Of a stretch of DNA of 34,484 bases, positions 1-34,484 are shown one piece after another. Source of the DNA: a virus; IMG/VR virus record IMGVR_UViG_3300037246_000813, positions 1-34,484 of that record, one strand, 5' to 3'. The notes under the pieces were generated by a model. It was not told the origin of the DNA and did no database searches. It was given only the letters and a program-made list of their open reading frames with translations. Position 1 is the stretch's first letter. Every line of letters begins with the position of its first letter. Made by a program: the position numbers and the translations under genes.

Positions 1-1296
1 CACGGCATAGTTGGTCAAGGCCACTTGTCGCACGTCGCTCAGAAGATTCGACTTGGGATGGGTGCGGGCTGGACCAGTGGAGTCAACCCTGACGGAGTAG
101 ATGGGTATTTCACGCATGGCGCGAGCAGCGTCACCTGGAAGTCCACGTCCGGTGTGATTAGTCAGATGCACGTCCAGAGCTTCGAGGCGAAAGACACATC
201 GGCCAACAACATCATTCTGGTAGCGAACAACTTTGACGCAGCCTACACCCACGTTGCCAACCTGTTTGACATCACTGATGACTCCACCGGCAACACCATC
301 GGCAACAATCGATACTTCAGCTTGATCTTCTGGGGCGTGCAGAACAAGACAGATCAGGGCTCGGGGCTCATGGTCAACCTGCCCGCAGGAAACTACACAA
401 GCGAACTAGGTGCGACACTTGACACCAGTGGCTACGACGATTACAACTTCCCGCGCGAGTTCAATCTGGACTCTGGCACTGCCTTCCTGGTGGCCCGCAG
501 CACGTTCAAGATGGGCACCACTGGCTGGACTCACATACAGACAGAAGACCTTCGCGGCAAAGTCCCCTCCAATCAAGTTGGAGGCGGTGCCGGTGGCGGG
601 ATAACTGACCACGGTGCTCTCGGCGGGCTGGCCGATGACGATCACCTCCAATACTCGCTGGTCGACGGGACGCGGGCCTTCACCGGCAACGTGACCGTCC
701 CTGCTCTCATCTGTGGCGGCGACATCACCAGCAACACCGGTACAGTCAACTTCGACGATGACCACATTGTCACCACAGGCAACATCACAGGCCAGACTTT
801 CACAGGCAACATCGTGCAGCCCATCGGAGGCTCCATCGGCAGCGCCAACGGGGTTGCCCAATTCGGTGCCACTCACATTGTCACCACAGGCAACACCGGT
901 GCCAACACCTACGAAGCCACCAACTACATCCGAACAGACACGCTCCGTACTTGGTCCGGCACGTTGTCTATGCCCGCCGGAGGGAACTTCAGTGCCGCAG
1001 GGTACGTTCGTGCTGGGGGCAACCTCATTGCCGTAGGGACGTTGTATGTAGACCAGATGCGAGGTAACCTCGGAACAGTGATCTCGCTGGGCGCCCACGA
1101 ACTCACTACGACGGGCTGCCTCACTGCCAACACTGTCACTGCCACCGGGGTCTTGGAACTTCCGACTTACAACGACTCGACTCGACCGACGGCCAGCACG
1201 TTGACAGCCGGGTCCGCGATCTACAACACTGACGACTCCGCACCAAACTTCAGCGATGGCACTCAGTGGCGTAGTGCCACCGGCCTCCCCACATAG
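1..1296 (+). CDS. Phage fibre-like protein (5' end cut by window edge)
   Basis: The frame is open to base 1, so the gene starts outside the window; 431 residues are visible. The middle carries the motif DHGALGGLADDDHLQY (about residues 207-222), which is widespread in phage fibre proteins. After it come Gly/Thr/Asn-rich imperfect repeats (HIVTTGN twice, then a degenerate HELTTTG), as in beta-helical fibre shafts. The C terminus (YNTDDSAPNFSDGTQWR) matches the usual end of such fibres. It is probably an extended, trimeric surface or receptor-binding protein. It lies upstream of the head-tail joining genes, whereas tail fibres normally follow the tip genes, so a capsid fibre is also possible. 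The family-level call is fairly sure; the location in the virion is inferred. Confidence 0.72.
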   Translation, partial: HGIVGQGHLSHVAQKIRLGMGAGWTSGVNPDGVDGYFTHGASSVTWKSTSGVISQMHVQSFEAKDTSANNIILVANNFDAAYTHVANLFDITDDSTGNTIGNNRYFSLIFWGVQNKTDQGSGLMVNLPAGNYTSELGATLDTSGYDDYNFPREFNLDSGTAFLVARSTFKMGTTGWTHIQTEDLRGKVPSNQVGGGAGGGITDHGALGGLADDDHLQYSLVDGTRAFTGNVTVPALICGGDITSNTGTVNFDDDHIVTTGNITGQTFTGNIVQPIGGSIGSANGVAQFGATHIVTTGNTGANTYEATNYIRTDTLRTWSGTLSMPAGGNFSAAGYVRAGGNLIAVGTLYVDQMRGNLGTVISLGAHELTTTGCLTANTVTATGVLELPTYNDSTRPTASTLTAGSAIYNTDDSAPNFSDGTQWRSATGLPT

Positions 1297-1306
1297 GGAT
1301 AGTCTC

Positions 1307-1537
1307 ATGGAATTTATGGATATGGTGAAAGACTTCGGCCCGTTGGTCGGGATCATTCTGTTCTTCATCTGGCGTGACTGGCGACGCGAAGAGAACCTGG
1401 TCAGCCGCGTCATGAAGCTGGAAGAGTTCAACACCGAGGTTCTGACGGGACTGGTCAAAGAGACCACTGCTGTGATCGCAACAAACACCGAACAGCTTCG
1501 CCTAATCAACACGATGATGGATAGGAAAAATGGTTAG
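1307..1537 (+). CDS. Small holin-like membrane protein (BhlA/UviB type)
   Basis: A protein of 76 residues. A short N terminus leads into one hydrophobic segment (FGPLVGIILFFIW, residues 10-22), then a basic cluster (RDWRRE) and a polar helical tail with heptad-like spacing. This plan of one membrane helix, a basic stop and a coiled-coil tail is that of BhlA/UviB-like holins, which make membrane lesions at lysis. I chose the ATG at 1307 because it follows the preceding stop by 10 bases and places the membrane helix at the N terminus; an upstream in-frame ATG at 1256 would overlap the fibre gene. No endolysin is seen next to it. It could instead be another small virion or membrane protein. Confidence 0.5.
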   Translation: MEFMDMVKDFGPLVGIILFFIWRDWRREENLVSRVMKLEEFNTEVLTGLVKETTAVIATNTEQLRLINTMMDRKNG

Positions 1538-2033
1538 ACCGAACTACAATCTGATCCGATTCATCCGTCGGTGTATCCGTGCGATGAAGAAAGAGTATGG
1601 CAGCCCGGTCACCGTCTACAAGCTGGAGTCCACCACCGCCAACCTGGAGACTGGCGCGAAGACCGACGTTCGGTCCTCGATCTTTGTGCGGCGTGCCGTA
1701 GTGCTGCCGAGCAGGTTGACTCGTGACGCCGTCCAGACTATCTCGCTGATCTCCGCCAACAAGCAAGTGGTGCAGGGCGGGACGTACGACCCTGGTCGAC
1801 GCACATTCATCATCGACCGAACCGATGTCCCCAACTGGGTTCTCCAACATGACGACTGGCTCGTCTACAATGACAGCCGGTACGACATCAAGAGCATCGA
1901 CGAGTTCGAGCAGAACACCGGCTGGGTCATCGTAGCCAAGAAGGTGGAAGGCGCGACCGTCTACCAGGACCGCATCGGCAACTCGCACGCCAACATGGTT
2001 ATCAGCCAATCAGTGACGGGGGTGATAGTATGA
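1530..2033 (+). CDS. Probable head-tail joining (head closure-like) protein
   Basis: A protein of 167 residues that begins inside the end of the holin-like gene and ends in an ATGA overlap with the next gene. A basic N terminus (residues 1-20) is followed by a beta-rich stretch: VRRAVVLPS, RTFIIDRTDVPNWVLQHDDWLVYNDSRYDI and GWVIVAKKVEGA. That layout, including the 'DWLVYNDSRYDIKSI' strand pair, resembles the small barrel-like head-completion or stopper proteins that close the portal channel. Its place directly before a tail-completion candidate and the tail tube supports this. No catalytic motif is visible. The call rests on size, predicted fold and position. Confidence 0.5.
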   Translation: MVRPNYNLIRFIRRCIRAMKKEYGSPVTVYKLESTTANLETGAKTDVRSSIFVRRAVVLPSRLTRDAVQTISLISANKQVVQGGTYDPGRRTFIIDRTDVPNWVLQHDDWLVYNDSRYDIKSIDEFEQNTGWVIVAKKVEGATVYQDRIGNSHANMVISQSVTGVIV

Positions 2034-2521
2034 GTATGAAGGATCTACCCCGCTGGCTGCTCTCCTCGCTGGCGAAGCATCTCAATACCATCGCCGTCGC
2101 CAACGACATCCCTTTCTTCGTAGAGGGTGTCCATGAGCGAGACGAGGACCGCATGTTGCTGAGTCACGCCGAACTGCGAGTGACCGGCCCGTACACCAAG
2201 CAAATAGACAGTGGTCGCTACAATGTGGACGTGGTTGCCAACATCATGCTCATTTCGCTCATGGATGCGAAAGGCGATGCGTACGAGATAATTCAATGGG
2301 GCGGCATCTTCCAAGACGCCCTGCTCTCGCCGATCCCTGTATACAAGTACGGCAACGGTGCCGACGACACGGGATTGCTGCTGGGATGCCTACGACACAA
2401 GAAGAACCGAAGGGATCAAGCCAAGCTGTTCCACTTCGGTCAGATGGATAGAACAGACAGAGTTCGGCAGTCAGAACTTGACGCCGTCTTAGAGATCCTG
2501 GTCTCAGACGACGAACTCTAA
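2030..2521 (+). CDS. Probable tail terminator/tail completion protein
   Basis: A protein of 163 residues, translationally coupled to the previous gene by ATGA at 2030. It lies between a head-tail joining candidate and the tail tube, where siphophages encode the tail terminator. The central part (residues about 48-105) alternates strands and helices (RYNVDVVANIMLISLMD, then a helix and a Pro/Tyr-rich turn), as expected for the alpha/beta fold of terminators. The C terminus is charged. A possible terminator and an inverted repeat follow it, separating it from the tube gene. I recognise no sequence motif, so the role is inferred from position. Confidence 0.42.
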   Translation: MSMKDLPRWLLSSLAKHLNTIAVANDIPFFVEGVHERDEDRMLLSHAELRVTGPYTKQIDSGRYNVDVVANIMLISLMDAKGDAYEIIQWGGIFQDALLSPIPVYKYGNGADDTGLLLGCLRHKKNRRDQAKLFHFGQMDRTDRVRQSELDAVLEILVSDDEL

Positions 2522-2574
2522 CACGAATCACTCCACAGTGTTGGCCGCGCGGGCTCACACGGTGGCCTGACCTA

Positions 2575-2600
2575 CCGCCTCGGGCGGGTTTGTTGTTGTA
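2575..2600 (+). terminator. Possible weak terminator before the tail tube gene
   Basis: A short GC hairpin, CCGCC (2575-2579), loop TCG, GGCGG (2583-2587), is followed by a T-rich run (GTTTGTTGTTGT). The stem is only five base pairs, so attenuation is more likely than full termination. Confidence 0.4.
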
Positions 2601-2617
2601 CCGATAGCGCGTATCGG
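2601..2617. repeat. Short perfect inverted repeat in the tail tube leader
   Basis: CCGATA (2601-2606) and TATCGG (2612-2617) flank GCGCG. It sits 43 bases upstream of the tail tube ATG, between the weak terminator and the ribosome binding site. It could be an mRNA-stabilising hairpin for a heavily expressed virion gene or a protein binding site; the sequence does not decide. Confidence 0.4.
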
Positions 2618-2659
2618 AAACACTTGAACTTTCATTCCCTCTCAGAGGAGATACCAACC

Positions 2660-3415
2660 ATGGCACGAATTGAAATGCGGGACGTGACCATCTATATCCA
2701 GGATGGTCTTGCAGGCACGGCACTGTTGTCGGCCAACGGCACCGCGAACGACACCGATCTGGACATCGAGACCGTTGTTCTGAACACGGCGACCACGAAT
2801 CTGGTTCCGATCGGCGCCCGGCTGTACCTGCCCGGCGAGACCACGAACACGGTTCACACCGTGACGGGGCGAACGCCGTCCGATGATGGCCCGACGCTGA
2901 ACCTCGTCATCACCCCGGCTCTGGGTGCTGGTAGCTACAACAGTGGCAACAGCGAGAACGCGGTCACCTTCATCAATCAGCGCATCGAAGTGATGATCGG
3001 CGAAGGCAACCTGACCTGGACCGAGACGAAGGAATACGAGTACCTTCGCGAACGCGGCGACCTGGACTCGGTCAAGGAAGCCGACGAGCAACCGGTCGAG
3101 ATGTCCTTGGAGTTCATCTACGAGTACATCAAGACTCAGTCCGGTCAGACCATCACGCCGAACGACGCCCTGAAGCAGCAGGGTGAGGCGTCCGAATGGG
3201 TCTCGTCCTCGTCCGATCTCTGCGAGCCCTACGCCGTCGACATCCTTGCCAAGCATTGTGTGCCGTGTGGCACCGACCAGGATGAAGACGTTCTGTTCAC
3301 CGACTTCCGTTATGAGTCTCTGGACTTCGACACCAGCGAGGCCACCGTTGCCCTCGCTGGCCGCTGCAACGTCAGCGAACCGACCGTCACGCGCTCGGAT
3401 GACTCCGAGTGCTAG
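2660..3415 (+). CDS. Major tail tube protein
   Basis: A protein of 251 residues. I chose the ATG at 2660 because AGAGGAG (2644-2650) lies nine bases upstream; the in-frame extension to 2624 has no such site. The N terminus (MARIEMRDVTIYIQDG) and the later 'INQRIEVMIGEGNLTWTETK' stretch with the pattern ERGDLDSVKEADEQPVEMSL are typical of siphophage tube subunits, which polymerise into the hollow tail. A pattern of two well-spaced cysteine pairs lies near the C terminus (CEPYAV, CVPCG). It has its own leader and a strong hairpin directly after the stop, as expected for a highly expressed virion gene. It is followed by the tail chaperone, the conserved order in this virus type. Confidence 0.72.
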   Translation: MARIEMRDVTIYIQDGLAGTALLSANGTANDTDLDIETVVLNTATTNLVPIGARLYLPGETTNTVHTVTGRTPSDDGPTLNLVITPALGAGSYNSGNSENAVTFINQRIEVMIGEGNLTWTETKEYEYLRERGDLDSVKEADEQPVEMSLEFIYEYIKTQSGQTITPNDALKQQGEASEWVSSSSDLCEPYAVDILAKHCVPCGTDQDEDVLFTDFRYESLDFDTSEATVALAGRCNVSEPTVTRSDDSEC

Positions 3416-3422
3416 ACAATAC

Positions 3423-3468
3423 GCTGGTGACCGGGCGGGCTATGCCCGCCCGTCACCAGCCCTCTTTT
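3423..3468 (+). terminator. Strong terminator after the tail tube gene
   Basis: A long hairpin: GCTGGTGAC (3423-3431) pairs with GTCACCAGC (3452-3460), a single bulged C at 3432, then GGGCGGGC (3433-3440) pairs with GCCCGCCC (3444-3451) around loop TAT. It is followed by CCTCTTTTCC. The 17 paired bases and T tract fit a rho-independent terminator that sets tube mRNA above the downstream tail genes. Confidence 0.75.
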
Positions 3469-3495
3469 CCCTCTCAGCCTCAACTGGAGAATCAA

Positions 3496-3957
3496 ATGAA
3501 GATTGGTGGAGTACAAGTCACGACGTGCGAAGAGTTGATCGTTCTCTATCGTGGTGGTCCCGGCAAGGACATCCCGATTCGAGCACGCGCTGTTGCGATC
3601 AACGATGTATTCAACAAGCTGGTCCCCGTCCCGGTGCCTCCCATGGTACTGAAGAAAGGCGGCGTCAAGGAGTCCGACCTCGCTGACAAGGACTACAAGG
3701 CCGCCCTGTCTCATCGAGACAATCTTCGTTTCGCCTACCTGATTCTGCGTTCGCTTGAACCCAGCAACATCGAGTGGGAAATCATCGACATGGAGAAGCC
3801 CAGCACTTGGCTCAAGTGGTCCGACGAGTTGTTGGAGTCCGGCCTCTCTGATAAGGAAGTGCAACGAGTCGTTGACGCCGTCATGGTTGCTGGCTCGCTG
3901 AGCGAAGCCAAACTTGAAGAGGCGCGGGCAGCTTTTCTACGCGGTCAGGAAGCGTAG
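3496..3957 (+). CDS. Tail assembly chaperone, short form (lambda gpG-like)
   Basis: A protein of 153 residues from the ATG at 3496, which has GGAG (3486-3489) at good spacing. It begins MKIGGVQVTTCEELIVLYRG; the C-terminal half is helical and charged (SGLSDKEVQRVVDAVMVA, then an acidic-basic helix). It lies between the tail tube and tape measure genes, the fixed position of the tail assembly chaperone. These proteins bind the tape measure during tail assembly and are absent from the finished virion. The strongest support is the second reading frame immediately downstream, which continues it as a -1 frameshift product (next entry). Confidence 0.68.
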   Translation: MKIGGVQVTTCEELIVLYRGGPGKDIPIRARAVAINDVFNKLVPVPVPPMVLKKGGVKESDLADKDYKAALSHRDNLRFAYLILRSLEPSNIEWEIIDMEKPSTWLKWSDELLESGLSDKEVQRVVDAVMVAGSLSEAKLEEARAAFLRGQEA

Positions 3958-4187
3958 CTCGAAAGCTTCTCTGGCCAAGGTATCGAACAGCCGAGTATGC
4001 CATTTGGTCGGCCTGTCAGCAATTCGGCATCATGCCTCCCGGTATCCGACACCCCAACTATGTGTGCTGGGATGATCTCGAATCGCCTCAGTGGGCGATG
4101 TTGGTCGGCTACCATCAGACTGTCCAGTACGACAATTCTGGTGCTGGTCAAAAGACCACGCCCAAGCCCAAGCCCAGGCCGAAGTAG
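3496..4187 (+). CDS. Tail assembly chaperone, frameshifted long form (gpGT-like)
   Basis: The -1 frame relative to the short form is open from 3918 to the TAG at 4185-4187 and has no good start of its own. It encodes about 80 residues with coding-like composition, including AEYAIWSACQQFGIMPPGI and a Trp/Tyr-rich stretch ending in a Lys-Pro tail (PKPKPRPK). This matches the T part of lambda-like GT chaperones, made by programmed -1 frameshifting near the end of G. A TGA in the -1 frame at 3915-3917 and the short-form stop at 3955 restrict the slip to 3918-3954. The only obvious slippery run there is TTTT (3933-3936) in GCT TTT CTA. The product would be about 230 residues. The next gene's ATG lies one base after the TAG, supporting translation of this frame. 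Confidence 0.66.
3931..3939 (+). other. Candidate -1 frameshift site of the tail chaperone
   Basis: The zero-frame codons are GCT TTT CTA. A Phe-tRNA on TTT (3934-3936) can re-pair perfectly with TTT (3933-3935). The full X XXY YYZ heptamer is not met, because GCT cannot re-pair well with AGC, so a single-tRNA slip would be needed. No other good slippery run exists in the allowed interval. Confidence 0.42.
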
Positions 4188-4188
4188 C

Positions 4189-4698
4189 ATGAAATGGAAA
4201 ACCAACTTCACTGAGGTGTACCTTGACGAGCTTGGCTACCGGCGAGTCTTGCTGAACGCTCTTCGCAATATGAATGAGCGTGCCGGACAGGCTTGGATAA
4301 GCGAGGCGGTAAGCAAGACCCCTATCCCGACATGGTCGGGAGCTTCAAGGGCAACTTTCCAGAAGCTTGCCAGTGAACTTGGGACCACAGTGCCGATTGG
4401 TTCAATACGTGCGAGTAAGAGTCGCGTGTCTCTCGGGAAGTCATCGTCTGCTGGAAGTGGAGTAGAAGAGAGACACGCTGACACGTATATTGGCTTCATC
4501 TATGAAACCGATTTGCGATACCTCGCGTACAACGAGTACAACCACGCGACAGCGGGCAGCCCGCCCGCTCCGTACAGCAACAATGTTCGTTTCACTCCAT
4601 ACGGTTTCCAAAGTCGTGCCGAGGCGGCTTGGCGAGCAGTGGCAGCAACAGTAAAGTTGCCAGACCCCTATCGGTTTCTCCGGAAGAGGAAACTCTGA
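4189..4698 (+). CDS. Small tail protein of unknown role
   Basis: A protein of 169 residues, starting one base after the stop of the long chaperone form and overlapping the tape measure start (TGATG at 4696-4700). The motif SKTPIPTWSGASRATFQKLA (residues 42-61) recalls the 'KTPVDTGRLRAS' signature of HK97 gp10-like tail completion proteins. The position after the chaperone is unusual for that family. The C terminus (FTPYGFQSRAEAAWRAVAA) looks like a helical packing segment. It is probably a tail assembly or tail completion factor, with no enzymatic motif visible. Confidence 0.45.
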   Translation: MKWKTNFTEVYLDELGYRRVLLNALRNMNERAGQAWISEAVSKTPIPTWSGASRATFQKLASELGTTVPIGSIRASKSRVSLGKSSSAGSGVEERHADTYIGFIYETDLRYLAYNEYNHATAGSPPAPYSNNVRFTPYGFQSRAEAAWRAVAATVKLPDPYRFLRKRKL

Positions 4699-7600
4699 TG
4701 CCCCAGATCACTCAAAAACTTGGCTTCGATGCCGGTGGTGCCACCAGAAGTCTTGGCAACTTGACGAAGAAGTTGAGAGAGTCCACCGACGCGCTCAAAG
4801 ATTTTCAGACACAGTCAGCCAGGGGCACCGGCAAAATTGACAGCGCCCTCAAGAAGACCACGAAAGCTGCTGATGGTTTTCTCGTCAGTTGGAAAACAAT
4901 CGCAAGGGTGATCGGCACTCAGTTTGTGGTGCGGGGTTTGGCGGCAGTCCTTTCACAGATCAGCGAGGGAGTACAGCGGGCTCGTGACCTCTCCAGGGCT
5001 ATCGAAGAAATTCAGACCATCTCAGGCAGAGGCATGGGCAGCGGTCAGCTTACTGCTGACATTCTCGCTATCTCGGATGCTATCGGCAAGTCGGGGCAGG
5101 ATATTGGCGAAGCCTTCTACCAGACCTTGTCAAACCAAGTTGTCGAGGTCGGACAGGCGTTTGAGTTCACATCGCAGGCCGCCAAGTTGGCGACCATCAC
5201 CGTGTCGGAAACCAAGGACGCAGTCAACGCTCTGTCCTCGGTCATGAACTCGTATGGCTTCGAGGCGTCGCGTGCCGAGCATGTGGCAGGCACGTTGTTC
5301 AAGACCGTCGAGTTGGGCCGTTTGCGATTGAGCGAAATCGCGAACGTCATCGGTCGAGTCACCCCACTCACGGCGGCCATGGGTGTGTCGTGGGAAGAGA
5401 CCGCTGCATCCATTGCTGTAATGACTCGGCAGGGCGTGAAGGCTGACACCGCTATCACCCAGTTGCGTGCTGTGATGACCAAGATCATCCGGCCAACCCA
5501 GGAGATGCGGGACATCTTCCATGCGTGGGGCGTCCGAGACGGTAAGGAAGCTGTCGAGACGTTCGGTGGGTTGAATGGCGTGCTGAAGAAGTTGGCCGAA
5601 GAGACGGGCCACAGTTCGGAAGCCATGGCTGACTTGCTGCGTCGAGTGCGAACCATTGTCGCTCAGTTGTCCTTGATGAAGGACGGCGGTGAGGCTCTTG
5701 CAGACACCCTGGAGAAGATCAAAGGGGCTTCCAATGAACTCACCGAGCAATGGGACTTGTTCACTCAGTCTGACGCACATCGCCTGACTGTCGAGGTAAA
5801 CAAGTTCGACAACGCTCTCAATCGGGTTGGCTTGGAGTCCATGCCACACCTTGTCGCTACCATGGGGGTTCTGAACAAGTTTATGGGCGACGTGGTTTTT
5901 CAGGCCCGTGCCTTGTCTGGCGAATTTGATGAAGCGGGCGTCAACGCCGAACTCATGAAACACGTCGCTATTGGTGCGGGCGTGGCGATACGCAAAAGAG
6001 CCAAGGACTTCGACGAGGAGCAGAGAAAGAGATACGACGGCCTAGCGGAGTCCGCTGGGAGATACTACGTTGGGGTCCAGTTAGAAGAGAACAAGCTGGC
6101 AGCCATTCGGGACACCGGCATCGCTGCCGCCACCACGGCGGTCAAGGCTCAGGGCAAGGATATAGTGGACTTCTACAAGAAGGCCGCCAAAAACCTGGAA
6201 GACTTCGTTGATGGCATCAACGGAGTCATCAAAGACAACACTGAAGCGATCGCTGACATTCAGCGGGATTTGAATCAGGATGCACTGGACGCTGAACTTG
6301 ATAAGTGGGACAGTGTCTACAAGAAGGTCTTCATTCTTGAGAAAGCCCTGCACGCCCAACGCCTGAAATCGCAGAAAGCCTTCGCCGACCTGGGCGTCTC
6401 TGAAGAGAGCCGGGACCGCGCACTGCTCGAAAACGAGATCGCTCTTGACCTCGCGGATCAGACCATCGAACTCGCCAATCAAGCCGGTCACGAAGGCACT
6501 ATCTTGAGGGCCGAGCAGGCTCGCGCAGGCCTTCTGGGTCAACGTCAGGGGATGCTGAAAAGGCACACTCGACTACTGGAAGACCACAAGGGGAAGATCG
6601 AGGAGACTAACAAGCTTGTGCAAGAGGGCGCCACTGACCTGGAAGCGCTCATCAAAGAGCGTAACGATTTGATCGGCAGCGGGGCTCTCCAAGCCAAGAA
6701 CGAGGCACGACGCAAGAAAGCCTTCGCCGTCCTCGCTTCCTTGAATAACAAGATCGACGACATCTTCACCGACGCCACGAGGCACGACGAGTTCTTGCAG
6801 TCCTTGGGCCTGGACACCGCCCTTGATGAGATAACCTCAACCCTCACGGAAGCCTTGAACGCATCCACCAAGGACTGGCAAGTGGAAGTCGCGGAGATGC
6901 ACGCAGCCTTTGAAGACGAGATCATCCATCTGAACGTGGTGGTTGATCCTGAAGGGGTAAGGCAAGCCGCTGTCGACGCTCTCGAACTTAAACCAAAAGG
7001 GTCTGAGGGGATTGCTGGTTTCGCCAGAGCAACTGACGAGGCCATCATAGCGAACGCCAAAGAATATGAGACGCTTCAAGAGTCGATTGACAAAACACAG
7101 ACTGATATAAATAACAAACTCAAACTCACGAATCAAGCTCTCGCCAAGGGAGCCGCAGATATCGTGCAGGTGAGAGACCAATATGCTAGGGTAATCAAAC
7201 CCGCAGCTACAGTACAAAATATACTCAGTAAATGGACTGGCGGTTTGATTGCTAGTGTAGATGCGACTCTCGTGCTTAACCACAGAATGCTAAATGTTCA
7301 AGGAACCGCTGCAAAACTGAACACCTCATTCCAAGCCGCCGCTGACGCGCTTCGTTCTGGCGAGGTACTCACTGATGGACAGCTTGTAAGTCTTGAAGAA
7401 CAGTTGAACCTTGCTCATCGCCAAGAGCAGATAAATGAAGAACGAACCAAGGTTTATCGGGATCAGCTAAAGTTGCTCCAGGGCGCGAACGATTCGGCTA
7501 AGGAAAGGGCTGCCTTCGATGCGAAACTCCCTGAACAGGATGTGGTTGACGCCACCATAGCTGCCAGAGATGCTCTCATTGAACAAAAGGACGCCGGGCT

Positions 7601-8192
7601 TAGTGTGGCCGAGGCCGCAGACCTCACACGTCAAAACATTGATGCCGCCAAGGAAGCTACTGTTGAGGTTGAGACGGCCACCAAGAAGGGCACTGTGGCA
7701 CAGACCGCCCAGACCACAGCCGCCGGAGGAACGACGACTGCTGTGGCTGCGATCGGCACGGCGTCTGCTGCCAATGTCACGATTATCAACGGTGTGGCAG
7801 TGGCTTTCGATAACGTCACCAGAGCAGCGAATCGAGCAGCGTCGGCCAGTGCCGGGGTGGTCCAAAATCCCTTTGCTGGACAGTTCCATGGCGGCCCGAT
7901 GAATCGGTTCTTCGCCGACGGTGGTCCGATCACTCGTGGTCAGGACAAGATCCTGACCGCCCTATCCAGCGGCGAGAACGTCACCAACTCCAAAAACTCG
8001 TCTCGGTTCGCTTCTGAACTGAACGCAATCAACCAAGGTAGCCCCCCTGTCTTCCGTGAGCAGGGTGGTCCGGTCACCACAGTAGGTGATGTGAATATCA
8101 CGGTGAACGGAGGCGACTCCTCGCAGCAAACGGTGCGCGAGATTGGCCGTCTGCTACGTCGTGATATCCAGCGTGGCATCACAAAGCTTTAA
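4698..8192 (+). CDS. Tail tape measure protein
   Basis: A protein of 1,164 residues. The ATG at 4698 overlaps the preceding stop and has GGAAGAGGA (4682-4690). Residues about 115-265 hold the conserved tape measure core (PhageMin_Tail type), with SQAAKLATITVSETKDAVNA and GVSWEETAASIAVMTRQGVK. Long alpha-helical stretches fill the middle. The C terminus has the usual Gly-rich segment (FADGGPITRGQDKILTALSS, about residue 1071) and ends with a helix (TVREIGRLLRRDIQRG). It fills the tail lumen, sets tail length and is ejected with the DNA. At about 0.15 nm per residue it predicts a tail near 175 nm. Codon use in 7030-7260 looks more AT-rich than its surroundings. No peptidase or lysozyme motif was noticed. 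Confidence 0.93.
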   Translation: MPQITQKLGFDAGGATRSLGNLTKKLRESTDALKDFQTQSARGTGKIDSALKKTTKAADGFLVSWKTIARVIGTQFVVRGLAAVLSQISEGVQRARDLSRAIEEIQTISGRGMGSGQLTADILAISDAIGKSGQDIGEAFYQTLSNQVVEVGQAFEFTSQAAKLATITVSETKDAVNALSSVMNSYGFEASRAEHVAGTLFKTVELGRLRLSEIANVIGRVTPLTAAMGVSWEETAASIAVMTRQGVKADTAITQLRAVMTKIIRPTQEMRDIFHAWGVRDGKEAVETFGGLNGVLKKLAEETGHSSEAMADLLRRVRTIVAQLSLMKDGGEALADTLEKIKGASNELTEQWDLFTQSDAHRLTVEVNKFDNALNRVGLESMPHLVATMGVLNKFMGDVVFQARALSGEFDEAGVNAELMKHVAIGAGVAIRKRAKDFDEEQRKRYDGLAESAGRYYVGVQLEENKLAAIRDTGIAAATTAVKAQGKDIVDFYKKAAKNLEDFVDGINGVIKDNTEAIADIQRDLNQDALDAELDKWDSVYKKVFILEKALHAQRLKSQKAFADLGVSEESRDRALLENEIALDLADQTIELANQAGHEGTILRAEQARAGLLGQRQGMLKRHTRLLEDHKGKIEETNKLVQEGATDLEALIKERNDLIGSGALQAKNEARRKKAFAVLASLNNKIDDIFTDATRHDEFLQSLGLDTALDEITSTLTEALNASTKDWQVEVAEMHAAFEDEIIHLNVVVDPEGVRQAAVDALELKPKGSEGIAGFARATDEAIIANAKEYETLQESIDKTQTDINNKLKLTNQALAKGAADIVQVRDQYARVIKPAATVQNILSKWTGGLIASVDATLVLNHRMLNVQGTAAKLNTSFQAAADALRSGEVLTDGQLVSLEEQLNLAHRQEQINEERTKVYRDQLKLLQGANDSAKERAAFDAKLPEQDVVDATIAARDALIEQKDAGLSVAEAADLTRQNIDAAKEATVEVETATKKGTVAQTAQTTAAGGTTTAVAAIGTASAANVTIINGVAVAFDNVTRAANRAASASAGVVQNPFAGQFHGGPMNRFFADGGPITRGQDKILTALSSGENVTNSKNSSRFASELNAINQGSPPVFREQGGPVTTVGDVNITVNGGDSSQQTVREIGRLLRRDIQRGITKL

Positions 8193-8212
8193 CCCTACTA
8201 GGAGATTCTAAG

Positions 8213-8710
8213 ATGAATCAGATCGCCAAACTACTGGCAGGCCGCGTTGTTGCCGAGCACCGGGATCTCGATGACAGACTCAAGGCCATTCACGAGTTCC
8301 CGAATGGTATCGTGGATGAGGGTCTCGACCACATCCTCGACACTCAGTTCAACGGTGGCACGCCGATCACGACGTGGCTCATTGGACTGGTTGACAACTC
8401 CGGCTTCAGCGAGTTCGCCGACGCCGATGTGCTGTCCAGCCATGCGGGGTGGAGCGAGTCCACCACGTACACCGAAGCCAACCGCGTGACGTGGCAGTCG
8501 GACGCCGCGTCGAGTCGTGCTGTGAGCAACTCGACCACGGCCGACTTCAGCATCAACGCCACCGGCAACCTCAAGGGCATCTTTGTGTCCTCGAACAACG
8601 TGAAGTCCACGGGTAACACCGGCACGTTGTGGTCGACGGCTGCGTTCTCGTCCGTCGTCGCCACGGCGAACGGCGACACCCTGAAGGTCACCTACACGGT
8701 GAGTGGCTAG
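8213..8710 (+). CDS. Small virion-type protein of unknown role
   Basis: A protein of 165 residues with AGGAGATTC (8200-8208) before its ATG. The N-terminal 35 residues are helical and charged; the rest is Ser/Thr/Asn-rich beta sequence, including GWSESTTYTEANRVTWQ and FSINATGNLKGIFVSSNNV. This kind of sequence is often seen in phage structural or decoration proteins encoded near the tail tip. It lies between the tape measure and the lectin-like pair, so it is probably part of the tail tip or exposed on the tail. No family name is claimed. Confidence 0.5.
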   Translation: MNQIAKLLAGRVVAEHRDLDDRLKAIHEFPNGIVDEGLDHILDTQFNGGTPITTWLIGLVDNSGFSEFADADVLSSHAGWSESTTYTEANRVTWQSDAASSRAVSNSTTADFSINATGNLKGIFVSSNNVKSTGNTGTLWSTAAFSSVVATANGDTLKVTYTVSG

Positions 8711-8725
8711 GAAACCCTGTCGGTG

Positions 8726-8754
8726 CCAGAGAGGGCGTGCCCCTCTTTGGCATG
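8726..8754 (+). other. Hairpin between tail genes, near the next ribosome binding site
   Basis: TGCCAGAGAGGG (8726-8737) pairs with CCCTCTTTGGCA (8743-8754) with one G-U pair and a five-base loop. The GGAGG of the next gene (8758-8762) follows at once and there is no T run, so mRNA stabilisation or translational control is more likely than termination. Confidence 0.5.
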
Positions 8755-8766
8755 TGGAGGTGCAGC

Positions 8767-9846
8767 ATGGCGTTACTGTGGATGGACAGCTTCGAGAAAT
8801 ATGGGACAGGCAACGGTGTACCTATCAATCCTAGCGATGTAGTCCAGTGGAAGTACATGGCTGGTTTCGATGAACGCTACGACGTTTATGATGGGAGGTA
8901 CGGCGGGCACTCCCTCGCTCAGGACAACCTTTCTTCCAGCATGATGACGCCCGACCTGAGTGCGCAGGACAGAACCTTGATTGTCGGGTTCAACTTCAAG
9001 TTGCAAGTTGTCGCCCACAAATACGCCCTCGTAAATCTACGGCATCCCAATCTGGATGGAGAGACGGTTGACTATGCCAACTTGCAGTTCCGCATTCAAA
9101 CCGTCAACGGTGAGAACCAGATAGCTGTGGCCTACAAGGATGTCCTCACTCCGAACGGCATCACCACCACTCTTAACATACAAGATGATACGTGGTATCA
9201 CTTCGAGGCGAAGGTGTTCTGTGATAACACCGTCGGTACGGCCAACTTGAAAATCGACGGAGTCGAAGTCCTCAGCTTCATTGGCGATACTCGCCACCGC
9301 AACCACCCAGAAGCCGACCGGTACTCCCGAGTGCAATTCTATGCCTTGGGGCAGACAGTCCGCTGCTTCTATGATGACTTCTATGTCATGGATACAACCG
9401 GGACTACGTGCAACGACTTCCTCGGTCCCGACACTCGGGTGGCTTCCATCTCTCCTGCCTCCGACGCCTCCGGCAACTGGACTCCCAGCACCGGTGGTGA
9501 TATGTTTGCGATGGTCGACGAGAACACTCTTGACGCGAACTACATCGAGAGCATGGTGACCGGCAACCAAGCCATGTTCGAGATGACCAACCTGTCGGTC
9601 AATGAGGCGACCGGCACGGTGCAAGGCATCATGGCTTGTTGTGACTCTCAGCAAATGTCAGAGGCCGCGAAGTACGCCAAGTTCATTTCGTCGAATGGTG
9701 CGGGCTCCATCGAGCACACAGGGAACTTTGCCCCCGGCCGCACCAATCCGTTCTGTCACACTCAGGTAATGGAAAACGACCCCGACGGAAACCCGTGGAC
9801 TCCTGCCACGATAAATTCGCTTCGGGCAGGCGTGGAGGTATCCTAG
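8767..9846 (+). CDS. Lectin-like (LamG/ConA-fold type) tail protein, copy 1
   Basis: A protein of 359 residues from the ATG at 8767, preceded by GGAGG; upstream in-frame extension lacks a site. It begins MALLWMDSFEKYG, the hallmark start of a phage family with a concanavalin A-like jelly roll (residues about 1-215). A conserved turn, FYDDFYVMDTTGTTCNDFLG, leads into a second beta domain ending WTPATINSLRAGVEV. These proteins are thought to sit on the tail or fibres and bind carbohydrate; that role is from fold, not from visible catalytic residues. The next gene encodes a paralogue of the same design, two bases downstream. Confidence 0.68.
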   Translation: MALLWMDSFEKYGTGNGVPINPSDVVQWKYMAGFDERYDVYDGRYGGHSLAQDNLSSSMMTPDLSAQDRTLIVGFNFKLQVVAHKYALVNLRHPNLDGETVDYANLQFRIQTVNGENQIAVAYKDVLTPNGITTTLNIQDDTWYHFEAKVFCDNTVGTANLKIDGVEVLSFIGDTRHRNHPEADRYSRVQFYALGQTVRCFYDDFYVMDTTGTTCNDFLGPDTRVASISPASDASGNWTPSTGGDMFAMVDENTLDANYIESMVTGNQAMFEMTNLSVNEATGTVQGIMACCDSQQMSEAAKYAKFISSNGAGSIEHTGNFAPGRTNPFCHTQVMENDPDGNPWTPATINSLRAGVEVS

Positions 9847-9847
9847 C

Positions 9848-10921
9848 ATGACACTTCTCTGGTGCGACAGTCTCGACGGCTACGGTATCAACAACAACAC
9901 TGCCCCGGCCCCCGCTGGCATCGTTGCCGCTAAGTATGGGCAGGTGAACAACGAGTCCTTGTGGAGGATAAGGAGCGACAGTGGCAGCGCGTATCCATAT
10001 ACCATGCAGATGTCAGTCTACACCGCCTCCATGCAGATGCAGACGCCAGACATCACTACCAACCTGACGACAATCGCCGGAGTCAACTTTTGGTATTACC
10101 AGGGCCATGACATGAGAGCCAAAGAAGAATGGCCCTTGTTTCGATTCGCCAACGACTCTGATGAAGAGTGTGCGGCAATCATTGTGCAGCACAAGCCTGC
10201 CTATTTTGTGCGGGACGGGTCTGGGAACTATGTTGGCGGTTGTAGAATCAACTCCACACAGCAGATCTGGAACTATGTCGAGATGAAGGTGTACTCGCAC
10301 CTGACTGAAGGAACAATCGAAGTACGAGTCAACGGCTGTCCGGTATTCTTCGGAGCCAACTTGGTCACAGCTACAGCCAACGGCACCATCACTCGCGTAG
10401 GGCTCGGCGGTAATTTTATCACCACCCCCGCCGGGTCCAGCCAACTCGACAACTTCTATGTGTGCGATGGAGACGGCAGCACGAACAATGACTTCCTCGG
10501 TCGGGTGACTATTGAAGCCTTGCACCCTGATGGTGATGACACGGTAAATTGGTCGGTCACCGGCAACGTGAGCATCGCGAACAACTATGGGCAGGTGAAC
10601 TCGAACTTGGCGAAGCCCACCACCGACTACGTTGAGGAAGAGACAACCGGCAATCGCGACAGCTACTCAATGGATGACGTTTCTGCCGACTTCGACACCA
10701 TCTATGCTGTCGTGGCAGTGGCGCACGCCAAGTACGACACCAACGCGACCACCATTAAGTTTGTGCTCACCTCAAATGGGACCGACGCAGAGTCAGCGAA
10801 CATCGCACTGACTACCAGTCTCAAGACGGAGTTGTTCGTCGTAGAGGAAGACCCCGACTCTAGCAACGCCTGGACTCCTAGTACGGTCAACGCCCTGTTG
10901 TCCGGCTACGAAGTCGTATAG
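9848..10921 (+). CDS. Lectin-like (LamG/ConA-fold type) tail protein, copy 2
   Basis: A protein of 357 residues starting two bases after the stop of copy 1. It shares that protein's start (MTLLWCDSLDGYG), the middle turn (LDNFYVCDGDGSTNNDFLG) and the end (WTPSTVNALLSGYEV), but little in between. It is an old tandem duplicate. The divergence of the jelly-roll loops between copies is what would be expected if each binds a different ligand, though this is inference. The distance to the next gene is nine bases. Confidence 0.68.
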   Translation: MTLLWCDSLDGYGINNNTAPAPAGIVAAKYGQVNNESLWRIRSDSGSAYPYTMQMSVYTASMQMQTPDITTNLTTIAGVNFWYYQGHDMRAKEEWPLFRFANDSDEECAAIIVQHKPAYFVRDGSGNYVGGCRINSTQQIWNYVEMKVYSHLTEGTIEVRVNGCPVFFGANLVTATANGTITRVGLGGNFITTPAGSSQLDNFYVCDGDGSTNNDFLGRVTIEALHPDGDDTVNWSVTGNVSIANNYGQVNSNLAKPTTDYVEEETTGNRDSYSMDDVSADFDTIYAVVAVAHAKYDTNATTIKFVLTSNGTDAESANIALTTSLKTELFVVEEDPDSSNAWTPSTVNALLSGYEVV

Positions 10922-10930
10922 GAGACAACT

Positions 10931-12430
10931 ATGGCTGGTGCTCAAGTATCACAACACCAAGTGCAGGTGGTTGCTACTCCGAACCAGAGTTCGGCGGAAC
11001 TGCGTGTTCGACGTTTCTACGTCGATGTGTTGATCTCCGATGTCGGGTCAGGTGGCGCCACTCTCAACGAGTCGGCCAACTCGGCCATCTCGTTCGTCTC
11101 GGACGCCACGTACACGAAAATCTCGATCCTCAATGAGACGGCCAACTCGGCCATGTCGCTGGTTGACGTAGCCGCCGGGGTGTGGGACTACGAGCGAGCG
11201 GTCTCCTCTACAATCAGCTTTGCTCAGGAAGCAATAGGAGTCCTCCTGGACCAAGAGGCCGACAGCACGATAGCCTTCGTGCATTCGGCCGTCGCCGTGC
11301 GGGACATTCCCGTTGCTGTGGCCTCTCCGATCACGTTCACGTCGCTGGGCGGCCGAACTCTCTCTGTCGATGTTGAGCATGAGATTCCCTTCCTTTCTAC
11401 TCCTATTGAATTCAACTTTGTGGGCGACCGGTCACCGGCCAGTAACGTATTGGCTTTTGTTCAGACTGTGACCACCCTGTCTGGCCTCGTCGTGGATCAG
11501 GATCTTGGGCTGGAACAAACAGTGGGCATCGTGTTCCCGATCAAGCCCTCCATCAACCAGCCCATGGGGTTGTCCCATCATGTCAGCACCCCATATCACA
11601 TGTGGGTAGCTGACTCCCTTGGGCTCTCCCATAACACTCGTATCCCGCTCGTGACACAGCACGTCACGCAGAACTTGGTGTTCGTCCAGGACTCACCTAT
11701 CGGGCGGGTGGATGACCCAATCACCTTCGTGCAGACAGTCGCGTATGCGTTCTCGGTGACAGCGGCCAACGTCATGAGTCTGGTTGACGATCTCACCATG
11801 ATCGCTATCTGGGACCGCCCTGTCGAGCACCCCAACTTCATAGGTCACGCCCTCACATGGTACGAGGACACGCCGTGCGGGCGGAAGCAATACACGCCGT
11901 TCCAAGGTGAGAGCACGATTCCTAACGACTTCACTGCCCCAGACGATGATCTACAAGATCCGCAAGGCGACACGGGGAACTTCTCCATGTACATTCCGGC
12001 TCTCGGCGTGAAGACAGACGAGGTGATCCTACGCAAGCCGGAACTCGACAACCGTGACCGCAATGCCGCCACTCGCATCAACAACGAGACCCGAGGTGGC
12101 AAGCTGATTGTCTACTCCGATCCGACGTGGCCGAAAGTCCGCACACTGGCGCTGACCATCGTTGGGCTGACCGAGGCCAACGTAGACGAGATGCACCAGT
12201 TCATGGAGGACACCATCGGCCAGGAGATTGGCCTCACCGACTGGGAGGGGCGCCTCTGGCAAGGCTTCATCACTAACCCCAATGAAGCAGCGACTCAAGA
12301 TGGTCGCCAGATGTGGACCGTCACGTTCGAGTTCGAGGGTGAGATGCTCGACGTTGAACAACCGGGCAGCGAGAACGGTGAAGGCATGGCAATGAACCTT
12401 TCACATTCAGCGACGGCGGTGATAGTATGA
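10931..12430 (+). CDS. Repeat protein with C-terminal distal-tail-like domain
   Basis: A protein of 499 residues. Residues about 40-285 consist of imperfect repeats of roughly 20-30 residues with the pattern hydrophobic-[ND]-x-x-[AV]-x-S-x-I-[ST]-F; examples are LNESANSAISFV, LNETANSAMSLV, EADSTIAFVHSA and VASPITFTSL. Residues about 385-480 are a different domain (ALTIVGLTEANVDEMHQFME, then WEGRLWQGFITNP and WTVTFEFEG). That domain aligns by eye with most of the 128-residue protein encoded next, so the gene is a repeat array fused to a tail domain. The C terminus overlaps the next start by ATGA. It is probably a structural component of the distal tail. Confidence 0.6.
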   Translation: MAGAQVSQHQVQVVATPNQSSAELRVRRFYVDVLISDVGSGGATLNESANSAISFVSDATYTKISILNETANSAMSLVDVAAGVWDYERAVSSTISFAQEAIGVLLDQEADSTIAFVHSAVAVRDIPVAVASPITFTSLGGRTLSVDVEHEIPFLSTPIEFNFVGDRSPASNVLAFVQTVTTLSGLVVDQDLGLEQTVGIVFPIKPSINQPMGLSHHVSTPYHMWVADSLGLSHNTRIPLVTQHVTQNLVFVQDSPIGRVDDPITFVQTVAYAFSVTAANVMSLVDDLTMIAIWDRPVEHPNFIGHALTWYEDTPCGRKQYTPFQGESTIPNDFTAPDDDLQDPQGDTGNFSMYIPALGVKTDEVILRKPELDNRDRNAATRINNETRGGKLIVYSDPTWPKVRTLALTIVGLTEANVDEMHQFMEDTIGQEIGLTDWEGRLWQGFITNPNEAATQDGRQMWTVTFEFEGEMLDVEQPGSENGEGMAMNLSHSATAVIV

Positions 12431-12813
12431 GCTTCATTCTGAAGGCTCCGTACCCAGGAGTGTCAACCACTACTCTACTCCCCTCACCGAAGTGGGGAGA
12501 TTCCAAAAGCTTGACAGCTACGTTGCAGAGTATGCGATCCATGAACGGCGTCGTGTACACGTATGTCAAGTCACGTAACGGCAGGAAGAAATTCCAATGG
12601 CAATTTGAGATCGCTCGCAACAAAGCCCTGGAGCTTCGCGAGTTCATCAATTCGTACAACGGAAGTCTCATTCAAGTAATTGACCATGACGGCGACACAT
12701 GGCTTGGCTACCTCCGCAGCAACCCGTTTGAGTTCACTGGTGCCGGACGTGCTGGTGACTTTTGGCCGGGCGGAGAGACCATGTCAATAATGTTGGAGTT
12801 CGAGCAACGATGA
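12427..12813 (+). CDS. Distal-tail-like protein
   Basis: A protein of 128 residues, coupled by ATGA at both ends. The pattern FQWQFEIARNKALELREFIN, then DHDGDTWLGYLRSNPFEF and a final strand MSIMLEFEQ, repeats that of the C-terminal domain of the preceding protein. Small proteins of this design between tape measure and tip genes often form the distal tail ring that joins tube and tip. The role is inferred from position and the shared domain. Confidence 0.55.
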   Translation: MSFILKAPYPGVSTTTLLPSPKWGDSKSLTATLQSMRSMNGVVYTYVKSRNGRKKFQWQFEIARNKALELREFINSYNGSLIQVIDHDGDTWLGYLRSNPFEFTGAGRAGDFWPGGETMSIMLEFEQR

Positions 12814-15800
12814 GAACAATCACAGCAAACACACAAGCAAAGCTTTCCCAGAACATGGGCACCGAATGGTTGCTCATTCTGGAAGTCGAGTGGGTAGCTG
12901 GCGGAAGCGTGTGCTACTCCGATCAAGAGATTGAGGGATGCCAGCCGAAGATCCTCAGCATGGGCGGCTTCGATACGTCCATGATTCTGGAGGGGTCTAG
13001 CGACTCACAGGAGTTGAGCGTTGATCTCGACGACACCGATGGTAGCATCCGACTGATCTACGACTCATACGATCTTCACAAACGCCCTGCCAGCGTGTTC
13101 CTTCTTGCGAAGGGCACCTCGCTCAGCGACAAGATCCTTGTGTTCAAAGGCGAACTTGTCACACCGATCGAGTGGAGCGAGGCCCAGCGATCGGCGACAT
13201 TCACAATCCTCTCCAAGCTGAACTCGACGCAGGTTGGCTTCAGTATGGAAGAGGGGGACTTTCCGAATATCCCAGATGAGGCTCTGGGGAAGGCGTGGCC
13301 GCTCGTATTTGGTCAGGTTTGCCACCTGCCCGCCGTCAAAGTGCGGGCGCCACGTCGAGGTTATTTGCAGGGCGGAGTGGGCATCCATGACTTTACATTG
13401 GAACCCCGTATTTGCCAAGCTATGAAGATTCAGTGCCCGAGTCAGTCGACCGGCAACCAATCTTCCTATACACAAGGCGCGAACAATGTCTGGGGCAATG
13501 AGACAGTCAAAACAGTCGGCCCAGACCTGGAGTGTGTCAATCGACGATTTGGAGAAATCTGCCAACTGAAGGACCTGTTGGACCAACAACTCGTCTATGA
13601 GTATGATGTGTTCGACATCTACAACGGTGTCTCATTTCCGCAGGACGAGCGGCTGACAATCTTCATCGACAACGCCACCTTCGATGGCACATTCAGCGGA
13701 AACACATTCACTGTCATCTCACGCGAACATCCGGACTTTGCTACTTTCAATCATGTGGCCTGTAGGAATGTCCCGACGCTTGGATACGGCACTGTTCAGG
13801 CAGTCGCACAGTGGGGTGGAACGGCCAGCGGTGACCCCCGAATAGGTGGGTATTGGCAAGTTGGCCAGGCGGCGGGTGCCACACAACATCCGTCAATAAC
13901 GTGGATACCTGCCGTCAACGACACCCACTTCACTGCGAACCAAACTCAAGAGCAGGCGTTCAGGTCATGCGACACCGCTCTTGTCGGCACTCCTGGAATG
14001 GTAGGCGGGCCGAAAGATTCTTGGGCTTACTATGATGAAATGGAGTCGTCCTCGTTCTTCTGGGCCCCTGCCGGGTCGGAAGTCTACATTGAAGCTGAAT
14101 CTGAAATCTTGTACATCGTGTCTCTTCTCCCGGGTACGGTTGATGGAGTGGCTGCTTTCCGCACCGCACCTAACGGATTCAAGTATCTGACCGCTGTGCC
14201 GGAAGACTATTACACGGTGTACGAGACTGACTACCAAGGCTATCAGGTCGTGGAAGTCGGACTGAACAAAGCACTTACGCTGTACGACGACTCATGGGAA
14301 GATGCAATCTATGTGTCCTTCACCTCGTCCATCGGGCCGAACCCCTGCGACATCATCGAGTGGCTCGTCGGTAAGTACACCGAACTGACGGTGGACGCAA
14401 CGACGTTCGCAGCGGTCAAGTCGTCGCTGACGAACTACCCGACGAACTTCTACCTGACCACTCGGCCGGACGTTTACGATCTCATCAATGACATCGCGTA
14501 TCAGTCGCGGTGCTCGGTGTACGTGCGCAACGACGTGCTTTACATCAAGTACCTCTCGGAAGAGCCCGACAGCGTTCGGACGCTCAGCGAGGACGATATC
14601 CTGTCGGGTACGTTCATTGAGTCGCTCAGTGAAACAGAGGATGTCTACACCACGCACAACATAAAATGGCAGCGAGCCGGGGCCTCCGTTCGTTCCGATC
14701 AGAAAACCGAACGCAAACTCATACTGAAGTACAACGTAGGAAAGTACGGCACTGTGGAGGAGGGCTGGGATTACTTCTGTCACAACATCTACGACTTGGT
14801 GTTGAAGACGAGCACGTTCTGGCTTATCCGAAAATCGAACTCGTGGAAGAAACTCAAGCTCACTGTGCCGCTCAAGCACATGGCTCTAGATGTCGGCGAC
14901 TGCGTGACCATCAATGTCGCTCAGTTCAATGACAGTGGAATCAAGTGTATCATCGAGAGCATGAGCCTGGACCCCGACAAGCACACCATCGACATGACGG
15001 TGTGGACACCGATACGAACCGGAGAGACCGAGCCCTTCTTTTGGGCGTGGCCTGCCGATCAACCTTGTGTCACGATCTGGCCGTTGGACGGCGACGAGAA
15101 CGGAGGGGGTGGGTACGATTTCGAGGTCACGCCGCCTGTGGGGCACATCCTACTGGGTGGTTCTCACAGGGATGACCAGTTGGTCATCACCACGGGTGAT
15201 CCGAACCCGAGCGACCTGTGTGATGTTCTGCCGACTGTTCAGTGTGAGATTTCCGACTACCTGAACTTCGACGAGACCGACCCTGATATTCAGGCCAAAG
15301 CGATCGCACAGTCGGCTGCTAGGGCCAGTATGGAGAACGCAATATCTGGAGGTGGGAACGCGGGAGGCAGCAGCGAAGAGAAGGAAGAAATTGAAGGCTG
15401 CGGGATTGTGGCGGGCGGGTGTGCTTACAAAGTCACAGTTCAGTGGCACACATCACACACGCAAGGCACCTACTTCAACACACACCCCGGCCCCGACAGC
15501 GATTGTGGCGGCCCCTGTTCTTGCAGCGGTGGCTGCCCGACTTGCACGGGCCCTCTCTGGTCGGTGTGTTACACGTATGGGGCCCCGTGGGCAGCTAACC
15601 TGGCCGCCCAGTATTACCTCGCCGAGTATGGCCACCCCAATGGCTATTGGCAGTGCAACGAGACCGGGGTGTATACTACTCCGGCCGTCAGAAACGGGAC
15701 GCATCAAGGCCCATTCGCAGGCGAGTGTGAAGATGTTTTTGGTGAAACTTCTCCGCAACCAGATGGGGCTGTTGGAGCCGAGATTGGAAAACCACAGGGG

Positions 15801-15824
15801 TTGACCGGCGATGAGCCAGAATAG
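12810..15824 (+). CDS. Large tail tip/hub protein with cysteine-rich C terminus
   Basis: A protein of 1,004 residues from the ATG at 12810 (ATGA overlap). The N terminus (GTEWLLILEVEWVAGGSVCY) and the motif GKAWPLVFGQVCHLPAVKV (about residues 163-181) are typical of large tail tip proteins that form the hub of siphophage tails. Residues about 545-760 look like the domain region of a baseplate hub (EDVYTTHNIKWQR, then ALDVGDCVTINV). The last 150 residues, after a low-complexity Gly/Glu linker, hold ten cysteines in clusters such as CGGPCSCSGGCPTCTG and probably bind metal or form disulfides. It likely contacts the host and guides DNA ejection. No hydrolase motif was recognised. Confidence 0.68.
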   Translation: MRTITANTQAKLSQNMGTEWLLILEVEWVAGGSVCYSDQEIEGCQPKILSMGGFDTSMILEGSSDSQELSVDLDDTDGSIRLIYDSYDLHKRPASVFLLAKGTSLSDKILVFKGELVTPIEWSEAQRSATFTILSKLNSTQVGFSMEEGDFPNIPDEALGKAWPLVFGQVCHLPAVKVRAPRRGYLQGGVGIHDFTLEPRICQAMKIQCPSQSTGNQSSYTQGANNVWGNETVKTVGPDLECVNRRFGEICQLKDLLDQQLVYEYDVFDIYNGVSFPQDERLTIFIDNATFDGTFSGNTFTVISREHPDFATFNHVACRNVPTLGYGTVQAVAQWGGTASGDPRIGGYWQVGQAAGATQHPSITWIPAVNDTHFTANQTQEQAFRSCDTALVGTPGMVGGPKDSWAYYDEMESSSFFWAPAGSEVYIEAESEILYIVSLLPGTVDGVAAFRTAPNGFKYLTAVPEDYYTVYETDYQGYQVVEVGLNKALTLYDDSWEDAIYVSFTSSIGPNPCDIIEWLVGKYTELTVDATTFAAVKSSLTNYPTNFYLTTRPDVYDLINDIAYQSRCSVYVRNDVLYIKYLSEEPDSVRTLSEDDILSGTFIESLSETEDVYTTHNIKWQRAGASVRSDQKTERKLILKYNVGKYGTVEEGWDYFCHNIYDLVLKTSTFWLIRKSNSWKKLKLTVPLKHMALDVGDCVTINVAQFNDSGIKCIIESMSLDPDKHTIDMTVWTPIRTGETEPFFWAWPADQPCVTIWPLDGDENGGGGYDFEVTPPVGHILLGGSHRDDQLVITTGDPNPSDLCDVLPTVQCEISDYLNFDETDPDIQAKAIAQSAARASMENAISGGGNAGGSSEEKEEIEGCGIVAGGCAYKVTVQWHTSHTQGTYFNTHPGPDSDCGGPCSCSGGCPTCTGPLWSVCYTYGAPWAANLAAQYYLAEYGHPNGYWQCNETGVYTTPAVRNGTHQGPFAGECEDVFGETSPQPDGAVGAEIGKPQGLTGDEPE

Positions 15825-16407
15825 GACAGGTATGCTACCTTGCAACAAGCGACAGAAAGTTGTTAAGCGACCATCAGGACTGACTTTGTTTCGCTGCATG
15901 AACAAGAAGTGCGGCCTACTTGGACAGGAAGTCAATGAGCAAAGTTGCTCGTCCTGCCCGTCGCGGTCAGTGAAACATGTTCGCCCTTGCAGACAGACCA
16001 GGGGCGCGAAGAGTCTGGATCAAGAGGCGCCCGTCACGACGCAAGATTTCCTTGACGTGACCGACCCAGAGATCAAAGAGATGATCGCCGATGCCGGGCT
16101 TCATGTCGATGATCTCGACAAGTCGCACCGGTTCGAGGCGGGCGACACCCCGCCCAACTATCCACCCCTGACTGTCCAGGCGTGGACTTACAAGGAAGCC
16201 CTAATCAGATGGCATAAGGCTGGGAGGCCTAAGCGCACACAAGAGGAGGTAGAGAAGATCCACAGTGAGCACTGTGTGCCGTGTGATTGGTACGACTCTG
16301 ACCAACAGCGATGCCGTGGGTGTGGTTGCAAAGTAACTATCGGTTCGGTGGCCGTCTTCAACAAGCTGAAGCTGGCAACTGAGCACTGCCCCAAAGGGAA
16401 ATTCTAA
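15811..16407 (+). CDS. Cysteine-rich protein, probably zinc-binding
   Basis: A protein of 198 residues that starts inside the end of the tip gene. The N terminus has a four-cysteine group (CMNKKCG and CSSC, residues 29-49), like a zinc ribbon. The C terminus has a second group (CVPCDWYDSDQQRCRGCGC) and ends TEHCPKGKF, a pattern often seen at the end of phage zinc-ribbon proteins. The centre is a charged helix. It is translated from the same mRNA as the tip protein, whose own C terminus is cysteine-rich. A role in tip maturation is possible, but nothing here proves it. Confidence 0.5.
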   Translation: MSQNRTGMLPCNKRQKVVKRPSGLTLFRCMNKKCGLLGQEVNEQSCSSCPSRSVKHVRPCRQTRGAKSLDQEAPVTTQDFLDVTDPEIKEMIADAGLHVDDLDKSHRFEAGDTPPNYPPLTVQAWTYKEALIRWHKAGRPKRTQEEVEKIHSEHCVPCDWYDSDQQRCRGCGCKVTIGSVAVFNKLKLATEHCPKGKF

Positions 16408-16958
16408 TGGAGACCGCCTTTGCGTGGTTGGGTCAGATATTCGACGCACTGCTGCAACTCGTGCCTCGTCGTGTAATCGTCAGAGCCACAGAGGGGGGAG
16501 TCAAGTGGAGCCTGTGGTTCGGCCCCAAGGAAATGAAGCCGGGCATTCGGTTTTACTGGCCGCTAATCTCCGACATCGAAGTCATTGTGGTTGCACGGCA
16601 GACGTTGAACACTCCCACGCAATCCCTGATGACCTCCGACGGAGAGACCGTGGTGGCAGGCGGGGTAATCATCTACAAGATCAGCGACGTGGTGCAGGCC
16701 ATCGGAAAGCAGAATTGGTGTCCCGAGACCACGGCCGGGGACATCGTCCAGGCCGCGTTGGTGGAGATCATCGCCAGCCACGAGTGCGACTTCATCCTGA
16801 AGAACATCAGCGGGGTCATTGAGGAAGAGTTGACCCTGAAGACTCGCGAGCAACTGCGTCGATTTGGTGTGTACGTGGGGCGGGCCGCGCTGGCCGACTT
16901 CTCCACCGTGCGGCAACTGAACCACAGCGGGATCGCAATCAACATCAACACGGTGTAG
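16407..16958 (+). CDS. SPFH/band-7 domain protein
   Basis: A protein of 183 residues, start overlapping the preceding stop (TAATG). Residues 1-20 form an amphipathic, partly hydrophobic segment (AFAWLGQIFDALLQLVP). Residues 22-175 follow the band-7 pattern: WFGPKEMKPGIRFYWPLISD, VARQTLNTPTQSLMTSDGE, VAGGVIIYKISDVVQAIG and a long helix with EEELTLKTREQLRRFGV. Band-7 proteins (stomatin, prohibitin, HflK/C) oligomerise on membranes and scaffold proteases or channels. The length is close to the core domain alone, so the long coiled-coil tail of cellular relatives is absent. It could act at the host membrane during lysis or entry. Family call is fairly sure; the role in the phage is unknown. Confidence 0.68.
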   Translation: METAFAWLGQIFDALLQLVPRRVIVRATEGGVKWSLWFGPKEMKPGIRFYWPLISDIEVIVVARQTLNTPTQSLMTSDGETVVAGGVIIYKISDVVQAIGKQNWCPETTAGDIVQAALVEIIASHECDFILKNISGVIEEELTLKTREQLRRFGVYVGRAALADFSTVRQLNHSGIAININTV

Positions 16959-16960
16959 TG

Positions 16961-17098
16961 ATGGCAAATAAGTGCAGGAAGTGTCGCGAGAAGCGACCAC
17001 CCAACATGGAGTCGTCGCCGAAGCGACCGCCTCGCGGGTCGCTCCGGAAGGCTAAGCGAGCAGAGCAGCGGGCTCAGAAGAAGGCCCGCATGAGATAA
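16961..17098 (+). CDS. Tiny basic protein with CxxC
   Basis: An ORF of 45 residues beginning two bases after the stop of the band-7 gene. It starts MANKCRKCREKRPP and ends in a Lys/Arg/Gln/Ala helix (KAKRAEQRAQKKARMR). One CxxC and more than a third basic residues suggest nucleic-acid binding or a half zinc knuckle. It is the last gene of the plus-strand virion unit and is followed at once by two hairpins. Confidence 0.48.
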   Translation: MANKCRKCREKRPPNMESSPKRPPRGSLRKAKRAEQRAQKKARMR

Positions 17099-17124
17099 CA
17101 GTGCTGACGGAACCAACAGCACTG
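17099..17124. repeat. Inverted repeat between convergent units
   Basis: CAGTGCTG (17099-17106) and CAGCACTG (17117-17124) are perfect complements with a 10-base loop. It lies between the virion unit stop and the strong terminator. It may assist termination for transcripts arriving from the minus strand. Confidence 0.5.
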
Positions 17125-17130
17125 CATCAA

Positions 17131-17161
17131 AGCCACGACCGGCAACGGTCGTGGCTTTTCT
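17131..17161 (+). terminator. Strong rho-independent terminator of the virion unit
   Basis: AGCCACGACCG (17131-17141) and CGGTCGTGGCT (17146-17156) form a perfect 11-bp stem with a GCAA tetraloop, followed by TTTTCT. On the minus strand it is followed by TTTGATG, so it may also act weakly on the convergent unit whose last stop lies at 17160. Confidence 0.9.
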
Positions 17162-17762
17162 AAGTCCCGAGGAATCGCATGAACTCGGCGTACAGTTTCG
17201 CAGTGGCAAGGCAGTCGCATAGGGCGTCGTGAGCGTTGTCCATTGGGATGTCGAACCGCTTGCATAGTGGGCCGAGCCCGAGCAGATGGAACGGGTGCTT
17301 CCTCCCGTGCCAGACGTAGAGATCATTGATGGTGGCCGCCAGAGTCATGGTGTCCCGTGGGTGGATGTGCCACATGTCCCACAGTGCATCCATGCCCAGC
17401 CAATGCGTCAGGAAACCTCGCTCGAATGCCCAGTTGTGGGCCAGCGGCACCAGCTTCCTTCCGTAGCCAAGCGGCAACTTCTTGAACCACTCCTCGAAGA
17501 GTTCGATCCCCCGCTCCTGACTCACACAGTCCTGGAGCGATCTAAGGGAGATCCCATGCTTCCGCTCAGCTTCCTTGCTGGTACGTTTTGGGAAGTCAGG
17601 GGCGATGTTCAAGTAGAAGAACCGCATGTCCTTGCGCGGCTCGAAGTTGTGGTCGAGCGGAACACACGCGATCTGGATGATCTCGTTCCACCCGGCCAGC
17701 AACCCGGTCGTCTCAACGTCCACCGCACATAGGACGTTGCCGTTCATGTTGAGCAGACTCAT
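17160..17762 (-). CDS. DnaQ-like 3'-5' exonuclease (DEDDh)
   Basis: A protein of 200 residues. The ATG at 17762 overlaps the upstream stop (ATGA) and has GAGGAGGA before it; an in-frame ATG 21 bases further up is less likely. Exo I is AVDVETTGL (D15, E17), Exo II is HNWAFERGFL (109-118), Exo III is NAHDALCDCLATAKLY with H178 and D183. This is the RNase T/DnaQ fold, removing 3' nucleotides from DNA or RNA for proofreading, repair or nuclease defence. In Exo II the expected Asp (NxxFDxxFL) is Glu114. It is the third gene of the minus-strand replication unit. A stand-alone proofreading or RNA-trimming role is possible. Confidence 0.85.
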   Translation of the reverse strand: MSLLNMNGNVLCAVDVETTGLLAGWNEIIQIACVPLDHNFEPRKDMRFFYLNIAPDFPKRTSKEAERKHGISLRSLQDCVSQERGIELFEEWFKKLPLGYGRKLVPLAHNWAFERGFLTHWLGMDALWDMWHIHPRDTMTLAATINDLYVWHGRKHPFHLLGLGPLCKRFDIPMDNAHDALCDCLATAKLYAEFMRFLGT

Positions 17763-18952
17763 ACTTCCTCCTCTTGGTCCCACCGCGTTTGCTCGGCCAC
17801 ATCCTTCAAGGCGTCGGGGGTGTGGGTCTCCACGCAGTCTTCCATGTGCTGTTCATTCTTGGAGAGGAGTTGGGCGAGAGCGTCAAGTTCGATGGCATCG
17901 GCCACCTCGGCTTCGGCCTCGACCCTCACCGCTTTGTTCATCTCTTCTTGCGTCAAGCAAGTCATCCCCATGTTATTGGCTTTCTTCAAGGCGTCGGCCA
18001 GCAACTTAACGTCGGCCTTCACTGCTGCGATGTACTCTGCCTTGTCCGCCTTATCGGCTTCCTCATGTGCCTTCTCCACCCTGGCTTTCGAGTCTTCCGT
18101 AACCTGTGCAATGGCTACCTCCACGGCCCTCGCCTCCGCGTCGGAGACGAACTTCTGCACATGCTGATCTAGCAGGCTCTTCTCCAGTTTCTTGAACGAC
18201 TCCAGTTTCCCGGGGCCATCCTTGATCTCGAACATGATGTCACAGGTCTTGCTGACCACGGGGAGCAACGGGTAGGGCACGCCGGGCTTGAACGTGATTT
18301 CGGGTCCGGCCCCCAGTCCGGCGTCCGGATCGCAGCAATCGTCGCAGGTGCAGTCGGGGCAGAAGCCTTGACAAGTGGATTCGGTCTTGACCTTCGGCTC
18401 TATGGTTGTGCTGTACTGTCCGTTCAGTTTCTTTTCTAGCGTTATAGACGAGCCTAGCTTCTCGATGTCCCCCACCTTGATCTCGAACGCAGGCGAGGGC
18501 ACATCCCGTAGGGCGGGAGGCTCTTGGTCTGTGGCCTCATTGACGAACACCGCAGAAAGGCCACGCTCCAACCTATCCTCTTTTGCCTCCCGTTCGGCCC
18601 GTATTCTCCCCCAGTGGGTGGCCCGCTCGGCGAACACTACCTCGTCGATAGGAGGGGAGGTGGAGTTGAGTTCGTGCAGGGCACACATGTTCCACACGGC
18701 GTGGGCGATGTGCAGACAGCCGGAGTCCTTGTCGTACTCTTCCCCCGTGAAGATGTATTGCAGGTGGCGGAACATGGAGTCCCAGTATTCCTCGTCCGGC
18801 TTGTTGCCTTTCTTCCAGTTGCCCTCCTCGTATTTGATCCCGCCCATTTCCTTGACGCGGGCGATGGCTTCTGCCATCCGAGGGAAGCTTCTCATGAAGT
18901 AGGACAGCTTCGGTTTGCCGTCATTGTATCGCATCGCCTCACTCATTCTCAT
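17759..18952 (-). CDS. MazG-like dATP/dGTP diphosphohydrolase with long C-terminal extension
   Basis: A protein of 397 residues (395 if the second ATG, 18946, is used, which gives better spacing from AAGGGAG). Residues 8-95 match the phage dATP/dGTP diphosphohydrolase N-terminal family: RYNDGKPKLSYFM, IKYEEGNWKKG, DEEYWDSMFRHL and DKDSGCLHIAHAVWNMCAL. The acidic residues E42, E43, E54, E55 and D76 are candidates for metal binding. Related MazZ enzymes remove pyrophosphate from dATP/dGTP and, in 2-aminoadenine phages, feed the PurZ pathway. Residues 100-397 are unusual: a Cys cluster at 194-207 (CQGFCPDCTCDDCC) and an Ala/Glu/Lys-rich coiled coil near 250-330. It overlaps the primase-helicase stop. 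The activity is inferred from the N-terminal domain only. Confidence 0.68.
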   Translation of the reverse strand: MRMSEAMRYNDGKPKLSYFMRSFPRMAEAIARVKEMGGIKYEEGNWKKGNKPDEEYWDSMFRHLQYIFTGEEYDKDSGCLHIAHAVWNMCALHELNSTSPPIDEVVFAERATHWGRIRAEREAKEDRLERGLSAVFVNEATDQEPPALRDVPSPAFEIKVGDIEKLGSSITLEKKLNGQYSTTIEPKVKTESTCQGFCPDCTCDDCCDPDAGLGAGPEITFKPGVPYPLLPVVSKTCDIMFEIKDGPGKLESFKKLEKSLLDQHVQKFVSDAEARAVEVAIAQVTEDSKARVEKAHEEADKADKAEYIAAVKADVKLLADALKKANNMGMTCLTQEEMNKAVRVEAEAEVADAIELDALAQLLSKNEQHMEDCVETHTPDALKDVAEQTRWDQEEEV

Positions 18953-21680
18953 TCTCCCTTATGACTCTGGCCCCTGACTTGATGTACGGAACGCCCGGCG
19001 TCGCATCAGGATTGAATGTGATGTTACCGATGATCTGCTGATTGACTTTCGCTCCCTTGCCGACCGGGAACTGCTCGTCGAGTTGCTTCCGGATGATCCG
19101 GTCTCGCCAGTCGCTCCGGTACACTTCGTCCAGCGTAGACAGGAATCTCTCCTTGAAGACAGTGAACTTGATTGCTTGACCGGGAATCTCGTAGCAACAC
19201 TGCTCGATGAACTGAGCAAGTTCGTTCGCATTCCCAGCCGCCGCATCTAGCTTACCTTGCGTCTCGATGACCGGAAGCATGAGACGGCTGGTCGCCTCGG
19301 GGATGTCCAGGTCCATGATCGTCCGCATGAAGTGTGGGGCCTCCGCTCGCAGCAACTCGCGGAATCGGTCGCGGGGAATCTCTGCCTCCAATGACGGCAC
19401 GTTCATCGCTGTGATTCGCGTGTCGCCGGGGAACACCGGCAGGCTTGACCGGCTGTTCGACATCTGCACGAAGTGCAAGGTCGACAGCATGTCCTCTGTC
19501 TGTTTGTACATTGCTCGGATAGAGATCGTCAGGCCGGTGACCCATTCCTTCAGTTTGTTGTACGCTGCCCCTCCCGCCTTGGAGATGTCAACCTCGTCCA
19601 CCACGGCCAGGACAGCGCCCTCCAACTCACCATTGTAGCCCTGGTCGGATGTGAGGGCCCGGTCAGCCTTGGCCACCCCGCTGGTCATCAACATGGAGAT
19701 GGACTCATGGAAGCTGGACTTGCCGCTGTTCTGTGGCCCGTACATAAACAGATAGGGCAGCTTGCCGAACGGGTTCTGCAACATGCAGGCCACCCACGCG
19801 GTCAAGTAGTCCCCGCCTGTGATGATCCCCCAGTCCTTGCACCACGGCAACGAGTGGATATAGTCATTCAAGTCCACCCCGCAGTGATTCATGAGGAGGT
19901 CCCAAGTCGGATGGATCGGCGTCTCGCCTTCCTGCAACTCGACTGGGGCATACACAAACTGAGCGGCATCGCGGTTCCATCGTCGGTCGCCGGGGTACTC
20001 AGCACCGAAGGGTTCGTTGATGAGCATCCACGCCTTGAAGATTGCACTGCCGAGAATCGGGTCAGGCTTCAAGACACCTTCCGACATCAGGAGTGCCTTG
20101 ATGTTCTCTCGCGGGTGGGTGACCCACAGGGCGGTCGCGTCCTGCAACACCCACGAGTCAAACACTCCGCCGCCCTGACCCGACCGCTTCAGGGCTCGCA
20201 TCTTGTCGTCGAGCGAAGACCACAGCTTCTCGTCTTCGACTTCCTTGTCCGAAGTGTTGACAGACCCCCACAGGACGATCTCCCAGCCGCGAGCAGTCTT
20301 GGCGTACCTCGGGAACATCTTCTTGTCGTCGCTGCGTTTCTTCTCGATGCAGAGCAGCGTACGGTCGTTGTCGGTGTGAAGCGACAGGCCACGACCCACA
20401 GCCTCTTCAGGGAGGAACACATCGGCCTCAAGGATTCGGAGGGCTTGTCTCAGGTCTTCGATGAAATCGAACATGTAACCCTGGGCTTCCTTCGTTCCTT
20501 CGTACCCACCACAGGCAAGGCATATCTGACGCAAGGTGGCGGGGTAGTTGTAGGTGGTGTGGGTCCACTTCCCTTGGCTCCCCCACAGCGGACACTCTTC
20601 CGTGCCTTCTCCAAAGCGGTACACATCCCACGCCCCGTTCGGTTTCGGTCGCATGAAGCAATTCGGTTTGCCGGGGTCCGTGTCCTGTGAGTTCGTGTCG
20701 AACAGCCCGAGGAGTGGTGTGAACCGCTCGGCCAAGTCGTCGAACACATACTTCAGCCCGCCAGTGTGGCCCTGCCACAGGTGGTGGTCGTGGACCCACA
20801 GGGCAGAGTGCCCGGTGTCTTCCAGAGCCGCCAGTATTTGGAGGTGCCGTTCATCGAGCGGAACCTGCGCGACGGCTTGCGTCATCTCGTCGAGTTCGTC
20901 GCCCTTCGTTGTACCGTCGGGCGTCCATCCCTGAACGCGCACTTTGGCCCTCGCCCCCGAGACAACTTCGATATTGTCCTTCCAATTGGGAGGAACAAAA
21001 TCCGAGGTGAGGATCTGAGTCGCTGGTTTGATGAGTTCGTAGCCACGGTTCTCGGCCGTGGCGTTCGTGTGGTGAATCCACATGATCCCGCCGCAGACAT
21101 CGACACTGCCACTGATGTCCATGCCGGTGGCCTTGGCGATCATCGGGAGGAAGGCACGGGCGAGGGCTGCGTGTTCGTGGTGGTTCTTGGTCACCGGATA
21201 GGGATCTTGGAACCAGACATAGATGTGTCGGCCCAAGCCTCGTGTGCTTCGGACCACTTCCAGCCAGGGCACGTCCAGCGTGTCCAGGGCGGCGATTTGT
21301 TCTGGGCTGACCCCGTCGGCGTGGTCGACGAGTGAATCGAAGTCGAAGCCCAGCCCGACAGATACCTTGTCCTTCCAGTTCCACCACGTCGTCCCTATCG
21401 CCTTCATGCGGTTGGCGACAATATATTGGATGGGCGGATCGCTGAAATTGGCGTTGCCGCCAGCGTCGTATGGCCAGCGGTGCGGGCCGAAGACTTCCCC
21501 GCCGTCCTCAAACTTCGTAGAGTCACCAACCTTCGTGCCCGCCTTGTGGCACATGATCTGCGTCTCGAAGCGGGATGGGTTGGCGCCCCAGCGGGCAATC
21601 AGGTCGTGGTTGTTGTGTTCCTTGGAGATGACGTTGTCGTAGTAGAGTTTGTATGCCTCGGTGACTGACGGGTTGCGCAT
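18939..21680 (-). CDS. Primase-helicase (AEP-like primase plus SF3-type helicase)
   Basis: A protein of 913 residues from the ATG at 21680, preceded by GGAGG (21685-21689). Residues 108-200 contain AEP primase-like motifs: GLGFDFDSL (D113, D115), SxxGxGxH as STRGLGRH (145-152) and D194 in SGSVDVCGG. Residues about 640-760 form a superfamily 3 helicase: Walker A GPQNSGKSS (648-656), Walker B VLAVVDEVD (690-698), motif C FVQMSNS (737-743) and a probable arginine finger R755 in GDTRI. Such proteins unwind origin DNA and lay primers. It is transcribed divergently from the ParB-like gene from the 21681-22181 region. The helicase call is firm; the primase motifs are fair. Confidence 0.87.
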   Translation of the reverse strand: MRNPSVTEAYKLYYDNVISKEHNNHDLIARWGANPSRFETQIMCHKAGTKVGDSTKFEDGGEVFGPHRWPYDAGGNANFSDPPIQYIVANRMKAIGTTWWNWKDKVSVGLGFDFDSLVDHADGVSPEQIAALDTLDVPWLEVVRSTRGLGRHIYVWFQDPYPVTKNHHEHAALARAFLPMIAKATGMDISGSVDVCGGIMWIHHTNATAENRGYELIKPATQILTSDFVPPNWKDNIEVVSGARAKVRVQGWTPDGTTKGDELDEMTQAVAQVPLDERHLQILAALEDTGHSALWVHDHHLWQGHTGGLKYVFDDLAERFTPLLGLFDTNSQDTDPGKPNCFMRPKPNGAWDVYRFGEGTEECPLWGSQGKWTHTTYNYPATLRQICLACGGYEGTKEAQGYMFDFIEDLRQALRILEADVFLPEEAVGRGLSLHTDNDRTLLCIEKKRSDDKKMFPRYAKTARGWEIVLWGSVNTSDKEVEDEKLWSSLDDKMRALKRSGQGGGVFDSWVLQDATALWVTHPRENIKALLMSEGVLKPDPILGSAIFKAWMLINEPFGAEYPGDRRWNRDAAQFVYAPVELQEGETPIHPTWDLLMNHCGVDLNDYIHSLPWCKDWGIITGGDYLTAWVACMLQNPFGKLPYLFMYGPQNSGKSSFHESISMLMTSGVAKADRALTSDQGYNGELEGAVLAVVDEVDISKAGGAAYNKLKEWVTGLTISIRAMYKQTEDMLSTLHFVQMSNSRSSLPVFPGDTRITAMNVPSLEAEIPRDRFRELLRAEAPHFMRTIMDLDIPEATSRLMLPVIETQGKLDAAAGNANELAQFIEQCCYEIPGQAIKFTVFKERFLSTLDEVYRSDWRDRIIRKQLDEQFPVGKGAKVNQQIIGNITFNPDATPGVPYIKSGARVIRENENE

Positions 21681-21704
21681 GTTTCCTCCGTTCCTCTTTT
21701 GTTG

Positions 21705-21742
21705 TCTATTATCCTCGGGGTCCTCGAAGCGTGCATTTTCCG
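21705..21742 (-). promoter_or_regulatory. Promoter/operator-like element of the primase unit
   Basis: On the minus strand it reads CGGAAAAT, 12 bases, then GACCCCGAGGATAATAGA. GATAAT (21708-21713) fits a -10 box. The start of transcription would fall near 21701, about 20 bases before the ATG, with GGAGG in between. The same arrangement with the same spacing occurs at 22141-22178 for the divergent gene. No canonical -35 box sits at 17 bases; a TTGACG (21741-21746) lies 27 bases from the -10. Confidence 0.62.
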
Positions 21743-21794
21743 TCAAATGCCGTGAAGTGACGAAAACTCCCACCTATGAGGGGGCGGAGTTTTG

Positions 21795-21839
21795 CCACTT
21801 AGGGGACGGAGATAGAGAAAAACTCCGTCCCCTAAGTGG
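21795..21839. repeat. Perfect 17-bp hairpin
   Basis: CCACTTAGGGGACGGAG (21795-21811) pairs with CTCCGTCCCCTAAGTGG (21823-21839) around an A-rich 11-base loop. No T run follows on either strand, so it is not a standard terminator. It could be a replication, packaging or regulatory site. Confidence 0.8.
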
Positions 21840-22034
21840 GTGGTAAGTACCTCCAATGAGGGAGCCCTGACCCTCGCAGGTGGGCCTTTCCCCCCAGGTG
21901 TGGGGGCGGAGTTTTTTCCTATCTCCGCTCCCTCCGCCGGGTGGTATGCAAGCGCAACCCACTGCACTCAAAGGACTTATACTAAATCCATGAGAGGGGG
22001 CGGAAACCGGAGCAACAGAACTCACTTTCGTTAC

Positions 22035-22056
22035 AAACTTGTAGTCCGACAAGTTT
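22035..22056. repeat. Perfect 8-bp inverted repeat
   Basis: AAACTTGT (22035-22042) and ACAAGTTT (22049-22056) with loop AGTCCG. It is AT-rich and symmetrical, as expected of an operator for a small dimeric regulator; no regulator gene is seen next to it. Confidence 0.5.
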
Positions 22057-22140
22057 TGCTATAGGGGAGTGTCTGAGACCTCCGCCTCCGGCGCCCCTTC
22101 TGGGGGGTGTGCGGAAACGCCGAAAATTCCCGGTATCATG

Positions 22141-22178
22141 CGGAAAATAGACCCCTCGGAGACCCCGAGGATAATAGA
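22141..22178 (+). promoter_or_regulatory. Promoter/operator-like element of the ParB-like gene
   Basis: CGGAAAAT (22141-22148), 12 bases, GACCCCGAGGATAATAGA (22161-22178): the same element as at 21705-21742 in the opposite orientation. GATAAT (22170-22175) would act as -10. Six bases separate it from the ATG at 22182, so the mRNA may start at or next to the start codon. Confidence 0.62.
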
Positions 22179-22181
22179 GCC

Positions 22182-23123
22182 ATGACAGACAACCCACTCC
22201 GATACCTGCCGATTCGATCCATTCGCAAGCCGAGGATCTGTCTCCGACCGATCCAGCGGAACACGCCGGAGTACGCTGAACTGGTCGAGTCCGTAAGGAA
22301 AGATGGGATACTCCAGCCCGTGCTGGTTCGCCCCATGGACTCTGAGTATGAGATGGTGGAGGGTCGGCATCGGATGGAGGCCGCCAAGGAAACGGGCCTC
22401 ACTGAGATCCCCTGTATCATCATGGATCTCACAGACGACGAGGTGTTGATAGTACAACTGAAGTGCAATGCGATCCGTCCGATCACACGGACGTTTGAGT
22501 ACGCTCGCCGCCTGAAGATTCTCATGGAAAAGGACTTGACACTTAACGAACTCAGCGCCATGATAGATAAGAGTCCCAAGTGGATTCGCAATCAGATTCA
22601 ACTTAACCGACTGTGCCACGAGGCGCGGCCAGCAGTCGAACGCGGCGAGATACCGATGGCATCGGCCCTGGCACTGGCAAACTTGCCCGATGAACTGCAA
22701 CCGAAGTTCATTGACGACGCGGTAGCCATGAAGCAATCGGAGTTCCTCCCGCGTGCGAAAGAAGCACTGAGAGACTTCAAGGCATACCTGTTGCGGTTGC
22801 AGCAAGAGGATAGGGAGGTTGGTGCAGCAAAGCCCAGCCTACGTGCGATCAATGTACTGAAGCGTGAGGCGGCCACATCTGAACAAGCGAAGCTAGTGCT
22901 GAAGCGCACTAAGGCCAAGACCCCTCTCAACGGCTGGGAGGCGTGTATGGCTTGGGTATTTCGCCTGGACCCACTCACAGTAGCAAGACGAAAAGCCGGA
23001 AACAAGGAGCGCGATAAGAAAGCAACCAGAGCAACACGCGAAGAGTATCGTAAACTGAACCGACAGCTAATCAAGAAGTTTGTCAATCCTCAATCCGAAA
23101 CCGGAGACTATCGACATGGGTAA
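22182..23123 (+). CDS. ParB-like nuclease/partition-type protein
   Basis: A protein of 313 residues. I chose the ATG at 22182 because the in-frame extension upstream runs through the promoter repeat. The ParB N-terminal domain is clear: IRSIRKPRICLRPIQRN, GILQPVLVR, then the box GRHRMEAAKETG (61-72), and a Cys-Asn-Ala-Ile-Arg segment (95-99). Residues 118-143 form a helix-turn-helix (LTLNELSAMIDKSPKWIRNQ). In chromosomes and plasmids these proteins bind parS and clamp DNA; phage members may be nucleases or regulators. No ParA partner is visible in the window. The C-terminal third is basic (residues 225-313). It overlaps the next gene by eight bases. Confidence 0.8.
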   Translation: MTDNPLRYLPIRSIRKPRICLRPIQRNTPEYAELVESVRKDGILQPVLVRPMDSEYEMVEGRHRMEAAKETGLTEIPCIIMDLTDDEVLIVQLKCNAIRPITRTFEYARRLKILMEKDLTLNELSAMIDKSPKWIRNQIQLNRLCHEARPAVERGEIPMASALALANLPDELQPKFIDDAVAMKQSEFLPRAKEALRDFKAYLLRLQQEDREVGAAKPSLRAINVLKREAATSEQAKLVLKRTKAKTPLNGWEACMAWVFRLDPLTVARRKAGNKERDKKATRATREEYRKLNRQLIKKFVNPQSETGDYRHG

Positions 23124-23793
23124 TGAACTCGTTCCTTTCAAAGTCAGCCTTCCCGCCGTCAGCGAAGAGCAAATGAAAGCCTTGGCAGAAGTTTCCAAGG
23201 CCTCGGACTTTCTCCCGCGCATCCAACTCATCACCAAAGGCAAGTACGTGGACACGGGCAAGATCGCTCCTGGCCACTGGGGCATCCCGCAGACGGGCGG
23301 CGAGGAGATCGAGGATCTTGGCATCAAGATCGACGTGGTGCCTTTCGTCTTCCGTCCCAAGGCGTTGGATGTCAATGACAAGGAAGCCATCATCACGTCC
23401 TACGATGTGGCTGATCCCGAATTCCAGCGGATCAAGGTCGCCCCGAAGAACACGGGTTGCATGTGGGGCCCGTCCTTCCTGGTGTTGGAACGCAGCACCG
23501 GCAAGCTGTACGAAATGTTCTTCAGCAACAAGTCCGGCCGCAACGAAGCGGGCAAGCTGAAGCCTTTCCTTCTGGACCAGATTCCCGCGTCGATGGGTAT
23601 CCGGTACATCCAGAAAGACAAGTATTCTTGGCACGTCCCGGTCATCACCAAGTGCTCGGAGCCCTTCGACGCCAAGGCCATCAAGGTCACGCCGGAAGAC
23701 ATCACCAAGGAAGTCGAGAAGTTCTTGAACCCTGAGAAGGGTACCGAGAAGGTTCCCGACGAGGAAGCCAAGGGCCAGACGCGGGCCCGATAG
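23116..23793 (+). CDS. Conserved-type phage protein of unknown function
   Basis: A protein of 225 residues; ATG at 23116 with GGAG (23103-23106), eight-base overlap with the previous stop. N-terminal part: FLPRIQLITKGKYVDTGKI, then HWGIP and a beta-rich middle (IKIDVVPFVFRPKAL, CMWGPSFLVLERSTG). The C terminus is acidic and basic (EVEKFLNPEKGTEKVPDEEA) and probably disordered. The acidic tail and place in the replication module would suit a single-strand binding protein, but I see no aromatic motif that proves it. A hairpin follows the stop. Confidence 0.45.
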   Translation: MGNELVPFKVSLPAVSEEQMKALAEVSKASDFLPRIQLITKGKYVDTGKIAPGHWGIPQTGGEEIEDLGIKIDVVPFVFRPKALDVNDKEAIITSYDVADPEFQRIKVAPKNTGCMWGPSFLVLERSTGKLYEMFFSNKSGRNEAGKLKPFLLDQIPASMGIRYIQKDKYSWHVPVITKCSEPFDAKAIKVTPEDITKEVEKFLNPEKGTEKVPDEEAKGQTRAR

Positions 23794-23805
23794 CATTCTC
23801 TCCCG

Positions 23806-23842
23806 TGACCCCGACGGGCTTTCACCTCTCCCGTCGGGGTCA
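23806..23842 (+). terminator. Probable terminator after the ParB-like unit
   Basis: TGACCCCGACGGG (23806-23818) pairs perfectly with CCCGTCGGGGTCA (23830-23842) around an 11-base loop. The downstream TCTATATC is only weakly T-rich, so termination may be partial. It separates the protein genes from the tRNA-like locus. Confidence 0.65.
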
Positions 23843-23850
23843 TCTATATC

Positions 23851-24005
23851 AGTCCTGTACCTCAGTAGGCATCATAGGATCTCTGGACGCAGGGACTATG
23901 TTGGAGCCGGAACCATCGGGCATCATGAACCTCGACTACGTTCCGGCGGCAGAGGGCCACGTCCTTTGTACGTGGAAGTCGCTGGTTCAACTCCAGCCAG
24001 GATAG
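23851..24005 (+). tRNA. tRNA-like locus with an apparent insertion in the D loop
   Basis: The 3' half is tRNA-like: CCACG (23957-23961) pairs with CGTGG (23971-23975), then AAGTC as variable loop, then a perfect T arm GCTGG-TTCAACT-CCAGC (23981-23997). The 5' half is at 23851: AGTCCTG pairs with CAGGATA (23998-24004) in six of seven positions (one G-U), then TA, then CCTC, which pairs with GAGG at 23952-23955. Between the D-stem halves lie 88 bases instead of 8. GGCA at 23868 and 23948 flanks an 80-base interval; removing one copy would leave a standard 8-base D loop. The anticodon loop would be nine bases (TCCTTTGTA) or seven with no U33. It may be a disrupted tRNA, a tRNA with an unusual insert or a structured RNA. 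No CCA is encoded. Confidence 0.4.
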
Positions 24006-24043
24006 CTTTCAATCATGACAGTAACCTAAGCAAAGGAAACAAA

Positions 24044-24187
24044 ATGGGAATCTTCAATCGTGAAGTCGATAAGGAAGTCCGTCGGGCTCGCCTCCGCAAG
24101 ATCGCTCGCATCCTCCTGATCGCCGTCGGCATCGGCTTGGTGGTGGGTGGCGTCATCTACGGCCTGAAGGCCACAGGCATCATGTAA
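24044..24187 (+). CDS. Small single-pass membrane protein
   Basis: A protein of 47 residues with AAAGGAAAC (24032-24040) before its ATG. A charged N terminus (NREVDKEVRRARLRK, residues 5-19) is followed by one hydrophobic helix (ILLIAVGIGLVVGGVIYGL, 23-41). Such proteins may act as holins, antiholins or superinfection exclusion factors; nothing here decides. Its stop overlaps the next ATG (TAATG). Confidence 0.58.
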   Translation: MGIFNREVDKEVRRARLRKIARILLIAVGIGLVVGGVIYGLKATGIM

Positions 24188-24573
24188 TGGGTGAGAGCAC
24201 TCTCGATTACGACCTCAAGAAAACCTTAGAATGGTGTGCAGCAAATGGTGTGGTTTTCGGAGTTACGACGCACGGTGACACGTTGGCTATCACCGCGAAG
24301 CGATCCAACATCTTTGCCGAGTACATCATCGACGAGCCCTTTGACGCCAAGTCAATTGGAGACGCTATGTGGGCTGCTCTCTTCTCTGTTAAGCATGGGA
24401 CAGAATACCACGCAGAGTTCGGTCACTTCCCTCCAGTCAGAAAGAGAACTGGACCGCCTCCGATTGAAGAGAGAAAGAACTCTCCTATACCAAGCCAAAA
24501 TGGAGGGGGCCCCTCACCGAATTTACAACCCGCTGCTGTTCCACGACGGCGTGAGTTGGATAGCGAAAGCTGA
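24187..24573 (+). CDS. Hypothetical protein
   Basis: A protein of 128 residues, start overlapping the preceding stop. The first 80 residues look folded, with a strand-turn-strand (VVFGVTTHGDTLAITAKR) and a helix. The last 45 are Pro/Arg/Glu-rich and run in a different frame over the start of the next gene. It has no recognisable motif. Confidence 0.45.
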   Translation: MGESTLDYDLKKTLEWCAANGVVFGVTTHGDTLAITAKRSNIFAEYIIDEPFDAKSIGDAMWAALFSVKHGTEYHAEFGHFPPVRKRTGPPPIEERKNSPIPSQNGGGPSPNLQPAAVPRRRELDSES

Positions 24574-24664
24574 TTTCGGGAAGGGGCCGAACCTGGTAGG
24601 CAGGGGTGAGAGCCCGGCGGGGGCGTTGCGAGACTACGACGAACAATGGATGGGAGTCAAATGA
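24395..24664 (+). CDS. Small hypothetical protein, start uncertain
   Basis: Up to 89 residues. The C-terminal part is convincing, with a helix (ELDRLRLKRERTLLYQAKME), then LLFHDGVSWIAKADFG and a last helix (GALRDYDEQWMG), and it couples to the next gene by ATGA. The start is not clear: the ATG at 24395 includes the helix but has no ribosome binding site, the ATG at 24500 gives 54 residues. It overlaps the C-terminal low-complexity part of the preceding gene in another frame; one of the two overlapping segments may be non-coding. Confidence 0.42.
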   Translation: MGQNTTQSSVTSLQSERELDRLRLKRERTLLYQAKMEGAPHRIYNPLLFHDGVSWIAKADFGKGPNLVGRGESPAGALRDYDEQWMGVK

Positions 24665-25173
24665 GTGCAGTAGCATTAGTTCAGTTCTCTTCGGTGGACA
24701 TCGGGAAATTCCTGTCGCTTGGTCGTCAGGCATTGGACCGGAGCCTTGCGGAGTCAGCCGACGACGCCGGGCACGGCCCGCCGTTGCACCACATGCTTCT
24801 CGTCGCTGCCATGAAGGACGCGGGCGCCCGGTCGGCCACCGACATCACCCCCTACCTCAATTTGTTCCACGCGGGCTTCCTGATCGCCGCCGATGATTAC
24901 CATTGGGCCGAGATCCTAGAACTGGCCGGGATGCCGGGCCTCTTGGTGGAGAGCGCCCAACGTGGCCTGAGCCTTGGCTTCATCGCCGGGACACTCACGC
25001 AGTGGCAAGCCGCCATTCTGCGCGGGTGCCAGAGAGAGGTAAGTGTCGATGCCTGTGGCACTTACAACCGGATCTACACCGAGTTCAAGAACATCGGGAT
25101 CGCCGCCGCTTTCCGCCTGAAGTCGAAGCCCAACAATCAAAACGGCACATTCCTTTTGGAATATAGTCCTTGA
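24661..25173 (+). CDS. Conserved-type hypothetical protein
   Basis: A protein of 170 residues, coupled by ATGA. It is rich in helices, with ALDRSLAESADDAGHG, then MLLVAAMKDAGARSATDI, ITPYLNLFHAGFLIAADDYH and a C-terminal strand FRLKSKPNNQNGTFLLEYSP. No catalytic or metal-binding motif is visible. Its stop overlaps the -35 box of the next promoter, so it ends the transcription unit in practice. Confidence 0.48.
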   Translation: MSAVALVQFSSVDIGKFLSLGRQALDRSLAESADDAGHGPPLHHMLLVAAMKDAGARSATDITPYLNLFHAGFLIAADDYHWAEILELAGMPGLLVESAQRGLSLGFIAGTLTQWQAAILRGCQREVSVDACGTYNRIYTEFKNIGIAAAFRLKSKPNNQNGTFLLEYSP

Positions 25174-25198
25174 CAATCCACCTTCCGCGTGGTAGAAT
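25170..25198 (+). promoter_or_regulatory. Sigma70-type promoter of the SNF2 helicase gene
   Basis: TTGACA (25170-25175), 17 bases, TAGAAT (25193-25198). Six bases later is the ATG (25205), so the predicted transcription start falls on or beside it. The core matches that at 32800-32828 at most positions, including the spacer end CCTTCCGCGTGG. Confidence 0.85.
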
Positions 25199-25204
25199 TA
25201 AGAG

Positions 25205-27148
25205 ATGCAAGAAGCTATCAAGCTAATCACAAGCACGAGCCAAGGCACCCTAATCAAGGTGCCCGTAGTCATCGAGCGGATGGAGGATCGTATATTCTTC
25301 GTCAAGTCTCCCTTCGAGCTGAAGAACGAGATCAAGGCGATGCAGGGGTCTCGGTGGCACGGGTACGTCGATGGCGACAACCGCATGATGTGGTCGGTAG
25401 CTGATAGCACCCGCAACAACTTCCAGCTTGACTTCATGCAGGGCGGTAACCCTTACGCGAACTGGGACCAGCCGCTCCGGAACTGGGGCTACTCCCGTCC
25501 ACTGTACGACCATCAAAAGCTGATGGCCGACTGCTGCCTGACATACCACTATATGATCCTCGCGGCCGAGATGGGCGTCGGTAAAACCCTGGCCGGTATC
25601 GAGGTGCTTGAACAATCAGGTGTGCTTGATTGGTGGTGGGCTGGTCCCAAGTCTGCCCTCGCGGCCGTCGAGCGGGAGTTCATCAAGTGGGATCTGAAAG
25701 TCATGCCCCGCTTGCTGACGTACGACCGGCTTCGTATCGAGATCGAACGATGGGAGAAAGGTGCTCCCGCTCCGCAGGGTGTCGTCTTCGACGAGTCGAC
25801 CCGGCTGAAGACTGATAGCGCCAAACGAACCAAGGCCGCCCAGCATCTCGCCGATTGTATCCGAGCCGAGTATGGCTGGGATGGCTACGTCATCCTGATG
25901 TCCGGGCGCCCCTCTCCCAAGTCGCCGCTCAATTGGTGGGCACAGTGCGAAGTCTGCTATCCTGGCTTCCTCAAGGAAGGCTCGGCGAAGGCGTTCGAGT
26001 GGCGGCTGGGGATCTTCCAGAAACAGATGACCAACTCGGGTGAGTTCTTCAAGCGGGTGGCCTGGCGAGACGACGCGCGGAAGTGTAATGTGTGCGGCGA
26101 GTTCGCTGACCACAGCAGCCACGACATCGAGAACGACGACAACGGTCTGTTCGGTGAAAGCGGGGCCACCCACGTCTACGTGCCGTCGAAGAACGAGGTC
26201 GCCTATCTGTACGAGCGGCTTGGTGGTCTGGTTCTGCCGCTGGCGAAGAAAGACTGCCTCGACATCCCCGACAAGATTTATCGGGAAGTGATCCTGCCGC
26301 CCTCGTCCACGCTCAAGCGGGTGGCCAAGGCGTTGGCGAAGTCAGCCGTCTCCGTCATCCAAGGCCTGACGTGGCTACGCGAACTGTCCGACGGCTTCCA
26401 GTACCGTGAGAAGCAGGACGGCGATGAGCCCTGCCCGGTGTGTAAGGGTGAGGGCAGATGCGAGCAGTGGTTCGCGGTCGAGCGGGAAGACGACGACGGG
26501 CCGGTTGACGACAGTGTAGTCACCAACGCCCACGACGATGAAGCCGACCGATACGAACTGATTATGTCGGGGTGCAGCCGGTGTGTTGGCACGGGCCGCG
26601 TGCCTAAGATGGTGCGGGACACGAAACAGATCAAGACGCCGAAGGATCAGGCGGTGCGGGATCTCCTGGAAGAGAACGAAGACCAGGGGCGCATCGTGAT
26701 CTTCGCGGGCTTCCAAGGATCGATTGATCGGATCGTCAAAATCTGCCACTCGCAACAGTGGAACGTGGTCAAGGTCGACGGCCGTGGCTGGAAGGTCCAA
26801 CTGTGCAGCGGCGAGCGGACCCCGAACAAGACCAAGCCGCTCGATTACTGGGCTGACATGGACAACGAGCGGGTTGCCTTCGTGGCACACCCACAGTCTG
26901 GCGGCATGGGTCTGACCCTGACCGAGGCCTGCATGGCGGTCTTCTACTCCAATGATTTCTCCCCTGAATCCCGCTGGCAAGCTGAGGACCGAATCCACCG
27001 GCCGGGCATCGACGAGAACAAGGGAGCAACGATAGTCGACCTGTTCCACCTGGGGACCGATGTAAAAGTGCTGAACGTGTTACGCGACAACCGTCGCCTC
27101 GAACAAATGACCTTGACCGAATTTCAGGAGATGACTGACGATGATTAA
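25205..27148 (+). CDS. SNF2-type superfamily 2 DNA helicase/translocase
   Basis: A protein of 647 residues. Motifs in order: YDHQK (101-105), Walker A EMGVGKTL (122-129), VVFDEST (193-199; DEAH-like box), SGRP (233-236), the second RecA domain with SGGMGLTLTEA (565-575) and QAEDRIHRPG (592-601). The lobe boundary holds zinc-binding-like insertions: CNVC (294-297), CPVCKGEGRC (410-419) and CSRCVGTG (457-464), the last two in DnaJ-like CxxCxGxG spacing. Proteins of this type move on double-stranded DNA to remodel replication forks or displace proteins. The ATG at 25205 lies at the predicted mRNA start; a start further down would shorten the N terminus. Family call is secure. Confidence 0.9.
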   Translation: MQEAIKLITSTSQGTLIKVPVVIERMEDRIFFVKSPFELKNEIKAMQGSRWHGYVDGDNRMMWSVADSTRNNFQLDFMQGGNPYANWDQPLRNWGYSRPLYDHQKLMADCCLTYHYMILAAEMGVGKTLAGIEVLEQSGVLDWWWAGPKSALAAVEREFIKWDLKVMPRLLTYDRLRIEIERWEKGAPAPQGVVFDESTRLKTDSAKRTKAAQHLADCIRAEYGWDGYVILMSGRPSPKSPLNWWAQCEVCYPGFLKEGSAKAFEWRLGIFQKQMTNSGEFFKRVAWRDDARKCNVCGEFADHSSHDIENDDNGLFGESGATHVYVPSKNEVAYLYERLGGLVLPLAKKDCLDIPDKIYREVILPPSSTLKRVAKALAKSAVSVIQGLTWLRELSDGFQYREKQDGDEPCPVCKGEGRCEQWFAVEREDDDGPVDDSVVTNAHDDEADRYELIMSGCSRCVGTGRVPKMVRDTKQIKTPKDQAVRDLLEENEDQGRIVIFAGFQGSIDRIVKICHSQQWNVVKVDGRGWKVQLCSGERTPNKTKPLDYWADMDNERVAFVAHPQSGGMGLTLTEACMAVFYSNDFSPESRWQAEDRIHRPGIDENKGATIVDLFHLGTDVKVLNVLRDNRRLEQMTLTEFQEMTDDD

Positions 27149-27515
27149 CCCCCTTGCTGTGTTCGCTGTCGAGTCTGACATGGACTACTTCATTCCCACC
27201 GACAAAGTGGAGAACCTTGGACTCCAGTGGCTTCTGTACGAACTGTTCGTGGAGGAAGATGAAGAGCTTGGCATCGAAGAGGTGAGGGTCGCCGTGAAGG
27301 CCTCCCATGATGGCACTCTCTTCGACGTGCTCCTGAACGACATGTCGGTCGGGTACTTCGCGATCAAGGCGTACTGCCAGTGCGTGCCCGGCTTGAAGAT
27401 GCCAGCACTCCTCGCTTTCGGGGAAGAGGAGAATATCGCCTTGCCCGCCCTGCTTGACGATTCTGATTATGGCATCTACCTTGTCCCCATGTTCGGAGAG
27501 GCAGTCCCATGCTAG
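27141..27515 (+). CDS. Hypothetical acidic protein
   Basis: A protein of 124 residues overlapping the helicase stop by eight bases. It is acidic, with an EEDEELGIEEVRVAVKA segment, a strand pair (HDGTLFDVLLNDMSVGYFAIK) and a conserved-looking end (YGIYLVPMFGEAVPC). It has no known motif, but its size, charge and coupling to the helicase gene suggest an accessory factor. A DNA mimic is conceivable, though not supported by more than charge. Confidence 0.45.
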   Translation: MINPLAVFAVESDMDYFIPTDKVENLGLQWLLYELFVEEDEELGIEEVRVAVKASHDGTLFDVLLNDMSVGYFAIKAYCQCVPGLKMPALLAFGEEENIALPALLDDSDYGIYLVPMFGEAVPC

Positions 27516-27673
27516 TCACTGAACTTTTCGACGGCCTCAACGTCTCCGAGCCTGACAAGGAAGTGCTCATCGAGATCAACGGTGTTCAGCACGCCATTGA
27601 TGATGTCGAAGAGAACTCGCAAGCCGTCGTGCTGATCGTTGACACCGACCAAGAAGATCGAGATATGCGATGA
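27509..27673 (+). CDS. Small acidic hypothetical protein
   Basis: A 54-residue ORF that starts inside the end of the preceding gene (ATGCTAG) and ends in ATGA with the next. It has the form of a small beta protein (DKEVLIEINGVQHAIDDVEE, then VVLIVDTD). Tight coupling at both ends supports it as a real gene. Confidence 0.5.
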   Translation: MLVTELFDGLNVSEPDKEVLIEINGVQHAIDDVEENSQAVVLIVDTDQEDRDMR

Positions 27674-28848
27674 ACATTCAATGCCCCGCGTGCCAATCGG
27701 ACAACACCGCTCTCATGTTTGACATGGGCTCCCAGCCGATGTCCCTGGTAGAGTTGCAGTCCGACCCCATCAAGTCGTATAACACGCCGCTGTACCGGAT
27801 CGTGATGCGGATCTGTCGCAACTGTTCCCACGTTTACAACGCTGTGTTCAAGCCCCTCTTTGCACCCTACGAGGACATGGGCTGTCGCATGTATAATGCG
27901 GGCAGCAGTTGGCAGACCCACCTGCAAGGCGTGCGGGACATGCTCGCCCCCATCCTGTTGACTTCGGATGTGGTCGTGGAGATCGGTGCCGGGGACTGCG
28001 AGTTCCTCGCGTCCCTCGATACCCCTAGCATCCGGGTGGCTGTTGACCCGTGCGAGGCCGTCGAGCGAGCAGAAGAATATGGCATTCAGTATCATCGTTC
28101 CCCGTTCAGCTACAAGCACCACGTCCCCGAAGGCTTTCGCACAACCCTCCTGATGGCCCGCCACCTTCTGGAGCATCTCGACAAGCCCCGCGCCTTGATC
28201 GAAGAGATCGTCACCGAAGCGAAGAAACGCAACGGCGTGACCTACCTGTACTTGGAGGTGCCCAACTGCGAGGTCGCCCTGGAAAACACGCGGATCGAAG
28301 ACTGGACCTACGAGCACGCCCAGCACTTCACCATCCACAGTATGCGAGCCTTGCTTCGCAACAGTGGAATCGATCAATTCTCTGTCACGAAGCAGTACAA
28401 CGAAGAGGTGCTGTCAGTCGTCGCAAAGATCATTCCCGCTGAGTTCCACCCGACTGACTTGGATGTCGACACGGTGCTGTCCAACTATGCAGATGTGGAG
28501 CGGAGCATGGATGACGAGGCCGATCGGCTGTGGAGCCACCCCGGCGACTATGCGTACTGGGGTGGGGCTGGCAAGTCTGCCATGTTCATCAACCTGTTCA
28601 ACATCTCCCACCAAGCTTGTGTGGTAGACAGCCATGACGAGAAGTGGGGCCTGTGCGTCCCCGGCCGTTCCACGAAGATTTGCGACCCCGAGATCCTGAA
28701 AGAGTCCCCGCCCTGCTACATCGTCGCGACAACCTCGTGGCGGGCCAACGACATTCGCGACGAGATCAAGCGACGTGGCATCAAGTGCAAAGGACTTCTG
28801 AAGTTCGAGCAAGGCACATTAACGGAGGTCCCCCTTGAAGAAGACTAG
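27670..28848 (+). CDS. Sugar C-methyltransferase-like SAM-dependent enzyme
   Basis: A protein of 392 residues. Residues 5-52 carry two CxxC pairs (CPAC, CRNC), the zinc-binding N-terminal domain of NDP-hexose C-methyltransferases. Residues 102-113 (VVEIGAGDCEFL) form the SAM-binding loop and MARHLLEHLDKP (162-173) a typical later motif. DWTYEHAQHFT (211-221) matches the conserved catalytic Tyr/His-Glu-His region. Residues about 296-309 (YWGGAGKSAMFINL) match the C-terminal Rossmann domain. The domain order fits enzymes that methylate carbon of nucleotide-linked deoxysugars. It overlaps the start of a glycosyltransferase gene, which suggests that the two build or attach a modified sugar. The substrate is unknown. 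Confidence 0.82.
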   Translation: MNIQCPACQSDNTALMFDMGSQPMSLVELQSDPIKSYNTPLYRIVMRICRNCSHVYNAVFKPLFAPYEDMGCRMYNAGSSWQTHLQGVRDMLAPILLTSDVVVEIGAGDCEFLASLDTPSIRVAVDPCEAVERAEEYGIQYHRSPFSYKHHVPEGFRTTLLMARHLLEHLDKPRALIEEIVTEAKKRNGVTYLYLEVPNCEVALENTRIEDWTYEHAQHFTIHSMRALLRNSGIDQFSVTKQYNEEVLSVVAKIIPAEFHPTDLDVDTVLSNYADVERSMDDEADRLWSHPGDYAYWGGAGKSAMFINLFNISHQACVVDSHDEKWGLCVPGRSTKICDPEILKESPPCYIVATTSWRANDIRDEIKRRGIKCKGLLKFEQGTLTEVPLEED

Positions 28849-30721
28849 GACAAAGAAACGACAGAAGCAACTGGACGCGCGACGCAAAGTGCGACGAGCC
28901 CTCGCGCCTCTAGTGAAGCCCGCCGCATCCTCGCTGCTGAATATCCCTACTGGTAAGGGCATTCCATCCGTCGATCTCCCGGCGATGTACAAGGCCGTCG
29001 CGAACCGAGATCCCAAGGTGTGGCCTGCCATCTTGGAATACCTGGCCTACTTTCAGGACCACCACTACCGGCAGTTCGGCACCGACGCGATCATGCTCAT
29101 CAACGAGTTTGTCGCCGTGGTGTTCGCCGCCATGGCTATGAAGGACTTCACGCCAGAGAAGCAGGAGGCCGCCCATCTAGTGCAGATGGGTCACATCTTC
29201 CAACATCTGGTGGCCACCTCGTCATACCGAACCACCGATGCCCTCCTGGACTCCGTGCTCCCGATGCAGGGTAACGTGCCGAAGCTTCTCTTTCTCTTGA
29301 ATCCGAGATGTGAGATCCAGCCCAACCAATCGAAGCTGTTCGACGCCGACCCGTTCCTGTCGTCGATCTGGTTCCTGACCTACATGATGGGAATCTCGTC
29401 GCCGACAAAAGCGATCCAGAAGAACATGTACCGCCACCTCCACAACATGGATGAGCGGTTCGTGCCACCCCACCCGTCGGTCTCCGGCGTGTACTTCTCC
29501 TGCACGTATCACCATCCCGACAGTGCCCGGCGGGTCAAGAAGATCATCAACGGGGCGATCAAGAATAGTGGCGAGGCGCCGAAGTTCGTGAACACGCCTG
29601 ACAAGAACTCGATTGCGATCGTCACGAACAAGTGGCACCGCAACCATGCAGTCTACAAGTCAGCCTCTCCGCTCGTTGAACAGTTGAAGGGCAAGTACAA
29701 GCTGACGCTAGTGTGGACCGGCCCGCCGGATCAGGTTCCAGACACACGGGTCACCGACTACTTTGACAAAGTGGTTTACTGTCACTTCACCCCGGGGGCT
29801 GGCCTGACGATTCCGGAAGAGTTGCTCAACAATGATTTCCAGATGATCTACTTTCCCGACATCGGGATGACCGATGAGTCCATCTGGCTGTCGAACTTCC
29901 GCATGGCCCCGATCCAAGTGGTGGGTTATGGCCACCCCGATACCACGGGCGAGGGCAACGAGATCGACTACTTCATCGGCGGCACAGTTGAAAAGGATTC
30001 CACGTCGGCCTACGCCGAGACCATGGTCCTGCTCCCCGGCCTGGCTCAAGAGCCCGCGTGGCCGACGGCCGAGCGGAAGCACAACCACAACGATGACGAT
30101 GTGGTCCGCGTGAACTGCGTGTGGGGCCCCGACAAATACAACCACACCCTGTTGACCGTGCTGGCCGAGATCAACAAGCGTGTCGACCAGTACAAGACCG
30201 TGAAGCTGGAGTTCCACCTGTTCGCGAGCCCCGGCATCAACCGCTATGCCGCCTTGCCATCGTTTGTTCGTGACGTGACAGCCATGCTGCCGAACGCCGT
30301 GATCCACTCGGATCAAGAGTATTATGACTACATGGAGAACGCCGAGCAGCATGACTTCTCCCTGAACTCGTTCCCGTTCGGGTGCTACAACGTGCTGATC
30401 GAGAGCCTGTACATGGGGTTGCCTTTCCTCACGTTGATGGGCGAGCGGTTCTACAATCGGGCAGGCATGTGGTTGAACGATCAAGTGGGAATGTCGGAGA
30501 ACAACTTCGACGACCCACAGGAACTTATCAACAAGGCGGTCACGCTAATTACCGATGCGTCGGAATTGAAGCGGCAGCGCGACCACCTAGCATCCCTCGA
30601 CCTGAAGGAATGCCTCTTTACGCTGAAAGGTAACCATTTCTTAGAGGCAACCGAGTACATCATCGCCAACCACCCATTCACTGAAACGAAGATCATTGGA
30701 GAGAACAATGACGAAGCTTAG
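28835..30721 (+). CDS. OGT/SPINDLY-like glycosyltransferase (GT41 type)
   Basis: A protein of 628 residues. The start is TTG at 28835, supported by GGAGG (28824-28828) at six bases; the first ATG in frame would remove the basic N terminus. The N terminus (to 35) is strongly basic. Residues about 40-180 are helical and may be a degenerate repeat domain. The C-terminal half resembles OGT-type enzymes: MAPIQVVGYGHPDTTGEG (about 356-373), DYFIGGTVE, and NSFPFGCYNVLIESLYMGLP (about 510-529) with the usual 'P-x-x-T/N-x-x-E-x-L-x-x-G-x-P' pattern. It probably transfers a sugar from a nucleotide donor to a protein, likely a virion protein. The preceding methyltransferase may modify the sugar. Confidence 0.72.
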   Translation: MKKTRTKKRQKQLDARRKVRRALAPLVKPAASSLLNIPTGKGIPSVDLPAMYKAVANRDPKVWPAILEYLAYFQDHHYRQFGTDAIMLINEFVAVVFAAMAMKDFTPEKQEAAHLVQMGHIFQHLVATSSYRTTDALLDSVLPMQGNVPKLLFLLNPRCEIQPNQSKLFDADPFLSSIWFLTYMMGISSPTKAIQKNMYRHLHNMDERFVPPHPSVSGVYFSCTYHHPDSARRVKKIINGAIKNSGEAPKFVNTPDKNSIAIVTNKWHRNHAVYKSASPLVEQLKGKYKLTLVWTGPPDQVPDTRVTDYFDKVVYCHFTPGAGLTIPEELLNNDFQMIYFPDIGMTDESIWLSNFRMAPIQVVGYGHPDTTGEGNEIDYFIGGTVEKDSTSAYAETMVLLPGLAQEPAWPTAERKHNHNDDDVVRVNCVWGPDKYNHTLLTVLAEINKRVDQYKTVKLEFHLFASPGINRYAALPSFVRDVTAMLPNAVIHSDQEYYDYMENAEQHDFSLNSFPFGCYNVLIESLYMGLPFLTLMGERFYNRAGMWLNDQVGMSENNFDDPQELINKAVTLITDASELKRQRDHLASLDLKECLFTLKGNHFLEATEYIIANHPFTETKIIGENNDEA

Positions 30722-31973
30722 CAAGGATACAGTGGGAGAAGTCAAAGAACTTCTGTCAGAGAAGCAACTCACCCAAAAGCAGATCGGCACCAAGTTTGGC
30801 GTCAGCCGCTCGGTCATCAGCGACATCGCCTGTGGGCGGGTCCACAAGGATGTGCAGTCGAAGACGGAAGCCACCGAGGAAGAGTCTCTGATCTTCGGTT
30901 TGCAGTCCGAGATCACCCACCTTCGTGAGGAGCGCAACCTCGCCCGTCGGCAGTTGAAGCAGGCAGCCAAGAGTCATGGCTTGTTCCAAGCGATTGCCGA
31001 AGAGATGGAAACCCGCGTGACGCCGATGATCGCCCTGCCCAAGTCCCGCATCGTTCGCGCCGTCCCGGCCACCGTCGAGGAGCACCTTGTCCTGCACATC
31101 TCCGACGGCCACCACGATCAGGTCGTCACCCGCGATGACACGGGCGGGCTGGAGAAGTACGATTTCCCGATCAGTCTGTGCAGAGGCGAGCGTCTCGTCG
31201 ATTCGATCCTGAAGTGGACACAGCAGACTCTTGCACCCCAGTTCAAGTTCCCCTCGCTGACAGTGCTGGCGTACGGCGACCACACGTCGGGCGAGATCCA
31301 CGGGGCGGCCCAGCGGTCGTATTTCCGGAACTGCTTCAAGAACTGCCACGCCATTGGCCAGTTCCACGCCCTGATGTACCGCGACCTCGCCCCGTACTTC
31401 GAGCAGGTGAACATTGTGTACGTGCCGGGCAACCATGGTAGGAGATCAATGAAGAAGGACTATCACGGTGCGCACGACAACTGGGATTACCTGATCGCGA
31501 CGACGGCCATGCTGTACTGCCGCGACCTGGACAACGTGGACTTCACCATCCCGAACGCATTCTCAGCGAACATCGACATCGGCGGCGTCGGGTTCCATGT
31601 CTTCCATGGCGACGACGTGCGGAGTCAGTTGGGCATCCCCTGGTACGGGCTGGAGAAACGACGCCACCGTCTGATGGCTCTGGAGAACGTGCGGGAAGGC
31701 GTCCCGATCCGCTACTACTGTTGCGGTCACTTCCATCGTCCCGGCAGCACGACCGAAGTCAACGGCGAGATGCTCATCAATGGTGCGTGGCCTGCCACCG
31801 ACGCCTATGCGTACAACTCGCTGGCCGGGTTCACCGAGCCTAGCCAACTGTTGCATGGTGTCAACAAGAAGTACGGGATCACATGGAGGCTGCCCGTCAA
31901 GCTGCGATGCTCGTACGAGCACAAGGGACCGAAGCGTTACAAACTCGCCAACATGGACGACATTTCTATCTAG
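30708..31973 (+). CDS. HTH-metallophosphoesterase
   Basis: A protein of 421 residues from the ATG at 30708 with GGAGAG (30699-30704). Residues 1-48 form a helix-turn-helix (LTQKQIGTKFGVSRSVISDI). A coiled-coil-like linker (60-105) follows. Calcineurin-type motifs are complete: D133xH135 (ISDGHHD), GDH (190-192), GNHGR (241-245), H297/H300 in FHVFHGDD, and GHFH (340-343). It would bind two metals and hydrolyse phosphodiesters; the HTH suggests a DNA target or self-regulation. Such proteins are common in phages, with unknown substrate. The start overlaps the glycosyltransferase end by 14 bases. Confidence 0.82.
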   Translation: MTKLSKDTVGEVKELLSEKQLTQKQIGTKFGVSRSVISDIACGRVHKDVQSKTEATEEESLIFGLQSEITHLREERNLARRQLKQAAKSHGLFQAIAEEMETRVTPMIALPKSRIVRAVPATVEEHLVLHISDGHHDQVVTRDDTGGLEKYDFPISLCRGERLVDSILKWTQQTLAPQFKFPSLTVLAYGDHTSGEIHGAAQRSYFRNCFKNCHAIGQFHALMYRDLAPYFEQVNIVYVPGNHGRRSMKKDYHGAHDNWDYLIATTAMLYCRDLDNVDFTIPNAFSANIDIGGVGFHVFHGDDVRSQLGIPWYGLEKRRHRLMALENVREGVPIRYYCCGHFHRPGSTTEVNGEMLINGAWPATDAYAYNSLAGFTEPSQLLHGVNKKYGITWRLPVKLRCSYEHKGPKRYKLANMDDISI

Positions 31974-32020
31974 GAGCGACCGTCTTCTAGTTCTCTTTCT
32001 CTCTAATTTCAGGAGTCACA

Positions 32021-32743
32021 ATGTCAGCTATCATCGCCACCCTTCTAGCCAGTTCCAAGGTCGTCCCCCAGACCGGAGTTGGCCTTCGCGGTCAGAACCG
32101 CCACGCTTACGACGAGTTGGTTGCCCTTCAGGCAGCAGGTGATCCGACCATCGAGTCGCCCTATCTATTGGCCTCGGCCAACTCGGTCATGAGCGAGACC
32201 ACCAACGCCAGCGAGGGCAACATCACGGTCACGATGAACTTCCCGAAGTACGGCGTGGCCGTCACGACCGGCAACATCGCCTACGACGCTGCGGTCGCCA
32301 CGATCCAGACGGCTGTCGACGCCGCCTTGGCTGGTGAGGTCATCGTCGCGACGTACGTCGCCGACGACGTGAAGGTGTCCGGTGCTGGAGTCATGTCCGG
32401 CAACGCTATCACGGTCACAGCGAACGGCACCACGGTCAACGGGGCTGACATGGTCGTCACCACGGCTAACGTCGACCTGGACGCGATGGAGCAGACCGTT
32501 GTGGCTGGTGTGGTCGGGACGCAGAACCGCTCCGCTGAGGGCATCCTGGCCCTGTACGGTGCCGTGGCTCCCGCCTCGGTCCCCACTCCGCAGGGCTCGA
32601 CCCCCTCTGATGGTGACTACGAATTGGGCGGAAACCCGCTGTCCCTCAGCCCCGGCCTGCAAGACTTGCTGGTCCGCGAGGTCGAGATGGCCGAGGACCG
32701 CACCATCGGTGAGTTCATTCGCAGCGTTGTGGGTTGCGTGTAG
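32021..32743 (+). CDS. Structural-type protein of unknown role
   Basis: A protein of 240 residues with its own leader and AGGAG (32014-32018) ahead of the ATG. The middle (residues about 65-150) is a beta-rich Thr/Val/Gly/Ala domain (TVTMNFPKYGVAVTTGNIAY, then VADDVKVSGAGVMSGNAITV), similar in style to decoration or major virion proteins. Residues 200-215 are a Gly/Pro linker (NPLSLSPGLQDLL). It has no enzymatic motif, and it stands apart from the tail block between an enzyme gene and a terminator. A highly expressed virion or decoration protein is likely; no family name is claimed. Confidence 0.55.
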   Translation: MSAIIATLLASSKVVPQTGVGLRGQNRHAYDELVALQAAGDPTIESPYLLASANSVMSETTNASEGNITVTMNFPKYGVAVTTGNIAYDAAVATIQTAVDAALAGEVIVATYVADDVKVSGAGVMSGNAITVTANGTTVNGADMVVTTANVDLDAMEQTVVAGVVGTQNRSAEGILALYGAVAPASVPTPQGSTPSDGDYELGGNPLSLSPGLQDLLVREVEMAEDRTIGEFIRSVVGCV

Positions 32744-32757
32744 TCTCTCCAATGCTC

Positions 32758-32797
32758 GGCGGCAGTCCTACGGGGCTGCCGCCATTTTCTGCTTTTC
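32758..32797 (+). terminator. Rho-independent terminator
   Basis: GGCGGCAG (32758-32765) pairs perfectly with CTGCCGCC (32776-32783) around a 10-base loop, followed by ATTTTCTGCTTTT. It ends the structural-type gene and precedes the next promoter. Confidence 0.85.
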
Positions 32798-32799
32798 AC

Positions 32800-32828
32800 T
32801 TGACAGCCGCCCTTTCGCATGGTAGGAT
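32800..32828 (+). promoter_or_regulatory. Sigma70-type promoter of the small-gene chain
   Basis: TTGACA (32800-32805), 17 bases ending in CCTTTCGCATGG, TAGGAT (32823-32828), six bases, ATG (32835). It is a near-copy of the 25170 promoter in boxes, spacer and distance to the ATG. The predicted transcription start lies on the start codon. Confidence 0.85.
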
Positions 32829-32834
32829 TGAGGT

Positions 32835-33050
32835 ATGAACGAACTATTCACGCTGCTTGAGAAGCACGAAGTCACTCTAACCACTGGAACTTTCGGTGGC
32901 GCAATGACTTACTTTCTCCAGAAGGGGACAGCGCAGGTCTGTTTTGAGATCAAAGGTAGCTGGTCTGTCCGAGGCGCTATGCACGAATACTTCTATCCAG
33001 CGATCTGTGCCCTGGAAAGATCCTTCCATTCTTCTGGGGAGAAAATATAG
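32835..33050 (+). CDS. Hypothetical protein, first gene of the small-gene chain
   Basis: A protein of 71 residues with an ATG six bases behind the -10 box, so it is probably read from a leaderless mRNA. It contains a helix (ELFTLLEKHEVTLTTG) and strands (AQVCFEIKGSWSVRG). No motif recognised. Confidence 0.5.
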   Translation: MNELFTLLEKHEVTLTTGTFGGAMTYFLQKGTAQVCFEIKGSWSVRGAMHEYFYPAICALERSFHSSGEKI

Positions 33051-33400
33051 TGGACACACCCAAAATTCAAGTCGTACTGGATTCCATCGAGAAGGCCCGC
33101 GAGCGGCAGGCATTCGATCTGTCGGTGCTTGCCTTGTGGGCCCATGCCGAGGACACCACCGGCATGTCATGGGAGGATGTCAAGACGTTCACCTTCCGGC
33201 CGGAGTACCTGACCAAAGAACAAGCGACGGAAAACAAGCGGCGAGCCATCCGGCGTGCCCCGCCTGTCTACTGTGCGAAGAACTGGCACAACTGTCTCCG
33301 GCTGAAGTCCGGCGACCTAATCTCTATGCCTGGCATCTCTCGGCCAATCCCGCCGGGATGGTTGGAAGCCAGCGCAAGAAAGGTAACCTCCCTGCTATGA
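33050..33400 (+). CDS. Hypothetical protein (GTG start)
   Basis: A protein of 116 residues. GTG at 33050 overlaps the previous stop (TAGTG) with GGGGAGAA upstream. Mixed charged helices (DSIEKARERQAFDLSVLALW) are followed by a Pro/Arg-rich end. No known motif. It ends in ATGA with the next gene. Confidence 0.48.
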   Translation: MDTPKIQVVLDSIEKARERQAFDLSVLALWAHAEDTTGMSWEDVKTFTFRPEYLTKEQATENKRRAIRRAPPVYCAKNWHNCLRLKSGDLISMPGISRPIPPGWLEASARKVTSLL

Positions 33401-33603
33401 ACGAACACATCGAAATTGAACGGGCTGGGATGTACACCGAGGGCTACTCCGACGCCTTGAAGGATTGGCAGACGCAGATCCTCATGCTGCTGGAAGATAC
33501 TGAGCGCAAGTTCGGGCACATGCACGACGGTTTCGGCAAGTCAATGTACGAGCATCTCCGATGTCAGATGTCCAAGCTGTACAACGAAAGGACCGCAGGA
33601 TGA
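33397..33603 (+). CDS. Small hypothetical protein
   Basis: A protein of 68 residues, coupled at both ends by ATGA. It is largely helical (EGYSDALKDWQTQILMLLED, then SMYEHLRCQMSKLYNERT) and may form a small helical dimer. No motif recognised. Confidence 0.48.
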   Translation: MNEHIEIERAGMYTEGYSDALKDWQTQILMLLEDTERKFGHMHDGFGKSMYEHLRCQMSKLYNERTAG

Positions 33604-33944
33604 GTATGTTATGGCACCCCTGCCACCCGGAGTTCGGTCTCGCTTTCCACGTCGACTACAACTTCGAGTGGCAAGCACACGACCTCCGCATCGTCAAACG
33701 ACTCGGCGACGGCACCACCCTCCGGGGTGAGATGGAGTTCGTCAAGCACAAACCCGGCGAACGAATGGAGCCCACCCTGCGAGTCAGAGATGGGGAGACC
33801 AGTGGGCTGCAAGACCTGTTCGACTGTCTGTGGGACGCGGGCCTTCGGCCACCCACAGATGTCGACCCACACCCTATCGTGCAGGCGAAGAATGAGAACC
33901 TCGCCGACCTCCGCCGTATCCTTGACAAGGTGATGGACCCGTGA
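33600..33944 (+). CDS. Hypothetical protein
   Basis: A protein of 114 residues, starting in an ATGA overlap. It has a beta-rich first half (HPEFGLAFHVDYNFEWQAHD) and a helical end. The spaced residues HPCHPEFGLAFH near the start could bind metal but no family is recognised. Its stop overlaps the next GTG start. Confidence 0.48.
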   Translation: MSMLWHPCHPEFGLAFHVDYNFEWQAHDLRIVKRLGDGTTLRGEMEFVKHKPGERMEPTLRVRDGETSGLQDLFDCLWDAGLRPPTDVDPHPIVQAKNENLADLRRILDKVMDP

Positions 33945-34081
33945 GCAAAACGGAAAGACTGATAATGGTCATGGGGGTGGGCATTTTCCTTGCTCTGATG
34001 CTGGGCTTTCTGGCCCATGTCACCTTCGTTGAAACCCGTCTCGCTGTCCCGGCCCCTCAACAGAGTGGAATGAACCCGTGA
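33941..34081 (+). CDS. Small membrane protein (GTG start)
   Basis: A 46-residue ORF, GTGA-coupled to the previous gene and sharing its own stop with the next start (GTGA). It has one hydrophobic segment (LIMVMGVGIFLALMLGFLA, residues 7-25) and a short soluble tail. It may be a lysis accessory (spanin- or holin-like) or a regulator at the membrane. Confidence 0.5.
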   Translation: MSKTERLIMVMGVGIFLALMLGFLAHVTFVETRLAVPAPQQSGMNP

Positions 34082-34404
34082 AATACTTTCTGATCCTAGA
34101 CAACGAAGTCATTGTCAGCCATTTAGATGGAGAGGGCTACCCTGACGTAGCATATCTCTTCGACTGTGTGATGAGGAAGTACCCAGACGCAACCGCAGTG
34201 GTGGCAGGCCCCGGGCAACACACCGAGATGCCTTGGGAAATTGACACGGTGTTCGTTATCCCGTATGAAGCATCGCCTGACGGCGTCAGGTCGGTCGCCT
34301 ACTTGTGGAAAGAAATTCAACACTTACAATGCCGCAAGGCGAGGGAGGAACGATGGGTTGGGCAAGTGGAGGCGACCTGTATCGCCAGATCATTGATGCC
34401 ATGA
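34078..34404 (+). CDS. Hypothetical protein (GTG start)
   Basis: A protein of 108 residues, coupled by GTGA. Strand-helix pattern in the first half (YFLILDNEVIVSHLDGEG, then PDVAYLFDCVMRKYP). No known motif. It overlaps the next start by 52 bases in another frame. Confidence 0.45.
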   Translation: MKYFLILDNEVIVSHLDGEGYPDVAYLFDCVMRKYPDATAVVAGPGQHTEMPWEIDTVFVIPYEASPDGVRSVAYLWKEIQHLQCRKAREERWVGQVEATCIARSLMP

Positions 34405-34484
34405 AGCGGCTTGTCTCCGACGACGCGGAGCGTGAGAGAGCCCACAAGATGCTGATCCCGCTGTTCGAGATCGCAGACTGGGAC
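34353..34484 (+). CDS. Hypothetical protein, 3' end outside window
   Basis: Forty-four residues are visible. The ATG at 34353 has GGGAGGAA (34342-34349). The visible part is a charged helix (LYRQIIDAMKRLVSDDAERE) ending LIPLFEIADWD. The frame is open at the right edge, so the gene continues. A large overlap with the preceding gene is the main doubt. Confidence 0.48.
   Translation, partial: MGWASGGDLYRQIIDAMKRLVSDDAERERAHKMLIPLFEIADWD

Follow-up and report, generated by a model that had tools for sequence, protein, structure and literature searches.

The middle promoters of phage T4 are served by MotA and AsiA, MotA being an activator that is used with the host sigma70. The stoperators of the cluster A mycobacteriophages are repressor sites, many per genome: short, asymmetric, private to a phage subgroup and co-varying with a DNA-binding protein. 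Few cultured phages are known to have a sigma factor of their own whose promoters are proven. In Salmonella phage 7-11 the sigma factor SaPh711_gp47, which has a region 4, steers the host core enzyme to phage-only promoters; eight of these have been mapped and experimentally proven in the cultured phage, and their motif, GTAAtg-(16)-aCTA, is bipartite (PMC8948821, PMC4331800). Between phages 7-11 and phiEco32 the promoter locations are conserved but the sequences are not (PMC8948821, PMC4331800). The phiEco32 sigma, gp36, redirects host RNA polymerase to the middle and late genes; it has no recognizable region 4 and its promoter is a single element, tAATGTAtA, and the two sigma factors have been judged to be independently acquired (PMC8948821).

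The uncultured phage locus described here has a divergent control region with the same element at both ends. Very likely, this element serves as a promoter specific to the phage, and probably as one that is read by a phage-encoded sigma70-family factor on the host RNA polymerase core.

The paired element and its locus

The window, i.e. the whole 34,484-base stretch of viral DNA that was analyzed, is apparently a fragment of its genome; its relevant features are listed in Table 1. The pattern CGGAAAAT-N12-GACCCCGAGGATAATAGA has exactly two matches in it, both with 0 mismatches and facing outward, which confirms what a sequence-only reading had proposed: a 38-base element at both ends of the control region, with exact boxes and an exact 12-base spacing. 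No extra copies were found in the window at up to 3 mismatches, and 100 dinucleotide-preserving shuffles gave 0 matches, i.e. none is expected by chance; the 18-base box searched alone returned the same two sites as the full pattern. The similarity between the copies runs further upstream, forming arms of 52 nt that are 77% complementary. Downstream, the plus copy ends 3 nt 5' of the ATG of the ParB-like gene (22182) and the minus copy 24 nt 5' of the primase ATG (21680).

Table 1. Coordinates of the features of the divergent primase/ParB-like locus in the window
Feature	Position	Strand	Basis
Primase/helicase gene (Pfam DUF5906), heads the minus unit	18939..21680	-	Pfam
Remainder of the minus unit: dATP/dGTP diphosphohydrolase-like and exonuclease genes	17160..18952	-	
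GGAGG ribosome-binding site of the primase gene	21685..21689	-	sequence
Putative promoter element, primase side, CGGAAAATGCACGCTTCGAGGACCCCGAGGATAATAGA	21705..21742	-	pattern match
Putative private -10/start-site core, primase side	21705..21722	-	pattern, comparison with relatives
-35-like box CGGAAAAT, primase side	21735..21742	-	pattern match, boxes of close relatives
Full similar arm, primase side, 52 nt	21705..21756	-	arm comparison
Control region between the putative promoters, with inverted repeats and AAACTCC/GGAGTTT repeats	21757..22126	.	
Full similar arm, ParB side, 52 nt	22127..22178	+	77% complementary to the opposite arm
-35-like box CGGAAAAT, ParB side	22141..22148	+	GGA-type boxes of close relatives
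Putative private -10/start-site core GACCCCGAGGATAATAGA, ParB side	22161..22178	+	pattern, comparison with relatives
Putative promoter element, ParB side, CGGAAAATAGACCCCTCGGAGACCCCGAGGATAATAGA	22141..22178	+	pattern match
ParB-like protein gene (ParB_N + HTH_ParB), heads the plus unit	22182..23123	+	domain search

A scan with the host sigma70 consensus found a single weak site in the plus copy (TAGACC-16-GATAAT, 9/12) and no site in the minus copy, so that recognizable host -35 and -10 elements are not present at both. The earlier remark that a canonical -35 is lacking was thus nearly right, being exact for the minus copy and having to allow for the weak site in the plus copy. In close relatives a GGA-type box (GCGGAAAAT, GTGGAAAAT or GCGGACTNT) lies 26-27 nt 5' of a TAGA, a distance that would suit a -35 element and a transcription start. 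At most of the ParB-side copies of these relatives the start codon comes 0-5 nt past the TAGA; the ParB message is therefore probably leaderless or nearly so, and the primase message probably has a ribosome-binding site. An alternative explanation, that the similar sequences encode a common N-terminal peptide (ENxxxxDPEDNR, in frame upstream of both ATGs), was discarded, as stop codons break the frame in several relatives.

The AAACTCC/GGAGTTT motif of the control region occurs there 4 times in the window, 5 times in the relative L003 and 7 times in L006 (about 0.1 in shuffles), and is scarce in the other close relatives. The inverted repeats between the two arms suggest a possible origin. Elsewhere in the window (30696-31973) an N-terminal helix-turn-helix is fused to a phosphoesterase-type exonuclease, an arrangement also present in relatives.

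Private element pairs in related phages

The exact element has no match in public viral contigs or in bacterial genomes because its sequence is private to each phage. The locus has no nucleotide relatives among cultured phages, only distant protein matches, and a search of bacterial genomes for clues to the host returned no relatives. Phage L003, whose ParB is 51-54% identical to that of the window, has the same divergent layout; its element, TGCAGTATAATACTATAGACAA, differs from the window's and is identical at both L003 ends. The L003 primase (1402-3192 and 2-1435, both on the minus strand) is split past PGKPN; the intervening intein-like stretch, CLCADTKVITREG..., contains a change of reading frame.

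Searches with two genes, the conserved helicase and another neighbor, gave about 100 loci, from which the 58 distinct viral contigs with a divergent primase/ParB-like gene pair were kept. The primase-side sequence of each was scored against its own ParB-side sequence and against the ParB-side sequence of every other phage; positions that overlapped were masked. In 48 of the 58, the phage's own outward pair exceeded the 99th percentile (score 12) of the 3,306 between-phage comparisons, whose mean was 8. Two of these, L084 and L015, matched on other repeats, which leaves 46 clear cases; L084 likely has a real pair at its unit starts (TGAACC...). A clear outward pair is absent in 10 of the 58 relatives. 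The ParB-side element ends at most 30 nt from the ParB-like start in most of the scored relatives. In L022, L027, L037, L057 and their relatives there is also a conserved GCGTTTACACGC-type motif between the putative promoter and the primase start.

In related phages the element is thus conserved as an architecture and not as a sequence, the latter being mostly private to each phage. A search of relatives for the element itself, which had been recommended as a check, succeeds for the arrangement and fails for the letters; to take a lack of conservation in relatives as a refutation would be misleading, because it is the arrangement that is kept.

A third copy and a diverged sigma family

When long contigs were scanned with their own element, a third copy turned up in G002 and in G004, in both cases ahead of the same orthologous gene. 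This ortholog was then located in three more genomes and the element was present in all three (5/5 in total). A clear ortholog was found in 11 further genomes. Nine of these allowed a comparison with the genome's own pair: seven have a clear third copy and L032 and L062 showed no match to their pair; the other two genomes (G048 and G016) fell outside the comparison with their own pairs unavailable. Scans that covered whole or nearly whole contigs gave three copies in each of 11 genomes (G002, G004, G005, G007, G008, G011, G012, G013, G015, G018 and G019), one at the start of each main transcription unit. The motif is therefore shared by several transcription units, two in the window and three in these 11 related genomes. 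Together with the architecture of the 48 scored relatives, this late-operon copy supports the suggestion that one regulator, or one phage-specific promoter type, serves both the primase and the ParB-like units. The idea that the paired copies bound an invertible segment or form a recombination site was rejected because in relatives the third copy lies tens of kb away.

The gene that follows the third copy is conserved (L109:1789-2283, L113:738-1250 and orthologs) and its product is a small protein in which long helices are combined with a C/C/C/H cluster. In G002 the gene has no Pfam or PHROG match and is followed by terminase, portal and coat genes; as the first gene of this packaging/structural operon, it is a candidate for the small terminase. 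In L113 (2432-4303) there is also a cysteine-peptidase-like ORF with an intein-like insertion.

The sequence-only reading had considered an activator or an altered sigma likely, and the latter fits the presence of a sigma70-family gene in most of the long related contigs. The canonical sigma region 2 model matched in just 4 of 26 contigs; it was weak matches of region 4 models, in ORFs of 200-280 residues, that led to the family. These ORFs form one homologous family (19 aligned members), no member of which was found in some shorter contigs. A profile of the family matches SigF (2e-18) and RpoH (6e-11) in the PDB, then SigA, RpoS, FliA and RpoD; the PHROG "RNA polymerase sigma factor" matches 12 of the 19 members; and the AlphaFold model of one member (pLDDT 88) has sigma chains as its top Foldseek matches. 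For the candidate of L003, the closest relative with the gene in hand, only a weak structural match was obtained (best E 0.02). The proteins have a region-4-like C-terminal domain and their Pfam scores are below the cut-off, and we therefore regard them as a sigma family that has diverged from the standard ones. Profile, PHROG and structural matches thus agree that this phage group encodes a sigma70-family protein. A single-subunit RNA polymerase (PF00940) gave no match in the 26 contigs, a result to be read with the control genomes, which also gave none. A further, more canonical ECF-type sigma gene occurs in four genomes (G014:23914, G016:94216, G017:6096 and G048:20570), in G017 directly upstream of the packaging-operon gene.

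No sigma ORF was matched among those of the 34-kb window, which ends 12 kb past ParB; in relatives the gene lies 14.7-34.6 kb past ParB, so we infer its presence in the window phage, as we do the transcription start sites and the binding of sigma.

The sigma family evolves fast: G013 and G065, for instance, have ParB proteins that are 91% identical and sigma proteins that are 51% identical. In partial Mantel tests on 23 genomes, with element sequences picked by hand, element divergence was associated with sigma divergence given ParB (r=0.25, p=0.0025) and less so with ParB given sigma (r=0.15, p=0.06), in a set where sigma and ParB similarities are themselves strongly correlated (rho 0.90). 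In one clade of 8, where these two similarities are nearly uncorrelated, the element followed sigma (r=0.40, p=0.015) and not ParB (r=0.03), and a smaller set of 17 genomes gave a sigma-element association in the same direction. Sigma divergence thus tracks the element better than ParB divergence does; the effect is modest.

Candidate readers of the element and known systems

In the reading that we prefer, the phage sigma70-family factor, bound to the host core polymerase, would recognize the element with CGGAAAAT as its -35 contact and GACCCCGAGGATAATAGA spanning the -10 element, the discriminator and the region of the start. The minus copy would drive the primase unit leftwards and the plus copy the ParB-like unit rightwards, and a third would be expected past the left end of the window, before the packaging/structural operon, so that one sigma could switch on all three units. 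Sigma and promoters would change together, and the element sequence would therefore be private to each phage.

The ParB-like protein had been suggested as the binder, and it does have ParB_N and HTH_ParB domains and a gene that abuts one copy, as would suit operators for the autoregulation of its own gene and the repression or activation of the primase unit. However, ParB and the element are decoupled. L057 and L058 have 94% identical ParB proteins and DNA that is 91% identical over 3 kb, yet their elements are unrelated: one phage carries TTTTGGGAGTCTTGTATAGGTG at each end, the other TTTGCGCACTACTGTAGATGCC, and both ends have switched together (the sigma genes of this pair fall beyond the contig ends, so the comparison is one of ParB and element). 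Conversely, L057 and L079 share 35 identical element bases and have ParB proteins only 54% identical. The ParB helix-turn-helix, including its recognition helix, is largely conserved while the elements differ completely, so that the site does not co-vary with the ParB DNA-binding domain as a parS-like operator should; no shared palindrome is seen in the elements, and the association with ParB is not significant once sigma is accounted for. ParB is thus unlikely to be the reader, and we give operators of this kind very little credence.

The elements could also be private operators of an unrecognized phage repressor or activator, similar to stoperators, with the host sigma reading the promoters. 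The private sequence does span the spacer and the -10 region, a common position for a repressor, several close relatives have a TATAAT-like -10, and the coordinated switch between L057 and L058 resembles an immunity swap. We nevertheless consider this improbable: the 25 Pfam families shown for 68 G002 ORFs include neither an integrase nor a repressor, promoters are a better fit for sites that number three per genome and lie at the three unit starts, and a sigma gene is present whose divergence tracks the element. As remote as the ParB operators, in our estimation, are ordinary host-sigma promoters that have no private reader and are kept alike by recombination between the inverted copies. The arms are indeed inverted repeats, and in some phages the similarity is longer than a promoter (70 nt in L099, 80 nt in L101), but in most the shared stretch is just about 20-50 nt, many elements lack a host-type -10/-35, and the same sequence recurs in the third copy tens of kb away.

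If the sigma reading is correct, this large uncultured lineage apparently has a single sigma family, matched by dozens of versions of its promoter. The promoter positions, three per genome, are fixed by synteny, and this makes a joint change of sigma and promoter specificity directly testable; candidate orthogonal sigma/promoter pairs are on offer, as is a rule for mapping transcription in this large phage group, namely to compare unit starts within genomes and not between them. More tentatively, and with the odds somewhat against it, the lineage as a whole may be in a race in which the fast-evolving sigma family and the three promoters of each genome keep changing together. The transcription systems of even close relatives would then be mutually incompatible, co-infecting phages would be insulated from each other or would evade silencing, and the group would be a natural library of orthogonal pairs.

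Among the known systems, the locus would work like that of phage 7-11, with its sigma70-family protein, its bipartite motif and promoter positions that are kept though the sequences differ. Unlike 7-11 with its eight promoters, these phages have three copies per genome of an unrelated motif, with a putative promoter pair where the primase and ParB genes diverge, and their apparently single family of homologous sigmas goes with dozens of versions of the promoter. As in phiEco32, a phage sigma would redirect the host polymerase, but here the promoters seem to have two parts and the C-terminal domain of the sigma proteins resembles region 4. With the stoperators the elements share the features of short asymmetric private sites that co-vary with a protein; they differ in being three per genome, at unit starts, in a phage group that carries a sigma gene. 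Finally, as with MotA/AsiA of T4, a phage factor would take the place of the -35 contact in a group of promoters, except that what is encoded here, unlike MotA, is a sigma-like protein.
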